Translations under genes and position numbers: made by a program
NCBI RefSeq assembly: GCF_900182835.1
Contig: NZ_FXUB01000004.1
Coordinates: 62,001 to 126,000 of the forward strand
DNA from: Desulfurobacterium pacificum
Lineage (GTDB): Bacteria > Aquificota > Aquificia > Desulfurobacteriales > Desulfurobacteriaceae
Direction: 5' to 3'
Length of the DNA stretch: 64,000 bases
Notes under the pieces: model-generated
What the model saw: the letters and a program-made list of their open reading frames with translations, nothing else
Told to the model about the DNA's origin: nothing
Databases searched by the model: none
Part shown: positions 1-64,000 of the stretch, one piece after another
Layout: each line of letters opens with the position of its first letter
Numbering within the stretch: position 1 is the stretch's first letter

Positions 1-387
1 GAAGGTTTTGAACCGCTAAAAGAATATGTGGAAAAAGCAAAAGAGATAGCAAAAGAAACAGGTGCGGAGATAGTATTAACTCACGACCCCGTAAAAGCGG
101 TAAAAGATGCTGATGTAATATATACTGACGTCTGGGCATCTATGGGACAGGAAGAAGAAGCAGAAAAAAGGAAACAAATATTTATGCCTTATCAGGTAAA
201 TGCCGAACTGGTAAAACACGCAAAGCCAGACTTTTTATTTATGCACTGCCTACCTGCTCACAGAGGAGAAGAGGTAACGAACGAAGTAATTGAAGGTGAA
301 CGCTCCGTCGTTTGGGACCAGGCTGAAAACAGACTACACACTCAAAAAGCGCTGATGCTGAAATTGGTGAGGAAAACAACTTTTTAA
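1..387 (+). CDS. argF: Ornithine carbamoyltransferase, C-terminal part
   Basis: Transfers the carbamoyl group of carbamoyl phosphate to ornithine to give citrulline in cytosolic arginine synthesis. The reading frame is open from base 1, so the gene starts outside the window and only about the last 128 residues are seen. They hold the ornithine-binding HCLP motif in [13 protein letters not shown] and the C-terminal segment [12 protein letters not shown] usual for this family. It ends just before a strong hairpin and faces the leftward valS operon. The [11 protein letters not shown] form points to ornithine rather than aspartate carbamoyltransferase. The missing N-terminus should carry the STRT phosphate loop. 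Confidence 0.93.
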
Positions 388-393
388 GATAAA

Positions 394-414
394 TCCCCTC
401 CGCGTCGGAGGGGA
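394..414. terminator. Bidirectional rho-independent terminator
   Basis: A perfect 9-bp stem (TCCCCTCCG / CGGAGGGGA) with a 3-nt loop lies between convergent argF and the valS operon. It is flanked by A-rich sequence on the left and TTT-containing sequence on the right. It can serve both strands, and it sits right against the stop codon of the small leftward ORF at 418. Confidence 0.7.
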
Positions 415-417
415 AAT

Positions 418-519
418 TTATTTAACGTCAGTTTTAGGCTCAAGAGTTCTAATCATTGATAAGACGAATACAAAAAATACCACAAACACCGCTAACAAAA
501 GTAAAATAGATATAAGCAT
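418..519 (-). CDS. 33-aa single-pass membrane peptide
   Basis: Short ORF, start ATG at 519, that encodes MLISILLLLAVFVVFFVFVL followed by a polar tail ending EPKTDVK. It is one hydrophobic helix of about 20 residues with a short charged C-terminus. It overlaps the end of the 88-codon membrane ORF (449-715) in another frame, as expected for translational coupling. A comparable peptide follows a comparable membrane ORF at 46148-46484, which supports its being a real gene. The function is unknown. Coding is inferred from the sharp membrane/tail pattern and the repeated arrangement; I cannot place the family. Confidence 0.5.
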   Translation of the reverse strand: MLISILLLLAVFVVFFVFVLSMIRTLEPKTDVK

Positions 520-715
520 TCACACCCCCGCTAATGCACTTTACTCTCTTCGTCAACCAACTTAAAACGACAAAAACAAACACCCCCAGTAATTCTATCG
601 ATAATTTCTCAAAACCATACTTAATAACAGTAACAGCAATACCAGAAATTAAGGCAATTTGCAGCGTTAACAACGCTTTATAAATTTCATATAACAGTTG
701 AGCTCTTATGTTCAA
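449..715 (-). CDS. Small membrane protein with two predicted helices
   Basis: Predicted 88 residues starting right after valS (valS stop at 716), so probably the penultimate gene of the selD-valS operon. Residues about 15-35 (LLTLQIALISGIAVTVIKYG) and 40-57 (LSIELLGVFVFVVLSW) form two membrane helices, followed by a basic stop-transfer TKRVK. The last 28 residues overlap the 33-aa peptide in another frame and may be less constrained. The N-terminal pattern YEIYKALLTLQIAL resembles LYSEILRNLVILLIAV in the ORF at 46302-46484, which suggests a shared family. No function is recognised. Confidence 0.55.
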   Translation of the reverse strand: MNIRAQLLYEIYKALLTLQIALISGIAVTVIKYGFEKLSIELLGVFVFVVLSWLTKRVKCISGGVNAYIYFTFVSGVCGIFCIRLIND

Positions 716-3343
716 TTAAACCAGCTCCTTTAACTGCTTTAGCGTTTCTGTAAATCTGTCGTAAACCTCTTTAAGCTCTGTCAACTCGCTTTTAGCCTTC
801 TCAACTACGTCTGCTGGTGCTTTTTTCAGAAAGTTCTCGTTGGAAAGTTTCTTTTCAAGTTTGGAAATGTCTTTCTCTAAAGACTTTAGCTTTTTAGAAA
901 TTCTGTCTATCTCTTTCTCAACATCTATAACGTCAGCAACCTGAACGTAAACCTCTGCTTCCGGCAGGAAGAAAGCAACAGAGTTAGAAGGTTTCTCCGC
1001 AACAATTTCTATTTTTGAAACCCTTGCAAGCTGCTTTATGGATTCCTCCATACTTTCTAAAACGCCGCGGAGCGCTTCCTCTTTCACGCGAACAAATACC
1101 GGCACTCTGGTAGAAGGAGGAATGTTAAGTTCAGCTTTGGCGTTTCTGATTCCCCTTACTATCTCTTTAATTACCTCTACTAATTTTGCATCTTCGGGGA
1201 AGTTCCAGCACGTAGCGCAGGGCCACGGGGCAATGACGATAGATTCCGCATCCTTGTTAGGAAGCTTCTGATAGATTTCTTCTGTAAGGAACGGCATTAT
1301 TGGGTGAAGAACTTTTAAAGCATCTCTTAAAACGGTAGCAAGAACGTAGGCAGCGGTTCTCTTTTCCTCTTCAGTCCCTTTGTAAAGCCTTTGTTTTGAA
1401 AACTCTATATACCAGTCTGCAAACTCGTTCCAGAGGAACTGGTAGATGGCTTTGGCAGCGTCGTTAAACCTGTAAGCTGTAAGTTCCCTGTCAACAGTTT
1501 CTATTGTTTCGGAAAGCTTCGTAAGAATCCACCTGTCTTCTGGTTTGTAGAACTTTTTTCCCTCAAGGTTTACACCTTCAAGAGCGTTGAGAACGAAGCG
1601 GGCAATGTTCCATACCTTGTTGGCAAAGTGTCTATAACCTTCAATGATTTTTTCTGAAAGCCTTATGTCCCTACCTTGAGCGGCAAGAGCAGCAAGGGTA
1701 AAGCGCAACGTATCTGCACCGTATTTTTCAACCATCTCAAGGGGGTCTATGACGTTCCCCTTCGTTTTTGACATCTTCTGACCTTTTTCGTCTCTAACCA
1801 AAGCGTGAACGTAAACGTCGGAAAACGGCTTTTCTTTCATAAAGTGGTATCCCATCATCATCATTCGGGACACCCAGAAGAAGATAATGTCAAAGCCGGT
1901 AACTAAAAGGTCTGTTGGGTAAAAAGCTTTGAGGTCGTCGGTTTCTTCAGGCCAGCCGAAAACGCCAAAGGGCCACATGGCGGAGCTGAACCAGGTGTCA
2001 AGAACGTCTTCGTCCTGCTTTAAGTTCTGGCTTCCGCACTTTTCACACTTTACGGGCGTTTCTTCACAAACGTTAACGTGACCGCAGTCCTGACAATACC
2101 AGGCGGGAATTCTGTGCCCCCACCATATCTGCCTTGAGATGCACCAGTCTCTGATGTTATACATCCAGTCAAAGAAGGTGTTCTCCCACTGCTTTGGAAT
2201 GAACTTTATCTCGCCAGTTTTTACCGCTTCTATAGGTTTTTCCGCCAAAGGTTTTGTCTTTACAAACCACTGGTCTGAAAGGTAAGGCTCCACAACCGTT
2301 TTACACCTGTAACAGTGACCGACGGCGTGAATGTGGGGTTCTACTTTTTCAAGCAGTCCTTCCTCTTTCAGCCTTGAAACGATTGCTTCTCTTGCTTCAA
2401 ATCTGTCCATCCCTTTAAACGGCTCTACCGTTATCCTGCCCCAGTCGTCCATTACTTGAATTGCGGGAAGGTTGTGGCGCGTGCCGACTTCAAAGTCGTT
2501 AAAGTCGTGGGCAGGCGTTATCTTTACGGCACCCGTTCCGAATTCCGGGTCAACGTATTCGTCTGCAATTACGGGGATTTCTCTGTTAACTATTGGAAGA
2601 ACGACTTTTTTGCCGATATAGTCTTTGTAGCGCTCATCGTTCGGGTTAACAGCTACTGCAACGTCACCTAACATCGTTTCAGGTCTTGTAGTTGCAACGA
2701 CTATGTAGCCGCTGCCGTCGGCCAAAGGATAGCGGATATACCAGAGGTTACCCTGCTTTTCTTCGTATTCAACTTCAAGGTCTGAAAGAGCCGTGTGGCA
2801 TCTGGGACACCAGTTGATAAGCCTCTTACCTCTGTATATCAATCCTTCTTTGTAAAGGGTTACAAATGCTCTGCGGACTGCCTTTGAAAAGCCTTCATCC
2901 ATCGTAAAGCGTTCTCTTTCCCAGTCACACGACGTTCCAAGTTTTTTGAGCTGGTTTATGATTCTGCTTCCATACTGCTCCTTCCACTTCCACACTCTTT
3001 TAACGAACTCTTCTCTGCCGACGTCGTGTCTCGTTAATCCTTCCTTTGCCAGTTCTCTTTCAACGACCCACTGAGTCGCTATGCCGGCGTGGTCTGTTCC
3101 GGGAACCCAGCAAACTTCGTAGCCTTTCATTCTTTTCCAGCGGCAAACGATGTCCTGAAGGGTAGAGTTAAGAGCGTGACCTACGTGAAGAACTCCGGTA
3201 ACGTTGGGGGGCGGTAAAACTACGCTGAACTTTTTCTTTTCGCCGGAAAGAACTTTCTTCTCGTCTGCGTGGAAGTATCCTTTTTCAAGCCAGAACCTAT
3301 ACCACTTATCTTCAAAAGCTGCTGGATTGTAAGTTGCTTCCAT
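716..3343 (-). CDS. valS: Valyl-tRNA synthetase
   Basis: Charges tRNA-Val in the cytosol; a tRNA-Val(TAC) gene lies at 28040. The 875 residues are typical for ValS. They show the class I HIGH motif as HVGH in PPNVTGVLHVGHALN, the signature DTWFSS, and KMSK in KMSKTKGNVIDP, where the final Ser of KMSKS is Thr. Four CXXC pairs (CPRC, CYRC, CQDC, CEKC) suggest bound zinc in the inserted editing and zinc regions. The last 70 residues are a Lys/Glu-rich coiled coil, the usual ValS C-terminal arm. The start overlaps the stop of the HcyBio gene by one base, so the two are co-transcribed. Confidence 0.97.
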   Translation of the reverse strand: MEATYNPAAFEDKWYRFWLEKGYFHADEKKVLSGEKKKFSVVLPPPNVTGVLHVGHALNSTLQDIVCRWKRMKGYEVCWVPGTDHAGIATQWVVERELAKEGLTRHDVGREEFVKRVWKWKEQYGSRIINQLKKLGTSCDWERERFTMDEGFSKAVRRAFVTLYKEGLIYRGKRLINWCPRCHTALSDLEVEYEEKQGNLWYIRYPLADGSGYIVVATTRPETMLGDVAVAVNPNDERYKDYIGKKVVLPIVNREIPVIADEYVDPEFGTGAVKITPAHDFNDFEVGTRHNLPAIQVMDDWGRITVEPFKGMDRFEAREAIVSRLKEEGLLEKVEPHIHAVGHCYRCKTVVEPYLSDQWFVKTKPLAEKPIEAVKTGEIKFIPKQWENTFFDWMYNIRDWCISRQIWWGHRIPAWYCQDCGHVNVCEETPVKCEKCGSQNLKQDEDVLDTWFSSAMWPFGVFGWPEETDDLKAFYPTDLLVTGFDIIFFWVSRMMMMGYHFMKEKPFSDVYVHALVRDEKGQKMSKTKGNVIDPLEMVEKYGADTLRFTLAALAAQGRDIRLSEKIIEGYRHFANKVWNIARFVLNALEGVNLEGKKFYKPEDRWILTKLSETIETVDRELTAYRFNDAAKAIYQFLWNEFADWYIEFSKQRLYKGTEEEKRTAAYVLATVLRDALKVLHPIMPFLTEEIYQKLPNKDAESIVIAPWPCATCWNFPEDAKLVEVIKEIVRGIRNAKAELNIPPSTRVPVFVRVKEEALRGVLESMEESIKQLARVSKIEIVAEKPSNSVAFFLPEAEVYVQVADVIDVEKEIDRISKKLKSLEKDISKLEKKLSNENFLKKAPADVVEKAKSELTELKEVYDRFTETLKQLKELV

Positions 3344-4557
3344 TACTCTTCCTCCTCTCTTTCAAATTTGACGTCCGGTTCTGGAGCGGGAAGGCGTTCT
3401 GCCGGTTTTGATATTTCAAACTCTCCCTTTTGTATCCACTCTTTAAGTATGTTGGCTATCTCCCTTGCTTTATAGTAGGAAGAGACGGGGGAGGTGGGGA
3501 TTTTCTTACCCTCAAGCTCTATGACACCGCTCCTTAACTCTGCGTAGCTTACGTATTTTAACGGCTTGGCGTTTCCAGACGGGTAGTCAACAGAGTAGTC
3601 TATTACAGGGGCAAAAATTTCGCTGTCTTTTACAGAAGTGTAGTAGGCTATCCTCTCGTTTAAGATAGGAATGGGAATGCCTATTCCAACGAACATGGAT
3701 ACACCGTAGCCCAATATAGACGCTGCCTTTATAAAGTCTGTTGACATCTGCTTCAGGTCACCAACAACCATAAGGGTTCCAGCACCTTCCATCGGTTGCC
3801 CTTTCTTGCTTCGCTTCACTCCGAAAGGTGCGTGCTGGGTGCCGTGAAAGGCAACGTATCCTATACCGCCGCCTAAAAATATTCTCGTTCCTATACCTAT
3901 CGTTTCAAAGAATGGGTCGTTCATTAAGGGCGAAAGCTGTCCTGCACCTGAATAGGTAGCGTTACCGAAGTTGGGCTTTAAAGTTCCCATGTAGGTATAG
4001 ACAGTTCGGGAAGATTTGTTAACGGCAACGTTGTAGTTTTGATAGGCGTTTCGCGGGCTACAGAGTATTGCATCGTTTATGGTGTTTATGTTAATCAGCT
4101 TTTTTATCTCTCTACGGGGATAGCAGTCCGTCCCGTATCCGTAGGCTTCAAGTTCTATATCTTCGCCCGATAAAAGTTCTTCTATTACGTGTGCACCGCC
4201 GTATTCAAACTTTCCCGGATAGACTTCGTTGCGAGGGTCGTTTTCCGGCAGTGCAGTAGCGCCGATGTAAAGGTCAACGGCTGCTATACCTCCGTATGCA
4301 GGAACGCCGTTTAAGTATATCTCTTCCATCTTCATTCGCGGTTTAGTATGCCCAACGTTGAGGAAAGCTCCGGAAGAGCACATTGCGCCAAAAGTTCCGG
4401 TTGTAACGACGTCAACTTCTTCTGCCGCCTTTACGACTCCAAGCTCTTCCACTATCTCTATCATCTCTTCGGCGGTAACAACTACCGCTTCACCTTTGCG
4501 TATCTTTTCGTTAATCTCTTCGTAGGTCTTGTTAACTTTAAACTGTTGTTCCATCAA
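3343..4557 (-). CDS. HcyBio-family L-aspartate semialdehyde sulfurtransferase
   Basis: Member of the DUF39/HcyBio family (COG1900), 404 residues. In Methanosarcina this protein works with a NIL-domain ferredoxin to turn aspartate semialdehyde and sulfide into homocysteine. The sequence has the family opening TYEEINEKI, the glycine-rich core GTFGAMCSSGAFLNVGH with Cys60, a second Cys145 in YGYGTDCYPRR, and LGGGIGYVAFHGTQH. There is no C-terminal CBS extension. Its expected partner, a NIL-ferredoxin, is encoded at 9249-9665, a few kilobases away in another operon. It overlaps hepT-like by 4 nt and valS by 1 nt. The family call is firm; the reaction is taken from the archaeal homologues. Confidence 0.85.
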   Translation of the reverse strand: MMEQQFKVNKTYEEINEKIRKGEAVVVTAEEMIEIVEELGVVKAAEEVDVVTTGTFGAMCSSGAFLNVGHTKPRMKMEEIYLNGVPAYGGIAAVDLYIGATALPENDPRNEVYPGKFEYGGAHVIEELLSGEDIELEAYGYGTDCYPRREIKKLININTINDAILCSPRNAYQNYNVAVNKSSRTVYTYMGTLKPNFGNATYSGAGQLSPLMNDPFFETIGIGTRIFLGGGIGYVAFHGTQHAPFGVKRSKKGQPMEGAGTLMVVGDLKQMSTDFIKAASILGYGVSMFVGIGIPIPILNERIAYYTSVKDSEIFAPVIDYSVDYPSGNAKPLKYVSYAELRSGVIELEGKKIPTSPVSSYYKAREIANILKEWIQKGEFEISKPAERLPAPEPDVKFEREEEE

Positions 4558-4970
4558 CGCTCTCCTTGTAGTTCCGAAAGCTCTTTTTCAAGGGAAAGTA
4601 TAAGATTTTTAAAGGCGGTGTGCTGGCTCCTTATCATCTCATACACATCAAGAGCGATTTCCTGATTATACGTGTGAGAAGTAAGGTTTCTGGCTTCTAA
4701 CAGCGAAAGCCATTTTTCTTCATCTTCTATCCAGCCCAACCTGTAGGCTAACTTTATACAATTTCTGCCGGAATTACATTCACCCGCACCGAGAGCTTCT
4801 GCAAATTTTTTTATTGTCTTCCAGGCTAATTCAAAGGTAAACTCAAAGCGCTGAATGGTAGCGTCAATGACTATGCCTGTTTCTTCTGGGTTCATGGCTA
4901 ACGCTTCTTTCAGGCGATTGTAAGTCTCTTTTAACGTTTTAAGCTTTGTCTTTAACTCTTCTGCCGTCAT
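4554..4970 (-). CDS. HEPN-domain protein, HepT-like (HI0074 family)
   Basis: Predicted 138-residue all-helical HEPN protein. The diagnostic RX4HXY motif is intact (RNLTSHTY, about residue 94). In characterised MntA-HepT systems the R and H form the RNase site and the Tyr is AMPylated by MntA to silence it. The family start DATIQRFEFTFELAWK is clear. It overlaps the upstream nucleotidyltransferase by 32 nt, the standard coupling for these toxin-antitoxin pairs. The pair sits inside a housekeeping operon between rimO and hcyBio, so its expression is tied to essential genes. Activity as a toxin is inferred from motifs only. Confidence 0.85.
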   Translation of the reverse strand: MTAEELKTKLKTLKETYNRLKEALAMNPEETGIVIDATIQRFEFTFELAWKTIKKFAEALGAGECNSGRNCIKLAYRLGWIEDEEKWLSLLEARNLTSHTYNQEIALDVYEMIRSQHTAFKNLILSLEKELSELQGER

Positions 4971-5274
4971 ATAAGATTACTCCCGTTCTTTTTACGGCTT
5001 CGGCAAATTTGGTGGAAGTTCTCTTTAAATCTATTAAATCAAAACTTTTTAGTGTAGGAAGATTGTCAAGTTCTTCTCTTATTTGGGCGAGGGTGGCGGG
5101 GGGGATTTTTTCTTCCCCTTCTAAAGCTATGTCAAAGTCAGAATTATATTTATAAGTTCCTTTAGCTCTTGAACCGAAAATATAAACAGAAACTTCCGGT
5201 AACCTGCAAGAAACGATTTCAACAACCTTTTTAAGAATTTCCTCATCTGTTAATGGTTTAACGGATTTTGCCAT
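4939..5274 (-). CDS. MNT-type nucleotidyltransferase, MntA-like antitoxin
   Basis: Predicted 111-residue minimal nucleotidyltransferase. The catalytic pattern GSX10DXD is complete: FGSRAKG at about residue 32 followed by SDFDIAL. A third acidic strand follows in FDLIDL. In the MntA-HepT family this enzyme adds AMP to the HEPN partner and neutralises it. The gene begins 4 nt after rimO ends and runs 32 nt into hepT, so the two are co-translated. A second pair of the same architecture is at 38687-39368. Its first third is conserved with that copy but the rest differs, so they look like paralogues that diverged long ago. Confidence 0.85.
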   Translation of the reverse strand: MAKSVKPLTDEEILKKVVEIVSCRLPEVSVYIFGSRAKGTYKYNSDFDIALEGEEKIPPATLAQIREELDNLPTLKSFDLIDLKRTSTKFAEAVKRTGVILYDGRRVKDKA

Positions 5275-5278
5275 TAAG

Positions 5279-6580
5279 CTACTCTTTTAAAGGTTCTGCT
5301 ATAAGGTCAACGTTACTTGCAAGGTCTGTAACCTTTGCTTTTACCATCTGCCCCGGCTGAAAATCCCCCCTCAAAAACACAATCCCATCAATCTCGTAAG
5401 CGTTCCTGTAACTGCGGGCTTCCACATACCCAGGCATCTCTTCACTTCTGCCGTCAACTATAAGCTCAAGCTCCCTACCAATCAACTCTCTATTTTTCTT
5501 TTCGTAAATCCAGAACTGCGTTTCTTCAAGAAGTGAAAGCCTTGACTCTTTCACCTCTTCCGGCAAGTCTCCCAACCTATAGGCGGCTGTGCCTTCCTCT
5601 CTTGAATACTTGAAAAATCCCACCCACTCAAACTCCACATCTTTCAAAAACGCGTGAAGTTCTTCAAAGTCAGACTCATCTTCGGTCGGGAATCCAACGA
5701 TAAAGGTAGTCCTCAAAACAACGTCAGGTATCCTTTTCCTTATTTTCTCTATAAGCCTTTCAGCTTCCTGCCTCGTGTACTTTCTACCCATAGAAGCTAA
5801 AACCTTGTTGCTTATGTGCTGGAGAGGAACGTCAAAGTAGTGAAGCACCTTCTCTGAAGAGGCAACGAAATCTATGAGAGAATCGGTAATGTGCGAAGGA
5901 TAGGTATACATAAGCCTTATCCATTCAATACCTTCTATCTTCTCTAACTCTGCAAGCAGTTTAACAAGACCTTCCCTGTCGCCGTGGTCGTGCATGTAGG
6001 CTGTCGTATCCTGAGCTATGACGTAGAGCTCCTTAATGCCTCTGTCTGCTAACATCTTAGCTTCTTCTAAAATCTCCTCCATCGGTCTGCTTCTAAGCCC
6101 GCCCCTTATTAAAGGAATTGCACAATAAGTGCAGGCGTTTGAACAGCCTTCTGAGATTTTTAAGTAAGCCAGGTGGTTGGGAGTGAGGATTTCGCGCAGG
6201 AGGTAGGGTTTGGTGAAGGCGGCTTTGCGGGAGAGGATTTTTTCAACGCTATCAAGAATTTCATTCACCCCTATAAATGCGTCAACTTCAGGTAGTTCTT
6301 TTTTCAGCTCTTCCTTATATCTCTCGTATAAACAACCAGCAACAACCACCTTTTTCTCAGGTGATTTATTCTTCTCCTCAATAGCAGTCAATATCTCATC
6401 TATAGATTCTTCCTTTGCAGGCTGGATAAATCCACAGGTATTAACAATTATCACATCGGCACTTTCAAGATTATTAACGAAAACAACGTCACCCGTAGCT
6501 TTCAAAAGGCCAACCATTAACTCCGTATCAACCAAATTTTTAGGACACCCTAAACTTATAACTGCAACTTTCTTCTTCAA
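5279..6580 (-). CDS. rimO: Ribosomal protein S12 methylthiotransferase
   Basis: Radical-SAM methylthiotransferase that adds a methylthio group to the conserved Asp of ribosomal protein S12. Three N-terminal cluster cysteines appear in SLGCPKN, NTCGF and AGCLYERY. The radical SAM triplet is SEGCSNACTYCAIP, and a C-terminal TRAM domain ends the protein (about 433 residues, normal length). SLGCPKN separates RimO from MiaB. I chose the TTG at 6580, preceded by GAGG seven bases upstream, over a TTG at 6607, because the later start gives the usual KKKVAVISLG beginning and leaves 10 nt after the selD stop. Confidence 0.93.
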   Translation of the reverse strand: MKKKVAVISLGCPKNLVDTELMVGLLKATGDVVFVNNLESADVIIVNTCGFIQPAKEESIDEILTAIEEKNKSPEKKVVVAGCLYERYKEELKKELPEVDAFIGVNEILDSVEKILSRKAAFTKPYLLREILTPNHLAYLKISEGCSNACTYCAIPLIRGGLRSRPMEEILEEAKMLADRGIKELYVIAQDTTAYMHDHGDREGLVKLLAELEKIEGIEWIRLMYTYPSHITDSLIDFVASSEKVLHYFDVPLQHISNKVLASMGRKYTRQEAERLIEKIRKRIPDVVLRTTFIVGFPTEDESDFEELHAFLKDVEFEWVGFFKYSREEGTAAYRLGDLPEEVKESRLSLLEETQFWIYEKKNRELIGRELELIVDGRSEEMPGYVEARSYRNAYEIDGIVFLRGDFQPGQMVKAKVTDLASNVDLIAEPLKE

Positions 6581-6590
6581 TTTTTCTACC

Positions 6591-7628
6591 TCAACTCTTC
6601 CTAACAACTATTTTACTACCATCGGTAATCCTTCCAACAACAGAGCACCACTTCACACCTTTCTTTTTCATTTCGTCAACTAACTTTTCCACTTTCTCTT
6701 CAGGCACAGAAATAAGCAATCCACCAGAGGTTTGAGGGTCATACAGTAAAGACTTCACAGTTTCATCAACATCCTCAAAAACCACGCTATCACCAACGTA
6801 ATCAATATTCTCATACGTTGCAGCAGGAAGCAATCCCATAGAAGCGTATTCATAAGCTCCCGGCAGAAACTCTAACTTATCCGCGTAAATTTCAGCTCCA
6901 ACACCGCTAAACTTCACCATTTCAAAAAGATGTCCCAAAAACCCAAAACCCGTCACATCAGTGCAGGCATTCACGCCAACGCCAACCATAACTTCACAAG
7001 CTTCCTTATTCAGCGTAGCCATTACATCAGACACCATCTTAATTTCTTCATCAGAAGCCATATCAGCCTTGATGGCAGTAGTTAGAACGCCTATCCCAAG
7101 AAGCTTAGTGTAAACCAGAAAATCCCCCACCCTCGCCTCACAATTCCTCACAACCTTTTCAGGATGAACCACTCCGGTAACGGCAAGCCCGTATTTCGTC
7201 TCAAGGTCATCAACGGTATGACCGCCAACAAGGCTTACACCTGCTTCCCTCAATTTAGAAGCACCGCCTTCCAGAATCTTTTTTAAGAAATCTTCTGGCA
7301 CTTTGCACGAAGCAAACATAACAAGGTTAATAGCCGTAACAGGCTTTGCTCCCATAGCGTAAACGTCAGAAAGGGCATTTGCTACCGCTATTTGACCGTA
7401 AACGTAAGGGTCATCAACAACCGGAGTAATAAAGTCAGCAGTTTGAACCAAGGCAAGACTTTCTGTTAGTTTGTAAACGCCAGCATCTTCCGCCGTCTCA
7501 ATACCAACCAAAACGTTATCGTCAGTCGGAAAATCAATACCTTTCAGCACTTTCTCAAGCCCGACCGGGCTAAGCTTTGCCCCTCAGCCAGAAGCTCTTA
7601 CCGTCTGAGTCAGCTTAAACTTTTCCAA
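6591..7628 (-). CDS. selD: Selenide, water dikinase (selenophosphate synthetase), selenocysteine-containing
   Basis: Makes selenophosphate from selenide and ATP, the selenium donor for selenocysteine and selenouridine. The frame is open from TTG 7628 (GGAGG seven bases upstream), giving 345 residues with one in-frame TGA at 7586-7584, codon 15. The context ASG-TGA-GAKLSP aligns with the catalytic Cys of E. coli SelD (GAGCGCKISP), so the TGA encodes selenocysteine. A hairpin with a GGUC loop follows (7554-7574). Downstream are GGHTVDD, TDVTGFGFLGHL and DPQTSGGLL, all family signatures. Calling the start at the ATG at 7550 would lose the active site. It is the first gene of the operon into rimO. 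Confidence 0.95.
7554..7574 (-). promoter_or_regulatory. SECIS hairpin of selD
   Basis: In the mRNA the structure starts 13 nt from the U of the UGA. The 5-bp upper stem AGCCC/GGGCU closes a GGUC loop. One bulged U lies on the 3' side, and the lower pairs CUU/GAG include one U-G pair. A guanosine in the first two loop bases and a GU step are what bacterial SelB recognises, as in the GGUC-containing loop of E. coli fdhF. The bulge is on the opposite side from the E. coli bulged U. Position and loop together make the assignment convincing. Confidence 0.8.
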
Positions 7629-7645
7629 AATTTGCCCTCCAGACG

Positions 7646-7675
7646 AGAATAGATTTAATATACTAACATAGGCAA
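7646..7675 (-). promoter_or_regulatory. Putative promoter of the selD operon
   Basis: On the minus strand TTGCCT (7675-7670) and TATTCT (7651-7646) are separated by 18 bp, and the TTG start follows 17 bp downstream with a GGAGG ribosome site. This is the only 60-bp gap before the operon, shared with the divergent HD gene, for which TATACT at 7659-7664 is a possible -10 on the plus strand. Confidence 0.45.
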
Positions 7676-7692
7676 CTAAAAGAGAGGGAAAA

Positions 7693-8886
7693 GTGAAAAA
7701 ACACAAACTCCTTATGGATCCTGTTTACGATGAATTCATACTCATAGAGAGAAACAGCGTCTTAGAAAAGCTCCTTGATTCCTACTACCTCCAGCGCCTC
7801 AGATACATCCGCCAGTTAGGACCCTGCCACTACGTCTATCCCGGTGCAGAACACACACGATTCCAGCATTCCATCGGCGTAATGTGGCTTGCAAGGAAAA
7901 CGCTCAACTTCCTGAAAATGAAGGACTACACAATTACTGAAGAATTGGAACTCTCTATACTGACAGCAGCTCTCGTCCACGACTTAGGACACTCTCCCTT
8001 TTCCCACGCTTTAGAAGGCGTAATCCTTCCTGAAAAACACGAGACCCTTACTCTCAAAGCTCTAAACCTCGTTAAAGAAGAAATCAACCTCAATGAGCAA
8101 ATTTACGACTCCACAGCAAAAATCCTCACCAAAACCCACCCTCTTCCTTTTGCATACCAATTAGTATCCAGTCAACTTGACTGCGACAGGCTTGACTATT
8201 TAAGAAGAGACGCTTTCTACACCGGCGTTTCTTTCGGGAAAATAGACGTTAACAGAATTCTGGTTTCAGCTCTCATAGAAAACAACGAGCTGGTCTGGAG
8301 TTACAAAGGCTTTAACGCGTTAGAAGCTTACGTTATGTCCCGCTACCAGATGTATTGGGCAGTTTATTTCCACAAGGTAAACCTTTCCGTTCAGGTATTA
8401 ATGAAGAAAATCATAGAAAGGCTCAAAGAACTGATAGAAAACGGAGAAAAACCCGAAATAGACAGCATCCTCTATAAAACCTTAAAAGAAAAGAGCTTAG
8501 AGCACTTCTTCCGTTTGACAGACAGCAATGTAATAGCCTCTATCTACAATCTTTCCTGTGAATCAAAAGATGAAATCCTGAAAGACCTCTGCAATAGACT
8601 CGTAAAGAGAAACTTCTTCAGAACCGTAGAGGTAAAACCGGCAGAAGTTCTTGAACTAAGAGAAAAGGTAGAAAAAGCAGGTTTCAACCCTAAATACTAT
8701 TTTGACATAGTAGAACCATCAAAAGTTGCCTACTCTTACTATTCCCCCTCAGAAGCAGAAATCATCAAAGTAAAAACACCAGACGGAATAGAAGAACTTT
8801 CAAGCGTTGCACCAACAGATGCGCTGAAAACGCTATCAAGAAAGGTATCTAAAGTTTATGCCGTAATTCCTGAAGAAATAAACTAA
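7693..8886 (+). CDS. HD-domain phosphohydrolase (COG1078 type)
   Basis: Predicted 397-residue metal-dependent phosphohydrolase of the COG1078 group, related to dGTP triphosphohydrolases. Ligand motifs are HTRFQHSIGVMWLA near residue 55 and HDLGHSPFSHALEG near residue 100, the paired H...HD of the family, and a later Asp in SQLDCDRLDYLRRD. The start MDPVYDEFI-like region (LLMDPVYDEFILIER) is typical. Substrates of this group range from dNTPs to other nucleotides and cannot be told from sequence. It is transcribed away from selD, and its stop overlaps the convergent DsrE-like gene by 4 nt. Confidence 0.88.
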   Translation: MKKHKLLMDPVYDEFILIERNSVLEKLLDSYYLQRLRYIRQLGPCHYVYPGAEHTRFQHSIGVMWLARKTLNFLKMKDYTITEELELSILTAALVHDLGHSPFSHALEGVILPEKHETLTLKALNLVKEEINLNEQIYDSTAKILTKTHPLPFAYQLVSSQLDCDRLDYLRRDAFYTGVSFGKIDVNRILVSALIENNELVWSYKGFNALEAYVMSRYQMYWAVYFHKVNLSVQVLMKKIIERLKELIENGEKPEIDSILYKTLKEKSLEHFFRLTDSNVIASIYNLSCESKDEILKDLCNRLVKRNFFRTVEVKPAEVLELREKVEKAGFNPKYYFDIVEPSKVAYSYYSPSEAEIIKVKTPDGIEELSSVAPTDALKTLSRKVSKVYAVIPEEIN

Positions 8887-9239
8887 AACGTCAGCACTTT
8901 ATCGCTGTCTTCCACCCAGTCAGCCAAATCCTTCATTGTTGCCTTGATTTCAGGTGAAAAGTAAGGTTCATTCCTAAAAATCCCGCACCTTACCTGACAC
9001 GTTCCGCAAACCTTGAGTTTTACACCGCCTTCATACATTTCTTTAAGCATAGCTACAAGATCAATATCGTAATTTTCCGGCTTCTTATTGCAATCTCTTG
9101 CAAGGTCAACAGCATCGTTCATAAGAAAAATCCTCACCTCATGTCCCCTTTCATGCAAAACCTTAGCCAGCCTCAAACCGTTCCAGGTAACGTCAGTTCC
9201 ATCGTAGGGCTGTCTGTTAAATATAAAAAGAACTTTCAC
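8883..9239 (-). CDS. DsrE/DsrF-like family protein
   Basis: Predicted 118-residue protein with the Rossmann-like DsrE fold that carries persulfide or binds redox partners in sulfur metabolism. The N-terminus KVLFIFNRQPYDGTDVTWNGLRLA and the middle HEVRIFLMNDAV are family hallmarks. Cysteines in KVCGTCQVRCG (about residues 78-85) sit where the active-site Cys of DsrE-like proteins lies. It is the last gene of the operon, 9 nt after the NIL-ferredoxin, so a role in delivering sulfur for homocysteine or cluster synthesis is a fair guess. The exact substrate is unknown. Confidence 0.8.
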   Translation of the reverse strand: MKVLFIFNRQPYDGTDVTWNGLRLAKVLHERGHEVRIFLMNDAVDLARDCNKKPENYDIDLVAMLKEMYEGGVKLKVCGTCQVRCGIFRNEPYFSPEIKATMKDLADWVEDSDKVLTF

Positions 9240-9248
9240 AACGCCTCC

Positions 9249-9665
9249 TTAAAACTCGGCAGAGTAAATAATTCTCAAAGGACACGCAGGAATACAGTGA
9301 CCGCAACCAACACACTTATCTTTATCAAATTCAACTCTAAACGTTTCCTTATCAAGGTAGAAAGCGTTTGTAGGGCACGGCGCTATACACGCACCGCAGT
9401 GAACGCATTTTTCATCTTCTCTGAAAATATCAAGTTCTAAAGGTTTTATCTTTATTTTTAAAGATTTCAGAAACTTTACAGCCTCACCTATCTTCTGTCT
9501 ATCGCCCTTAAGCTCAACAACGGCAGAACCTTCCATTCTCGGAAGTATTTGGGCACGAAGAATGTTAACGACTAAGTCATAATCCTTCACCAGCTTATAA
9601 ATAACTGGCTTATCCCACGTCTCTTTCGGAAAGTGTAAAACCAACCTTGTTGAAGTCTCTTTCAA
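9249..9665 (-). CDS. NIL-domain 2[4Fe-4S] ferredoxin (homocysteine biosynthesis partner)
   Basis: Predicted 138 residues. Residues 1-75 form an ACT-like NIL domain (RLVLHFPKETWDKPVIYKL, with NILRAQI). The C-terminal part has two clusters, CVHCGACIAPCP and CVGCGHCIPACP. This architecture matches the ferredoxin that works with HcyBio in methanogens to supply electrons and sulfur for making homocysteine from aspartate semialdehyde. The HcyBio gene is at 3343-4557. NIL domains also occur in methionine ABC transporters, which fits methionine-related chemistry. It lies between a membrane protein and the DsrE-like gene in one operon. Confidence 0.87.
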   Translation of the reverse strand: MKETSTRLVLHFPKETWDKPVIYKLVKDYDLVVNILRAQILPRMEGSAVVELKGDRQKIGEAVKFLKSLKIKIKPLELDIFREDEKCVHCGACIAPCPTNAFYLDKETFRVEFDKDKCVGCGHCIPACPLRIIYSAEF

Positions 9666-9678
9666 TTCAACTCTCCTG

Positions 9679-10137
9679 CTACGCTTTTACTATCTGCACC
9701 GGAACTTTCTTCCTCGGCGTTACCTTCATAAAGCTCTGAAACTTCCCGGTTAATCCTTCTTCCCTCGTAACAAGGGCAAACATAATATCCTCATCACCCC
9801 TCACCCTGAAGAAAAAGCTATAAGTCAGCATTTTCCACGTTTTCTTAACGCCGGCAGCTGCAGCCTCCACCTTTTTCCATTCAACCCTTCTGACAACGTT
9901 ACCTCTAAAATCCTTAACAATTACCTCTTTAGGCGTTAAAACGAGCTCATAGTTTTTCAATATAGGTCTTGACTGCCATAAAACGTAACCGGCAAAACCC
10001 AGAGCCAGAACCACTCCAATAACTTTCCAGATTCCCGGCAAAAACAGCGCTAAAATCAAAAGCACCAAATCAACAAACAAAGGTAATCCTATGAATAAAG
10101 GATCCTGCTTTACCCTGAATTCTTTCAATCCCTTCAT
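9679..10137 (-). CDS. Membrane protein with a C-terminal PH-like domain
   Basis: Predicted 152 residues. Two closely spaced hydrophobic helices at about 15-35 and 38-52 (VDLVLLILALFLPGIWKVIGVVLALGFAGYV shortened here to its ends) are followed by a cytosolic beta-rich part beginning YELVLTPKEVIVKDF. This layout is that of small bacterial PH-like (YdbS/bPH2-style) membrane proteins. No catalytic motif is visible. It lies 10 nt after nadA in the guaA-nadA operon and 13 nt before the NIL-ferredoxin. The function is unknown, and the PH assignment rests on architecture only. Confidence 0.6.
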   Translation of the reverse strand: MKGLKEFRVKQDPLFIGLPLFVDLVLLILALFLPGIWKVIGVVLALGFAGYVLWQSRPILKNYELVLTPKEVIVKDFRGNVVRRVEWKKVEAAAAGVKKTWKMLTYSFFFRVRGDEDIMFALVTREEGLTGKFQSFMKVTPRKKVPVQIVKA

Positions 10138-10147
10138 TATCCCCCTC

Positions 10148-11047
10148 TTAAGATAACGCTAACATCCTCTCTATCGCTTCTCTCGCTTTATCTGCAACTT
10201 CTTCATCAACGAAAACTTCAAACTGTTCTCTTTCCAAAGCTTTCAAAAGTCTTTCCGGCGTAATCAACTTCATCTGGTCGCATATAAAACCATCGTAAGC
10301 CACCTCAAATTCAACGTCAGGTCTGACCTTTTTCAGGTGATGTATCGTTTCCCTTTCGGTTCCAACTATCACCCTGCTTGCATCCGTTTCCTTAACGAAC
10401 CTGACTATCTGAGAGGTGCTACCGACAAAATCGGCAAGTTTCCTCACTTCCTCCCTACACTCAGGATGGGCTATAAAAACACCACCTTTACGCTTCCTCT
10501 CTTCCACATCCCTTACCCTGAGTTTATCGTGAATGGGGCAGTAGCCTTCCCATAGGTAAATCTCCTTACCTTTAACCTTTGAAGCAACGTAACTACCCAA
10601 ATTCCTATCAGGAACGAAAAGTATCTTCTCCTCTTCAAGAGATTCAACTATCTTAACTGCATTGGCAGAGGTGCAGCAAACGTCAGAAACCGCCTTAACG
10701 TCAGCAGAGCTGTTAACGTAGGTAACAACAGCAAAATCGGGGTTCTGTTTTCTAAACTCCTCAATCTCTTCAGCTATAGCCATATCAGCCATCAAACAAC
10801 CAGCCTTATAGTAAGGAATAAGCACTTTCTTTTCAGGATTCAATATCTTTGCCGTTTCAGCCATAAAGTAAACGCCGCAGAAAACGATGATATCAGCATC
10901 GGTAGATTTAGCCTTCCTCGCAAGTTCTAAAGAATCTCCCACGAAATCCGCAACGTCCTGAATAAAACCATCAACGTAGTAGTGAGCTAAAATAACTGCA
11001 TTCTTCCGCTCTTTAAGTTCTCTTATTCTCTCAGCAAGCTTTTCCAT
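10148..11047 (-). CDS. nadA: Quinolinate synthase
   Basis: Condenses iminoaspartate with dihydroxyacetone phosphate to quinolinate in de novo NAD synthesis, using a [4Fe-4S] cluster. The protein is about 299 residues, the short form seen in thermophiles. Expected cluster ligands are in YYKAGCLMADM (about residue 84), EGYCPIH (about 167) and GFICDQM (about 254). Substrate motifs include AHYYVDGFIQDVADFVGDSL split over the N-terminus. I took the ATG at 11047 rather than the adjacent TTG at 11050; it follows the guaA stop by 6 nt. Confidence 0.95.
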   Translation of the reverse strand: MEKLAERIRELKERKNAVILAHYYVDGFIQDVADFVGDSLELARKAKSTDADIIVFCGVYFMAETAKILNPEKKVLIPYYKAGCLMADMAIAEEIEEFRKQNPDFAVVTYVNSSADVKAVSDVCCTSANAVKIVESLEEEKILFVPDRNLGSYVASKVKGKEIYLWEGYCPIHDKLRVRDVEERKRKGGVFIAHPECREEVRKLADFVGSTSQIVRFVKETDASRVIVGTERETIHHLKKVRPDVEFEVAYDGFICDQMKLITPERLLKALEREQFEVFVDEEVADKAREAIERMLALS

Positions 11048-11053
11048 CAAACC

Positions 11054-12607
11054 TTACTCCCACTCAATTGTTCCTGGCGGCTTAGACGTAATATCGTAAA
11101 CAACCCTGTTAACTCCTTCAACTTCATTAATAATTCTGTTCGAAATCCTCTCTAAAACATCGTAAGGGAGTTTAACCCAATCTGCCGTCATACCATCAAC
11201 GCTCTCAACTGCCCTTATGGCAATAACGTAATCGTAAGTTCTCTCATCTCCCATAACACCAACGCTTCTCACCGGCAGAAAGACGGCAAAAGACTGCCAG
11301 ATTTTGTCGTAAAGTCCCGCTTTCTTTATCTCCTCAAGAACTATTGCATCTGCTTCCCTTAAAATTTCAAGGTATTCAGGCTTTATCTCTCCAACAATCC
11401 TTATGGCAAGCCCAGGACCTGGAAACGGCTGACGTTTTATTATCTCATCAGGAAGCCCCAACTCTTTTCCAAGCTCCCTTACTTCATCTTTAAAAAGCTC
11501 TCTCAAAGGCTCTATCAATTTAAAGTTAAGTCTTTCAGGTAAACCCCCAACGTTGTGGTGAGACTTTATGGTAGCTGAAGGACCTTTTACAGAAACGCTC
11601 TCTATAACGTCAGGATACAACGTCCCCTGCGCCAAAAATTCAGCGTCAGGAATCTCTTTCGCAGCCTTTTCAAAAACTTCAATGAAAGTATGACCGATTA
11701 TCTTTCTCTTTTGTTCCGGGTCTGTAATTCCTTTTAACCTTTGAAGAAAAAGCTCTGAAGCGTCAACCGTCCTGAAGTTCTTCATATGAAACTTTTCTTT
11801 AAACGTCCTCTCAACCGATTCCCTTTCACCTTTCCTCAAAAGACCTGTATCAACAAATATCGGATAAAGCTGGTCACCTATCGCCTTATGAAGCAAAGCT
11901 GCAACGACGGAAGAATCCACTCCACCTGAAAGAGCGCATATAACGTTCTTATCTCCAACTGTTTCTCTTATCTTTTTGACCTCGTAATCTATAAAGTTTT
12001 CCATGGTCCACGATGGTTCACAGCCGCAAATCTCAACGGCGAAGTTTTCTAAAATCCTGTCTCCAAACTGCGTGTGCTTTACTTCCGGATGGAACTGAAC
12101 ACCATATATATTCTTCCCTCTATTCCTTATTGCCGCAAAAGGCGCGTTCTCTGTTTCAGCTATAGGCTCAAAACCTTCAGGAATTCTCAAAACCCTATCG
12201 CCGTGACTCATCCAGACGGTAAAGGATTCAGGAAGTCCCTTAAAGAGGTCAGAGTTATCAATAACCTTTAAAACAGCCTTTCCGTATTCGTGCCTTTCAG
12301 CCCTTACAACCTCACCGCCAAACAGGTAGGTAATAAGCTGCATACCGTAGCAGATACCTAAAACAGGAACGCCTAACTCAAAAATCTCCTTTGATACTTT
12401 CGGAGAATCGGGAGCGTAAACGCTGGCTGGACCGCCAGAAAGGATTATCCCTTTGGGTTTATATTCCTTTATCTTCTCAATCGGCTTATTGTAAGGATGG
12501 ATTTCGCAGTAGATATGCTTTTCCCTTAACCTTCTCGCTATCAGCTGAGTATACTGAGAACCAAAATCCAAAATCAGAATCTTGCTCTCGTGGATATCCT
12601 TTACCAT
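11054..12607 (-). CDS. guaA: GMP synthase (glutamine-hydrolysing)
   Basis: Converts XMP to GMP using glutamine and ATP. The 517 residues have three parts. The class I amidotransferase has Cys in GICYGMQ and the His-Glu pair in GVQFHPEV. The ATP pyrophosphatase has the PP-loop [12 protein letters not shown] at about residue 225. The C-terminal dimerisation domain ends PPGTIEWE, the family's usual end. The ribosome site AAGGAGCGGAA lies within the stop region of the 30-aa ORF upstream, which supports coupling. Confidence 0.97.
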
Positions 12608-12617
12608 TTCCGCTCCT

Positions 12618-12710
12618 TTAAAGTTTTTTCAAAACAAAATAGAGAAACGTTAAAGAAAATCCAACCCCCACCACAAAAACTCCAATAAGCTCCAAGGTCT
12701 TCCCATCCAT
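12618..12710 (-). CDS. 30-aa single-pass membrane peptide
   Basis: Start ATG at 12710 with GGAG nine bases upstream. The product is [20 protein letters not shown] followed by [10 protein letters not shown]: one hydrophobic helix flanked by a polar start and a KKL end. Its stop lies 10 nt before the guaA start, and the guaA ribosome site overlaps the end of this ORF. It fills an otherwise empty 130-bp gap between pyrD and guaA in the same operon. No homologue is recognised. The clean membrane pattern and ribosome site make it a likely gene. Confidence 0.5.
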
Positions 12711-12739
12711 AACCTATATCTCCGTTAAATTTTATCAGC

Positions 12740-13648
12740 TCACTCCCTTAAATCTCCAACCATATCCTTTACGCTGCTATATCCCATTTCTCTCATGTAG
12801 CTTTCAATGCCGTCAACAATTTCTTCAACAGCTTTAGGATTAAAGAAGTTAGCCGTTCCTACCTGAACAGCCGAAGCACCTGCTAAGAAAAATTCAACGG
12901 CATCCTGCCAGGTAGAGATGCCTCCTATCCCGATTACAGGAATAGAAACAGCCCTGCTTACCTGATAAACCATCCTGACTGCAACCGGCTTTATTGCAGG
13001 ACCTGAAAGCCCTCCAAATCGGTTCTTTAGTTTTGGTTTTCTTTTGTATATATCAATTGCCATTCCCATTAGCGTATTAATCGCAGATAAAGCATCAGCT
13101 CCTGCAGATTCAACAGCCTTTGCTATTTCAACTATATCGGTAACGTTAGGGGACAGTTTCACAATAATCGGCTTATCAGAAGTCTTTTTGACTGCTTCTG
13201 TCAATCTTGCCGCTTCTACAGGGTCAACGCCAAACGCAAGTCCACCCTTTTTTACGTTGGGGCAGGATATATTAAGCTCAATGGCACAAACACCCTCAGC
13301 GCCGTTAAGGGCTTTTGCAACGGCAACGTATTCATCAACCGTTGAACCGTAAATGTTGGCTATAACCTTAAACTCGTAAGAGGAAAGCTGCGGAAGTATC
13401 TTCTCAAGGAAGTATTCAACGCCCGGGTTTTGAAGCCCGATAGCGTTCAGCATTCCGCACGGCGTTTCCCATATTCTCGGTGGCTCGTTGCCTTCTCTCG
13501 GGTTTATTGAAAGTCCCTTAACGCATACTGCTCCCACTTTGTTCAGGTCAACAAAATCTTTATACTCAATCCCGAAGCCGAAAGTTCCAGAAGCCGTCCA
13601 CACAGGGTTATTAAACTTAACTCCAAAGAGTTCTACCTCAAGGCTCAT
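12740..13648 (-). CDS. pyrD: Dihydroorotate dehydrogenase, class 1B catalytic subunit
   Basis: Oxidises dihydroorotate to orotate in pyrimidine synthesis with FMN. The 302 residues contain the catalytic Cys in ELNISCPNVKKGG, FMN-binding GIGGIST and the early TASGTFGFG. The Cys base and the NVKKGG loop indicate class 1, and the sequence resembles the 1B form that pairs with the PyrK electron-transfer subunit. No pyrK is in the window. The start ATG overlaps the stop of the upstream methyltransferase by 4 nt (ATGA). Confidence 0.95.
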   Translation of the reverse strand: MSLEVELFGVKFNNPVWTASGTFGFGIEYKDFVDLNKVGAVCVKGLSINPREGNEPPRIWETPCGMLNAIGLQNPGVEYFLEKILPQLSSYEFKVIANIYGSTVDEYVAVAKALNGAEGVCAIELNISCPNVKKGGLAFGVDPVEAARLTEAVKKTSDKPIIVKLSPNVTDIVEIAKAVESAGADALSAINTLMGMAIDIYKRKPKLKNRFGGLSGPAIKPVAVRMVYQVSRAVSIPVIGIGGISTWQDAVEFFLAGASAVQVGTANFFNPKAVEEIVDGIESYMREMGYSSVKDMVGDLRE

Positions 13649-14943
13649 CTCACCTTCCTTAGATAAGCTATAGTTTCAACGTGATAGGTTTGCGGGAACA
13701 TATCTATGACTTTTGCCTTTTCCATATTTATTCCAAACTGATGGAAAAGCGCCACATCCCTCGCCAGCGTGGAAGGGTTACAGGAAACGTAAACTATCTT
13801 CTTCAACCTCGGCAGGTTGGCTATTTCTTTCAGAACCTTCTGGGTCAAACCGCTCCTCGGCGGGTCTAAAACGATAAAGTCAGGGCTATACTCTCTCAAA
13901 ATATCTAAGGCTTCTTCCGTGGGCTTACAGTAAAAGGTTACGTTTCTCAAACCGTTTATATCCTTGTTGTAGAGAGCATCGCTGATAGCTGAAAAGTTGG
14001 CTTCCACTCCGAAAGCCCTGTGAACGTATCTTCCCACAGGAATGGTAAAAGTCCCAACCCCGCAGTAGAGGTCACCGGCAAGCATATACTGATACTCCAT
14101 GGCAGCTCTTGAAACTCTATCTATAAGATTCTCAACCTGAAATTCATTAACCTGGAAGAAGGAATCAGCACTCACTCTGAACTTAAACTTACCAACGTTT
14201 TCATACGTAAAATCCCTGCCGAAAAACTTAATCCTTTCCGGATATCCATCACTGCCAGACTTATAAATACCGAACCCTACAACGTTTAATTCTAGAATTT
14301 CTCTTACGTTTTCAAGGGAAATCTCCACCTTCTTGAACTTTCCCGGATAGACAATCTTGAGAAGCACCTCACTTTTAGACGAACAGTAAATGTGAAAATC
14401 TGAAGGTTCTGTTGGCAGAAACTTCAGCAATTTCTTCAGCTTAGGCATTACATCGTGAATCTCTTTTTTCAAAAGATAGCACCTGTCTATATCTATTACG
14501 TTATGCGTTCCTTTGGCAAAAAATCCCACCCTCCCACTCTTCACTTTAAGCTGCGCCCTGTTTCTGTAATACCAGGGAGAAGGAGAAGGAACAACTTCGT
14601 CAATGTTGGGTTTGCGGATTTTTCCTATCTTCTGAAGGTTCTCTTCAACAATTTCCCTCTTAAACCTTACCTGATGTTCGTACTTGACGTGCTGCCAATC
14701 ACAACCACCGCACTTGCCAAAATAAGGACATAAAGGTCTCGTCCTAAACTCACTTTTATTTAACAGCTTAACCACTTTAGCTTCACTGTATCCACTTTTC
14801 CTTGCAGTTTCTTCCACAATTACAACGTCATTGGGCGCAACCATAGGAACGAAAACCGCTCTACCGTTATATCTACCAAGTCCCTTGCCGCCGTAAACTA
14901 ACTTCTCAATAGAGAGCTTAAAAGTCCTCTCTTGACGACCCAA
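13645..14943 (-). CDS. rlmD: 23S rRNA (uracil-C5)-methyltransferase, RlmD/TrmA family
   Basis: SAM-dependent m5U methyltransferase of RNA, about 432 residues. An N-terminal TRAM domain (LVYGGKGLGRYNGRAVFVP) is followed by a [4Fe-4S] motif CPYFGKCGGCDWQH, SAM motif LYCGVGTFTIPVG, and catalytic FDPPRSG-type (LDPPRSGL) and SCNPSTLARD with the nucleophilic Cys. I chose the TTG at 14943, with GGAGG seven bases upstream; an open frame reaching 15123 would run through the promoter. The Fe-S motif argues for RlmD-like rather than TrmA. The exact target uracil is not shown by sequence. Confidence 0.88.
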   Translation of the reverse strand: MGRQERTFKLSIEKLVYGGKGLGRYNGRAVFVPMVAPNDVVIVEETARKSGYSEAKVVKLLNKSEFRTRPLCPYFGKCGGCDWQHVKYEHQVRFKREIVEENLQKIGKIRKPNIDEVVPSPSPWYYRNRAQLKVKSGRVGFFAKGTHNVIDIDRCYLLKKEIHDVMPKLKKLLKFLPTEPSDFHIYCSSKSEVLLKIVYPGKFKKVEISLENVREILELNVVGFGIYKSGSDGYPERIKFFGRDFTYENVGKFKFRVSADSFFQVNEFQVENLIDRVSRAAMEYQYMLAGDLYCGVGTFTIPVGRYVHRAFGVEANFSAISDALYNKDINGLRNVTFYCKPTEEALDILREYSPDFIVLDPPRSGLTQKVLKEIANLPRLKKIVYVSCNPSTLARDVALFHQFGINMEKAKVIDMFPQTYHVETIAYLRKVR

Positions 14944-14971
14944 CACATCACCTCCAAAAAACATCTCCCGA

Positions 14972-14977
14972 ATTATA
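14972..14977 (-). promoter_or_regulatory. Candidate -10 box (TATAAT) of the rlmD-pyrD-guaA-nadA operon
   Basis: A consensus TATAAT on the minus strand lies 28 bp before the TTG start at 14943. No good -35 hexamer is seen; TTTTCA at 15 bp is the nearest. The 130-bp gap is shared with the divergent chemoreceptor gene. Confidence 0.45.
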
Positions 14978-15073
14978 GCCCATACAAAAGCCTGAAAATT
15001 TTTGCTAACATATTCAGTAGTCAATTTTAATAGGAATCCGTAATTAAAAGCTTCTCTATTAAAGGAGAACGAG

Positions 15074-16903
15074 ATGAGAATTAAAACGAAACTGCTGGTA
15101 TCATTAGTAGTAGAAGTCCTCATAATACTTTTTCTAACTGAATTTGCAGCCTACAAGCTTCACCAATTCTGGCACCTACACGAATTATCCGATTTAATGT
15201 TTAAAGCAGAAAAAGACTTAGCCGACCTAAAAGCCTATTACTTATTGCCAGATGAGCTAAAAAACAGAGCCTTTATAAAAGCTCAAATAGAAAAAGACCT
15301 TATGGCTTTAAGCGAACATAGCTCTCCCGAAGCTTCTAAGGTGTATTCCATACTTTTATCTTCTTTATCCGTAATTAAAAAATCCAACCTCACTCCTGAA
15401 GAAGCCCTTAAAACTCTTTCCGAAAAGGAACAGCAAATAGAAGTCATCAAACAAAAGACAGCAGAAAGAGCGGACCAGATACTAAACCTTGCTGAAAAAA
15501 TCGTAAGAATAATTCCTTTATTCAGCTTGATTATTATTGGCATAGGAGCCTTCACCTCTTACAGAGCAATCGTTATACCTATCCAAGAAATGGCTAAAAC
15601 AATGAGAGAAATTAAGAAAGGAAAACTCACCAAAAAGCTTTCTATTAACAAAGACGATGAATTAGGTCAATTAGCTCAAGAATTTGACAAGTTTATATCT
15701 TGGATTAGAACAACATTTGAAGAGTTAGAAAGGCTTTCTGCCAAAGTTTCTAACGACGCCAGCATTCTTACACTTGAACTCTTTAGAACAAGTCTTAAAA
15801 ACAACGAAATAAAAGACAAGTTTGTTGAACTTTCCATATCTTCAGAAGTGTTGGCTAATTCCATATCTGACGTTAACAAGCTCATAAACGTTGCCAGCAA
15901 AGAAGTAGAAAACGTAGACCAAGAAACGCAAAGAGGGGCAGAAATCGTTTCCCGTTCAACAAACGACGTTCAGGAACTTGCAGATAAAGTAATAAAACTC
16001 AGAAACAGAATAGAAGAACTACAACAGAGCTCCGTCAAAATTCGCGACGTCGTAGAAACCATAAAAGTAATAGCAGACCAAACAAACCTCTTAGCTCTCA
16101 ACGCTGCCATTGAAGCTGCAAGAGCAGGTGAAGCAGGTAGAGGCTTTGCCGTCGTTGCTGAAGAAGTGAGAAAATTGGCAACCAGAACAGTTTCATCAGC
16201 TGAAGAGATAGGAGAAATAGTTGGAGGCATCATCTACCTAATAGAGGAGTTCTCCAGAGACTTAGAAGAAAGAGCGAACGAAGCGTTCAACGTTAAGAAA
16301 GAAATGGCTAAGACAGAAAGCGTTTTAACAAACATTAGAGAAAGAGTGGAATCTCTATCAAAAGTAACAGAGAACGTCCTCTTCTCCTTAAAACAGCAGC
16401 TAAGCGCCCTTGACACAGTTAGAGAGAACGTTGCAAGTATTAACGAAGAGATGGCTAAATTCCAGGAAGTATTCAAGAAGTTGGAAGAGAGAATTTACAG
16501 AACCAAGGCTTCCATCAAGAGCGTCCAGGATAACATATCAAAGTTTGAAATAGGAAAACTCCTCAAAGTCATAAAAGGTATGGAAATCTTCTCCGATTGG
16601 ATTTCCAAACTACCAAAGATGAAAGAAGACGCTATAGCGTTCCTTGACTTTGAAAGTTCATCAATTAAAGAATGGTTGAAAAAAGACTTAGCCACCTTAG
16701 AAGTCAAAGGTATTTCTGAAGTAGTTAACTCTTTAGAAATGGTCATTGAATCTTGCTTCGCTTCAGCAAAAGAGATAGTTGAAGCTATAAGGAGAGGAGA
16801 AGAAGTTGACGAAAAATTCAAAGAATTTGAAGAAAGAGCATTAAAAGCTATTGAAATATTTGAAGACATCCTTGAAAGGATAACGATAAATGAAGATAGG
16901 TAA
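15074..16903 (+). CDS. Methyl-accepting chemotaxis protein
   Basis: Predicted 609-residue transmembrane chemoreceptor. Helix 1 is at residues 8-27 and helix 2 at about 147-168, enclosing a short helical periplasmic sensor of about 115 residues. A HAMP linker follows ([16 protein letters not shown]... ELGQLAQEF). The cytoplasmic hairpin tip [24 protein letters not shown] binds CheA/CheW. The C-terminal 100 residues (after about 500) are extra, helical and acidic, and have no pentapeptide tether. The ligand cannot be read off. The next gene, a PilZ-like protein, overlaps it by 14 nt, so signalling through c-di-GMP may be linked to this receptor. Confidence 0.93.
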
Positions 16904-17543
16904 AAGGTACGACGGTATCTACTACTATCCTTTCAGGTGCAAAGGTTCTGTAAATAGCGTTAACATACCCATATTTTTCAGCTTTCGCGTCAAGCACATA
17001 GAAAACAATTCAATAATAGCAGATAGGTTCTCTCCTCCCGGAGTGGAAAGCGTCCTCTCTGGGAAGGAGATTTTCCTTCTCAAAGAGATAACAGATAATG
17101 GAGACATAATCCTCCTTAAAGCAACCGTTATAGAATTTTCAAAAGGAAAGGCAAAAATAGAAGTAAACACGAAAGAAAAGTTCAAAGAAAACCGTTCTTT
17201 TGATAGATATTCTTTCTGCCCCGAACATTTAGGTCCTTTTGAAATACTCTCTACCCGTAAAGAAAGACTCGGTGACGCTTATATAAATAACCTCAGTTTA
17301 TCGGGGGCAGAACTATTCACTCTTACCATACCTTCCTCATTGATAAACGTAGGTGACACCCTGCTAATCTCACAGGACAATCGCATGATAAAGTTGCAAG
17401 TATTGAGAAAAAGAGAAAATGAAGCAAGACATATACTCTTTTTCGCCGGAAAGATAATAGAAACAAACTTCAACTTAATGAGCTATTTAATCCACAACTA
17501 TATAAAAGTTGTGAAGGCAATACTTAAACTTCACGAAACCTAA
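16890..17543 (+). CDS. PilZ-like domain protein, putative c-di-GMP effector
   Basis: Predicted 217 residues. The N-terminal 105 residues are beta-rich and resemble the YcgR-N-type partner of PilZ domains. The second half carries the two PilZ signatures: RSFDR (RXXXR, about residue 108) and [11 protein letters not shown] ([DN]XSXXG, about 134). Conserved spacing makes c-di-GMP binding likely. It overlaps the chemoreceptor by 14 nt and converges with mqnC (4-nt overlap). Together with the HD-GYP protein at 30962 it hints at c-di-GMP control of motility. Overall similarity is modest, so confidence is moderate. Confidence 0.6.
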
Positions 17544-18619
17544 GCAAAAACTCTCACTCTTTTTTGGTAAAGAGTATCCCTCTGAACAGGTACAAAACCT
17601 GCATCCTTTATCAACCTGACAATCTCTTTAAGTGGCAACCTGTACTTAACTCCCGCAGCAGCTACAACGTTTTCCTCTATCATCAAAGAACCAAAATCGT
17701 TAGCTCCAAACTTTAAAGCAACCTGTGCCATCTTTCCTCCCTGAGTAACCCAGGAAGCTTGAACGTTATCAAAATTATCAAGAAAGACTCTCGCCACAGC
17801 CAAAACCCTTAAATACTTCTCTCCACTGCTCTTTTCTCTTACTTCTTTACCTAACTCCGTGTTATCCGGCTGATAACTCCACGGTATGAAAGCCGTAAAA
17901 CCACCAGTCCTGTCCTGAAGTTCCCTTAACACGTTCAAATGTTCAACGATATCTTCATCCGTATCAACACTGCCAAACATCATCGTTGCTGTCGTCCTCA
18001 AACCCAACTTGTGTGCCGTCTCGTGAACGAACAACCACTCTTCAGTTTTCGCCTTATTGGGTGCTATCCTCTCCCTCACTCTATCAACCAAAATCTCAGC
18101 ACCACCACCGGGAATAGAACCAAGCCCCGCGTCTTTAAGCCTCTTTATCACCTCTTCAACGGTAAGATTGGAAACCCTCGCAATATGAACTATTTCCGGA
18201 GCAGAAAAGCCATGAACGTGAATTTCAGGAAAATTCCTCTTTATGAAGCGCAAAAGTTCCTCATACCATTCAATAGTTAAATCCGGATGAAGCCCTCCCT
18301 GAAGAAGAATAGCAGTTCCTCCCAAATTTACCGTCCCTTCTATTTTCTTCCTTAAAGTATCCCTATCTATAACGTAAGCGTCGGCATCTTCTTTATTCCT
18401 ATAAAAAGCGCAAAACCTGCACTTGCAAATGCAAACGTTCGTGTAGTTTATGTTTCTATCTATCACAAAAGTAACTTCTCTTTCTGGATGCTTTCTATTT
18501 CTCACAAAGTTTGCAAGCTGACCTAATTCCACCAAATCGGCTTCTTTCAGAAGTTTCAGCGCATCTTCAACACTTATTCTTTCGCCACTTAAAACTTTCT
18601 CTTCTATAATCCTATCCAC
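17540..18619 (-). CDS. mqnC: Cyclic dehypoxanthine futalosine synthase
   Basis: Radical-SAM enzyme that cyclises dehypoxanthine futalosine in the futalosine route to menaquinone, the quinone of anaerobic respiration. The cluster motif is NVCICKCRFCAFYR. Family blocks ILLQGGLHPDL, HVHGFSAPEI and SIPGGGAEIL are present. CAFYR and the GGLHPDL block favour MqnC over its relative MqnE. I prefer the GTG at 18619, with GGAG six bases upstream (359 aa), over the ATG at 18652 that lies in the divergent leader. No other mqn gene is in the window. Confidence 0.9.
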   Translation of the reverse strand: MDRIIEEKVLSGERISVEDALKLLKEADLVELGQLANFVRNRKHPEREVTFVIDRNINYTNVCICKCRFCAFYRNKEDADAYVIDRDTLRKKIEGTVNLGGTAILLQGGLHPDLTIEWYEELLRFIKRNFPEIHVHGFSAPEIVHIARVSNLTVEEVIKRLKDAGLGSIPGGGAEILVDRVRERIAPNKAKTEEWLFVHETAHKLGLRTTATMMFGSVDTDEDIVEHLNVLRELQDRTGGFTAFIPWSYQPDNTELGKEVREKSSGEKYLRVLAVARVFLDNFDNVQASWVTQGGKMAQVALKFGANDFGSLMIEENVVAAAGVKYRLPLKEIVRLIKDAGFVPVQRDTLYQKRVRVFA

Positions 18620-18674
18620 GCTTTTCTCCAAAAAGAATAGATTAAAATTCAAAGAAGAGTTTAAGGAGTAAAAA

Positions 18675-19352
18675 TTGACCTGTCAAATATGCGGCGGAAG
18701 CGGATGGATAGTAAAAGAGATTGACGGCAGAAGCGTCAGTTTCAGGTGCAAATGCCAGTTTGAAAAGTTCAGCAAGATTTACCTCAAAAAGGCAGGAATA
18801 CCTAAAAGGTATCAGAATTGCAAATTCTCCAACTACGTTCCGAAAACAGCCTACCAATTAAGAGCTTTAAAGGAGTGTGAAAGGTTTTTCTACCTTTTTC
18901 CGTTCGTTGAAAAGGGGCTGCTCCTGTACGGACCTCCAGGAACAGGTAAAACACACTTAGCCACAGCAGTTCTTAGAAACGTAATAAAGTATAAAGGACA
19001 AAAAGGCGTTTTCTGCGACTTTAGAAATCTTCTCTTAACCATAAAAAGCACCTATGATACCAACGAATCGGAAGTTGAAATAATAGAAAACGTAGTGAAA
19101 GCTCCCCTTTTAATTTTAGACGACGTGGGAGCGGAGAGAAACACCGATTGGGCAAAAGAGAAACTTAACCTTATAATAAACTATAGGTACATAAACAACC
19201 TACCAACAATTATTACAACAAACCTTTCGTTTGACGGAGGGCTGGAACAGTTTTCCTCAAAGTTTGATAGCAGAACCGAATCAAGAATCCATGAAATGTG
19301 CAAGATTATAAAGGTGGAAGGCGATGACAAGAGAAAGACAGATACTCTTTAA
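18675..19352 (+). CDS. DnaC/IstB-like ATP-binding protein, putative helicase loader
   Basis: Predicted 225 residues starting at TTG with AGGAG upstream. An N-terminal zinc-binding segment (CQICGGSG...RCKC) precedes an AAA+ domain with Walker A GPPGTGKTHLA (about residue 83), Walker B LLILDDVGAE (about 150) and a sensor-1 Asn in ITTNLS. This is the layout of DnaC-type loaders of the DnaB helicase; dnaB itself is at 60414. No transposase is adjacent, so an IS21 helper is unlikely. It overlaps nadK by 29 nt. Confidence 0.8.
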   Translation: MTCQICGGSGWIVKEIDGRSVSFRCKCQFEKFSKIYLKKAGIPKRYQNCKFSNYVPKTAYQLRALKECERFFYLFPFVEKGLLLYGPPGTGKTHLATAVLRNVIKYKGQKGVFCDFRNLLLTIKSTYDTNESEVEIIENVVKAPLLILDDVGAERNTDWAKEKLNLIINYRYINNLPTIITTNLSFDGGLEQFSSKFDSRTESRIHEMCKIIKVEGDDKRKTDTL

Positions 19353-20211
19353 AAGAATCGGCATAGTTGCAAATCCAATAAAAACGGAAAGCGGAAAAGG
19401 CGTCAGGAAAATAATAGAAAAGCTGAAGAAATACGACGTTGAAATATACACTGACGAAGAAACGTGCCGTTTAACTGGAAAAGGCTGCAGAGAAAACGTC
19501 AAAGTAGTTGATAGATTGACGCTTCCCGACAAAGTAGATGTCATTCTGGTTTTAGGCGGAGATGGAACATTCCTGACGGTTGCAAAGTTAGTAGATAAAA
19601 AACCTGTTCCACTCTTGGGAATAAACTTCGGAAGACTCGGCTTCCTAACAGAAATCTCTATAGATGAGATAGATACGAGCCTTGACAAACTTATGAACGG
19701 CAAGTTTAAGCAGGAAAACAGACCCGTTATAAGAGTAAAAGTTATAAGAAAGAACGGACACATATCCATATACAGGTGCGTTAACGAAGTTGTAATAAAA
19801 AGAGATACGCTGGCAAGAATAATAGAAGTAGAAGTAAAAGCCGACGGCTCTTACGTTACTACGTTTAGAGGTGATGGACTTATAGTCGCAACACCAACCG
19901 GTTCAACGGCGTATTCTCTCTCAGCCGGAGGACCGATAACGATACCCACACTTAACGTTATGCTTCTTACTCCCATATGCCCCCACACGCTAACTTTGAG
20001 ACCTCTTATTATTCCCGGAGAGGTCTGTCTCACAGCAAGGCTAAAAACGGAAAGTGAAACAGTTATGGTTATATTTGACGGGCAGGAAGGAATAGAGTTA
20101 AGAGAGGGCGATATTATAGAAATAACCAGGTCTCCTTACGACCTTTTAATACTGAGAGACCCGGAAAAATCCTACTATCAAACCTTAAGGGAGAAATTGA
20201 AATGGGGATAA
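19324..20211 (+). CDS. nadK: NAD kinase
   Basis: Phosphorylates NAD to NADP. The 295 residues show the GGDGT ATP loop in LVLGGDGTFLTVA, GINFGRLGFLTEI, the NE-motif CVNEVVIKRD and the diagnostic GDGLIVATPTGSTAYSLSAG. The N-terminal 20 residues before IGIVANP overlap the DnaC-like gene; the start at 19324 has a GGAAGGCG ribosome site. Length and motifs are normal. Confidence 0.95.
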   Translation: MTRERQILFKRIGIVANPIKTESGKGVRKIIEKLKKYDVEIYTDEETCRLTGKGCRENVKVVDRLTLPDKVDVILVLGGDGTFLTVAKLVDKKPVPLLGINFGRLGFLTEISIDEIDTSLDKLMNGKFKQENRPVIRVKVIRKNGHISIYRCVNEVVIKRDTLARIIEVEVKADGSYVTTFRGDGLIVATPTGSTAYSLSAGGPITIPTLNVMLLTPICPHTLTLRPLIIPGEVCLTARLKTESETVMVIFDGQEGIELREGDIIEITRSPYDLLILRDPEKSYYQTLREKLKWG

Positions 20212-20999
20212 TTACAGCAGCTGCAGGTGCATTAACGCTCACGTTAATTCTTTTAAATTCTCTTTCCGGTGGTTTAAAAACGCCAGAAAGCAGCCAGTGC
20301 TACAGAGGCAAGCTTTACATTTCCAACATTGGAAATTTACCGCCGGATAGTAAAGATGGAGATGGATATATAACTTTAGCATCTCTCGACGGGAAAATAA
20401 TTAAAACAAAATTCACGAAAGGTTTAAACGCTCCGAAAGGAATAACCTTTGCAAAAGGAAAACTGTTCGTTGCAGACATAGATACGGTAGTAGTGATAGA
20501 CCCACAATCTGGAAAAATTCTCCGCAAAATCCCCGCCCCCGGCGCCCGCTTCCTAAACGACACAGCATTTAACGGAAAGTACGTCTACGTTTCCGACACT
20601 TTAACCAACACGATTTACCAGGTAGACCCTTCAAATTACTCTGTAAAAGTATTCCTTCAGAACAACGAGCTTGAAGGACCAAACGGCATAGCGTTTACCC
20701 CAAATGGCACGATGATAGTGGTTAGTTACGGCAGCGGAAAAGTTTTCCAGATAAATAGAGACAAATCCTTAAAAGTCCTCACCCAAGTTAGCGGATTCTT
20801 AGACGGCGTTGTGGTTTTAAACGATGGAACTATCCTTTTCTCAAGCTTTTCAGGAGGGAAAATCTACGCATTTAAAAACGGAAAAATAAAGATTTTAAAA
20901 TCTGGACTTATAACCCCTGCGGATATAGGATACTGCGACGGTAAACTTTTCGTACCCGAGTTCAGTGCAAATAAAGTTGAAATCTTCAAGGTAAAGTAA
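20202..20999 (+). CDS. Exported SMP-30/NHL-type beta-propeller protein
   Basis: Predicted 265 residues. Residues 1-24 form a signal peptide or anchor (IITAAAGALTLTLILLNSLSGG). The rest shows repeats of a propeller blade pattern such as GKLYISNIG, GKLFVADID, GKYVYVSDT and GKLFVPEF, with NGIAFTPNGTMIV. This resembles gluconolactonase/SMP-30-like or NHL proteins in the periplasm. Metal-binding and catalytic residues cannot be assigned, so the activity is unknown. It overlaps nadK by 10 nt and ends 1 nt before rapZ. Confidence 0.7.
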   Translation: MGIITAAAGALTLTLILLNSLSGGLKTPESSQCYRGKLYISNIGNLPPDSKDGDGYITLASLDGKIIKTKFTKGLNAPKGITFAKGKLFVADIDTVVVIDPQSGKILRKIPAPGARFLNDTAFNGKYVYVSDTLTNTIYQVDPSNYSVKVFLQNNELEGPNGIAFTPNGTMIVVSYGSGKVFQINRDKSLKVLTQVSGFLDGVVVLNDGTILFSSFSGGKIYAFKNGKIKILKSGLITPADIGYCDGKLFVPEFSANKVEIFKVK

Positions 21000-21000
21000 G

Positions 21001-21882
21001 ATGAAAGAGATAATTATCCTTACAGGCGAATCGGGTTCCGGAAAATCCTCCGCCATGCGCCACCTTGAAGACTTAGGTTTTTACTGCATAGATAACGTCC
21101 CCCCAGACTTATTAAGAAACCTCATAAGGCTCATTGACGACAACGCAGAGATAGAAAAAGCCGTTTTGGTAATGGACATCCGCAATCCTTCCTTCCGTAG
21201 CAATGCAGCAGAGATTCTAAAGAACGTGAAAAGAGATTTCCCGCAGGTAAAACTCTGGTTTTTCACAGCCAACAAAGAGGAACTGATAAAAAGGTTCAGC
21301 GAAACGAGAAGACCACACCCTTTTGAAAGGTATTCTCCTGGTAAAAGTCTGGAAGAACTTATAGAACAAGAGAAGGAAGTCCTGACACCTGTAAAAGAGA
21401 TTGCAGACAAAGTAATAGATACAACCTCCCTTAACACGCACGACCTTAAAAGATTGCTAAAAGAGATACTATCAACGGGGAAACCCCAGCTGAAAGTAAC
21501 CGTTCTTTCCTTTGGCTTTAAAAACGGCATACCGGCATCTGCTGACAACGTATTTGATGTAAGGTTTCTTCCCAATCCCCACTTCGTTCCCGAATTAAGA
21601 CCAAAAACAGGAACAGACAGAGAAGTTCAGGAATTCCTCTTAAAGTTTGAAGAGACAAGAAAGACCCTTGAATATATAATGAATTTTGTAAAATTCACAT
21701 TGCCTTTTTATGAAAAAGAGGGAAAATCCTACATAACTTATGCAGTAGGGTGCACGGGAGGGCAACACCGCTCAGTTGCGTTAGCCGAAATGATAGCTAC
21801 AGAAGTTGCCAAAACCTTTCCCAACTTTGAAGTATTCGTTGAACACAGAGAACAAAAAGAGAGGAGGAAGGTAGAAACTTGA
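21001..21882 (+). CDS. rapZ: RapZ/YvcJ-family nucleotide-binding protein
   Basis: Predicted 293 residues. Walker A is GESGSGKSS at residues 8-16, with YCIDNVPPDLL after it. Family blocks RRPHPF, DTTSLN, VLSFGFKNGIP, NPHFVPELRPKTGTD and the C-terminal GCTGGQHRSVA are all present. In E. coli RapZ delivers the small RNA GlmZ to RNase E; the wider family binds nucleotides and aminosugar phosphates. Whether the RNA role holds here is not known. It overlaps the next gene by 4 nt. Confidence 0.92.
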   Translation: MKEIIILTGESGSGKSSAMRHLEDLGFYCIDNVPPDLLRNLIRLIDDNAEIEKAVLVMDIRNPSFRSNAAEILKNVKRDFPQVKLWFFTANKEELIKRFSETRRPHPFERYSPGKSLEELIEQEKEVLTPVKEIADKVIDTTSLNTHDLKRLLKEILSTGKPQLKVTVLSFGFKNGIPASADNVFDVRFLPNPHFVPELRPKTGTDREVQEFLLKFEETRKTLEYIMNFVKFTLPFYEKEGKSYITYAVGCTGGQHRSVALAEMIATEVAKTFPNFEVFVEHREQKERRKVET

Positions 21883-22391
21883 AGAAGATAATAGTCTGTG
21901 GCAAGTACAACGCCGGAAAGACAACTTTTATCAAAAACATCAATCCAGAAAAATTTACCGGAACAGAAGTAAACGAAATTGACCTTTCAACCCTTTTAGA
22001 AAAAGATACAACCACAACGGTAGGAGTGGAGGTAAACTTCCTCTCCCTCAACGGGTATGAGTTCATGTTTATGGGGGTTCCCGGACAGGAAAGGTTTGAC
22101 TTCATCTGGGAGATAGCAGGCGGAAATTTTGACGGAATCGTTTTTCTACACCCTTCTTACGAAAAACCTGAAGAGTTAGAAAAGATTGTTGGTTTCTTTT
22201 CAAAACTACCAGCCTATAAAGGAGCAGCAAAAAGAATATTTATTACGTTTCCTGATGCTGCACAAAACCCTTCTTCACTCCTTGCTACGCTTAAAAATCT
22301 GAAAATTCCGTTTGAAGTAATAGACCCAAGAGACGGAAACAGAGTAAAAGCGGCAGCCGAAAGCATCGCAAGAGAAATAATTTCTACTTAG
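21879..22391 (+). CDS. Small GTPase (COG2229, MglA/SRPRB-like)
   Basis: Predicted 170 residues, TTG start overlapping the rapZ stop by 4 nt. It has the P-loop GKYNAGKTTFI, a Thr-rich switch I TTTTVGVEV and a switch II GVPGQERFDF in place of the usual DXXGQXR (Asp replaced by Gly-Val). There is no NKXD guanine motif; TFPDAAQ occupies that place. This is the usual deviation of bacterial COG2229 proteins, which often regulate polarity or partner with Roadblock proteins. No such partner is adjacent. Its 3' end overlaps the convergent DUF1847 gene by 8 nt. Confidence 0.72.
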   Translation: MKKIIVCGKYNAGKTTFIKNINPEKFTGTEVNEIDLSTLLEKDTTTTVGVEVNFLSLNGYEFMFMGVPGQERFDFIWEIAGGNFDGIVFLHPSYEKPEELEKIVGFFSKLPAYKGAAKRIFITFPDAAQNPSSLLATLKNLKIPFEVIDPRDGNRVKAAAESIAREIIST

Positions 22392-22956
22392 ACAACAACT
22401 TTCTCTTGTAATATCTGCTATAGATAGCCCCCGCTGGGTTATGGGCTAAAACTCTATCCTTTACTATCAAGGTAGTCACAGGAGCCTTTGAATACTTTTG
22501 AAACAAAATGTCATGACCAACGCAAAGACCTACAACTACGTTAAGTTCTGTTCCTTTCCTATTAAGGACTTCAGCCTGCGCTATCGGGTTGCATACGGCT
22601 TCTTTTTCTTCCGGTCTCATCTTTTCAACATTTAACTCCGATTTATCCACAGCACCCACTTTACATACTACAGAGTAAACTTCAAAACCGGCGCTTTCAA
22701 AAACCTCCGCTATCACTTTAGCCTCGTCAAAAAGCCCTATGCAAAAAGCAATTCCAATCTTTTTAAAACCCATCCGCTTTGCAAATTCCACAATTTCTTC
22801 AATTCTCGTTAACTTCCCGTAAAACTCTCTCTCTATATCGCAGGCAACTTTCAGTAGCTTCTGGTCTTTTTCATCTAAATCCTTAACCGACTCACCAGGA
22901 TAACAAACTTTTCCCTCTCTATAACATTCAGGATTCATGCACCTGTGACACTTCAT
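22384..22956 (-). CDS. DUF1847 metal-binding protein
   Basis: Predicted 190 residues from ATG 22956, preceded by GAGG six bases upstream and starting right after the NifX-like stop. The N-terminus is Cys-rich (KCHRCMNPEC, then VCYPG). Further Cys occur in IAFCIGLFDEA, VVCKVGAVDK, AVCNPIAQA and GLCVGHD. The family has a Cys-rich, likely metal- or cluster-binding N-terminus and no known activity. The close coupling to the NifX-like gene suggests joint work on a metal cofactor. Family assignment is good; function is unknown. Confidence 0.78.
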   Translation of the reverse strand: MKCHRCMNPECYREGKVCYPGESVKDLDEKDQKLLKVACDIEREFYGKLTRIEEIVEFAKRMGFKKIGIAFCIGLFDEAKVIAEVFESAGFEVYSVVCKVGAVDKSELNVEKMRPEEKEAVCNPIAQAEVLNRKGTELNVVVGLCVGHDILFQKYSKAPVTTLIVKDRVLAHNPAGAIYSRYYKRKLLSK

Positions 22957-22964
22957 AAAACACC

Positions 22965-23333
22965 TCAATGCTCTTCTTCGTTAGGCTCCAAAAGCTCCAC
23001 AAGCTCCCCTTTCTTAAACATTTCAATCGCTTCATCTAAAAACTTAACGTTTTGCGGAATTAAATAAACGGTTATTCCCAACTGGTTCCTTATCTTATCA
23101 AAAGCACCAGGTCCCATCTCTTTAACCAATACAGCTTCTACTCCGTTTTCCCTAAACATTTCTGCAATATAGATACCTCTTCCTCTCTCTACGTGAAGTC
23201 CTGGATTTTCCTTCACTTCAACTTTTCCTGTTTCTGTATCAACTACGGCAAAAAGGTTAGACTTACCAAAGTGCGCATTGACCAACCTCCTGCCGTTAAC
23301 CTCAGTCTCTAAAATCGGCACCGCCACTCTCAT
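22965..23333 (-). CDS. NifX/NifB-associated (dinitrogenase cofactor-like) protein
   Basis: Predicted 122 residues from ATG 23333 (GGAGG five bases upstream). It begins RVAVPILE and continues VNAHFGKSNLFAVVD and GVEAVLVKEMGPGAF, the fold of the iron-molybdenum cofactor carrier family (NifX, NafY and many non-nitrogenase homologues). No nif genes are nearby, so it probably binds an Fe-S or other metal cofactor in some other system. The IS605-type element ends about 18 bp upstream of the start, so the original promoter has been moved away. Confidence 0.82.
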   Translation of the reverse strand: MRVAVPILETEVNGRRLVNAHFGKSNLFAVVDTETGKVEVKENPGLHVERGRGIYIAEMFRENGVEAVLVKEMGPGAFDKIRNQLGITVYLIPQNVKFLDEAIEMFKKGELVELLEPNEEEH

Positions 23334-23350
23334 AGTATCCTCCAAATTGA

Positions 23351-23500
23351 GTGAACTACTCCGCCCTTACGGACGGAACTTCTGGTAGAGGATTATCTCC
23401 CCATCCAGAAGACCCGCAAGGGGATTCCTGTTTCAACGAGGGATAGCTAACACTCCCTTTTAGGAGTGCCCCGCCATTGCCCTCTCCACAGGCTTCAGTT
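23351..23500 (-). ncRNA. Candidate omega (guide) RNA of tnpB
   Basis: In studied TnpB systems the guide RNA covers the 3' end of tnpB plus the right end of the element, and its guide is the flanking genome sequence. Here that stretch includes the right-end hairpin at 23361-23376. The flanking guide would be the sequence just upstream of the NifX-like gene (from 23350 down). Position is by analogy; the 5' limit is unknown. Confidence 0.35.
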
Positions 23501-24726
23501 TGGGTCGCTCCAACCCTACCACCCGTAAGGTGGGTGAACCCCTTTCTGAGTATGTTTACGCTTGCGTTGTAATCCCTATCAAGTTCTGTCCCACAAACCG
23601 GACACTTATGTATTCTATCTGCTAATGTTTTAGGAACTTTCTGCCCGCATACAGAACAAATTTGAGTTGTGTATGCAGGGTTCACTCTTACTACCCTTGC
23701 CCCCGCCATTACAGCTTTATAGGTGACAAAGGTGATGAGTGTTCCCCATCCTGCATCAAGTATAAGTTTAGCTAATCTGTTGTTCTCTATAAGTGCTGGT
23801 ATGTCAAGGTTCTCAAAGGTTATCAAGTCATAGTTGTCAACAAGGTATTTTGATAGCTTATGGAGAAAATCTCTCCTTGCGTTCTTTATCCTTTCATGTA
23901 TCTTAGCTACTCTCTTCCTTCGCTTCTCAAAGTTTATGCTTCCTTTTTCTTTTCTGGAGAGCTTTTTTTGTTCTCTTTTGAGCCTCTTTTCCAGCTTTTG
24001 TAAGAACTTAGGATGCTCTATGAATTCCTTTTCGCTTGTTACCGCAAGGTGTTTTACACCTAAATCTATCCCTACCGCTTTTGCTCTCTTTTCTACTTTC
24101 TCTTCTACCTCTTTGAGTATCTGGTCAAGGTCAACTTCTACGCTTACGCATACATACCAGTTCCCGCTTGGTTCTCTCTTTACCGTTACTGTTTTCGCTT
24201 TTGTCCAGTCTATCTCTCTATGGAGTCTTATTTTGAGCTTTCCTATCTTAGGTAAGTGAAGATATGCAAATCGGTTATTTTCCTTCTCTAACTTGATTAT
24301 CGGAACTAACTTTCCTTTTTGTTTCATCCAAACTTGCGGGAATGTGAGAGACTTGCATTTTGCTATCGGTTTCTTTTTAGGATAACCTACCTTTATTTTC
24401 TCTCCTTTCTTCTTCCTCTCTAAATCGTGGAAAAACTTCTGAAATGCTTTATCTACTCTCCTGAGCGTATCTTGAAGGACTTGAGAATGAACAAACTTTA
24501 GTATCGGTTCTTTTTTCTTAAGCTTTGGTAGGTTATTTTGTTGTTCTGAATAACTTACAGTTCTCTCTTCTTCCTTCCAGACTTTTTTCCTTTCTTCAAG
24601 TGCATAGTTGTAGAGCCAGCATAAAACAAAAAGCCAGTTTTCTAACTTATACTCTTGCAGAACAGTAGGATAAGCTCTGAATTTATAGGTGAGCAGGAAT
24701 TTACTTTCTTCTTTGACTCTGGACAT
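23356..24726 (-). CDS. tnpB: TnpB RNA-guided nuclease of IS605-type element
   Basis: Predicted 456 residues. An N-terminal helix-turn-helix-like part (KFRAYPTVLQEYKLENWLFVLCWLYNYA, given in parts) precedes a RuvC-like nuclease. All three catalytic residues are present: Asp221 in GIDLGVKHLAV, Glu305 in ITFENLDIP and Asp385 in LDRDYNASVNIL. The zinc finger is CSVC...CPVC (357-378). The sequence looks intact and full length. The C-terminal 50 residues (TGGRVGATQTEACGEG onwards) are variable, and their DNA probably doubles as the guide RNA, as in other TnpB genes. Confidence 0.93.
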   Translation of the reverse strand: MSRVKEESKFLLTYKFRAYPTVLQEYKLENWLFVLCWLYNYALEERKKVWKEEERTVSYSEQQNNLPKLKKKEPILKFVHSQVLQDTLRRVDKAFQKFFHDLERKKKGEKIKVGYPKKKPIAKCKSLTFPQVWMKQKGKLVPIIKLEKENNRFAYLHLPKIGKLKIRLHREIDWTKAKTVTVKREPSGNWYVCVSVEVDLDQILKEVEEKVEKRAKAVGIDLGVKHLAVTSEKEFIEHPKFLQKLEKRLKREQKKLSRKEKGSINFEKRRKRVAKIHERIKNARRDFLHKLSKYLVDNYDLITFENLDIPALIENNRLAKLILDAGWGTLITFVTYKAVMAGARVVRVNPAYTTQICSVCGQKVPKTLADRIHKCPVCGTELDRDYNASVNILRKGFTHLTGGRVGATQTEACGEGNGGALLKGSVSYPSLKQESPCGSSGWGDNPLPEVPSVRAE

Positions 24727-25056
24727 ATCTCTTTACGTCCTCCAGTTTTACCTACCCAATTGTTGCTATGAAGTACGCCCCATAATTCTATTTTTATAAC
24801 TTCCTATCCAGTTTATATTCCATACCCTCATTCTATATTCAGGACTAACACTCGTCAATAACAATGCTGCAACAGTTCACTCTGTATCTCATCCCTTACG
24901 GAAAGGAGCTTGGAGCGTATCTTAATTAAATTAAATTGTAATTTTCAAATCTATCGGTTTCTCAAATATCGTCCATTCGTTGATTTAAGTCAAGGCAATT
25001 TCGTTTCGGTCCTGCTAATCTTAATAAACAAGAAACTTTATAAGAGGAGGACGCAG
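24727..25056. other. 330-bp gap: element left end and cooS control region
   Basis: Holds no credible gene. The first 180 bp are probably the left end of the tnpB element, with a small hairpin CCTT/AAGG at 24892-24903 region. From about 24905 the sequence is AT-rich intergenic DNA that carries the FNR-like site and the cooS promoter. An ORF extension of cooS to 24910 is open by chance; the ribosome site and family length put its start at 25057. Confidence 0.7.
24980..24993. promoter_or_regulatory. FNR/DNR-type operator upstream of cooS
   Basis: TTGATTTAAGTCAA has perfect TTGA/TCAA arms spaced 6 bp, and reading it from the other strand gives TTGACTTAAATCAA, so it is a near-perfect dyad. Its centre is 41.5 bp before a start point placed 7 bp past TAATCT (25016-25021), the class II activator position. 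A Crp/Fnr regulator with a matching recognition helix is encoded 2.3 kb downstream. On the other strand TTGACT inside the dyad with GATATT 17 bp on could be the lost promoter of the NifX-like gene. Confidence 0.6.
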
Positions 25057-26970
25057 ATGTTCGGATTTTTCAAGAAAGAGGAAGGCAAAGAGGTAGAAAT
25101 CAAGATGCCTTCGTTCCACGAAAGCGTTAACTACATGTATCAAAAAGTAAAAGAGGCAGGTCTCTCAAACGTAGCCGACAGATTTGAAGCCATGGAAAAG
25201 GTTAGATGTAAGTTCTGTAAAGAAGGCGTTTCCTGTCAGCTCTGCTCTATGGGTCCCTGCCGTATAACCCCTCAAACTCCAAGGGGCGTATGTGGGATAG
25301 ACGCTCACGGAATAGTAATGAGAAACCTGCTGATAAAAGCAAACATGGGACTGGCAGCGTACACCTACCACTGCAGAGAAGCAGCCTTAACGCTCCTTGA
25401 AACAGCTAAAGGCAACACAGTTTACGAAATTAAAGACCCTTCAAAGATAGACCTTTTGGCAGAAGTTTTAGAAGTTGATACTTCCTTGCCACTTGAAAAG
25501 AAAGCAGAAGAGGTTGCAAAGAAAGTTCTTGAAAGTCTCTCCCAAAACGACTACTCAGTGTTCGTTGAAAAGTTAGCTCCGGAAAGCAGAAAGGAAGTTT
25601 TCAGGAAGCTTGGCATTATGCCTAAAGGTCCAATGAATGAATTGGTTGACTCTGTAACTCGTTCAATGACGAACATTGATGGCGACTACATCACTTTAGC
25701 TTTGGCAGCGTTGAGAAACGGCGTAGCTTCAGCTTTCGGTAGCTTGGTTCCGCTTGAAATGATTCAAGACGCGCTTTACGGTACTCCTGAACCTCACGAG
25801 TGTCAGGTTGACTTTGGTGTTTTAGACCCTGACTACGTAAACATCCTTCCAAACGGTCATGAGCCTTTTGTAGGAATGGCTTTGGTTAAGTTAGCTAAAG
25901 ACCCTAAGTTCCAGCAGATGGGTAAAGAAGCTGGAGCAAAAGGCTTGAAAATTGTCGGTTCAATAGAAACCGGACAAGAAATGATGGCAAGGCTCAACTG
26001 CGATGACGTTTTTGCAGGTTTAACGTCAAACTGGATTTCTCTTGAATACTTCCTCTCAACGGGAGCAGTTGACGCTTTCGTTATGGATATGAACTGCTCT
26101 CTCGCAAACCTCAAGGAGTATGCAGATAAGTATAAGTTTAAACTTATTGCAGTTTCCAACATCATCGGCGTTCCGGGAGCAGAAAGGCTTGAGTATAAGC
26201 CTGGAAACGAAGAAAAGATAGCAGAAGAAATCATTAAGAAAGCTATTGAAAACTTTAAGGAAAGGAAGAACGCTCCTAAAACTGACGTTTCTAAGTTCAA
26301 GCAGAAGGCTGTGGTTGGATTTTCCGCAGAGGCAATCGTAAAAGCTTTAGGCGGCAGTTTAACTCCGCTACTTGAAGTTATAAAGAGTGGCGACATTAAA
26401 GGCGTTGTTGCACTGGTTAACTGTACATCTCTTGCAAACGGTCCTCAGGACAGCATGACGGTAAAAATTGCCAAAGAATTAATAAAGAGAGATATCTTAG
26501 TAATCGGTGCAGGTTGCGGAAACGCAGGTCTTCAAAAAGCAGGACTTGAAACGATGGAAGCCGTTGATAAGTATGCAGGTTCTAAATTAGCTGGAGTTTG
26601 CAAAGCTTTAGGTATTCCACCAGTTCTATCTTTTGGAACCTGTACCGATACAGGAAGGATTATCATGACGGTTGTTGCAATAGCAAACGCTTTAGGCGTT
26701 GACCCGTCACAGTTACCAGTTGCAGTTACAGCTCCTGAATATATGGAGCAGAAAGCAGTGATAGACGGCTTTTCTGCAGTAGCAATGGGGCTTTACACCC
26801 ACGTATCTCCAGTTCCTCCTGTAACAGGTTCTGACAAAGTTGTTAAACTTTTAACTGAAGAAGTTGAAGGTCTTACCGGCGGCAAAATTGCAGTAGGCGA
26901 TGACCCTGTTGAAGCTGCAAACGGCATAGAAGCTCACATCTTGAAGAAGAGAGAAGAGTTAGGAATTTAA
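25057..26970 (+). CDS. cooS: Anaerobic carbon monoxide dehydrogenase, catalytic subunit
   Basis: Oxidises CO to CO2 (or the reverse) at a Ni-Fe-S C-cluster; cytosolic. 637 residues, start ATG 25057 with AGGAGG six bases before it. The N-terminal cluster cysteines are CKFCKEGVSCQLCSMGPC and GVCGID (D and B clusters). C-cluster ligands are all present: His in PNGHEPF, and Cys in LNCDD, MNCSL, VNCTSL, GAGCGNAG and FGTCTDTG. No acsB, cooC or cooF follows, and a terminator ends the unit, so it is a monocistronic, stand-alone enzyme. Its electron carrier is not encoded here. Confidence 0.97.
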   Translation: MFGFFKKEEGKEVEIKMPSFHESVNYMYQKVKEAGLSNVADRFEAMEKVRCKFCKEGVSCQLCSMGPCRITPQTPRGVCGIDAHGIVMRNLLIKANMGLAAYTYHCREAALTLLETAKGNTVYEIKDPSKIDLLAEVLEVDTSLPLEKKAEEVAKKVLESLSQNDYSVFVEKLAPESRKEVFRKLGIMPKGPMNELVDSVTRSMTNIDGDYITLALAALRNGVASAFGSLVPLEMIQDALYGTPEPHECQVDFGVLDPDYVNILPNGHEPFVGMALVKLAKDPKFQQMGKEAGAKGLKIVGSIETGQEMMARLNCDDVFAGLTSNWISLEYFLSTGAVDAFVMDMNCSLANLKEYADKYKFKLIAVSNIIGVPGAERLEYKPGNEEKIAEEIIKKAIENFKERKNAPKTDVSKFKQKAVVGFSAEAIVKALGGSLTPLLEVIKSGDIKGVVALVNCTSLANGPQDSMTVKIAKELIKRDILVIGAGCGNAGLQKAGLETMEAVDKYAGSKLAGVCKALGIPPVLSFGTCTDTGRIIMTVVAIANALGVDPSQLPVAVTAPEYMEQKAVIDGFSAVAMGLYTHVSPVPPVTGSDKVVKLLTEEVEGLTGGKIAVGDDPVEAANGIEAHILKKREELGI

Positions 26971-26975
26971 TTTCC

Positions 26976-26996
26976 GCCCCCTTAGGGGGGCTTTTT
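26976..26996 (+). terminator. Rho-independent terminator after cooS
   Basis: Stem GCCCCC/GGGGGC with a TTAG-type loop, followed by TTTTT, six bases after the cooS stop. It separates cooS from the ygbA-like gene, which has its own GGAGG site downstream. Confidence 0.85.
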
Positions 26997-27015
26997 CTGT
27001 TTCAACGGAGGAATA

Positions 27016-27348
27016 ATGCCATCAAAGATAGAAAAAGAGAAAGAGACAATAAAAAAGATGATTGAAATCTACTGCTGGAAAAAACATGGAAGAGAAAGGG
27101 GAAATCTTTGTAAGGATTGTGCAGAGTTACTCAGCTACGCCTATAAACGATTGGATTTATGTCCTTTTGGTGAACAGAAACCCTCCTGTAAAAAATGTCC
27201 CGTTCATTGTTACGAAGAAACGATGAGAAGAAAAATTAAAGAAGTAATGAAGTTCAGCGGTCCAAGAATGATTGTTTACGCGCCGTTAGACTGGTTAAGA
27301 CACGAATTAAAAGAACGTTTCTTCTACTCAACTTCCCGTAGCAGTTGA
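27016..27348 (+). CDS. YgbA-like protein (nitrous-oxide-stimulated promoter family)
   Basis: Predicted 110 residues with the family layout: KIEKEKETIKKMIEIYC at the start, then CXXC pairs in LCKDCAELL, LCPFGEQKPSCKKCPVHCY and the end GPRMIVYAPLDWLRHEL. E. coli YgbA is induced by nitric oxide and helps recovery from nitrosative stress. The Cys clusters suggest a bound metal. Its 3' end overlaps the convergent Crp/Fnr-type gene by 25 nt, and a Cys-free regulator of NO-sensing type next to it fits that role. No operator is seen in its short leader. Confidence 0.82.
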   Translation: MPSKIEKEKETIKKMIEIYCWKKHGRERGNLCKDCAELLSYAYKRLDLCPFGEQKPSCKKCPVHCYEETMRRKIKEVMKFSGPRMIVYAPLDWLRHELKERFFYSTSRSS

Positions 27349-27968
27349 AGGTTTTTTATTTTGATAACGTTACCGTCTTTCTCTATCGCCCCCATTGATT
27401 TAAGTTTAGAAAGCATTCTGGAAACCGTTTCTTTAGTCAAACCCAACTCAAGAGCTGCAAGGTTCGTTTTAAAGGTTAATTTTCCATCGTTCTGATTTCT
27501 CAGTATGTACGCAGCCACCTTTGAAAGGGCGTTCTTCAACGATAAACTCTCTATTAAATTAGTAAGGTAGAGCAGCCTATTCGCCATTACGGACATAAGT
27601 TTCAAGGTTATATCGGGGTCTTCTTTCATTATGGAGATAAACGCACTTCTTGGAATAAATATAACTTCTGAGTCCTCTATAGCTTCCGCCCAAGCGGGGA
27701 ATTTACCCCCTGTAAAGCTTGCTGCTTCCCCGAAAAAGGCAGGTTCTGAAAATATCTTTATTATCTGCTCTTTGCCTCTCTGAGTTTTGAAAATTTTTAC
27801 TTTTCCTTTCTTTAAAACGTAAAAACCTTCTGCAGATTCTCCAGGAGTAAATATGACACTGCCGGCAGGATACAGCTTTTCAACTGAAATAGATGCAATT
27901 TTTGAGAGCTGGGAGTCGGTGAGGGGGGAGAGGAGGGGGATTTTTTTCAAAGCTTCAACTCTCTCCAT
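27324..27968 (-). CDS. Crp/Fnr-family regulator without Fe-S cysteines (DNR-like)
   Basis: Predicted 214 residues: cyclic-nucleotide-type sensor domain (residues 15-120, with GESAEGFYVLKKGKVKIF and FFGEAASFTGG) and a winged helix-turn-helix. The recognition helix TKETVSRMLSKL keeps Glu and Ser-Arg as in FNR, which reads TTGA half-sites. There is no cysteine anywhere, so it cannot hold the FNR oxygen-sensing cluster. DNR/NnrR-like (NO via haem) or a ligand-binding mode are options. ATG 27968 has GGAG seven bases before it; an upstream start at 28037 would run into the tRNA promoter. Confidence 0.9.
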   Translation of the reverse strand: MERVEALKKIPLLSPLTDSQLSKIASISVEKLYPAGSVIFTPGESAEGFYVLKKGKVKIFKTQRGKEQIIKIFSEPAFFGEAASFTGGKFPAWAEAIEDSEVIFIPRSAFISIMKEDPDITLKLMSVMANRLLYLTNLIESLSLKNALSKVAAYILRNQNDGKLTFKTNLAALELGLTKETVSRMLSKLKSMGAIEKDGNVIKIKNLQLLREVE

Positions 27969-27996
27969 TTTTCTTCTCCAATAACGTTCTGAAGTC

Positions 27997-28025
27997 TTGA
28001 CAATAAAAATGGTATTTCCTATATT
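27997..28025 (+). promoter_or_regulatory. Promoter of the tRNA-Val/tRNA-Asp unit
   Basis: TTGACA (27997-28002) and TATATT (28020-28025) with a 17-bp spacer is near consensus, and the expected start falls about 8 bp before tRNA-Val. It is interleaved with a weaker divergent promoter for the Crp/Fnr-type gene (minus strand TTGACG 28037-28032, TACCAT 28014-28009, 17-bp spacer). Confidence 0.75.
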
Positions 28026-28039
28026 TCCAATCGTCAATT

Positions 28040-28115
28040 GGGCGGATAGCTCAGCTGGGAGAGCGCCAGCCTTACAAGCTGGAGGTCACAGGTTCGATCC
28101 CTGTTCCGCCCACCA
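28040..28115 (+). tRNA. tRNA-Val (TAC)
   Basis: 76 bases with encoded CCA. Acceptor stem GGGCGGA pairs TCCGCCC, the anticodon loop is CTTACAA (anticodon TAC), and the T arm CAGGTTCGATCCCTG is regular. It is transcribed with tRNA-Asp six bases downstream. Confidence 0.95.
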
Positions 28116-28121
28116 CTTTTC

Positions 28122-28200
28122 GGGGACGTAGTTCAGCTCTGGTTAGAACGCCGGCCTGTCACGCCGGAGGTCGCGGGTTCGAGTCCCGTCGTCCCCGCCA
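28122..28200 (+). tRNA. tRNA-Asp (GTC)
   Basis: 79 bases with encoded CCA. Acceptor stem GGGGACG pairs CGTCCCC, discriminator G, anticodon loop CTGTCAC (GTC) in a GCCGGC-type stem, T arm GCGGGTTCGAGTCCCGT. Follows tRNA-Val in one transcript. Confidence 0.95.
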
Positions 28201-28252
28201 CTAATTACCTTCCTCCCGAACCGCCATAAAAACTCCTCATAAGTTGTTAGAG

Positions 28253-28258
28253 TATAAT
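28253..28258 (+). promoter_or_regulatory. Candidate -10 box of ppa
   Basis: A consensus TATAAT lies 33 bp before the ppa ATG. The -35 region (AAACTC at 17 bp) is poor. Confidence 0.45.
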
Positions 28259-28291
28259 AGCAACATAAAATTTTTCATTAGGAGGAAGGTT

Positions 28292-28813
28292 ATGGACGTA
28301 AAAAAAATCCCCCCCGGCAAAAACCCACCAGAAGATATCTACGCAGTAATAGAAATCCCACAGGGTTCTAACATCAAGTATGAAGTAGATAAAGAGAGCG
28401 GCGCTATCTTCGTAGATAGATTCCTCTTCACACCAATGTTCTATCCAGCAAACTACGGTTTCGTTCCAAACACTTTAGCAGATGACGGCGACCCCATTGA
28501 CGTTTTAGTAATCTCAAGACAGCCTGTAGTTCCGGGAAGCGTAATTAGATGCAGACCCATCGGCGTTTTAGTGATGGAAGATGAGAGCGGACAGGACGAA
28601 AAAATATTGGCAGTTCCCGTTGACAAGCTTGACCTTACATTCACAAACGTTAAAGAAATAAACGATTTACCGGAAGCCACACTAAACGAGATAAAACATT
28701 TCTTTGAACACTACAAAGACTTAGAACCCGGTAAGTGGGTAAAGGTCAAAGAGTTCAAAGGCAGCGACGTTGCCAAAGAGATGATTAAAAAAGCCATTGA
28801 AAACTACAAGTAA
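28292..28813 (+). CDS. ppa: Inorganic pyrophosphatase
   Basis: Soluble family I pyrophosphatase, 173 residues, ATG at 28292 after AGGAGG. Metal-binding aspartates are in [10 protein letters not shown], and the phosphate-binding region [12 protein letters not shown] and [10 protein letters not shown] match the family. The segment [13 protein letters not shown] is the standard start, and its DNA carries the recurring A-run/C-run word (28300-28315). Confidence 0.96.
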
Positions 28814-28817
28814 CCTC

Positions 28818-28833
28818 TCCCCCCTCTCGGGGG
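28818..28833. other. GC-rich hairpin between ppa and rimM
   Basis: CCCCCC TCTC GGGGGG forms a perfect 6-bp stem five bases after the ppa stop. It is followed by ATTAAAA rather than a T run, so it may stabilise the ppa mRNA or act as a partial attenuator ahead of rimM rather than terminate. Confidence 0.45.
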
Positions 28834-28849
28834 GATTAAAAGGGGAACG

Positions 28850-29419
28850 ATGAAAAAGAAAGGCGTTAAAGCAATCCTTGAAAGGCGCGTTAAGAGAGTT
28901 TTTGACCACAAAAACGACGTCCTCATAGGAAAAGTCGTTGGCGTTCACGGCGTAAAGGGAGACGTAAAAGTTAAACCAGAATCCGATGTATTTGAAAGGC
29001 AAATGGAATCGCTAAAAGAGATACCTATTTACAGAGGAACAAAGAAAGAAAACCTCAAGATAGAATCAATGAAACCCTACAAAGACCTCTACATAATAAA
29101 GTTTGAAGGGGTAAACGACAGAACAGCTGCAGAAGAGAGAATCGGAAGCGAAATCTGGATAGATAAAAGCAACCAGGTAGAGTTAGAAGAAGGCGAATAC
29201 TATTTCTCCGACCTTTTAGGCTGCAAAGTTATAACAGAAGATGGAAGAGAAATAGGTAAGATTGCCGAGATACTTGAACAGCCTGCAAGTCACGTATTAG
29301 AAGTAGAAAAAACTGATGGAAAAAGAATCCTGATTCCGTTTATAGAGCAGTTTGTAAAAGAGATAGACTTGAAAAACAAGAAGATAGTCGTTTCCCTGCT
29401 TGAAGGTATGGAAGAATGA
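28850..29419 (+). CDS. rimM: 16S rRNA processing protein
   Basis: Ribosome maturation factor for the 30S head. 189 residues: an N-terminal beta-barrel (IGKVVGVHGVKGDVKV) and a C-terminal PRC-barrel (YYFSDLLGCKVITEDGREIG, given short) are clear. About 23 extra residues precede the core and are Lys/Arg-rich. It overlaps trmD by 4 nt, the usual rimM-trmD order. Confidence 0.93.
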   Translation: MKKKGVKAILERRVKRVFDHKNDVLIGKVVGVHGVKGDVKVKPESDVFERQMESLKEIPIYRGTKKENLKIESMKPYKDLYIIKFEGVNDRTAAEERIGSEIWIDKSNQVELEEGEYYFSDLLGCKVITEDGREIGKIAEILEQPASHVLEVEKTDGKRILIPFIEQFVKEIDLKNKKIVVSLLEGMEE

Positions 29420-30171
29420 GAATTTCCGTTCTCACAGTTCTTCCCGGACTTTTTGACTGTTTTCTCAAAGAAGGAATAATCGGCAAAGCCGTTCAGTCTG
29501 AAAAGGTCAAGGTAAATGTTATAAACATCCGAGATTACGCCTACGATAAACACAAAGTGGTTGACGACGTTCCTTACGGCGGCGGTCCCGGAATGGTTTT
29601 AAAGCCAGAACCCATTTTCAGAGCTTACGACGATATTTCTAAAAAATTCGGAAAACCTTTTGTAATCCTCACAGAACCCTGGGGAGAAACCTTCAATCAG
29701 GAAATGGCAGTAGAACTCTCAAAAAAAGAACACCTTTTGATAATCTGCGGAAGGTACGAAGGCGTTGACGAAAGAGTAAAAACAATCGTGGACAAAGAAG
29801 TTTCCATAGGAGATTACGTTCTTACCGGCGGCGAGCTTCCTGCAATGGTAATGATGGACGCAATAATAAGGCTCATACCAGAAGTTTTGGGGAATAAAGA
29901 AAGTTTGAAAGCAGATTCTTTTATGGACAGAGGATTGTTGGGTTACCCCAACTACACAAGACCTGCAGAATACAGAGGACTAAAGGTTCCCGAAGTTCTG
30001 CTTTCAGGACACCACAAGAAGATAGAGGAGTGGAGAAAGAGAGAATCTCTCAAAAGAACGCTAAAGAAAAAACCCCAAGTTATTGAGAACCTTCTTAAAG
30101 AGGGAAAGTTAACAGAAGAAGAAAAAAGGCTGTTGGAAGAGATAAAGAAGGCGGAAACTCCGCCTGACTAA
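29416..30171 (+). CDS. trmD: tRNA (guanine-37-N1)-methyltransferase
   Basis: Methylates G37 next to the anticodon to prevent frameshifting. 251 residues of the SPOUT knotted fold. Typical segments are DDVPYGGGPGMVL, ICGRYEGVDERV, SIGDYVLTGGELPAMVMMDA and LLGYPNYTRPAEYRG. The C-terminal 50 residues are highly charged, helical and normal for the family. It follows rimM with a 4-nt overlap. Confidence 0.96.
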   Translation: MRISVLTVLPGLFDCFLKEGIIGKAVQSEKVKVNVINIRDYAYDKHKVVDDVPYGGGPGMVLKPEPIFRAYDDISKKFGKPFVILTEPWGETFNQEMAVELSKKEHLLIICGRYEGVDERVKTIVDKEVSIGDYVLTGGELPAMVMMDAIIRLIPEVLGNKESLKADSFMDRGLLGYPNYTRPAEYRGLKVPEVLLSGHHKKIEEWRKRESLKRTLKKKPQVIENLLKEGKLTEEEKRLLEEIKKAETPPD

Positions 30172-30176
30172 ATGCC

Positions 30177-30362
30177 TCAGCCAAACGCTGTACAGCTTCC
30201 AGCAGAAGTGGAAGAACCTCCCACAGAACAGGCAGAAACCTTCTTCTTAACGTTACTAGAACCACATTCAGGACACTTCACAGAATCAATCTGAGAGAAA
30301 GAAACAACAAATTTTTCAAACTCTTTCCCACAATCCTCACACTTAAATTCATATATTGGCAT
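30177..30362 (-). CDS. FmdB-type zinc-ribbon regulatory protein
   Basis: 61-residue protein from ATG 30362 (AGGAGG upstream). It starts MPIYEFKCEDCGKEFE and has a second CPECG pair, the FmdB zinc ribbon, then a Ser/Cys-rich tail. The role is unclear; family members are small putative regulators. Convergent with trmD, only 5 bp apart. Confidence 0.88.
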   Translation of the reverse strand: MPIYEFKCEDCGKEFEKFVVSFSQIDSVKCPECGSSNVKKKVSACSVGGSSTSAGSCTAFG

Positions 30363-30432
30363 ATTATTCCTCCTCTCAAATTGAACTTTCACTATCAAAG
30401 CAGAAATATAACCTATCCGTTTAGAGTTGCAA

Positions 30433-30438
30433 TATAAT
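30433..30438 (+). promoter_or_regulatory. Candidate -10 box of the ferritin-like/HD-GYP unit
   Basis: TATAAT lies 48 bp before the ATG at 30487, with an AT-rich stretch downstream. No convincing -35 box is seen. Confidence 0.4.
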
Positions 30439-30486
30439 AAAATTTAACTACGTACCTAAGTGTTCTTCCTGGTAATGGAGGGGAAA

Positions 30487-30978
30487 ATGAAAAGAAGAGA
30501 AATCTTAAAAATCCTTTTTGGTAGCCTAACTTCTTTTGTAATACCCGTAAAAGCCCCTGCCGAACAGATATTTAATACTACAACTTTCATTAACCTTTGT
30601 AATTTAGCAATTTCCCACGAATACGGAGCAATTATCCAATACATTAATCACGCTGGGTTAATCAATCAGAAAAAAATTAAAAATGTTCTACTCTCAAACA
30701 TGAGAGATGAGATATACCACGCAAGAAGGATAACTGAAATTCTTATAAAAGAAGGGGCGACTCCAACAGTGGCCATGTGGCCACCTCAAACAGGTAAAAA
30801 TCTAAAACAGTTGTTAGAAGAAGATATAAGTGGAGAAGAAGCAGCCATAAGACTATACCAACAAATCTTAGATTTAAAAGAATCCTCAAAGTACCGAGAT
30901 GATTTTCAGTTTTTCTTAAATAGAGAAATAACCCATCGTTCAAGGCTTGTGGAGCTTTCTAATGCAATTTCCCGTTAA
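30487..30978 (+). CDS. Ferritin-like diiron protein with an N-terminal twin-Arg segment
   Basis: 163 residues from ATG 30487 (GGAGGGG upstream). The N-terminus KRREILKILFGSLTSFVIPV is a signal-like segment starting with RR. The mature part is a four-helix bundle with the pattern ISHEYGAIIQYINHAG, EIYHARRITEIL (EXXH), ISGEEAAIRLY and REITHRSRL (EXXH), which provides two iron sites as in ferritin or rubrerythrin-like domains. It lacks the rubredoxin part. Its end overlaps the HD-GYP gene by 17 nt. Export and substrate are inferences. Confidence 0.7.
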   Translation: MKRREILKILFGSLTSFVIPVKAPAEQIFNTTTFINLCNLAISHEYGAIIQYINHAGLINQKKIKNVLLSNMRDEIYHARRITEILIKEGATPTVAMWPPQTGKNLKQLLEEDISGEEAAIRLYQQILDLKESSKYRDDFQFFLNREITHRSRLVELSNAISR

Positions 30979-32548
30979 ATCCATATCAGGTAAGGTTTTT
31001 TTATTCTTTACACTAATTACAATCTTAATTTTCGTTATACTTGGAACATACGTAACTCAACTCTTCAAACAACAACTTAAAACAGAATTTTTAATTAGAG
31101 TAAATGCGGAATTTCAGTTAATAAAAGGAACAAGCAATGTAGAAATAAAAGACTACGATTACTTCTATCTATATAAATTCTTTTCTTACTTTTTGCAAAA
31201 AGAACCTGACGCTCTCTATCTACGTATATACGAATTCTCCCCATCATCTCCATTGATAAAAGCAGAAAAGGAAAACTGGAATAAACTACCTTGGTGCACA
31301 AAAGACTTCTTAGAAAGACCATGTATACTAACGAAAAAAGAACTTATAAAAACCAACCCTGTACCTTTAAATCTTGAAATTGCTTACTCCACAGAAAGAC
31401 TATATACAAAGCTAAAGAATATAAAAGAAACTTTCCTGGAGTTTGAACTCGTTCTCTTTATAGCTATGATTCTCCTTGTTTTACTCAATATTCACTTATT
31501 AAAAAGCAGAATTAAATTCATTGTCTCTTCTGTAAAGTCCTGGAAAAAGGAAGGCATCAAAACGCTCACAACACAAACAGAAAATGATGAACTCACCTCT
31601 CTTACAGACTCAATAAAAGAGATGTACGATGAAATAGAGAAAGAAAGAAAAATAGATAGATTACTCCTAAACCTAACAACAAAAATACTAAAAGCTTCTG
31701 CAAACTCTTCTGGTGTCCTTGATTTCTTCAATGAAGTATCTTCTATACTCAAAAACGAATTAAAGTTAGATTACGTCAAATTCGTCAGAGACTATACCCC
31801 ACCTCCCATCAAAAAAGGTCAAAAGGTTATAAAACTAAAGGAAAATCCCCACACCTACATCGTCCTTGAAGGTGACGTCCCCTGCTGGAACGAGATAAAA
31901 GACATTGTAAAAAACATCATTGACTCCGCCCTATTATCTGTAACCGAAAGGAAAAAAGGTGAACACCTCTTTATGTCCACAATACTTGCCCTTGCAAACG
32001 CTATAGACGCTATGTCTCCATGGACAAAAGGTCACAGCGAAAGAGTAGCCAAAATAGCAGTAGAAATCGGTGAAACGCTCGGATTACCAGAAGAAACGAT
32101 AAGAAACCTGCAAATCGGCGGCATTTTACACGACATAGGCAAATTAGGTATTCCCTGTTCCATACTAAACAAACCAGAACCCCTAACTCCCGAAGAGTAC
32201 GAAAAAATAAAACAACACCCAATAATTGGCTACAAAATTCTCAGCCCAATACAAGAACTCCGTGACGTTCTCCCTATAGTTTTATATCACCATGAAAGGT
32301 GTAATGGCTCCGGATATCCAGAAGGCTTAAAGTGTGACGAAATACCTCTACCCGCAAAAATTGTAGCCGTAGCCGACGTTATAGAAGCCATGACGACAGA
32401 AAGACCTTACAAAAAAGCCTACTCTTTTGAAGATGTTCTTTCCTATTTGAAAGAAAACGCTGGGAAAGACAAACTTTTTGACCCAGAAATAGTCAAAGCC
32501 GTAGACACTATCTCAGAAAAACTCAAGAAAATCCTTAAAAGAAAGTAA
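30962..32548 (+). CDS. Membrane-bound HD-GYP domain sensor, putative c-di-GMP phosphodiesterase
   Basis: 528 residues from ATG 30962. Helix 1 (about 9-33) and helix 2 (about 163-183) enclose a periplasmic sensor of some 130 residues. A HAMP-like coiled linker (about 190-240) and a weak GAF-like segment (about 240-330) precede the HD-GYP domain. Catalytic motifs are complete: HSERVAKIA, GGILHDIGKLGIP, and HHERCNGSGYP. The ferritin-like gene overlaps the start, so the two may sense the same redox or oxygen signal. Confidence 0.9.
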   Translation: MQFPVKSISGKVFLFFTLITILIFVILGTYVTQLFKQQLKTEFLIRVNAEFQLIKGTSNVEIKDYDYFYLYKFFSYFLQKEPDALYLRIYEFSPSSPLIKAEKENWNKLPWCTKDFLERPCILTKKELIKTNPVPLNLEIAYSTERLYTKLKNIKETFLEFELVLFIAMILLVLLNIHLLKSRIKFIVSSVKSWKKEGIKTLTTQTENDELTSLTDSIKEMYDEIEKERKIDRLLLNLTTKILKASANSSGVLDFFNEVSSILKNELKLDYVKFVRDYTPPPIKKGQKVIKLKENPHTYIVLEGDVPCWNEIKDIVKNIIDSALLSVTERKKGEHLFMSTILALANAIDAMSPWTKGHSERVAKIAVEIGETLGLPEETIRNLQIGGILHDIGKLGIPCSILNKPEPLTPEEYEKIKQHPIIGYKILSPIQELRDVLPIVLYHHERCNGSGYPEGLKCDEIPLPAKIVAVADVIEAMTTERPYKKAYSFEDVLSYLKENAGKDKLFDPEIVKAVDTISEKLKKILKRK

Positions 32549-32555
32549 AATTCCC

Positions 32556-32561
32556 TATAAT
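32556..32561 (+). promoter_or_regulatory. Candidate -10 box of pheA
   Basis: TATAAT lies 29 bp before the pheA ATG (32591) in the 42-bp gap after the HD-GYP gene. The -35 region is weak. Confidence 0.4.
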
Positions 32562-32590
32562 TATTAACACCAAACCCTCTCGGAGAAAAA

Positions 32591-33667
32591 ATGAAAAACC
32601 TCTCAGAACTACGAGAAGAAATAGACAGAATAGATAAAGAGCTGTTAATCCTTTTAAATAGAAGGGCAAAATTAGCCCAAGAAGTAGGCGAAATTAAAAA
32701 GAAAAAAGGACTCCCTTTTTACGTTCCAGGTAGAGAAGCCAAAATTCTTTCCCACCTTGAAGAACTCAATCAGGGACCTCTACCACCAGAAAGCATAAGA
32801 GCAATATTTAGAGAAATAATCTCCGCCTGCAGAGCTTTAGAAGAACCAACAAAGGTTGCATTTTTAGGACCTCAAGCGACCTTCACCCACTTAGCAGCAT
32901 TACGCCACTTCGGAACATCTTCAGATTTAAGACCAATGGACTCTATAAACGAAGTTTTTGACGAAGTTGATAAAGGAAGAGTTGACTACGGCGTTGTCCC
33001 AATAGAAAACTCTATAGAAGGTATCGTAAACTACACAATAGATATGTTTTTAGACACAGACCTTAAAATAAGCGGCGAAATCTTCGTTTCAGTAAACTTA
33101 CACCTTATGAGCAAAGAACCCGAATTATCTAAAATAAAAAGAGTTCTTTCCCACCGCCACGCTATAGCACAGGCGAGAAAGTGGTTATCTGAAAATCTAC
33201 CCCACGTAGAAATAGAAGAGGTTTCAAGTACAGCAAAAGCTGCAGAAATAGCAAGCAAAGAGGAAGGAACTGCAGCAATAGCAAGTGAAGCAGCTGCTCT
33301 CCTCTACGACCTCAACATCTTAGCCAAAAACATTCAAGAACTTTCAAAAAACTATACCCGATTTTTAGTTATAGGAAAGAACGATTCAGAATTCCCCTCA
33401 GGAAGAGACAAAACGTCCGTAATGTTCAGCACAAAACACGTTGCAGGCGCTCTTTTTAAAGCCTTACAGCCTTTTGCTGTATACGACGTTAACCTGTCAA
33501 AGATAGAATCCCGTCCTACAAAGAAAAAACCCTGGGAATACGTATTCTTCGTTGACATAGAAGGTCATAGAAAAGAAGACAGAGTAGCCAAAGCTCTTGA
33601 TGAACTCAAAGAACACTGCAGTTTCTTCAAAATTTTAGGCTCTTATCCTGCAGGTTTTAAAGAGTAA
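32591..33667 (+). CDS. pheA: Bifunctional chorismate mutase / prephenate dehydratase (P-protein)
   Basis: Makes phenylpyruvate from chorismate in two steps. 358 residues: AroQ-type chorismate mutase at 1-85 (LREEIDRIDKELLILLNRRA), prephenate dehydratase at about 93-270 (FLGPQATFTHLA, NSIEGIVNYTID, and NYTRFLVIG with the TRF loop), and an ACT domain at 275-355 with GALFKAL and KIESRPTKKKPWEYVFF that binds Phe for feedback inhibition. It is followed by hisB 14 nt downstream. Confidence 0.96.
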   Translation: MKNLSELREEIDRIDKELLILLNRRAKLAQEVGEIKKKKGLPFYVPGREAKILSHLEELNQGPLPPESIRAIFREIISACRALEEPTKVAFLGPQATFTHLAALRHFGTSSDLRPMDSINEVFDEVDKGRVDYGVVPIENSIEGIVNYTIDMFLDTDLKISGEIFVSVNLHLMSKEPELSKIKRVLSHRHAIAQARKWLSENLPHVEIEEVSSTAKAAEIASKEEGTAAIASEAAALLYDLNILAKNIQELSKNYTRFLVIGKNDSEFPSGRDKTSVMFSTKHVAGALFKALQPFAVYDVNLSKIESRPTKKKPWEYVFFVDIEGHRKEDRVAKALDELKEHCSFFKILGSYPAGFKE

Positions 33668-33681
33668 TAGCGGAGGAAAAA

Positions 33682-34266
33682 TTGAGAGAAGCCGTTATAG
33701 AAAGGACAACAAAGGAAACTTCTGTGAAAATACTGATAAACTTGGACGGCAACGGCGTTTATGAAATAAAAACCGACATTCCGTTCCTCACTCACATGCT
33801 TGAACTATTCTCAAAACACTCCCTATTCAACCTTGAGGTAGAAGCCACAGGAGATGTAGACGTTGACCACCACCATCTAATAGAAGACGTTGGCATCGTT
33901 TTAGGAGAAGCTTTTAAAAAAGCATTAGGCGATAAAAAGGGAATTAACCGCTACGGCTTTTTCACTCTACCTATGGATGAAACCCTAATTGCATCTGCCG
34001 TTGACCTTTCCGGAAGACCCTACTTCGTTTATAAAGGCTTCCCTCAAAATGCAACCCTCAATGGAATAGAGTTTGACCTTTTCAGAGAATTCTGGAAATC
34101 TTTTGCCTTTTCCTGCATGTGCAACCTACACATTAACTGCCACTACGGACTAAACCTTCACCACATGGCTGAAGGAACCTTTAAATGCGTTGCAAGAGCT
34201 CTAAGAATGGCTGTTGAAATAAACAGCAGAGAAACCGGAATCCCTTCAACTAAAGGAAATCTATAA
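33682..34266 (+). CDS. hisB: Imidazoleglycerol-phosphate dehydratase
   Basis: Sixth step of histidine synthesis. 194 residues with the manganese-binding motifs DVDHHHLIEDVGIVLG and HHMAEGTFK, and LPMDETLIASAVDLSGRP between them. TTG start at 33682 with GGAGG nine bases upstream. Monofunctional, as expected for non-enteric bacteria. Other his genes are not near. Confidence 0.96.
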   Translation: MREAVIERTTKETSVKILINLDGNGVYEIKTDIPFLTHMLELFSKHSLFNLEVEATGDVDVDHHHLIEDVGIVLGEAFKKALGDKKGINRYGFFTLPMDETLIASAVDLSGRPYFVYKGFPQNATLNGIEFDLFREFWKSFAFSCMCNLHINCHYGLNLHHMAEGTFKCVARALRMAVEINSRETGIPSTKGNL

Positions 34267-34281
34267 TACAGGAGGAAATCA

Positions 34282-35583
34282 ATGAACGTTAGACGCTCAA
34301 AAGAACTCTTTGAAGAAGCGAAAAAGTACATACCAGGTGGAGTTAACAGTCCTGTAAGAGCGTTTAAATCTGTAGGTGATACCCCCAGATTTATAGCAAA
34401 AGCGAAAGGTTCTCACATCTGGGACGTTGACGGCAACGAATACATAGATTACGTCTGCTCCTGGGGACCAATGATTTTAGGGCACGCACACCCGTCTGTA
34501 GTTGAAGGCATAAAAGAACAGGCTGAAAAAGGAACAAGCTACGGCGCCCCCACAGAATTAGAAGTTAAATTAGCAAAAATGATTGTTGAAATGGTTCCTT
34601 CCGTTGAAAAGGTGAGAATGGTCAACTCAGGAACCGAAGCAACAATGTCAGCTATCAGATTGGCAAGAGGATATACAGGAAGAAATAAAGTCATAAAGTT
34701 TGAAGGCGGTTACCACGGTCACGTTGACGCTCTCCTTGTAAAAGCCGGTTCTGGTCTTACAACTTTCGGCGTTCCTACAAGTCCTGGCATTCCAGAAGAT
34801 TTTGCAAAACACACAATTACCGTTCCATTCAACGATATTGACGCTCTAAAAAAAGTTATAGATGAAGTCGGTAATGATGTTGCAGCTGTTATCATGGAAC
34901 CGGTGATGGCAAATGCAGGACTTATAATTCCAGAAGAAGGTTATCTTGAAAAAGTTAGAGAACTGACTGCAGAAAAAGGCATAGTCCTCATATTTGACGA
35001 AGTAATAACCGGATTTAGACTCTCCCCCGGTGGCGCTCAACAGTACTTCAATATTACTCCAGACCTCTCCTGCTTTGGAAAAATTATCGGTGGTGGACTA
35101 CCAGTAGGTGCTTTTGGTGGAAAGAAGGAAATAATGGACTATCTCGCACCGGAAGGACCTGTTTATCAAGCAGGAACGCTATCAGGTAACCCTCTTGCAA
35201 TGATTGCAGGTATCAAAACTCTTGAAGAACTGCAAAAGCCAGGTGTATACGAAAGCCTCAGAGAAAAAACAAACAAACTATCTGAAGGTTTAAAGGAAGC
35301 CGCAAAGAAAGCAGGCATTTACGACAAACTCTGCTTCAAACAGATAGAAAGTATCTCTATCGTTTACTTCACCAATAAGGACGTCAAGAACTATCAAGAT
35401 GCCTTAACCTCAAATACCGAAGCCTACGCCGTCTTTTTCAGAAAGATGTTAGAACAGGGCGTTTACCTTGCACCTTCTCAGTTTGAAGTTGCATTTATGT
35501 CAACAGCCCACACAGAAGAGGATATAGAAAAGACCATCAAAGCTGCAGAAGTTGCTTTCAAAGAAGCTGCTAATTTGCTTTAA
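34282..35583 (+). CDS. hemL: Glutamate-1-semialdehyde 2,1-aminomutase
   Basis: PLP enzyme that makes 5-aminolevulinate for tetrapyrroles (needed by the haem-rich cytochrome at 51.8-56.3 kb). 433 residues. The PLP lysine is in [18 protein letters not shown], the binding Asp in [10 protein letters not shown], and GSGTEA-type loop [17 protein letters not shown] follows the start [11 protein letters not shown]. Normal length, good AGGAGG site upstream. Confidence 0.97.
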
Positions 35584-35598
35584 AAGAGGACAAAAAGC

Positions 35599-35808
35599 GT
35601 GGGTAAACTTAAAGACTACATAGAAAGAACTTCTTACATGATGGTGGGGGTGCAGTTCGCCCTCTCCATCATTATTGGATTAGTAATTGGCTATTATCTT
35701 GACAAGTGGTTGAAAACTTTCCCTCTAATGACAATATTTTGGTTGCTGATAGGATTTGCTGCAGGACTGAAAAACCTTTACAGGGAACTTAAAAAGGTAG
35801 CAAAGTGA
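35599..35808 (+). CDS. atpZ: AtpZ/AtpI-type F1Fo assembly protein
   Basis: 69 residues from GTG 35599. Two membrane helices, LSIIIGLVIGYYLDKWL and TIFWLLIGFAAGLKNLYR, match the AtpZ/AtpI (UncI) family that helps insert magnesium or assemble Fo. It is the first of four atp genes and overlaps the next by 4 nt. Confidence 0.8.
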   Translation: MGKLKDYIERTSYMMVGVQFALSIIIGLVIGYYLDKWLKTFPLMTIFWLLIGFAAGLKNLYRELKKVAK

Positions 35809-36209
35809 AAGAAGTAGATTTAAGCTATTTTGAACGTTTCATTAAGAAGCTAATATGGATAGAACTTTTTCTATTTTCAGCAGTTTTTCTCTTTTTATTC
35901 ATACTAAATTTTGACAAAACGTTCTTACTATCCTTTATAGTAGGTTTTCTACTATCTGTTATTGACTATTACTTGTTGATGAAGTATTCCAAATCAGTAC
36001 CTTATCACGTTTTAAAAGGAATTTATCCGAAAACCGGCTTTCTGTGGCGCTTTTTGATAATAACGGGATTACTTTTAATAAGCATTTCTTTATTTACTCG
36101 TATAAACTTCTTTGCTATAATTCTGGCGGTCGTAACAGCTACAGTAGGGCTTTTTATTGCAACTCTAAAACACAGCAGGGAGAGAGGAGAATGGAAGGAA
36201 GCATCATAA
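35805..36209 (+). CDS. atpI: ATP synthase I-like membrane protein
   Basis: 134 residues with four hydrophobic helices (about 14-32, 38-55, 73-90, 94-115) and short loops, typical of the ATP synthase subunit I family. It is cotranscribed between the AtpZ-like gene and atpB and overlaps both (4 and 19 nt). The helical pattern and context support the call; sequence signals are weak. Confidence 0.72.
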   Translation: MKEVDLSYFERFIKKLIWIELFLFSAVFLFLFILNFDKTFLLSFIVGFLLSVIDYYLLMKYSKSVPYHVLKGIYPKTGFLWRFLIITGLLLISISLFTRINFFAIILAVVTATVGLFIATLKHSRERGEWKEAS

Positions 36210-36862
36210 AGATTGTTGGTGTACCTGATTTCGTTACTATGACCTGGCTTATGATGGCTGTTGTTTTAGTTTTCGCGTACATATTAGGCAGAAATTTACG
36301 TAAATTCCCAGACAGAATCCAATTTGTCTTTGAATCTTTAACCTCATTCATCGTATATACCCTTGAAGATGCAATGGGAAGCTACGGAAGAAAGTTCTTC
36401 CCTCTCATAGCTGGACTTGCCATGTTCATCTTAATCGGTAACTTAATGGGACTTATACCTGGTTTCGTTCAGCCTACAGCTAACCTCAACACGACGCTGG
36501 CATTAGCTATTATTTCTTTCTTGGTCTACAACTACGAGGGTATCAAAAAACATGGGCTCATCAACTATATCAAGCACTTTGCAGGTCCAGTTCCATGGAT
36601 GGCACCGATAATGTTCCCAATAGAAGTCGTTTCTCACCTTTCACGTATATTATCGCTCTCTTTCCGTTTGTTCGGAAACATGTTTGGCGACGAAATGGTC
36701 GTTTTAGTTGCTCTTATGCTTGTTCCATTCTTAGTTCCAGTAGCAGGTGAGTTCATAGTATTCGCTAACAGTATCCTGCAAACGTTTATCTTCTGTATCC
36801 TTACAGTAGTTTACATCGCTACAGCAATAGAAGAACACGAAGAGGAGCACGTAGGTTATTAA
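36191..36862 (+). CDS. atpB: ATP synthase Fo subunit a
   Basis: Forms the proton half-channels beside the c-ring. 223 residues from ATG 36191 (GAGGAG just before). The essential Arg is in LSLSFRLFGNMFGDEMV, preceded by PIEVVSHLSRIL. The longer frame open to 36044 has no ribosome site and would cover most of atpI. The protein is short, as in other deep-branching bacteria. Confidence 0.95.
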   Translation: MEGSIIKIVGVPDFVTMTWLMMAVVLVFAYILGRNLRKFPDRIQFVFESLTSFIVYTLEDAMGSYGRKFFPLIAGLAMFILIGNLMGLIPGFVQPTANLNTTLALAIISFLVYNYEGIKKHGLINYIKHFAGPVPWMAPIMFPIEVVSHLSRILSLSFRLFGNMFGDEMVVLVALMLVPFLVPVAGEFIVFANSILQTFIFCILTVVYIATAIEEHEEEHVGY

Positions 36863-36867
36863 AATAG

Positions 36868-37227
<360 letters not shown>

Positions 37228-37247
37228 TTCTTACAGAAGAGAATTGG

Positions 37248-37279
37248 CGGGCAGGTTTGCGAACCTGCCCGTTTTTTTT
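37248..37279 (+). terminator. Rho-independent terminator after atpE
   Basis: CGGGCAGGTT/AACCTGCCCG 10-bp stem with a short TGCG loop and at least eight T residues after it. It ends the hemL-atp unit and lies against the convergent gene at 37283. Confidence 0.9.
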
Positions 37280-37282
37280 ATT

Positions 37283-37783
37283 TCAATCTCTATGCCAGAA
37301 AACTCTTGCTAACTTTTCACCTTCGTTATACTTAACTTCAAACTCTCCTTTAAATGCTTTATTAACTGCTTCTCCTATATGCCTTGCAAGGTGTTCACTG
37401 GTAGTTGCTATTTCGGTTGTTCCATCTTCTTTCTCCTCTATCCATAAAATCCTCTGAAGCGGTCTTAAAGACATAACCTCATCAACAACGTTCTTTATTC
37501 TGTTAAGAATTTCCTCTTTATGTTCTTCAAAGAACTTACCGGAAAGATATACAAAACCACTCGGATACTTATCCCTTTTACGTCTACATGCAGGGCATAA
37601 AGCCTTATTAACCTCTTTAGAAAGCGGCTCTTTTAACTGCTCGGGCCACTGCCATCTACCGTTCTTAAAAACAGCTCCACACTCTTCACACACAGTTGGT
37701 TCTGGGTATTTCTTCTTTTCGTAGTAAGGGTTATCACTCTCCCAAACGTATTCTTTTCTGCCTGCGGGAACGTATCCTCCCAT
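37283..37783 (-). CDS. BCAM0308-family zinc-ribbon protein
   Basis: 166 residues from ATG 37783 (GGAGG upstream). A treble-clef-like zinc site is formed by VCEECGAVFKNGRWQWP and LCPACRRKRDKYPSG. A C-terminal alpha-beta part contains LWIEEKEDGTTEIATTSEHLA and RHIGEAVNKAF (in short). Family members resemble NMD3-like ribosome-export zinc domains, but the bacterial function is unknown. It is separated from mnmD by 58 bp. Confidence 0.7.
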   Translation of the reverse strand: MGGYVPAGRKEYVWESDNPYYEKKKYPEPTVCEECGAVFKNGRWQWPEQLKEPLSKEVNKALCPACRRKRDKYPSGFVYLSGKFFEEHKEEILNRIKNVVDEVMSLRPLQRILWIEEKEDGTTEIATTSEHLARHIGEAVNKAFKGEFEVKYNEGEKLARVFWHRD

Positions 37784-37841
37784 AGTTTCCTCCATGTTGT
37801 TTATTTTCTACTTTTTAATTTAGGTCTTTTCCGCCAGATTT

Positions 37842-38690
37842 TCAGAATAGGCATTCAAAAACTGCTTGTTTTCCAATAAGATATTCACATCCCTTTTTTC
37901 TGTTCTTTATCAGGTCAGGAGAATCACGTAAATCTGGGTCTCTATACGGAACTGCTTTTTTCCTTTTTATTTTTTCTTCTGTTTCAAAAAGTGGAGAAGC
38001 AACAGTAGAAGGTGTCTTTCTACCTAAAACAACGCCGTTCCTCACACCGAAACCTGCCATCATTAAAGCTCTTCTAACCGCTGAAGAGGTTGAATAGGTA
38101 ACTAATATTCCGTCTTCTTTACAGATTTTTCTTTCTAAAAGAAAAACCTCGTAGGTCCACAGTTCTGGATTTACTTTGGGTGAAAATGGGTCGTGAAAGA
38201 TGGCGTCTGCGAACTCAATATATCGCTGAGCAAAACGTTTCAGGAAATCTCTTGCTTCACCCACAAAGACTTTTACGGAAACCTGTGGAATAAAACAGTT
38301 TAGCGTTAAAAATCCACCCTCCACCTTCCTGTTCTTCAAAATTTCCCTTAAAACCCACTTCCACTTCTCAAAGCGGTGCCAGGGGATTTTCAGAGAATTC
38401 TCTATAACCCTTATATCTCTTTCAACTCCAACTATTCTTACCCTTGCTTCAGGATTTTCTCTAAAAACCGTATCCAAAAAAGCAACGGTGTTGTAACTCA
38501 ACCCAAAACAGAAATCAAAAAGGTTAAAACGCCCCCTATCCTTTACTTTTTCAGAAACTTTAGCAGGAACGCAAAACTTTTCTACAGCCTCCCTGAAAGC
38601 TCCGGCAGTAACGGAATGATACGGCTCTTTAAACTTCTCAGAGAAAAACGTTAAGGAACCATCCTCTGTCTTTACAATTCTTACAGTCAA
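37842..38690 (-). CDS. mnmD: MnmC-like methyltransferase, single domain (MnmD, DUF752)
   Basis: Final methylation of aminomethyl-uridine at the wobble position of tRNAs. 282 residues with only the methyltransferase half; the FAD domain of E. coli MnmC is missing, as in Aquifex. The signature IFHDPFSPKVNPELWT is complete and the SAM loop is LFDFCFGLSYNT. TYSTSSAVRRAL and GVVLGRKTPSTVAS are family segments. It overlaps hepT2 by 4 nt. Confidence 0.9.
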   Translation of the reverse strand: MTVRIVKTEDGSLTFFSEKFKEPYHSVTAGAFREAVEKFCVPAKVSEKVKDRGRFNLFDFCFGLSYNTVAFLDTVFRENPEARVRIVGVERDIRVIENSLKIPWHRFEKWKWVLREILKNRKVEGGFLTLNCFIPQVSVKVFVGEARDFLKRFAQRYIEFADAIFHDPFSPKVNPELWTYEVFLLERKICKEDGILVTYSTSSAVRRALMMAGFGVRNGVVLGRKTPSTVASPLFETEEKIKRKKAVPYRDPDLRDSPDLIKNRKKGCEYLIGKQAVFECLF

Positions 38691-39076
38691 TCTCCAACCC
38701 TATCGGCAAGAGTCTGAAAAAGCCTTTCAAAAGCCCCCAAATAAAACCTTTTCACCCTTTCAAAAATTTCTCTGGAAGTTTCAAAACTATAAAGACGAGA
38801 AGAGGTATTCCTGTCTGACAACATTTGAAGCCAGAGTTTTTCATTCTCTACCAACTCGGCAGCGTAAGCTTCCTTTAAACAACCCTTTGGCGACCTGCAC
38901 TCAATCCCCTCATCTTCCAAAAATGCTTTTAGCGCCTTCCAAGCCTGTTCAAAGGTAAACTCAAAACGTTGAATGGCTCCATCTATCTCAAGCTCCGTTT
39001 CGGCACTCTCAACCGCTTCTCTCAACCTCTCAAGCGCATCGGAAAAATTCTTAAACTTTTTCTCTTTCCTCATCAT
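38687..39076 (-). CDS. HepT-like HEPN protein with degenerate catalytic motif
   Basis: 129 residues, same family as the gene at 4554 (DGAIQRFEFTFEQAWK). The key motif reads RNTSSRLY, that is RX4RXY: the RNase His is replaced by Arg (codon CGT, one base from CAT), while the partner Tyr remains. The toxin RNase is therefore probably inactive, or the protein has another role. The upstream MntA-like gene is intact in its motif. It lies between mnmD and mntA2 with overlaps on both sides. Confidence 0.78.
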   Translation of the reverse strand: MMRKEKKFKNFSDALERLREAVESAETELEIDGAIQRFEFTFEQAWKALKAFLEDEGIECRSPKGCLKEAYAAELVENEKLWLQMLSDRNTSSRLYSFETSREIFERVKRFYLGAFERLFQTLADRVGD

Positions 39077-39368
39077 AAAGGACTATCCCTTCTTTTTCTA
39101 TCTTTTCCTTCAGATAATCAGGAACCTTATTCAAATCAACAACGTCAAACTTTAATAACGTATCAACCTCTTCATCTAAAATTTCTCTAATCAAAGCAGC
39201 GTTTTCAACGCCCTCCACAGCTAAATCTATATCCGAAACAGATGAAAAATCCCCCCTCGCCCGTGACCCGAAAAGAATAACCCTCTTCGGTTTGTCGTGT
39301 TTCAAAATAACCTTAACAATCTGCTCTACTAATTCTTTTCTCAAACCGGTTCTTTCTAACTCATTCAC
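39051..39368 (-). CDS. MNT-type nucleotidyltransferase, second MntA-like protein
   Basis: 105 residues with a full GSX10DXD motif ([19 protein letters not shown]) and a third acidic strand FDVVDL. It overlaps hepT2 by 26 nt and lon by 4 nt. Together with the damaged HepT partner, this module may be a decayed or re-purposed toxin-antitoxin pair. Its DNA holds the recurring A-run/C-run word at 39245-39256. Confidence 0.83.
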
Positions 39369-41755
39369 TTCTTCCTGCTTCCCTTCTTATAAAGGGCAAG
39401 TTCAAAAACAGGTTCAATCCTATCAACGAAAACTAACTTAACCTTTTTCTTGGCTTCTTCCGGCAGCTCTTCCATAACTTCTGCCCTGTTCTTCTCCGGA
39501 AGAACAACGGTTTTAGCTCCGTAACGCAGCGCCGCCAATATTTTCTCTTTTAATCCACCAACAGGCAGCACCTTGCCGCCTAAAGTAATTTCACCGGTCA
39601 TAGCCACTTCTTTCTTAACCTTTCTGCCGGTAAGTGCAGAGAGCATGGCAGTTGCAATGGTAATTCCAGCAGAAGGTCCATCTTTCGGTATTGCACCGGC
39701 AGGAACGTGAACGTGAATGTCTATCTTTGAAAAGTCCTTCTTTACCCCATACTTAGAAGCGTTAGCTTTAATAAAGCCCAGCGCAGCCTGTGCAGACTCC
39801 TTCATCACGTCGCCCAAACGCCCCGTCAGGATTAACCTTCCCGTCCCTTTCGTGACAACAGCCTCTATAAACAGAACGTCACCGCCAACAGGCGTCCAGG
39901 CAAGCCCCGTAGCTACACCAACTTCGTCCTCGCCGAGTTCAAGTTCAGGAATAAACTTCGGCGCTCCTAAAACTTTCTCTACAAGCTTTTTCGTTACCTT
40001 ATACTTTTTCTCCTTACCCTCACTTATCCACAGCGCCACCTTTCTGCAGATGGCAGCTATCTTCCTGTCTAAGTTTCTGACTCCCGCTTCACGGGTATAG
40101 TGCCTGATAATGTGAAGAATACCGGATTCCGTAAACTCTATATCCTTTTCCGTCAAAGCGTGATTCTTCATCTGTTTTGGAACTATGTAGCGCAGAGCTA
40201 TCTGAAGCTTTTCCTGTTCCGTATAGCCGGGGATGTTAAGAACTTCTAACCTGTCAAACAGAGGTTCAGGTATAGTATGAGGCGTATTGGCTGTTGCGAT
40301 GAACAGAACTTCTGAAAGGTCAAAAGGATGGTTGATGTAGTTATCAACGAATTCTCTGTTCTGTTCAGGGTCAAGAACTTCAAGCAGCGCTGCTGCAGGG
40401 TCACCCCTGAAGTCAGATGCCATCTTGTCTATTTCATCAAGAAGTATTACAGGATTCTTCGTTCCTGCCTTTCTCAAAGCCTGAATGATTTTGCCGGGCA
40501 TAGCACCAACGTAAGTTCTCCTGTGACCTCTTATCTCAGCTTCATCCCTCACGCCGCCCAAGGAAATCCTCACAAACTTCCTGCCTAAAGCCCTCGCAAT
40601 AGAGCGGGCAAGAGAGGTTTTACCGACACCCGGGGGTCCCACAAAACAAATCGTAGGCTGTTTAACCTCGCGAGATTTCTTTCTCCTCTTCTTTATGAGA
40701 GATTTAACGGCAAGGTATTCAAGAATTCTGTCTTTTAACTTTTCAAGGTCGTAGTGGTCTTCATCAAGTATCTTCTTGGCTCTTTCTATATCAAGCTTAT
40801 CTCTCGTTCTCTTATTCCACGGAAGCTCTATCATCCATTCAATCCAGGTTCTTAAAACGGCAGCCTCTGCAGATTCAGGGTGCATCTTCTCAAGTCGCGA
40901 AAGTTCCTTTAAAACAGACTCTTCAACCTCTTTCGGCATCTTCGCCTTTTTAATTTTTTCTCTATACTCCTCAATCTCCTTGCTCTTTTCCTCCTCTTCT
41001 CCTAACTCTTTCCTGATAGCTCTGAGTTGCTGGCGTAAGAAATATTCCCGCTGCTCTTTTTCCATAGATTCGCGGGCTTTTGTCCTTATAAGCTCCTGAA
41101 TCTCAAGAACTTTTATCTCATGCTCCAATTTCTCGCTTATCTTCTTTAGTCTCTCAATAGGGTCAACGGTTGAAAGAATGTCTATTGCCTCTTCCGTAGA
41201 AAGGTCAAGCTGACCGGCTATAAGGTCTGCAAGTCTGCCGGGGTCTTCTATAGAACGGAGTATCGCTACCATATCAGGTGGAATCTGCTTACCTAAGGCA
41301 ACTACTCTTTCTATCTGGTCTTTAACCAACTTAACTAAGGCTTCTTCCTCCAGAGTCTGAGGAACGTATTCGCCCTCCAAAAGGTGTTCAACCACAGCTT
41401 TAAAGTGGTTATCTTCAAACTTCAGCTCTTTTAACCTTGCCCTTCCCAGACCCTGAACCAGAATCTTTACCCTGCCGTCGCCCATCTTCATCGCTTTTAA
41501 AATGACGGCAACAGTTCCAACGTCGTAAAGGTCTTCCCTTGTAGGCTCTTCAATCTCTTTGTCCTTCTGGGTCACTAAAAAGATGAGTTTATGCTCCTTC
41601 AAAGCTTCTTCTATCGCGTTGAGGGAGAACGGTCTTCCAACGAAAAGAGGCGCAATCATCATCGGAAAAACAACGACATCCCTCAAAGGAAGAACAGGAA
41701 GCTCTTCAGGAAACTTCATCTCTCCCATCTGTTTATTTTGAACCATTTCTCCCAT
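39365..41755 (-). CDS. lon: ATP-dependent protease Lon
   Basis: 796 residues. N-terminal substrate domain (about 15-210, [16 protein letters not shown]), AAA+ module with Walker [16 protein letters not shown] (about 368) and Walker B ILLDEIDK, and a Ser-Lys protease domain with KDGPSAGI. Degrades damaged proteins and short-lived regulators, including antitoxins in other species, which is notable next to mntA2/hepT2. The start at 41755 gives a short [13 protein letters not shown] leader; a start at the later Met before KFPEELP is also possible. Confidence 0.96.
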
Positions 41756-41760
41756 CGTTT

Positions 41761-42630
41761 TTACTCCTGTTCTTTTAGTTTTCTCTTCAATAGCTCAAGG
41801 AACGGTTCCCTTAAATCTTCCCTTTCAAGTGCAAAGTCAACGGTAGCCTCTAAAAATCCGAGCTTATTACCTGTATCGTATCTCCTGCCTTCCATAACTT
41901 TGGCATATATAGCTTCCCTTTCACCTAAGATATTTATACCATCTGTAAGCTGAATCTCTCCGCCCCTGCCTTTAGGTGTTCTCCTCAGAGCGTCAAATAT
42001 GCCTGGCGTGAGTATGTATCTACCGGTAATGGCAAAGCAGGAAGGCGCTTCTTCAACAGCCGGTTTCTCTATCAGCGTATCAACCTTGAACGTTCCGCTT
42101 TCTATCTCTCTGCCGCCAATAATTCCATACTTGCTGACATCTTCCTTCGCAACTTCCTGGACGCCTAAAACGGAACATCTATACCTTTCAAAGACATCCA
42201 TAAGCTGCTTTATGGCAGGCGGTTCAGAAACCATAACGTCGTCACCTAAAAGAACGGCAAACGGCTCGTTACCAACCGCCGGTTCCGCCGTTAGAATGGC
42301 ATGCCCCAGTCCCAGCGGCTCTTTCTGACGTATATAGATAATGTCAGCTAATTCAGAAATCTCTTTTACCATTTTCAACAGTTCAAGCTTACCCTTTTCC
42401 TCTAAAGCCCTCTCAAGCTCTAAGTTTCTGTCAAAGTGGTCTTCTATCGCTCTCTTATGCCTTCCGGTAACGAAAATTATCTGCTTTATCCCCGCTTCTA
42501 CCGCTTCTTCAACTATGTATTGAATTACAGGCTTATCAACCAAAGGAAGCATCTCTTTAGGCTGCGCCTTTGTCGCCGGTAAAAATCTCGTTCCAAGCCC
42601 CGCTACGGGAATTACTGCCTTTCTTATCAT
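41761..42630 (-). CDS. galU: UTP-glucose-1-phosphate uridylyltransferase
   Basis: Makes UDP-glucose for cell-surface polysaccharide. 289 residues from ATG 42630 (GTAGGAGGAAAG just before, about 4-6 nt spacing). Nucleotide loop [20 protein letters not shown] and [22 protein letters not shown] are standard. An in-frame ATG at 42651 would overlap the rlmI stop and is less likely. It is separated from lon by 5 nt. Confidence 0.95.
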
Positions 42631-42638
42631 CTTTCCTC

Positions 42639-43838
42639 CTACACCTGCCACTCAAACGATTTGGCGAATATGCATTTCAGGTATCGCGACTCTGGTATCT
42701 GAAGGACAAAAGGATGGTCCTTTGACTGGTAAGTTGTATATAGAACCCTCAGAGGCGTTCTGGTATCGTAAGCTGCAGATAGAAGAATCTCTTCTAAAAT
42801 CGGCGGCGTTATGTGGTGAGAACAGGAACAGACAACTATTCTGCCGCCGGGTTTGAGCATCTTTAAGCCTCTTAAAAACAGCTCTTTGTAGCCCCTCTTT
42901 GCCTGCTCAACAACCGTTTTGCTCTTTGCAAAAGCTGGTGGGTCTATGACTATGGAATCAAACTTTTCCCCTGAAAGCTGCATCTCTTTTAAAACTTTGA
43001 AAGCATCGCCTTTAACGAACTTAAACCTATCTCCCACGCCGTTTAGCTCGGCGTTCTCTTTCGCAAGGTCAAGCGCAAGCTGAGAGCTATCAACGGCAAC
43101 AACTTCTCCTGCCTTTCCTATCACGGCAGCGTGAATTCCAAATCCACCTAAGTGACAAAATGCATCTAAAACCCTGTCTCCCTCTTTTACAAACTCTCTG
43201 GCAAAGAGAAGCTTGTTCTCTCTCTGGTCAAGGAAGTAACCGGTCTTTTGACCGCCGATAATCTGAACGTTAAACTTTATGCCGTTCTCTTTGATAACGA
43301 CTCTTTCCGGTATGTCTCCGTAGAGGGTTTGTTCAACCAACGGAAGACCTTCAAGCTGGCGGGTGGGGACGGTGGATTTTTCGTAAATTCCTTTGGGTTT
43401 TACTTCTTCAACCAAAGCCTTTACAACAAAAGGTTTTAAAACTTCCATCCCCAACGTGGTAACCTGAATAACCAAATAACCGTCGTAACTGTCAACTATC
43501 AAACCGGGAAGGTAATCACCTTCAGAATGGACAAGCCTGAAAGCCGTAGTATCTTCAGGAATCAAGCTCTTTCTATACTCAAACGCTTCCCTTATTCTCT
43601 TTTTAAAGAACTCTAAATCAATCTCTTCATCTTTCTTATACGTAAGTATTCTGATGGCGATGTAACTGTCAGGATTTATATAACCCTTTGCTAAGAAAGC
43701 ACCCTTATAATCTCTAACAACGCAAAGTTCACCGGGTTTTGGTTTCCTGGAAAATGAAAGAATATCGTTCTTATAAACCCACGGGTGAAACCCTCTTATC
43801 CTTTTTTCTCTACCTCTTTTAATTGAAACCTGTAGCAT
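42639..43838 (-). CDS. rlmI: 23S rRNA (cytosine-C5)-methyltransferase, RlmI family
   Basis: 399 residues. A PUA domain at 1-75 (RGREKRIRGFHPWVYKND) is followed by a linker and a SAM methyltransferase with LDAFCHLGGFGIHAA, IVIDPPAFAKSK and VCSCSHHI with the catalytic Cys. E. coli RlmI modifies C1962 of 23S rRNA; target inferred from the family. It starts 3 nt after the reductase gene ends. Confidence 0.9.
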   Translation of the reverse strand: MLQVSIKRGREKRIRGFHPWVYKNDILSFSRKPKPGELCVVRDYKGAFLAKGYINPDSYIAIRILTYKKDEEIDLEFFKKRIREAFEYRKSLIPEDTTAFRLVHSEGDYLPGLIVDSYDGYLVIQVTTLGMEVLKPFVVKALVEEVKPKGIYEKSTVPTRQLEGLPLVEQTLYGDIPERVVIKENGIKFNVQIIGGQKTGYFLDQRENKLLFAREFVKEGDRVLDAFCHLGGFGIHAAVIGKAGEVVAVDSSQLALDLAKENAELNGVGDRFKFVKGDAFKVLKEMQLSGEKFDSIVIDPPAFAKSKTVVEQAKRGYKELFLRGLKMLKPGGRIVVCSCSHHITPPILEEILLSAAYDTRTPLRVLYTTYQSKDHPFVLQIPESRYLKCIFAKSFEWQV

Positions 43839-43841
43839 CTA

Positions 43842-44948
43842 TCACCTCAATAAAACTTTAGGAGCAAGCCTGAAAAACGTTTTAACTGCTTCCTTATACC
43901 CTATCTTACCTGAAAGCAGTTTGGCGGTTAATTCCCCTATCTCCCTGCTCTTTCGCACAAGGTAAAAATTTAGTCCTTTAAAGTGGAAAAAAATCCCCCC
44001 CACCACTTTCGCCCACCAGAACTCACTTCCCATATCCTTATCAATCAACCGCTTATAAACTGACAAATTCTCAAACTTCCCGTCTTCAAAAACCTTCTTA
44101 ACAACTTCAGCAGCGTAAACGCCGCTCTTTACAGCGTAGTAAATCCCTTCCCCCGTAAGCGGGTCAACAAGACCTCCTGCATCACCCAAAAAAATTACCC
44201 TATTCCTTAAAACGTCGTTCTTCTTCTGACCAACGGGAATAGGAAATCCACCCTCATAAAAAGAATTATCTTTTATGCCGTGCTTCCTGTTAAAAAACGC
44301 AAATCGCTTCCTTAAGTCCCTGTAATTTTTAAACTCTCCCAATCCTGCAGTAACGAAATCACCCTTAGGAAAAAGCCAGTAATACCCCCACTCAAAATCG
44401 GTAAAGTCTATAACTATCTCTTTATTCCACTTACAATCAAAATCACCCTCATACGTAAATCCGAACTTCCTCTTTACTTTCAATTTTCTGGCAATCCTGC
44501 TGTTTGCGCCGTCAGCAGCAATCAGGCATCTGCACCAATAACTACCTCTATCAGTAATTACCTTTACCATATCTTCTTCTAACTCAACGTCAACAACAGG
44601 TTCACCGGTATGAATCTCAAAAATACCGCTTGCTTTTTCAAAGAGGAAGTTATCAAGCTCTTCCCTGTCGGTCAGATAGGTAAGGGGCTGAGAACTGCTG
44701 ACAACTACCTCATCGCTTCCGTTGAAAAGATGAAAAGAGAAAACTTTACACCTGACAACTCTATCAACGCCGCCAAATAGATTATTGATAAGCGCATAAG
44801 CTTTAGGAGTTAAACCACCTGCACAGAGCTTCTTTCTCGGAAACCTTTCCTTTTCCAGCGCCAAAACTTTAAGACCGCTACCCTCTAACTGCTTCAAAAA
44901 CGCAGCACCGGCAGGACCAACGCCGGAAACTATAACGTCATAAATCAT
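43842..44948 (-). CDS. Geranylgeranyl-reductase-family FAD oxidoreductase
   Basis: 368 residues. N-terminal FAD-binding GXGXXG (VSGVGPAGAAFLKQL), the family's Cys loop KKLCAGGLTPKAY, and FLGDAGGLVDPLTGEGIYYAVKSG near residue 265. Members reduce polyprenyl chains of quinones, lipids or carotenoids. Since the organism appears to use menaquinone (mqnC), partial saturation of the menaquinone tail is possible. The substrate is unknown. The DNA includes the A-run/C-run word at 43987-44001. Confidence 0.82.
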   Translation of the reverse strand: MIYDVIVSGVGPAGAAFLKQLEGSGLKVLALEKERFPRKKLCAGGLTPKAYALINNLFGGVDRVVRCKVFSFHLFNGSDEVVVSSSQPLTYLTDREELDNFLFEKASGIFEIHTGEPVVDVELEEDMVKVITDRGSYWCRCLIAADGANSRIARKLKVKRKFGFTYEGDFDCKWNKEIVIDFTDFEWGYYWLFPKGDFVTAGLGEFKNYRDLRKRFAFFNRKHGIKDNSFYEGGFPIPVGQKKNDVLRNRVIFLGDAGGLVDPLTGEGIYYAVKSGVYAAEVVKKVFEDGKFENLSVYKRLIDKDMGSEFWWAKVVGGIFFHFKGLNFYLVRKSREIGELTAKLLSGKIGYKEAVKTFFRLAPKVLLR

Positions 44949-44955
44949 TCAAAAA

Positions 44956-46095
44956 CTATCTCCCCCTGTAATCGGAAATGAGTTTCGCAAACTCTCTAAA
45001 GAGATACCTTGAATCGTGAGGACCCGGCGAACTTTCCGGGTGATATTGAACGGTAAACAACGGTTTGGTTTTATGCTTTAACCCCTCAACCGTTCCATCG
45101 TTTAAAGAGTAGTGGGTTACTTCAAGGTCATCAGGAAGCGTCGCCTCATCAACGGCAAAACCGTGATTCTGGGCGGTTATCTCAACTCTACCAGTCTTCT
45201 TGTTTTTCACAGGCTGGTTGGCTCCCCTGTGTCCGAACTTCAACTTATACGTTGAAGCCCCCAAAGCCAAAGCCGTTAACTGATGACCCAAACATATCCC
45301 AAATATCGGCTTTCTGTAAGTTGCAATCAAATATCTGATGGTTTCAATGGCATAGGTAACAGCAGCAGGATCTCCCGGACCGCAGGAAAGGAAAATCCCA
45401 TCAGGGTTCATCTTCAAAATCTCTTCAGGTGGAGTATGTGCAGGAACAACTATCGGTTTTATTCCCACATCTACTAAATTGCGCAGAATGTTATATCTGA
45501 TGCCAAAGTCAAGAACGACAACAGAATACTTGAGATTTTCCCTTTCAGGATAACCTTCTCCCAACTGCCACGTTCCAAGCTCCCACTCGTAAGGTTCTTT
45601 GCAGGTTACTTCATCAACAAGGTTTAACCCTTCCATTTTAGGCAGAGAACGGGCTTTATCTATCAAGCTGTCAACGTCCAAGTCAACTGTAGATATAACG
45701 CCCCTCATCGTTCCTGCAGAGCGGAGCTTTTTAGTCAATTCTCTCGTATCTATTTCACATATCCCTACAACGCCGTATTCTTTTAAATAGTCTTCAAAGG
45801 ATTTCCCTGCTCGCCAGTTGGAATAAATTTCGGAAATCTCTTTCACTATAAAACCTTCCGCTTTCGGTCCGTCAGATTCAACGTCCTCTCTGTTCGCACC
45901 GACGTTTCCTATCAGCGGGCAGGTCATCGTAACTATCTGTCCTTTAAACGATGGGTCTGTAATTATCTCCTGATATCCCGTCATAGAAGTCGTAAAAACA
46001 ACCTCTCCGCCAGTTTCACCTTCAGCACCAAAGCTGTAACCTTTATAGTAAGTCCCATCCTCAAGGGCTAAAATGGCAGGCTTTCTGTTAAGCAT
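44956..46095 (-). CDS. carA: Carbamoyl-phosphate synthase small subunit
   Basis: Hydrolyses glutamine and passes ammonia to CarB to make carbamoyl phosphate for arginine (argF at base 1) and pyrimidines (pyrD). 379 residues with the amidotransferase Cys in GICLGHQ and His-Glu in VQYHPESSPGPHDS. The N-terminal domain starts ILALEDGTYYKGYSFG. No carB nearby. Confidence 0.97.
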   Translation of the reverse strand: MLNRKPAILALEDGTYYKGYSFGAEGETGGEVVFTTSMTGYQEIITDPSFKGQIVTMTCPLIGNVGANREDVESDGPKAEGFIVKEISEIYSNWRAGKSFEDYLKEYGVVGICEIDTRELTKKLRSAGTMRGVISTVDLDVDSLIDKARSLPKMEGLNLVDEVTCKEPYEWELGTWQLGEGYPERENLKYSVVVLDFGIRYNILRNLVDVGIKPIVVPAHTPPEEILKMNPDGIFLSCGPGDPAAVTYAIETIRYLIATYRKPIFGICLGHQLTALALGASTYKLKFGHRGANQPVKNKKTGRVEITAQNHGFAVDEATLPDDLEVTHYSLNDGTVEGLKHKTKPLFTVQYHPESSPGPHDSRYLFREFAKLISDYRGR

Positions 46096-46147
46096 AAGAA
46101 CTCTCCCAAGAAAAGATTATGTAATGGAAATTCTAACATTAAACAAC

Positions 46148-46267
46148 TTATTTGCTTCTACTAACAGAACTTTCCTTAGTTATCCAAACAAGGGCATAAA
46201 CAGTCAAAAGAACAGTAATTCCTAAAATGACTGAGACTACAACTGAAACAATCAGCTCCTTTCCCAT
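46148..46267 (-). CDS. 39-aa single-pass membrane peptide
   Basis: ATG 46267 with AGGAG eight bases before it. Product: MGKELIVSVVVSVILGITVL then LTVYALVWITKESSVSRSK, one 25-residue helix with a charged Ser/Lys tail. It follows the ORF at 46302 just as the 33-aa peptide follows the ORF at 449-715. It has its own ribosome site, and its product looks like a conserved small membrane protein. Function unknown. Confidence 0.55.
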   Translation of the reverse strand: MGKELIVSVVVSVILGITVLLTVYALVWITKESSVSRSK

Positions 46268-46301
46268 TTCTCTAACTCCTGCAAACACTCTTTTATGGTA
46301 A

Positions 46302-46484
46302 TTACCAAACGAAATATTCCAAACAGTATCCCCGAAGAATAACTACAGGGTTGGAAAATTTAAATAGTAAACCAACAGTTCCACCTGCAACAGCAATAAG
46401 CAAGATAACCAAATTCCTCAATATCTCTGAATAAAGTTTTAAACGTTCTTTTAAAGCTTCTATTTTCTTTTCTTCTCTGTCCAA
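46302..46484 (-). CDS. 60-aa membrane protein, Lys/Glu-rich N-terminus
   Basis: I chose the TTG at 46484, with GGGGAGG seven bases upstream. A further open frame to 46556 would add a CAVCG segment without a ribosome site. Product: DREEKKIEALKERLKLYSEI (coiled) then LRNLVILLIAVAGGTVGLLF, one membrane helix, and a short end. It resembles the N-terminal half of the ORF at 449-715. It is co-oriented with the 39-aa peptide. Confidence 0.5.
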   Translation of the reverse strand: MDREEKKIEALKERLKLYSEILRNLVILLIAVAGGTVGLLFKFSNPVVILRGYCLEYFVW

Positions 46485-46557
46485 GCTCAAAACCTCCCCA
46501 CATACAGCACAATATTTTAGCAACTTCCCCATAGCCACGTTACAGCGCAATATCAAT

Positions 46558-46586
46558 TTGCCTCAAAACCAAGATTGATATAGAAT
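46558..46586 (+). promoter_or_regulatory. Promoter of the zinc-binding lipoprotein operon
   Basis: TTGCCT (46558-46563) and TAGAAT (46581-46586) with 17-bp spacing. The lipoprotein ATG follows at 46614 after AAAGGAGG. Confidence 0.6.
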
Positions 46587-46613
46587 ATCCTTGTTTTAAA
46601 GGAGGTCAGAACA

Positions 46614-47447
46614 ATGAAAAAAATAGCAGCTCTAATCGCCGTGGCAATTTTTGTTTTCTCCTGTTTCAAATCAGATGAACACAAACCTTTAATAGTCAGC
46701 TCCATTCCTGTATGGAAAAGCGTTGCAAAATACATTGGTGGTGGCGATTTCAGATACTTTTCCATCCTTAAAGGCGGCGAATCACCTCACGGTTACGAAC
46801 CCAAACCTTCCGACGTGAAAAAGCTGCAGGAAGCCAACTTAGTAATCATCCACGGACTTGGACTTGATAACTGGGCTATTAAAAACGTTGATAAAAACAA
46901 AGTCTTTAACATCGGGAAACTCTTTGAAAAGAAATATCCATTCCTCAAAAAACCCGGATACCACATATGGATGAATCCAGTTCTTATGGAAGACGTTTAC
47001 TTTGAAGTGGCACACAGGCTGGTAAAGTTTTATCCAAACCGCCAAACCTATTACGACAAAAGAGCAGAAGACTACGCAGCGATGATAGACCAGCTCTTAG
47101 GAAGAATCTCTAAGTGCCTGGGAAGCGCGAAGCATTCAACGGTTGTCATCTACCATCCGGTATGGGAACCTTTACTTAAAACCTTTGGAATGAACGTTAT
47201 AGAAGTAGCAAGAACGCCAGAGGAACAGATAACGCCTGCAAGACTCCAGGAAGTCATAAAGGAAGCAAAAGAGAAACACGCAAGGTTAGTAATAGGTGAA
47301 ACCTTCGCAGACAAAAAAGTTCCAAAGCTCATAGCAAAAGAAGTCGGAGCAAAAGTGCTCATAATGAACCCACTACCAGATGAAGATTACGTAATCGCCC
47401 TTTCTCACTGGGGTGAGGAAATATGCAACGCTCTAAAGGAGCAGTAA
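46614..47447 (+). CDS. Zinc/manganese-type ABC substrate-binding lipoprotein (ZnuA-like)
   Basis: 277 residues. A signal peptide ending in the lipobox FSC (Cys17) anchors it in the membrane. The family metal ligands are visible: His in [12 protein letters not shown], His in [10 protein letters not shown], His in VIYHPVW, and a late Glu ([10 protein letters not shown]) or Asp. It is a cluster A-I metal-binding protein. No permease or ATPase gene is next to it; trpG follows directly, so the ABC partners must be elsewhere. Confidence 0.85.
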
Positions 47448-47448
47448 G

Positions 47449-48018
47449 ATGATTTTGATGATAGACAACTACGATTCCTTCACCTACAACGTAGTTCAGT
47501 ATTTCGGAAAGTTAGGTGCAGACATTGAAGTTTATCGGAACGATAAGATAACGATAGATGAAATAGAAAAGAAGAAGCCTGAAGCTCTCGTAATATCACC
47601 GGGACCCTGCACTCCAAAAGAGGCGGGAATATCCGTTGAAGCTATAAAACACTTTGCAGGCAAAATCCCCATATTCGGCATCTGCCTCGGTCACCAATCA
47701 ATAGGATACGCTTTCGGTGCGAAAATCGTCAGAGCAAAAAAGCTCATGCACGGCAAGGCTTCAAATATAATTCACAACGAAAAAGACCTTTTTGAAGGAA
47801 TGAAAAACCCCTTTTCCGCCATTCGCTATCACTCGCTTGTAATAGAAAGAGAAACGCTCCCGGAAGTTTTTGAAATAACGGCAGAGAGCGAAGACGACAG
47901 AGAGATAATGGGGATAAAGCATAAAAAACTTCCCATTTACGGCGTTCAGTTTCATCCGGAATCTATACTTACAGAAGATGGCATAAAAATAATAGAAAAT
48001 TTCCTTAACCTCATTTAA
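47449..48018 (+). CDS. trpG: Anthranilate/aminodeoxychorismate synthase, glutamine amidotransferase subunit
   Basis: 189 residues. Starts [19 protein letters not shown]; the catalytic Cys is in [14 protein letters not shown] and His-Glu in GVQFHPESI. It supplies ammonia to TrpE or PabB. trpE lies at 62296 in the opposite direction, not adjacent, so this subunit may be shared between tryptophan and folate synthesis (trpG/pabA). Starts 2 nt after the lipoprotein gene. Confidence 0.95.
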
Positions 48019-48030
48019 GCAGGATTAACA

Positions 48031-49119
48031 GTGAAGAAGATTTTCATCGTTACCGGAGAGCTGTCGGCGTTTAACTACGCAAAAGCTCTCATTCCGTATT
48101 TAAAGGATGAATTCAAAATATACGGAGCGTTTTTAGACGATATACCCGGCGCAGAGAGAGTAATAGATTCAAAAGAGTTGATAGCCTTCGGGCTTTTTGA
48201 GTCTCTGTTGAAACTACCATCTCTCATAAAAGCGAAAGGGGAAATTGCTGATTTTTTGAAGAAAGAGAAGGTGGATGCGGTTTTGTTGGTGGATTTTCCA
48301 GGCTTCAACCTCAAAATTGCAGAGATAGCGAAAAACATCGGCATCAAAGTTCTTTATTTCATATCGCCAAAATTCTGGGCTTGGGGAGAAGGTAGAGTAA
48401 AAAAAGTCAAGAAAAACGTTGACAGAATGTTTGTCATATTCCCATTTGAAGTTGACTTTTACAGAAAATGGGGAATGAACGTAACCTATGTAGGCAACCC
48501 ATTAGTCGATATAGTCAAACCATCAAAAGAAAAAGAAGCGTTCTACAGAGAGTTTTCCATCAAACCGCCCCTCTACGCCCTGCTGCCCGGAAGCAGACAG
48601 ACAGAGATAAATTACCTCTTAAAACCAATGTTAGAAGCCGTCAAAAATTTAAAAGGAACGTTCGCAATACCCGTAGCTTCATCGGTAAACAGAAAGCAGA
48701 TAGAAGAAACAGTTAAAAAAATAAAACCTGACGTTCTGTTACTACCTGAAAGCGAAAGGTACAACCTCCTCTTTCATTCAGAAGCAGGCATAATAGCTTC
48801 AGGAACTGCCTCTTTAGAAGCAGCAATCGCCGGGCTTCCCCACGTAGTTCTTTACAAACTCAACCCGCTCACCTACCTTATAGCTAAAAGAGTTGTAAAA
48901 GTTCCTTTCGTTTCACTACCCAACATAATTGCTGGTGAAAAAATCGTTCCTGAACTTTTACAGAGTGACGCCAGAAAAGACAAAATTCAGAAATCGTTCG
49001 CAAACGTTATAGAAAATAGAGAAACGATGTTAAAAACTCTCAAAGAAAGAGTTACTTCACAACTGCGCGGAAACGCTCTTAAAACTTTAGCCGATGAAAT
49101 AAAGAGAGAACTGCAATGA
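48031..49119 (+). CDS. lpxB: Lipid-A-disaccharide synthase
   Basis: Glycosyltransferase that joins UDP-diacylglucosamine and lipid X, a marker of an LPS outer membrane. 362 residues with LYFISPKFWAWGEGRVKKVK, FPFEVDFY, LLPGSRQTEINYLLKPML and the C-terminal GTASLEAAIAGLPHVVLYK. GTG start at 48031. It overlaps the THUMP methyltransferase by 4 nt. Confidence 0.94.
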   Translation: MKKIFIVTGELSAFNYAKALIPYLKDEFKIYGAFLDDIPGAERVIDSKELIAFGLFESLLKLPSLIKAKGEIADFLKKEKVDAVLLVDFPGFNLKIAEIAKNIGIKVLYFISPKFWAWGEGRVKKVKKNVDRMFVIFPFEVDFYRKWGMNVTYVGNPLVDIVKPSKEKEAFYREFSIKPPLYALLPGSRQTEINYLLKPMLEAVKNLKGTFAIPVASSVNRKQIEETVKKIKPDVLLLPESERYNLLFHSEAGIIASGTASLEAAIAGLPHVVLYKLNPLTYLIAKRVVKVPFVSLPNIIAGEKIVPELLQSDARKDKIQKSFANVIENRETMLKTLKERVTSQLRGNALKTLADEIKRELQ

Positions 49120-50216
49120 AATTGTTCGCCGTTGCTCAGCCAGGACTTGAAAAAGCCACCTACAGAGAACTGAAAGAACTGAACATAGACGGAAATCTCG
49201 TTCCCGGCGGCGTTGAGTTTGAAGGCGACCTAAGAGAAATTTATCTAACAAACTTGTGGTTAAGAACGGCAAACAGAATCCTGCTGAGGCTCTGCTCTTT
49301 CCGTGCAAAACACTTCGGCGAATTAGTGCGAAAAGCAGCAAAGTGCAACTGGGAAAACTATATAACCCCTGAATTACCCATAAAAGTGAGGGTAACTTCA
49401 AAGAAATCCAAACTCTACCACACAAAAGCAATAGAAGAACGCATTCTAAAAGCCATTGCAGAAAAGTTAGGATTTCAACCAAAAACAGCCAAGTATGAAG
49501 ACGAAGGAACGAGCGTAATTGTTCGCTTTGAAAACGACATCTGCACTATAAGCATAAACACTTCCGGCGCTATGCTTCACAAAAGAGGCTACAGAGTAGT
49601 AGAAACAGAAGCCCCTATAAGGGAAAACATAGCAGCAGCAATGATTATACTCTCAAACTGGAATAAAGAAACGCCTTTAATAGACCCTTTTTGCGGCTCT
49701 GGAACTATCCCCATAGAAGCAGCTCTCTTAGCTGCCAATATCCCGCCAGGAATAAACAGAACCTTTGCCTTTATGAAATGGAAAAACTTTGACCTCACCT
49801 TGTGGGAAGAGATAAAAAAAGAAGCAGAAAGCAAAAGAAAAGAAATCACTATTCCCATATTGGGATTTGACATAGACCCTGAAGCCATAAAAGCAGCAGA
49901 AGAAAATGCCGAAGCTGCCGGTGTTTCAAAATACATAGAATTCAAGCAAGCTTCCTTTCCCCCACTACCAATTGAAAAAGCAACAGTAATTACAAATCCA
50001 CCTTACGGGGAAAGACTAAAAACACACAGAACAAAGCTTTTATACGTCCATTTAGGCGATTGGATAAGAAACAACTTCTCAGAATGCGAAGCTTACTTCA
50101 TAACCGATAAGGTAAACTTTGCAAAATCGGTTTCAGAAAACGTAGAAGGGATAACAAACTTTTCCAACGGCGGTATAAAAGTTAGACTATACCGCTACAG
50201 ATGGAAAAAAGAATGA
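49116..50216 (+). CDS. THUMP-domain class I RNA methyltransferase (RlmL-N/Trm14-like)
   Basis: 366 residues. THUMP-related N-terminal part (PGLEKATYRELKELNI... GGVEFEGDL) and SAM methyltransferase with DPFCGSGTIPIEAALLA, FDIDPEAIKAA and catalytic TNPPYGERL. It resembles bacterial RlmL N-terminal (23S m2G2445) and archaeal Trm14 proteins. The exact nucleotide is uncertain. Confidence 0.85.
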   Translation: MKLFAVAQPGLEKATYRELKELNIDGNLVPGGVEFEGDLREIYLTNLWLRTANRILLRLCSFRAKHFGELVRKAAKCNWENYITPELPIKVRVTSKKSKLYHTKAIEERILKAIAEKLGFQPKTAKYEDEGTSVIVRFENDICTISINTSGAMLHKRGYRVVETEAPIRENIAAAMIILSNWNKETPLIDPFCGSGTIPIEAALLAANIPPGINRTFAFMKWKNFDLTLWEEIKKEAESKRKEITIPILGFDIDPEAIKAAEENAEAAGVSKYIEFKQASFPPLPIEKATVITNPPYGERLKTHRTKLLYVHLGDWIRNNFSECEAYFITDKVNFAKSVSENVEGITNFSNGGIKVRLYRYRWKKE

Positions 50217-50226
50217 GAGGTGCAAA

Positions 50227-51639
50227 ATGAAAGTTTTTGATACCCTGACAGGCGAAAAGCAAGAGTTCAAACCGTTAGAAGAAAACACGGTAAAAATGTA
50301 CGTCTGCGGTCCCACCGTTTACGACCACGCACACATAGGACACGCAAGAAGCGCCGTTGTCTTTGACGTTATAAGAAGATGGTTTGAATACAAAGGTTAC
50401 AAGGTAATATACGTAAGAAACTATACTGACGTTGACGATAAAATAATAAAACGTTCAAAAGAGGAAGGTATCCCCTGGAACGAAGTTGCTGCCAAATACA
50501 TCACCTCTTACGAAGAAGATATGAAAGCACTCAACGTTAAAGAACCGACATTCAAACCTAAGGTAACAGAGCACATAAGAGAAATCATAGAACTAATTCA
50601 AGGTCTTATAGAGAAAGGTTACGCCTACGAATCGGGCGGAGACGTTTACTTCAGAGTCAAAAAATTCCCCGAATACGGAAAGTTATCAAAGAGGAAGATT
50701 GAAGAACTGCTGGCAGGTGCAAGGATAGAACCCGGCGAGAATAAGGAAGACCCACTTGACTTTGCCCTTTGGAAACGTTCAAAAGAAGGTGAACCTGGCT
50801 GGGAATCTCCCTGGGGAATTGGAAGACCGGGCTGGCATATAGAATGCTCTGCAATGGCAATGAAATACTTAGGCGAAACGATGGATATACACGGCGGTGG
50901 GCTTGACCTGATTTTTCCCCATCACGAAAACGAAATAGCACAATCGGAAAGCTACACAGGTAAACCGTTTGCCCGCTTTTGGATTCACAACGGTTTTGTA
51001 ATGGTAAACAAAGAAAAGATGAGCAAATCTTTAGGAAACTTCTTCACAATCAAGGAAATCCTTGAAAAGTTTAATCCCGACGTTCTCAGATTTTTCCTGC
51101 TATCCACCCATTACAGAAGCCCTATAGATTTTTCCTTTGAAAGACTTGAAGACGCTTCACGAAGCCTTAAAAGAATCCAGAATTTCTTAGAAAGCAAAAA
51201 CATAGTTGAATCCTTACCTGAATCAGAAGAAACCACTTCCACACCTCAAGTATCCAAATACAGAAAAGCCTTTGAAGAAGCAATGGACGACGATTTCAAT
51301 ACAGCAAAAGCGTTAGGTATTTTGTTTGAACTGGTAAAGGAAGCCAACACACTAAAAGACAAAGCTGTCAAAAACAGGAAAATCAGTAAAGCTGGAAAAT
51401 CATTCATCTTAGATAGCTTGAGTCTCGTAAAAGAAGCTCTAAAAACTTTAGGCTTCAAACTTGAGAAAGAAAAATCCAATCAAATAGAAGACGAATTGAT
51501 AAAACTTCTCATAGAAGTCAGAAGCGAAATGAGAAAAAGAAAACTATTTGATGTTGCAGACAGGATAAGAGACCGTTTAAAAGAGTTAGAAATAACTTTG
51601 GAAGACCTGCCAACAGGAACTATCTATAAGAGGGATTAA
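50227..51639 (+). CDS. cysS: Cysteinyl-tRNA synthetase
   Basis: 470 residues. HIGH motif in CGPTVYDHAHIGHARS, the zinc ligands Cys in YVCGP, Cys in WHIECSAMA, and HHENEIAQSE, and KMSKSLGNF. C-terminal DALR-like helical part is normal. Starts 10 nt after the methyltransferase; the 48-aa ORF follows by 1 nt. Confidence 0.97.
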   Translation: MKVFDTLTGEKQEFKPLEENTVKMYVCGPTVYDHAHIGHARSAVVFDVIRRWFEYKGYKVIYVRNYTDVDDKIIKRSKEEGIPWNEVAAKYITSYEEDMKALNVKEPTFKPKVTEHIREIIELIQGLIEKGYAYESGGDVYFRVKKFPEYGKLSKRKIEELLAGARIEPGENKEDPLDFALWKRSKEGEPGWESPWGIGRPGWHIECSAMAMKYLGETMDIHGGGLDLIFPHHENEIAQSESYTGKPFARFWIHNGFVMVNKEKMSKSLGNFFTIKEILEKFNPDVLRFFLLSTHYRSPIDFSFERLEDASRSLKRIQNFLESKNIVESLPESEETTSTPQVSKYRKAFEEAMDDDFNTAKALGILFELVKEANTLKDKAVKNRKISKAGKSFILDSLSLVKEALKTLGFKLEKEKSNQIEDELIKLLIEVRSEMRKRKLFDVADRIRDRLKELEITLEDLPTGTIYKRD

Positions 51640-51640
51640 A

Positions 51641-51787
51641 ATGGGAATTTACGACAGAGACTACTACAGAGAAAAAAGTAAAGAAGAAAATCGTTCAAAA
51701 ACCATATTTAAAGCAGTATGGTATCTAATCCTCCTTCTCTTTGCGCTTGCATTTGCCGTATACATAATGGCAATCTTCAGCCATTAA
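51641..51787 (+). CDS. 48-aa single-pass membrane protein (MGIYDRDYYRE type)
   Basis: ATG 51641, one base after cysS. Starts MGIYDRDYYREKSKEENRSK and has a 22-residue helix (AVWYLILLLFALAFAVYIMA) close to the C-terminus. The MGIYDRDYYRE opening is known from small bacterial proteins and from the N-terminus of some rhomboid or membrane proteins. Function unknown. It ends just before a strong bidirectional terminator. Confidence 0.7.
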   Translation: MGIYDRDYYREKSKEENRSKTIFKAVWYLILLLFALAFAVYIMAIFSH

Positions 51788-51790
51788 AAT

Positions 51791-51815
51791 AAAAAAGGGG
51801 GCTTAATAAGCCCCC
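51791..51815. terminator. Bidirectional terminator between cysS unit and the cytochrome gene
   Basis: GGGGGCTT/AAGCCCCC stem with an AAT loop. On the minus strand it is followed by TTTTTT, so it mainly terminates the cytochrome gene; on the plus strand it can end the cysS unit. Confidence 0.85.
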
Positions 51816-51838
51816 TTACATTACCATCTAAATTTCAA

Positions 51839-51967
51839 CTATTGCTTTTTCTTTCTCCTTCTGCCAAACATGAGTCCCAACAATCCAGACAGCATAGCTC
51901 CAAAGGATGCCAGTCCAGAAGAAGCAGTTGTTGCAGGTGCAAGAGAACATCCTCCTCCACCACCAGA
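51839..51967 (-). other. C-terminal tripartite sorting signal of the cytochrome
   Basis: The last 42 codons encode SGGGGGCSLAPATTASSGLA, then a membrane helix ending GLLGLMFG, then RRRKKKQ. A small-residue/Cys motif, a helix and a basic cluster is the pattern of bacterial CTERM signals (for example Synerg-CTERM or MYXO-CTERM) that are cut and often lipidated at the Cys. It suggests the cytochrome is anchored to the outer cell surface or membrane after processing. Confidence 0.6.
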
Positions 51968-54900
51968 AGCAGTATTAGTTGAAGTTGTTATATAACTTGA
52001 TGACGGAATACCAAGCGCCACTGTAATAGTGGAGGTTCCACGAGTCAGATTTCTTGAAGATAAATCAAAAGAAACCGTTAATGCAGATTCTTCTTTAGAA
52101 ACTATTTTATAAGGCAATTTTTCACCATCCCTCACAGCAATAGGTTCGACATCTCCAGCTACTTGAAGAGGAACGTTCTCAAAATTTACTGTAATAGACG
52201 TAGCATTTGTATCTGGCTCAAGCTCTACTGGAGGAACAAGAATAACAGAAAGCTTGTTATCTTTGGCAAACTCCTCTATTGACGTAGAATTAGTGATTAT
52301 AGAAGTTACCGATGGAATAGATGCTCCTTCCACGCTCACCGTTATTTCTCTTTCTCCTATACCAGGCAGAGAAACACTCATTTGTACCTGGTTATCTGTT
52401 ACATTGCTTATTTCAATCTCTGGAACAGTTATTGAAGAAACTTCAGTAGATGCAGGACCTACAACAGCAAAATAACTTAATTCAGTTGTTGAAAAAGATA
52501 TATATGGGTTTGGAGATTGAGGATCAATAACTTGAGAAGTTATCACGCTCCAGTGTTTACCATCTTCACTCTTCAACAGTAAGACTTTACCAGTTACCTT
52601 AAACACACTATACGGAAGTGTAAAAGTGACTGGAAGGTTAAATCTATTATCCTTAGTTTCAATTCTATAAATCCCTCCCGCAATCACAGGAGTTTGAACT
52701 CCTAACGACTTAGCAGCATCAAGTAAAGATTCTTCTATCGCGCCATCCTCTACTTTTTCAACTTTTATTAAAGTAGGAGTATCCACACTTCCAGCCGGAT
52801 AGGAAATAGTTACATCATTAACCATTACAGAATCAGACTTACCAGGAGTTGCTAAAGCATAAGCCACATACTCCTTACTCTCAACAGGAACAGAAACAAA
52901 GTTCATGAACGCACCTTGCGTTGCGCCCATAACTGTTTTCCCATTAATTGTTTTTGTTTCCAAATCAAAAGGTAACTTCCAGCCACCATACTTCTTAGCA
53001 TCTTCTATCGCTTCTGATGGCAACCCAAATGGAACTAAAGTAATAAATCTACCCTTAGTAGCATCTCCACTGTATACTTCAGGGCTCAATCTGCTCTTTG
53101 AAGGATCATCACTATGGCAGGCTTTACAGGAAAGAGGTTTATCATCTAATCCATGAGAACCCAATGCATAGCCTGCAGGAAGAACCCCATGGTCTATACC
53201 AAACGGCGCCATTCCAATAAACATAACCGGATTTGGATCCTTTTCACCCTCCGATTCAAGAACCTGTTTTAACGCATCCTTCATAGCTTCATATTCAGTT
53301 TCTGTGTCAATCTCAGGAACCATATCACCATCATCATCGCATACAAAACTATTATTAATTAACTTAACACAAACCTTTCCTGTATTGTTATCTACAATTA
53401 AGCCAGGAACTTCTTTAGTTTGGTTATCATTTTCCGGATCAATAGTTGAACCACCAGAAGGAGTTAAAGGAAATCCTTCAACCGCAGCATTCAGTTCTCT
53501 AATGTAAAGAACCCTGTTTGTAGAAGCATCCATCCACGTAGCAACAATTATCGGGTTAATCAACCCTGCTCTTAGAACCTGATTCCCATTATCATCTATC
53601 GTATAGCGTTTAACAATTACTGGTGCCCATCTATACGGGAATAAATAAGGCTTCATTAAAGGATTCGCACCAGTAGCCCACATTCCAAACATGGTTCCAT
53701 TGTCATTCCACCTCATTAAAGCTCTATAAGGATCCATATCTATCATCGTCATAGGAACAACTACATCACCACCATTATCAGTAGTCTGAGTAATTGTATA
53801 GGCAAAGTTAACACCGTAAGTCGGAGCAAATGCAGGAATTGCCCATTCTGGTGGGAACTGCTGAATAGTTCCATCGCTATTGAAAGTCCTAAATCTGTTA
53901 TCAAAGTTATTAGAATAACCAACTAAATCATTGAAGAATCTAAATGTCCAGTAAGTCTTGTAAGGAATATGGCACACTTGGCATTCAATTTTTTGCAAGT
54001 GAATATAAGCTGTATTCTCTCCATCAACCTTCATAAAGAAGGGCTCATGTGCTGTTGCCGCTGCTGCTTCAGAACCCCAGTGACACTTAACACAAGTCTG
54101 AAGCGAAGGATTGTAATCAAGAGCTGGGTCAACTTCACCTGCCGGGTCATTACCTTTCAAGAAATTATGCGGGTTATGATAAGCTTTTTCTTCTTCACTC
54201 AAGTTGTCCTGCCCGTGACAAGAAAGACAAGACAAATCTCCCTTATCTTTATCAAAGTGAACATCATAACCTATAGGTAAACCTTCGGTAGAAGAAATAC
54301 CATTTACAACTGTAGAATTGGCTATTTCACCGTTAGAATCTATAGCAATTGGAGCTGTAGAGTTATCATCCTCACTTTCTCTACTAAATACTGCGCCTCT
54401 TTTAACAACATCTGCTCCCATTCCTATAATGCCACGACGGACATACCAGGAAGGAAATGCTTGCTTCTGAAGAATCGGAGGAAGTTGATTATACATAGGG
54501 GTTCCATATAAAGGATTAGGCCAAACATTTTTCTCATCTGGCATGGCAAAATGACACTGGGCACACATATAAGTCAAAGCATCATCTTTATTTACCGTAG
54601 GTTGTATTTTAGCCACTCCGTCTTCATCACTACTATCAGCTGAACAAAGAGTATAGTGTCCTCCCGTCTTAGGTCCTGTTTCTAAAATAGGAAGATTCAC
54701 TTTTAACACTTTCTCACCACTATCGTCTCCGCTTTCTGCTAATTTGGCGTAATAAGTAACAGCCTTAAACGTTCCATCTGATTGTTTCTCAAGCCTCACA
54801 AAAGCAAGTGGATAGTAAGAAAGTGTTTCATTGTCACTATTTATAGCGCCTTTTAAAGATACTCCCATTAACGTTCCACTATCTGCCCAGCCAAAGAAAA

Positions 54901-56335
54901 ATCCAGCCCTTGCAAGCCTGACGAAAGGAACAGTAGAATTGGTCGGATCATAAGTAAAATTATTACTCATAGTCGTAATTCTTAAGAACATTCCCGAATC
55001 GACATAAGGCTGACCTTCAGTTGCTGATTCATAGAAAGCATTTCTTAAATAATCTCTCGCTGAAAAGTTCGGCGCACCAGGGTCTAGGAAAAACGTTCTG
55101 GTGAAATTACCCAAATCAGGTGCTGTAGTTGCATTGAATGTACAAATAGTTGAATTATCCTCAGGATTATAAATTCTAAGATTTATCAAACCATCAAAAT
55201 AAGCAGTAGCATTAGATAACATTCCTCTCTTTATATACTCAGTAAGCTCTTCAGCAACTAAAATTCTTAAATTTAAGTTTTCAGTAGCATTAATGTTACT
55301 CAAACAATTCACTATATCTGGACCATAATAAAGACTAACAATCCTTCCCAACGGATTAGAGTAAAAGTTAGCTGAATCTATTGTATAGTTATCAGCAATC
55401 TCTGTCGCATTCAAAGAAGGCGGAAAACCTAAAGATATCTCTACTACATTCCCATCAGCATCCTTTTTTTCAAAAACAAAAACTCTTGGATTTGCTGGTG
55501 TTGGATTATCCGCATACCACATTCCAGAACGAACAGACATATCATCTGAAGAACCCACTTGTCTATCAGCATGGCAGAGGAAACAATCTACATCAAGAAC
55601 ACCACTTTTCTTCCAGTTAAATTTATGGGGTTTTCCTGTATATCCTCTCGCATACTCATCTGGAGTATATGAGAACAAATCCCCATCTACCTCTTCATCA
55701 CTATAAGTGGCGTTGGAGAAAAATCCTGTTCCATCAGTATCGTTATCCCAACTCTCTTCTATATCGTGACGAACTCCCGTTTTCCTATCAAACTCCAAAA
55801 TTCCACCGGAGTGACAGGAAGCACATGTAAAAGCTTTATCAGGCGTTCCTAAGTCAAAATCATACTCAGGCTTTGCCTCATGACCAAAGTATGTAAGACC
55901 CGGATCTTCTGAAGGATTCTTAGCCGCCAACTGGCGGTAGGAAGGAGGTCACCAAGCCCCATCATCACCAAATGACCTTATAAACTTTCTCCAATCTTTT
56001 CCTTCAAGCACCCTTTTAGCACCAAAATCATCCGACATATCTTCCCAGCCACGACCGATGTGATAGGCAGCGTGAATAGGACCTGGTTCCTTTACTCCAC
56101 CACTTACATCACCAGTAACATCGGTATGACATGCACCACAAGTGGCTTCCCAACTAACAGGCTGCCCAGCGCAGTAAGTAACTCCCCCTATGGTTACATT
56201 ATCAGTGCAGTTCAACGTAATAATATTTCCGTTAATGTCTTTCAAATCTACAGGATCATGACCATAAGCTGATGCCACTAACCCCGTTAAAATCAACGAA
56301 CTCAAAGTTAGCGTATACTGCCATTTTCTCCTCAT
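51839..56335 (-). CDS. Octahaem c-type cytochrome with an in-frame TGA, probable selenoprotein
   Basis: One frame of about 1,498 residues, broken only by TGA at 55951-55949 (codon 129). ATG 56335 has GGAGG eight bases upstream and gives a signal peptide (RRKWQYTLTLSSLILTGLVASAYG). Eight CXXCH motifs: CGACH (66), CASCH (171), CFLCH (251), CAQCH (591), CLSCH (703), CVKCH (748), CQVCH (785), CKACH (1070). The TGA lies in GAW-TGA-PPSYRQL between motifs 1 and 2, and a hairpin follows. The downstream part has no signal peptide or ribosome site, so it needs the upstream part. Residues 1100-1450 are haem-free; the end is SGGGGGCS, a helix, GRRRKKKQ. Function unknown; a sulfur-compound or other respiratory reductase is a guess. 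Confidence 0.8.
55917..55943 (-). promoter_or_regulatory. SECIS-like hairpin downstream of the cytochrome TGA
   Basis: In the mRNA, CCGCC pairs GGCGG around an AGUU loop. A single bulged C on the 3' side, UA/UA, a C/A mismatch and UUC/GAA extend it to 10 pairs. The core UA-bulge-CCGCC stem starts 13 nt from the U of the UGA, as in selD. One of the first two loop bases is G, as bacterial SECIS elements require. The bulge geometry matches selD's. Confidence 0.6.
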
Positions 56336-56355
56336 CGCTTCAACCTCCAAAATTG

Positions 56356-56377
56356 ATTCATTTAAATTTAAATGAAT
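56356..56377. promoter_or_regulatory. Perfect 22-bp palindrome upstream of the cytochrome gene
   Basis: ATTCATTTAAA followed by its exact complement TTTAAATGAAT, with no mismatch. It lies directly downstream of the predicted start point and 21 bp before the ATG, which fits a repressor operator or mRNA hairpin. A second imperfect dyad (TTCAAGTTTAAATTTGAA, 56410-56427) overlaps the -35 region. Confidence 0.6.
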
Positions 56378-56384
56378 ACACTCT

Positions 56385-56413
56385 ATCTTAACTTATAAGA
56401 TTTGAACTTTCAA
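56385..56413 (-). promoter_or_regulatory. Putative promoter of the cytochrome gene
   Basis: Minus-strand TTGAAA (56413-56408) and TAAGAT (56390-56385) with a 17-bp spacer. The predicted start at about 56378 is just upstream of the 22-bp palindrome. ruvB ends at 56438 on the same strand, so the cytochrome has its own promoter. Confidence 0.5.
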
Positions 56414-56437
56414 GTTTAAATTTGAATTAATCAAAAA

Positions 56438-57385
56438 TTAAAAAAGTGAATAAATTTTCTTTCCAATAGCCAAAATTCCCTTATCTGTTATCTTTCTTCC
56501 TCTCGGTGTTCTAATCAAAAATCCCCCCTCCACCAAATACGGCTCATGCACGTTCTCTATCGTATCAACATCCTCCTTTAAAACAGCAGCAAGCGTATTT
56601 AAACCTACAGGTCCACCTTTAAAAACTTCCGCAATCGTCCTCAGTATCTTTCTATCAAGACTATCAAGCCCGAATTCATCTATCCCAAGTTCTTTCAATA
56701 TGAAATCTACTTTTTCTCCGTCCACCTCTTTCCATCCGTGAACAACCGCATAATCTCTCACCCTCTTAATAAGTTGATTCAATATCCGCGGCGTCCCCCT
56801 TGAACTTTTAGCTATCTTCAACAACCCCTCTTCTGTAACCTTCAAGTCAAGTTTTTTAAAGTTATTTTCAGCGATAACCTTTAGCTCATCAACAGAATAA
56901 AGTTCCAGCCTGCAAACCATTCCAAACCTTGAACGAAAAGGCGGCGTTAAAAGGTTGAGTCTTGTAGTTGCCCCCACCAACGTGAACTTAGGAAGCTCAA
57001 TAGAAACAGCTCTTCCCCTCCCCGCTCCTGACACTATATCTATCCTGAAATCCTCCATAGCCGTATAAAGCGTTTCCTCAATAGCCCTGTTGAGCCTGTG
57101 AATCTCATCTATAAAAAGAACGTCCCCCTCATTTAAAGACATAATAACAGCGACAATATCCCCTTTCCTCTCTATCATCGGCGCGGAAATTATCTTTATT
57201 TCTTTTCCCAATTCTTCAGCTATTATCGTTGCGAGCGTCGTCTTTCCCGTTCCAGGCGGTCCGTAAAACAAAACGTGGTCAAGCGGTTCTCCTCTCCTTT
57301 TAGCAGACTCTATAGCAACTTTTAAAACTTTCTTTACCCTCTCCTGTCCTAAAAACTCATCAAGATTTTTGGGTCTTTCTATCAA
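56438..57385 (-). CDS. ruvB: Holliday junction helicase subunit RuvB
   Basis: Branch-migration motor of RuvAB(C) in recombination. 315 residues with N-terminal RPKNLDEFLGQERVK, Walker A GPPGTGKTTLA, Walker B LFIDEIHRLN, GATTR sensor and Arg finger FRSRFGM. C-terminal winged helix ends GRKITDKG. Its start overlaps the unrecognised nuclease-like gene by 26 nt, so they are co-expressed. Confidence 0.96.
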   Translation of the reverse strand: MIERPKNLDEFLGQERVKKVLKVAIESAKRRGEPLDHVLFYGPPGTGKTTLATIIAEELGKEIKIISAPMIERKGDIVAVIMSLNEGDVLFIDEIHRLNRAIEETLYTAMEDFRIDIVSGAGRGRAVSIELPKFTLVGATTRLNLLTPPFRSRFGMVCRLELYSVDELKVIAENNFKKLDLKVTEEGLLKIAKSSRGTPRILNQLIKRVRDYAVVHGWKEVDGEKVDFILKELGIDEFGLDSLDRKILRTIAEVFKGGPVGLNTLAAVLKEDVDTIENVHEPYLVEGGFLIRTPRGRKITDKGILAIGKKIYSLF

Positions 57386-58064
57386 CTAAACCTCCTGTTA
57401 TCTTCTCCCTCCCAACAACTCTAACATTATTAAACCCGTAAGACTCGAAAAGCTTCTCCAAATACCTTACCGCTAACTTTCCCTCAAAACCTGTGCAGCA
57501 GGGAAAAACTTTTCTCTCATCACCGCAAACATCTACCAAGCTATCCATAAATATTAACTTCTTACCCCTTTTATTCCTCGCCGTCAACGGGTCTCGCCAC
57601 TGCCTTATCATGTTTGATTTACATTCGTGAAGTTCCATAAAGTTCCTTGAAACAAAAGCAACATCTATCTCTTTATCAGAAATTTTTTTCCTACCCTTAA
57701 AAAGCCTGCACTGATTTAACCTTCTACTCCGCTCATTAAAGAAGAAAGGACCTGTTTCCGACACCAGAACCTCCAAAAAATCCCCCCTCCTCTTGTCACT
57801 CCCTTTAACAAAAAACCTTTCAAGCAAATCCAGCAACCTTTCTATCTCAATTAAAGGTAGCTCTGAAAAGGAAACCATATCCTTAATCGCCAGAAAAACC
57901 CTCTTCCACCTCTTATCTTCACTCTCAGTAGGTCTGAAACTGTTAACAAGCTCAAGAACCAAATTCGCAACTTCTGGAAACCTCTTCAAGAAAGCAACCA
58001 ACTCCTTAACTTCATCCTTTCTCAAGGAAGATATCTTCTCCGCCTTCCTGCAGCTACACTTCAA
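57360..58064 (-). CDS. PD-(D/E)XK-like nuclease fold protein, unrecognised family
   Basis: 234 residues, start uncertain (TTG 58064 used; TTG about 39 bases on is possible). A restriction-endonuclease-like core is suggested by GDFLEVLV (first acidic), KEIDVAFVS (Asp) and ELHECKSN (EXK) with about 11 residues between, and a long helical N-terminal part (residues 15-85). Cys are frequent (CSC, QCR, ECK, CCTG), perhaps binding metal. It overlaps ruvB and the next upstream gene. I do not know the family; the nuclease idea is from motif spacing only. Confidence 0.5.
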   Translation of the reverse strand: MKCSCRKAEKISSLRKDEVKELVAFLKRFPEVANLVLELVNSFRPTESEDKRWKRVFLAIKDMVSFSELPLIEIERLLDLLERFFVKGSDKRRGDFLEVLVSETGPFFFNERSRRLNQCRLFKGRKKISDKEIDVAFVSRNFMELHECKSNMIRQWRDPLTARNKRGKKLIFMDSLVDVCGDERKVFPCCTGFEGKLAVRYLEKLFESYGFNNVRVVGREKITGGLVDRKTQKS

Positions 58065-58398
58065 CTTCCATACCCTCTATAAAAATACCGCTCTTAACTA
58101 AATACATCGGTAGAAACGAAAGCAATTCCTTTACCTTATCATTAACTACTCTCTTCAACAAAACTGCCTTCTTACCCTTAAACTCAAACTTTGAAACGTT
58201 CACAAACCTAACGTTGGCTATCTGCCTTCCATCCTCAAAAATTCCCCCCACTACTTCAACAACCACCTTCTTTAAATCTTCTTCCTTCTTAAAATCAGAA
58301 AACACCTCAACATTCAAAACGCCAGACACTTTTCCATTCCCCACATCAGGATGGACGAAAACTTCCTGCAAAATCCATCTGCCTTCAACCTCAACCAT
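58054..58398 (-). CDS. Conserved-looking protein of unknown function
   Basis: 114 residues from ATG 58398, which overlaps the upstream stop by 8 nt and has GGGAG five bases before it. Alternating beta-strands, notably VNVSKFEFKGKKAVLL and VSGVLNVEVFSDF; no signal or membrane part; no known motif. It overlaps the nuclease-like gene by 11 nt, so the products probably act together. It likely forms a beta-rich subunit. Nothing else can be said. Confidence 0.6.
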   Translation of the reverse strand: MVEVEGRWILQEVFVHPDVGNGKVSGVLNVEVFSDFKKEEDLKKVVVEVVGGIFEDGRQIANVRFVNVSKFEFKGKKAVLLKRVVNDKVKELLSFLPMYLVKSGIFIEGMEVEV

Positions 58399-58777
58399 GC
58401 TCTCTCCCAAAAACTTCTAACAACAAATCAAGAGAAGAAAGAACCCAGCCTCTCAGCTCTATTTCCCTTTCACTGCCCGCTTCCTCAGCCCATCTAAGCC
58501 TTTGAAAAATCCTGTAAAAGACATCACAAACCTTTTTTCTCTGAAAAAGGGGATTTTTATCCATACGACTAAAAACCCTATCAAGTTCCTCTATTACACT
58601 TTTTTCTTCTCTTAAAAATTCAGAAAGAACTCTATTACTTTTCCTTGACCTATCAAGAGAAGAAACAACTCTATCAACTTCCCGAACAAACCTTTTAAAC
58701 AGGACGTCAGGTGATTCCGTATATATCGGTTTCCCCTTTCGTCTTTCCACCTTCACAGAAACCTTCAATCTCACCAT
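58391..58777 (-). CDS. Helical protein of unknown function, first gene of ruvB operon
   Basis: 128 residues: beta-like basic start (RLKVSVKVERRKGKPIY) then a long helical part with EEKSVIEELDRVF and REIELRGWVLSSLDLLLEVF. No recognised domain. The start codon has no ribosome site and lies only 17 bp from the divergent pgeF start, so its mRNA may be leaderless. It leads a four-gene operon with two more unknown genes and ruvB. Confidence 0.6.
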   Translation of the reverse strand: MVRLKVSVKVERRKGKPIYTESPDVLFKRFVREVDRVVSSLDRSRKSNRVLSEFLREEKSVIEELDRVFSRMDKNPLFQRKKVCDVFYRIFQRLRWAEEAGSEREIELRGWVLSSLDLLLEVFGREHG

Positions 58778-58779
58778 GA

Positions 58780-58789
58780 TAGAATTCTA
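58780..58789. promoter_or_regulatory. Symmetric TAGAATTCTA possible shared -10
   Basis: This palindrome offers TAGAAT on both strands. It is the only sequence in the 17-bp gap between divergent starts 58777 and 58795. On the minus strand the expected start point falls on the A of the ATG; on the plus strand it falls a few bases before ATG. No -35 boxes are evident. Confidence 0.3.
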
Positions 58790-58794
58790 CCACT

Positions 58795-59397
58795 ATGAAT
58801 TACGAAATCTTTATAAGCGAAAAACCGAAAAACGGCAGAGAAATAACGGAAATAAACGGCATTCCTGTCATAAAACCCTTTCAGATTCACAGCGCACGTA
58901 TAGCTTTTGTTGGAAAACACACCGAACACGTTCCTCAGGCAGACGCCCTGGTCACAGATAATAAAAACCTATGGATAGGCATTCTTACAGCAGACTGTTT
59001 ACCCGTATTCTTGATTGGAGAAAACGTTGTTGGTATCGTTCATGCAGGCTGGCGCGGAACTCTCAAAGGAATAACCTACTCAACGGTAAAATACATCAAC
59101 GAATTTTCACCCATCAAAAAAGCCATATTAGGCGTCTCCATCTGCGGCAAGTGCTACGAAGTAGGTGAAGACGTTTACGAACAGTTTTACCCTCGTTACG
59201 CAGATTGCTTCACTCCTGTAGGCAACAATAAATACCTGTTTGACCTGAAAAAAGCTAACCTGAAACAATTGAAAGCTGCAGGCGTCCCTTCAATAGAATC
59301 CATTAACCTGTGCACCGTCTGCAACAACGACCGCTTCTTCTCATATCGTCTTGAAAAAACTGATAAGAGAAATCTTTCTGCAATAAGGTTGAAATGA
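58795..59397 (+). CDS. pgeF: PgeF/YfiH-type multicopper/zinc purine phosphorylase
   Basis: 200 residues of the DUF152 (YfiH, FAMIN-related) family that acts on purine nucleosides and in some bacteria edits peptidoglycan precursors. Metal ligands are VGIVHAGWRGTLKGI (His), TADCLPVF (Cys) and ICGKCYEVG, and a late CTVCNNDRFFSYR. Start at ATG 58795 is clear by family length; no ribosome site. It overlaps dprA by 4 nt. Confidence 0.9.
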   Translation: MNYEIFISEKPKNGREITEINGIPVIKPFQIHSARIAFVGKHTEHVPQADALVTDNKNLWIGILTADCLPVFLIGENVVGIVHAGWRGTLKGITYSTVKYINEFSPIKKAILGVSICGKCYEVGEDVYEQFYPRYADCFTPVGNNKYLFDLKKANLKQLKAAGVPSIESINLCTVCNNDRFFSYRLEKTDKRNLSAIRLK

Positions 59398-60410
59398 ACG
59401 AAGAAACCCTGACAGCAGTAGCGCTATCCCTGAAGAAAGGAATCGGTGGAGCAACCTGCTTGAAATTACTAAAAACCTACGGTAGTTTAACCGAAGCAGT
59501 AAAAGGGGAAAAACTAAACGTATCCAATGAAATTGAAGAAGCCGAAAAACTGCTAAAGTCCTGTGAAGAGAAGGAAATTAACGCAATACCATTATCATCC
59601 CTCGAATACCCTTCACAGCTAAAAGAAATCGCACAACCACCTATCGTTCTTTACGTTAAAGGAACTTTACCTTCAAGACCTTCAGTAGCCGTTATAGGGT
59701 CACGCAAATGTTCATCTTACGGTAGAAGAACAGCCTACAAGTTAGGAAGATTCTTGGCAGAAGCAGAAATCCCCGTAATCAGTGGACTCGCATTAGGTAT
59801 AGACGCCCAAAGCCACAAAGGCGTCGTTGATGCCAAAGGCACAGCAGTCGCTGTTTTAGGTAGCGGCGTTGACCTTATCTATCCTTTTTCAAATAGAAAC
59901 CTTGCGGAAAAGATTCTTCAGGAAGGTGGCGCTATTGTCAGCGAATTTCCTCCAGGAACAAAACCTGCGAAAGAACACTTCCCCCGCAGAAACAGGATAA
60001 TAAGCGGACTCTCAGAAGCTGTTATCGTTGTTGAAGCTAAAGAAAAAAGCGGAACGAATATTACGGTGAACTACGCCCTTGAACAGGGCAAAACCGTTTT
60101 CGCCGTGCCGGGCAACATAGATTCACCCTACAGCGCAGGAACGAACAAACTCATAAAAGACGGTGCCGTTCCGCTAATCTCTTTTGAGACGATATTTGAA
60201 GAATTGCCGTATCTAAAACCAAAAGAAAACCAAAGAAAAATCCCCGAAAAGTTCACTCCTATCTACAACCTTCTGAAAAACGGCGGAAAAACAATAGACC
60301 AAATTGCAGACTCTTTAAACTTAGAAATAACTCAACTTTCTCTACTGCTGATTGAAATGGAAATCAACGGACTGATAAAACGCGACGGTTCTGTCTACTT
60401 TGCCATTTAA
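59394..60410 (+). CDS. dprA: DNA-processing protein DprA
   Basis: 338 residues. Binds incoming single-stranded DNA and loads RecA in natural transformation. Rossmann-fold core: VIGSRKCSSYGRR, ISGLALGIDAQSHKG, VLGSGVDLIYP, GAIVSEFPPGTKPAKEHFPRRNRII (in parts), and VPGNIDSP. C-terminal winged helix (FTPIYNLLKNGGKTIDQIADSL). It suggests the cell may take up DNA, relevant to the repeated word noted elsewhere. Confidence 0.94.
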   Translation: MNEETLTAVALSLKKGIGGATCLKLLKTYGSLTEAVKGEKLNVSNEIEEAEKLLKSCEEKEINAIPLSSLEYPSQLKEIAQPPIVLYVKGTLPSRPSVAVIGSRKCSSYGRRTAYKLGRFLAEAEIPVISGLALGIDAQSHKGVVDAKGTAVAVLGSGVDLIYPFSNRNLAEKILQEGGAIVSEFPPGTKPAKEHFPRRNRIISGLSEAVIVVEAKEKSGTNITVNYALEQGKTVFAVPGNIDSPYSAGTNKLIKDGAVPLISFETIFEELPYLKPKENQRKIPEKFTPIYNLLKNGGKTIDQIADSLNLEITQLSLLLIEMEINGLIKRDGSVYFAI

Positions 60411-60413
60411 TTC

Positions 60414-62285
60414 TCAAAAATCAAATCCGTAGTCATCAGCATCTTCAAAGTTAAAGTCCTCAATTCCCTCATCTATAACAGGTTCCTCTTCCTGAACGAA
60501 AGCCTGCGTTTCCTCTGCCTCCCTTTTCATCTCTTCCTGAACGAAACCTTTCCCCTCAACGTTTTCAAACCTTGCAAATTCCTTTATAAATGCAAGCGGA
60601 ATCGTCCCTGTAGGACCGTTCCTCTGCTTTGCAACTATTATTTCAGCCATTCCCTGCTCTTCCGGGTCGGGATTTTTCTTATAAACTTCCGGTCTATGGA
60701 TAAACATAACAACGTCCGCATCTTGCTCAATGCTGTTATGAACAATCACATCGTTAGCAACAAAGTTATGAACTTCAGGAACTGTCATATCGTAAACCTC
60801 TTCTACTCCAAGCTCTTTTATCTCTACAACTTCATCCCACAAAATACCTGCATCAATGGAAGAACTACAAGGAACAGCTATCTTATCCCCCACTTTGAGT
60901 TCATCTAACCTTACCCATCCAGAAACTTTCAAAAACGGATGGTTGGCACTCGCCTTTATCTCTCTACCTGAACGAGTTTTAAGCAAAAACACCTTCTTCC
61001 TGCCAGATGGAAAAACTCTCGTAACCCTGAACTTTTTAAGCTTTAAATCTGCATCTAAAGCAATAGTATTAAAGCTCTTTCCCACAAGTTCTTTTATGGG
61101 AATTCTTTTTCCCGTATCAGCATCTATGATTAAAGTATCTCCTGTCAAACAACCGCTCTCTCTTAAATCAGAAAGCTGTGGTCTCTTATCAGCTCTGTGT
61201 TCAACCTGTCTTGAAAGCTGAGAAAGAGCTATAACCGGAACATTCAACTCCTTTGCAAGCGCCTTCAAAGACCTTGATATTTCGGAAACTTCCTGCTGTC
61301 TGCTTTCCGTTCTCTTTATTCCCCTCATAAGTTGCAGGTAGTCAACAACAACAAGGTCAAGTCCTTTTTCCGCTTTAAGCCTCCTTGCCTTTGCTCTCAT
61401 TTCCAAAATGGAAATACCCGGCGTATCGTCTATGTAAAGCGGCGCTTCCTTTATCCTGTCGGCAGATTCAAGGAAAGCATCAATCTCGTGAGGTCTCAAG
61501 TATCCCGTTCTTATGTTGTGCAGAGGAATTTTGGAATCCTGAGAGATTAACCTTGTAACTATCTGCTCCTTTGACATCTCCAGAGAGAAAAACGCAACGC
61601 TCCTTCCTTCTTTAACAGCAACGTTATAGGCAATAGAAAGAGCAAACGCCGTTTTACCCATTGAAGGTCTTGCAGCTATGATAACTAAGTCGGACTCGTG
61701 AAGTCCCGAAGTCATTCTATCAAGCTCGTAAAACCCGGTAGGAATACCGGTTACCATTTCCCTTCTGGCAGCAAGTTCTTCAACCTTTTTAACTATTTCA
61801 GGAATAATTTCACCAACGTGAACAAGAGTATTGGTTATCTTTTCTTCAGAAAGAGAAAACACTTTCTTCTCAAGCTGGTCTATCAAAAGGTCAGGGTCGG
61901 GCATTTCCTCTATTTTCTCGTTAACGAACTTTGCAACGTCAAGAATTTTTCTTAAAAGAGCTTTATCCTTTACAACGCTACAGGCAGACTCAAACTTCTC
62001 AAAACTATCAAGGGCAAATTCAATAAGCAAAGAAAGATGCTCCTCCCCTCCTACCTTATCAAGCAGATTTCTCTTAACAAGCTCATCCTTAAACGATATC
62101 TCGTTAAACTTCGCTTCCGTATACCCTTCAGCAACCAAATCTCTTATAAATTTAAAGAAAACCCTGTGTTCCTGACGGAAAAAGTCATCAGGTTTTAAAA
62201 GCTCTATACCCTTAAAAACGAAGGAAGGCTGAACAATCATTGAACCCAAAACAGAATACTCAGCTTCTAAGTCATAAAGCTTCAT
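60414..62285 (-). CDS. dnaB: Replicative DNA helicase, containing a mini-intein
   Basis: Fork helicase with 623 coded residues, of which 139 are intein, leaving a 484-residue helicase. N-terminal domain 1-115, linker, RecA-like motor with Walker A ARPSMGKTAFAL (about 206) and Walker B VVVDYLQLMRG (about 313). The intein (379-517) lies after LRESG and before SIEQDADVVMFIH, the conserved strand-DNA-binding site of DnaB. C-terminal tail is acidic (EDFNFEDADDYGFDF). Trimming must restore RESG-SIEQD. Confidence 0.96.
   Translation of the reverse strand: MKLYDLEAEYSVLGSMIVQPSFVFKGIELLKPDDFFRQEHRVFFKFIRDLVAEGYTEAKFNEISFKDELVKRNLLDKVGGEEHLSLLIEFALDSFEKFESACSVVKDKALLRKILDVAKFVNEKIEEMPDPDLLIDQLEKKVFSLSEEKITNTLVHVGEIIPEIVKKVEELAARREMVTGIPTGFYELDRMTSGLHESDLVIIAARPSMGKTAFALSIAYNVAVKEGRSVAFFSLEMSKEQIVTRLISQDSKIPLHNIRTGYLRPHEIDAFLESADRIKEAPLYIDDTPGISILEMRAKARRLKAEKGLDLVVVDYLQLMRGIKRTESRQQEVSEISRSLKALAKELNVPVIALSQLSRQVEHRADKRPQLSDLRESGCLTGDTLIIDADTGKRIPIKELVGKSFNTIALDADLKLKKFRVTRVFPSGRKKVFLLKTRSGREIKASANHPFLKVSGWVRLDELKVGDKIAVPCSSSIDAGILWDEVVEIKELGVEEVYDMTVPEVHNFVANDVIVHNSIEQDADVVMFIHRPEVYKKNPDPEEQGMAEIIVAKQRNGPTGTIPLAFIKEFARFENVEGKGFVQEEMKREAEETQAFVQEEEPVIDEGIEDFNFEDADDYGFDF
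60735..61151 (-). other. Mini-intein in dnaB (residues 379-517)
   Basis: 139 codons between G378 and S518. Splicing blocks: A, CLTGDTLI; B, the TXXH-like ASANHPFLK; F, EVYDMTVPEVHNFVAND; G, VIVHN followed by Ser as the +1 nucleophile. No homing endonuclease motifs (LAGLIDADG) fit in this length, so it is a mini-intein. Start Cys, penultimate His, end Asn are all present, so splicing should work. Confidence 0.95.
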
Positions 62286-62295
62286 CTTTACCCCT

Positions 62296-63798
62296 TCAGA
62301 TTATCAATCCTTTCTCAGCAAGCTCAACAGCTTTAAAGAGCGCCTTTGCCTTATTGACAGTTTCCTTTGCTTCAAGCTCAGGAACGGAATCAGCAACTAT
62401 TCCAGCACCTGCTTGAACATAAACTTTATTTCTCCTCACAATTGCCGTTCTTATTGCTATGGCTGTATCCATGTTGCCGTCAAAAGAGAAATACCCAACG
62501 GCGCCGGCGTAAACGCCTCTTTCCGAAGGCTCCATCTCATCAATTATCTGCATCGCCCTCACCTTTGGCGCACCCGAAACCGTCCCAGCAGGAAAGCAAC
62601 TCCTCAGAACATCAAAAACCGATTTATCGCTTCTCAACTTACCAACCACGTTGGATACTATATGCATGACGTGAGAATACCTCTCTATAACCATTAAGTC
62701 GGTTACTTTCACCGTTCCTGTTTCAGCCACTCTTCCCACATCGTTCCTTGCAAGGTCAACAAGCATAATATGTTCTGCCCTTTCTTTCTCATCGTTCAAG
62801 AGTTCTTCTTCCAGAGCTTTATCTTCCTCAATAGTTCTTCCTCTCCTCCTCGTTCCGGCAATCGGTCTCGTTTCAATTTTTCCATCTTCAACCCTTACCA
62901 AAACTTCGGGGGAAGCACCTACAACCTGAAAATCCTCGTAATCCAGAAAATACATATAAGGTGAAGGGTTTATATGCCTGAGAGCCCTGTAAAGTGCAAG
63001 TGGCTCGCCGTAAAAGAACTTTTCAAACCTTCTTGAAAGAACCACCTGTATTATGTCTCCTGCCCTTATATACTCTTTAGCCCTCTCCACCGCCTCCATA
63101 AACTCTTCATTGCTAAAGTTAACGTTCCAGTCAGAAGAACCCTCCGTTTCAAACTTCCTACCTGGTTCTTCTGCACTTCCGCACTTCAGACAATCTTCTA
63201 TAGCTTCCATCAAGCTTAAAGCCCTCTTATACTCGCTTGCTATCTCCCTTTTATGAGTCAAAACGTAAGTTATAAGCGTTATCCTGTGCGTAACGTTGTC
63301 AAATACGACAAGCGCCTCAGGTATTGAAAAGACCATATCGTAAAGGTAAGAATCTTCTTTATCTTCTCTTACCCTGACTTTCGGCTCAAAAAATTTCACA
63401 ACATCGTAAGATAGATAACCAAAAAATCCCCCCCACACCTTCGGCAAACCATCAATCTTATACGGCTTGAACTCCCCAAAAACCTCTTCAAGCACCTCCA
63501 AAGGGTCTTCGTCAAACTCTCTCACCTCTATTCTGCCCAAATTGTTAACCTCAACCGTCCTCTCTTTACTTTTAACCGTTACAACCCTGCCAAGACCTAT
63601 TATTGAAAATCTACCCCACTTCTCTCCGCCCTCAACGCTCTCAAGCAGCATGTTTGCTTTCAGTTTTCTTAACTTCAAAAACGCAGAAAGTGGCGTATCA
63701 AGGTCAGCCAAAAAACTCTTTGTAAGCGGAAACAGGTTGTAGCCCTTTTCAGACAGCTTTTTAATATCTTCAAGCTGAAGCATTTTTTCCTCGTCCAA
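62296..63798 (-). CDS. trpE: Anthranilate synthase component I
   Basis: 500 residues. Converts chorismate with ammonia from TrpG to anthranilate. Tryptophan feedback motif LLESVEGG is present (about residue 51), followed later by [25 protein letters not shown], and the catalytic [16 protein letters not shown]. trpG is far away at 47449. Its DNA includes the A-run/C-run word at 63421-63434 (WGGFFGYLS). Divergent from queA. Confidence 0.95.
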
Positions 63799-63859
63799 TG
63801 TTTGTTTTCAGTGGATTTTACCTTAAATTTTCTATCAAAATCAGACAGAGGAGACGGCT

Positions 63860-64000
63860 TTGAAAGTTAGCGATTTTGACTACCACCTGCCCGAAGAACT
63901 CATAGCAAAATTCCCAGCAGAACCAAGAGACTCATCCCGACTTTTAGTGCTGCACAGAGATACTGGCAAGATAGAACACAGAATATTCCGCGACATAGTT
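63860..64000 (+). CDS. queA: tRNA-queuosine: SAM:tRNA ribosyltransferase-isomerase, N-terminal part
   Basis: First 47 codons, cut by the window end. TTG 63860 with GAGGAG upstream. The product [20 protein letters not shown] then [20 protein letters not shown] is the standard QueA start. It transfers the ribosyl moiety of SAM to preQ1 in tRNA. The rest is outside. Confidence 0.93.

Follow-up and report, generated by a model that had tools for sequence, protein, structure and literature searches.

A TGA codon within an octahaem reading frame

The question raised by this locus is whether a TGA inside a long reading frame separates two genes or encodes selenocysteine (Sec) within one. In the window (the whole stretch of DNA analyzed, 64,000 nt), the minus strand reads from an ATG at 56335 to a TAG at 51841–51839, with one in-frame TGA (55951–55949) and no further stop. 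The ORF upstream of the TGA contains a signal peptide and one CXXCH motif; the ORF downstream contains seven CXXCH and could start only at a TTG (residue 136), before which stands CCTCC instead of a ribosome site. When the TGA is read through, the product is an octahaem c-type cytochrome of 1,498 residues with U129 between haem motifs 1 and 2. A sequence-only reading of the same DNA had described two in-frame ORFs split by this single TGA, with these contents, and an eight-haem read-through protein with Sec129; the frame, the ORF sequences, and the translation confirm that description. The gene and its flanking signals are as follows.

51839..56335, minus strand: whole gene including the TGA, octahaem cytochrome with predicted Sec129 (reading frame and TGA conserved in 36 genes)
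55949..55951, minus strand: in-frame TGA, predicted Sec129 (from the reading frame and relatives)
56261..56335, minus strand: signal peptide, residues 1–25 (from sequence; conserved in relatives)
56344..56348, minus strand: ribosome binding site GGAGG (from sequence)
56385..56413, minus strand: promoter-like site TTGAAA-17-TAAGAT (consensus match only)
51795..51817, minus strand: intrinsic terminator-like hairpin and T run (consensus match only)

Because of the promoter-like match (56413–56385) and the terminator-like hairpin (51817–51795), the cytochrome gene is probably a single-gene unit. Its neighbors, as judged by sequence, are ruvB-like upstream and cysS-like downstream (convergent). No hint of a substrate was seen among the neighboring genes of the window. 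The eight haem motifs, each of them invariant, are located as follows.

56126..56140, minus strand: haem 1 CXXCH, residues 66–70
55811..55825, minus strand: haem 2 CXXCH, residues 171–175
55571..55585, minus strand: haem 3 CXXCH, residues 251–255
54551..54565, minus strand: haem 4 CXXCH, residues 591–595
54215..54229, minus strand: haem 5 CXXCH, residues 703–707
54080..54094, minus strand: haem 6 CXXCH, residues 748–752
53969..53983, minus strand: haem 7 CXXCH, residues 785–789
53114..53128, minus strand: haem 8 CXXCH, residues 1070–1074

Conservation of the UGA among relatives

Relatives were collected with a read-through search of 60 relatives and by searching 136 Aquificota genomes with profiles and with proteins; in these genomes they are confined to the Desulfurobacteriaceae. 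UGA-bearing genes number 36, in 17 genomes of that family, and form three paralogue groups: F1, the orthologues of the window gene (13 genes); F2, long paralogues (14 genes); and F3, a compact form (9 genes, complete copies of 804–919 residues). The UGA stands at the same column in 36/36 genes, inside [W/L]-U-[P/A]-P-[S/A]-YRQLA, and is never replaced by another stop. A TGA shared at one column by 36 genes from 17 genomes excludes chance or assembly error as the cause of the frame continuity.

A fourth paralogue group, F4, is without UGA (six copies, one interrupted by a stop). It has Ser at the Sec column (codons TCA, TCT, or AGT) and has lost the remaining motif. In the tree, every group can be split off by a single branch; F1 pairs with F2, F3 pairs with F4, and a single change separates U from S; the tree has no outgroup, so that the change is undirected. 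Cys homologues are the usual confirmation of a selenoprotein. The alignment of homologues at this column, proposed earlier as a search for Cys or TGA, gave TGA in all 36, Cys in none of the 136 Aquificota genomes, and Ser in the fourth group. Cys homologues are a supporting and not a necessary criterion; the predicted Sec cytochrome ExtKL is likewise without reported ones (PMC1914089).

To look beyond Aquificota, a single-query GTDB scan was run, and it gave one close relative only. No relatives were found on plasmids, nor in an IMG/VR protein search; the one IMG/VR match to the DNA pattern was a chance match on an unrelated phage contig. The gene of one relative (L069) lies next to a cluster encoding a 28-haem cytochrome, a cytochrome b561, and an NHL-repeat protein.

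A frozen hairpin downstream of the UGA

The codons following the UGA can form a hairpin resembling a SECIS element, with two overlapping features.

55925..55939, minus strand: block TACCGCCAGTTGGCG, core of the SECIS-like hairpin (no differences among the 36 genes)
55924..55937, minus strand: predicted stem–loop CCGCC-AGUU-GGCGG, loop at 55932–55929 (fold prediction)

The YRQLA codons (Y133 TAC, R134 CGC, Q135 CAG, L136 TTG, A137 GCG) show no difference, even at synonymous bases, in 36/36 genes. In the alignment of F1 and F2 (23 rows), 220 invariant residues have more than one possible codon, and seven of them use a single codon throughout; five of those seven are the consecutive codons 133–137 that build the hairpin. 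F3, though very distant from F1 and F2, has identical bases at the hairpin codons. The frozen codons give the stem–loop CGCC-AGUU-GGCG, with one further pair in F1 and F2. The stem starts 11 nt past the UGA and the AGUU loop 16 nt past it. In a set of 31 genomes, the 12-mer CGCCAGTTGGCG occurs 33 times (the reversed control pattern, 0 times); the 30 that were retrieved each sit at one of these UGA codons, and the remaining three are assigned by position to F2 genes. Matches occur in 15 of the genomes, precisely those 15 of the set that carry these genes.

A hairpin frozen in this way has the appearance expected of a SECIS that SelB reads. Taken alone, it folds modestly better than shuffles (z -1.74). 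Covariation neither supports nor refutes the fold because the hairpin pairs never vary. The conservation of YRQLA is partly RNA-driven, and the protein-level case for the motif is therefore weaker than it appears; the W/L before Sec and the prolines after it lie outside the hairpin. The SECIS-like hairpin with its invariance at the codon level, a feature absent from the sequence-only reading, is the strongest evidence for Sec.

Sec machinery and the reading of the UGA

The genome (1.59 Mb, 99.9% complete) contains selA (618 bits), selB (432 bits), selD (369 bits), and a tRNA-Sec (79.7 bits; anticodon TCA by ARAGORN). The selD carries its own UGA in RASG-U-GAK (about 7586–7584), after which comes a hairpin whose loop is GGUC, in agreement with the earlier statement that this gene itself encodes Sec. 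The components that the sequence-only reading had named for a search (selA, selB, and tRNA-Sec) are all present and, together with the TGA in 36/36 homologues, they support its interpretation of the codon. We estimate at about 0.93 the probability that UGA129 is translated as Sec. The conserved UGA and hairpin in the 36 genes mark a new family of selenium-dependent cytochromes, probably respiratory in function.

If the UGA were instead a real stop or a regulatory switch, the locus would give two proteins, or premature termination would control expression. Annotation with the standard code does yield two ORFs. However, the second has neither ribosome site nor signal peptide despite its seven haem motifs, its only start is a TTG falling inside the hairpin, and the parts before and after the UGA are conserved together, as a single protein, in 36 genes in which the UGA never becomes another stop. 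Termination at this codon is thus very improbable. Equally hard to credit is the insertion of a different amino acid at the UGA (Trp, or one from near-cognate read-through), a reading with no specific support: TGA is an ordinary stop in the window (15 of 50 long ORFs), so that the genetic code is not reassigned, and the full set of sel genes, the TCA anticodon of tRNA-Sec, and the frozen hairpin at the place expected of a SECIS all speak against it. A pseudogene, a sequencing error, code reassignment, and a two-gene operon were rejected on the conserved TGA (36 genes), the frozen codons, and the use of TGA as a normal stop.

The octahaem scaffold and octahaem tetrathionate reductase

The eight CXXCH motifs are in register across all four groups F1–F4. 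The closest curated model is TIGR04315, of octahaem tetrathionate reductase (OTR), to which the window protein scores 25.7 bits and F3 proteins 39.7 and 41.5 bits; both fail its curated cut-off of 375, at which window-type proteins would go unnamed. An OTR-like octahaem protein (189–193 bits) is present in three Desulfurobacteriaceae genomes without F1–F4. The one tested matches the structure 1SP3 (E 9.7e-36), and Cys64, between haems 1 and 2, is common to both. With hhalign, F3/F4 align to these OTR-like proteins at 98.9% probability (E 1.6e-17) with haems 3–7 in register, whereas the comparison led by F1/F2 (window protein) reaches only haem 1 (46.9%). The window protein is linked to OTR via F3, whose eight CXXCH occupy the same columns as its own. 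Because the F3/F4 profile comparison puts haems 3–7 in register, the octahaem scaffold is probably common to OTR and F1–F4 by remote homology. Searches of solved structures using the F families gave no match. AlphaFold2 models of residues 24–340 and 24–1100, from a two-sequence alignment of the window protein and L036, were discarded (pLDDT 28).

Like OTR, the window protein has eight CXXCH, and in both a chalcogen residue falls in the interval from haem 1 to haem 2 (Sec129 here, Cys64 in OTR). Unlike OTR, window-type proteins are two to three times longer and have a C-terminal sorting signal. Cys64 was reportedly described as an active-site residue in the 2004 paper on the OTR structure. When U is written as C, the columns of Sec129 and Cys64 agree in some aligner settings only. 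Their equivalence, seen in a first MAFFT run (U as C), was gone with U masked and in most settings, and was not retained.

Invariant His residues outside CXXCH number seven in F3 and eight in F1 with F2. Since F3 has seven such His for eight haems, one haem seems to have no His shared by all groups, which is what a single catalytic haem would lead one to expect. The vacant place might be taken by Sec, Lys, or a substrate, or stay empty. In OTR, Lys153 is presumably a haem ligand. No conserved Lys was found at its counterpart in F3, where the DGDGKI stretch has K, R, Q, or no counterpart. A GenBank-annotated Sec-containing protein, WP_331457571.1, is listed under TIGR04315 in a 2026 survey of prokaryotic selenoproteins (PMC13188914). 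The findings on the window family suggest that Sec was built into large OTR-related octahaem proteins and kept there with an unusually frozen SECIS.

Export and probable surface anchoring

The protein ends in a candidate sorting signal.

51842..51970, minus strand: C-terminal sorting signal, residues 1456–1498, Gly-rich with Cys1463, then hydrophobic helix and basic tail (conserved in all complete relatives)

Its C-terminus reads GGGGGCS-helix-RRRKKKQ. MYXO-CTERM-type sorting involves an invariant Cys, a hydrophobic helix, and an Arg-rich tail in proteins with an N-terminal signal peptide (PMC11980579). The window cytochrome likewise has a signal peptide and a C-terminal Cys motif, helix, and Arg/Lys tail, but it scores below the cut-off of the TIGR03901 model (12.5 bits vs. 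20). As for a processing enzyme, the rhombosortase model reaches 28.2 bits in the genome against a cut-off of 84. By analogy, the signal peptide, the haems, and the Gly/Cys-helix-basic C-terminus suggest that the protein is exported and then anchored on the outside of the cell.

The OmcA/MtrC decahaem cytochromes are similarly large, exported, multihaem, and surface-anchored, and weak local matches to them occur (TIGR03507, PF22113); the window protein is, however, below all cut-offs of these models. Sec is not known in cytochromes of the OmcA/MtrC type. Their anchor is an N-terminal acylated Cys (PMC7096707), whereas that of the window cytochrome is probably the C-terminal signal.

Proposed role of Sec129

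The analysis establishes the reading frame, the Sec machinery, the conserved UGA, the constraint on the RNA, the conserved haem motifs and His, and the group's remote homology to OTR; from these we infer surface anchoring, a catalytic role of Sec, and a class of substrate within the following scheme. SelA, SelB, SelC, and SelD of the genome almost certainly insert Sec at UGA129, directed by the short SECIS hairpin CCGCC-AGUU-GGCGG, which starts 11 nt past the UGA and is itself translated as YRQLA. Once exported and loaded with haem, the cytochrome would be held at the cell surface, probably by the C-terminal Gly/Cys-helix-Arg signal. The His-ligated haems would pass electrons to a site in the region of haems 1 and 2, where the selenol might attack or hold the substrate, or sit at a catalytic haem. 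It is rather likely that the cytochrome works as a terminal reductase whose acceptor is found outside the cell or in the periplasm (a sulfur compound, an oxyanion, or a metal). By analogy with the Cys of TsdA, the selenol would most likely act on sulfur, selenium, or another oxidized acceptor; in TsdA, the active-site Cys ligates the haem (PMC5146829).

The main competitor, which we consider unlikely but still the best of the rivals, makes Sec129 a structural or redox-switch residue (for example, in a selenenylsulfide or in metal binding) in a protein that is mainly an electron conduit and not an enzyme. All the proteins have the eight conserved CXXCH and many conserved His, and all complete copies have the C-terminal anchoring signal; the weak matches to the MtrC/MtrF surface cytochrome domain, the 28-haem cytochrome cluster beside the L069 gene, and the existence of the Ser group F4 point the same way. 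On the other hand, the UGA, the hairpin, and Sec are kept in three paralogue groups, and retention of this kind is usual only for catalytic residues. In addition, the mass of the window protein exceeds 7 kDa for each haem, a ratio typical of catalytic multihaem proteins (PMC7096707).

The sequence-only reading had proposed that a Sec beside a haem could be a distal ligand or a catalytic selenol. Sec129 might indeed be a direct axial (selenolate) ligand of a haem iron, or leave and rejoin that iron in turnover as the Cys of TsdA does. The basis for this idea is the seven invariant extra His of F3 for eight haems and the absence here of a conserved counterpart to the Lys that fills the gap in OTR. 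We hold direct ligation to be improbable; if it did occur, the cytochrome would be a natural selenolate-ligated haem enzyme.

Comparison with other predicted Sec cytochromes

Multihaem selenoproteins are already known, and the window family is a further variant among them. ExtKL of Geobacter (GSU2937-2936, NF040886) is a predicted Sec multihaem cytochrome (PMC1914089, PMC5877670), also listed in the 2026 survey (PMC13188914), whose consulted passages do not name the window family. Both are multihaem c-type cytochromes in which an in-frame UGA leads to two annotated ORFs, and both have hosts with Sec machinery. ExtKL has a mass of about 49.5 kDa and carries five haems toward its N-terminus, whereas the window cytochrome has eight haems in its 1,498 residues and Sec after the first of them. 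No SECIS could be identified in ExtKL (PMC1914089), in contrast with the invariant hairpin of the window family. The window protein does not match NF040886 at E<=1, and no Desulfurobacteriaceae gene reaches its cut-off of 250 (the best, at 21.9 bits, is elsewhere in the genome). ExtKL has been tied to electron transfer, with a preliminary link to selenite reduction (PMC1914089, PMC5877670).

The genes described here add a selenoprotein family, made up of three paralogue groups, in the Desulfurobacteriaceae, a family of hydrothermal-vent thermophiles, and offer a clean test case for the action of a selenol beside a haem chain. Because standard-code annotation splits each gene in two, proteomic and metabolic surveys would miss one of the largest cytochromes of these bacteria. 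As to gene order in the paralogues, the F2 genes are followed by a gene for a PPIC-type foldase at five of the five loci read.

Distribution and weak matches

The three genomes of genus g7 (G016, G007, G012) lack the UGA-containing cytochromes, that is, the orthologues of the window gene (F1), the long paralogues (F2) and the compact form (F3), as well as the UGA-free paralogues with Ser at the Sec column (F4), yet they encode an octahaem protein resembling octahaem tetrathionate reductase (OTR). The two distributions are complementary.

L132, L133, L134 (genomes G016, G007, G012): OTR-like octahaem proteins of genus g7, 189-193 bits

The model for ExtKL, the predicted Sec multihaem cytochrome of Geobacter, gives two weak matches in the present genome (21.9 and 18.5 bits), far below the cut-off of 250.

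G000:C6:54483-54698 and 55730-56035 (L138): weak ExtKL model matches

In one IMG/VR phage contig (L129, 4889-4915), the UGA-plus-hairpin pattern is matched by chance, in an unrelated frame.

Upstream regions and neighboring genes

The window cytochrome gene has a perfect palindrome (0.01 expected in the window) downstream of its promoter-like site and ahead of its start codon. The palindrome, present only in part in the same-genus relative L018, is a possible operator.

56356-56377: perfect 22-bp palindrome, ATTCATTTAAATTTAAATGAAT

F2 genes, L023, L025 and L029-L032 among them, share conserved direct repeats of the TTGTAAA type, TTGTAAACnTTTTGTAAA, immediately 5′ of the ribosome site; these could be a regulator site. 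At five loci, the F2 gene is followed by a gene of which the copy tested encodes a peptidyl-prolyl isomerase of the PPIC type; this may be a dedicated foldase.

L068 12675-13967, L071 5407-6672, L072 13960-15243, L073 4156-5421, L074 12669-13955: gene following F2

In genome G003, the F1 gene adjoins a cluster of multihaem cytochromes with 6, 7, 6, 3 and 28 CXXCH; genes for cytochrome b561 and for an NHL-repeat protein are also there.

L069 109-8049: multihaem cytochrome cluster

The gene next after F4 encodes a C_GCAxxG_C_C protein with two CXXCH.

F3 and F4 proteins, and selD

C-terminal of haem 4, F4 and most F3 proteins carry an EF-hand or dockerin-like loop, DINGDGKITPxD, which may be a calcium site.

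L084-L091 (F4); L063, L066 (F3): EF-hand or dockerin-like loop

In one F3 protein (L096, genome G009), the Sec (U) stands in U-A-P instead of U-P-P; its hairpin is the same as elsewhere.

The selD gene also has an in-frame UGA, followed 3′ by a hairpin, the GGUC loop of which is unlike the AGUU loop of the SECIS-like cytochrome hairpin.

7584-7586, minus strand: selD in-frame UGA, motif RASG-U-GAK
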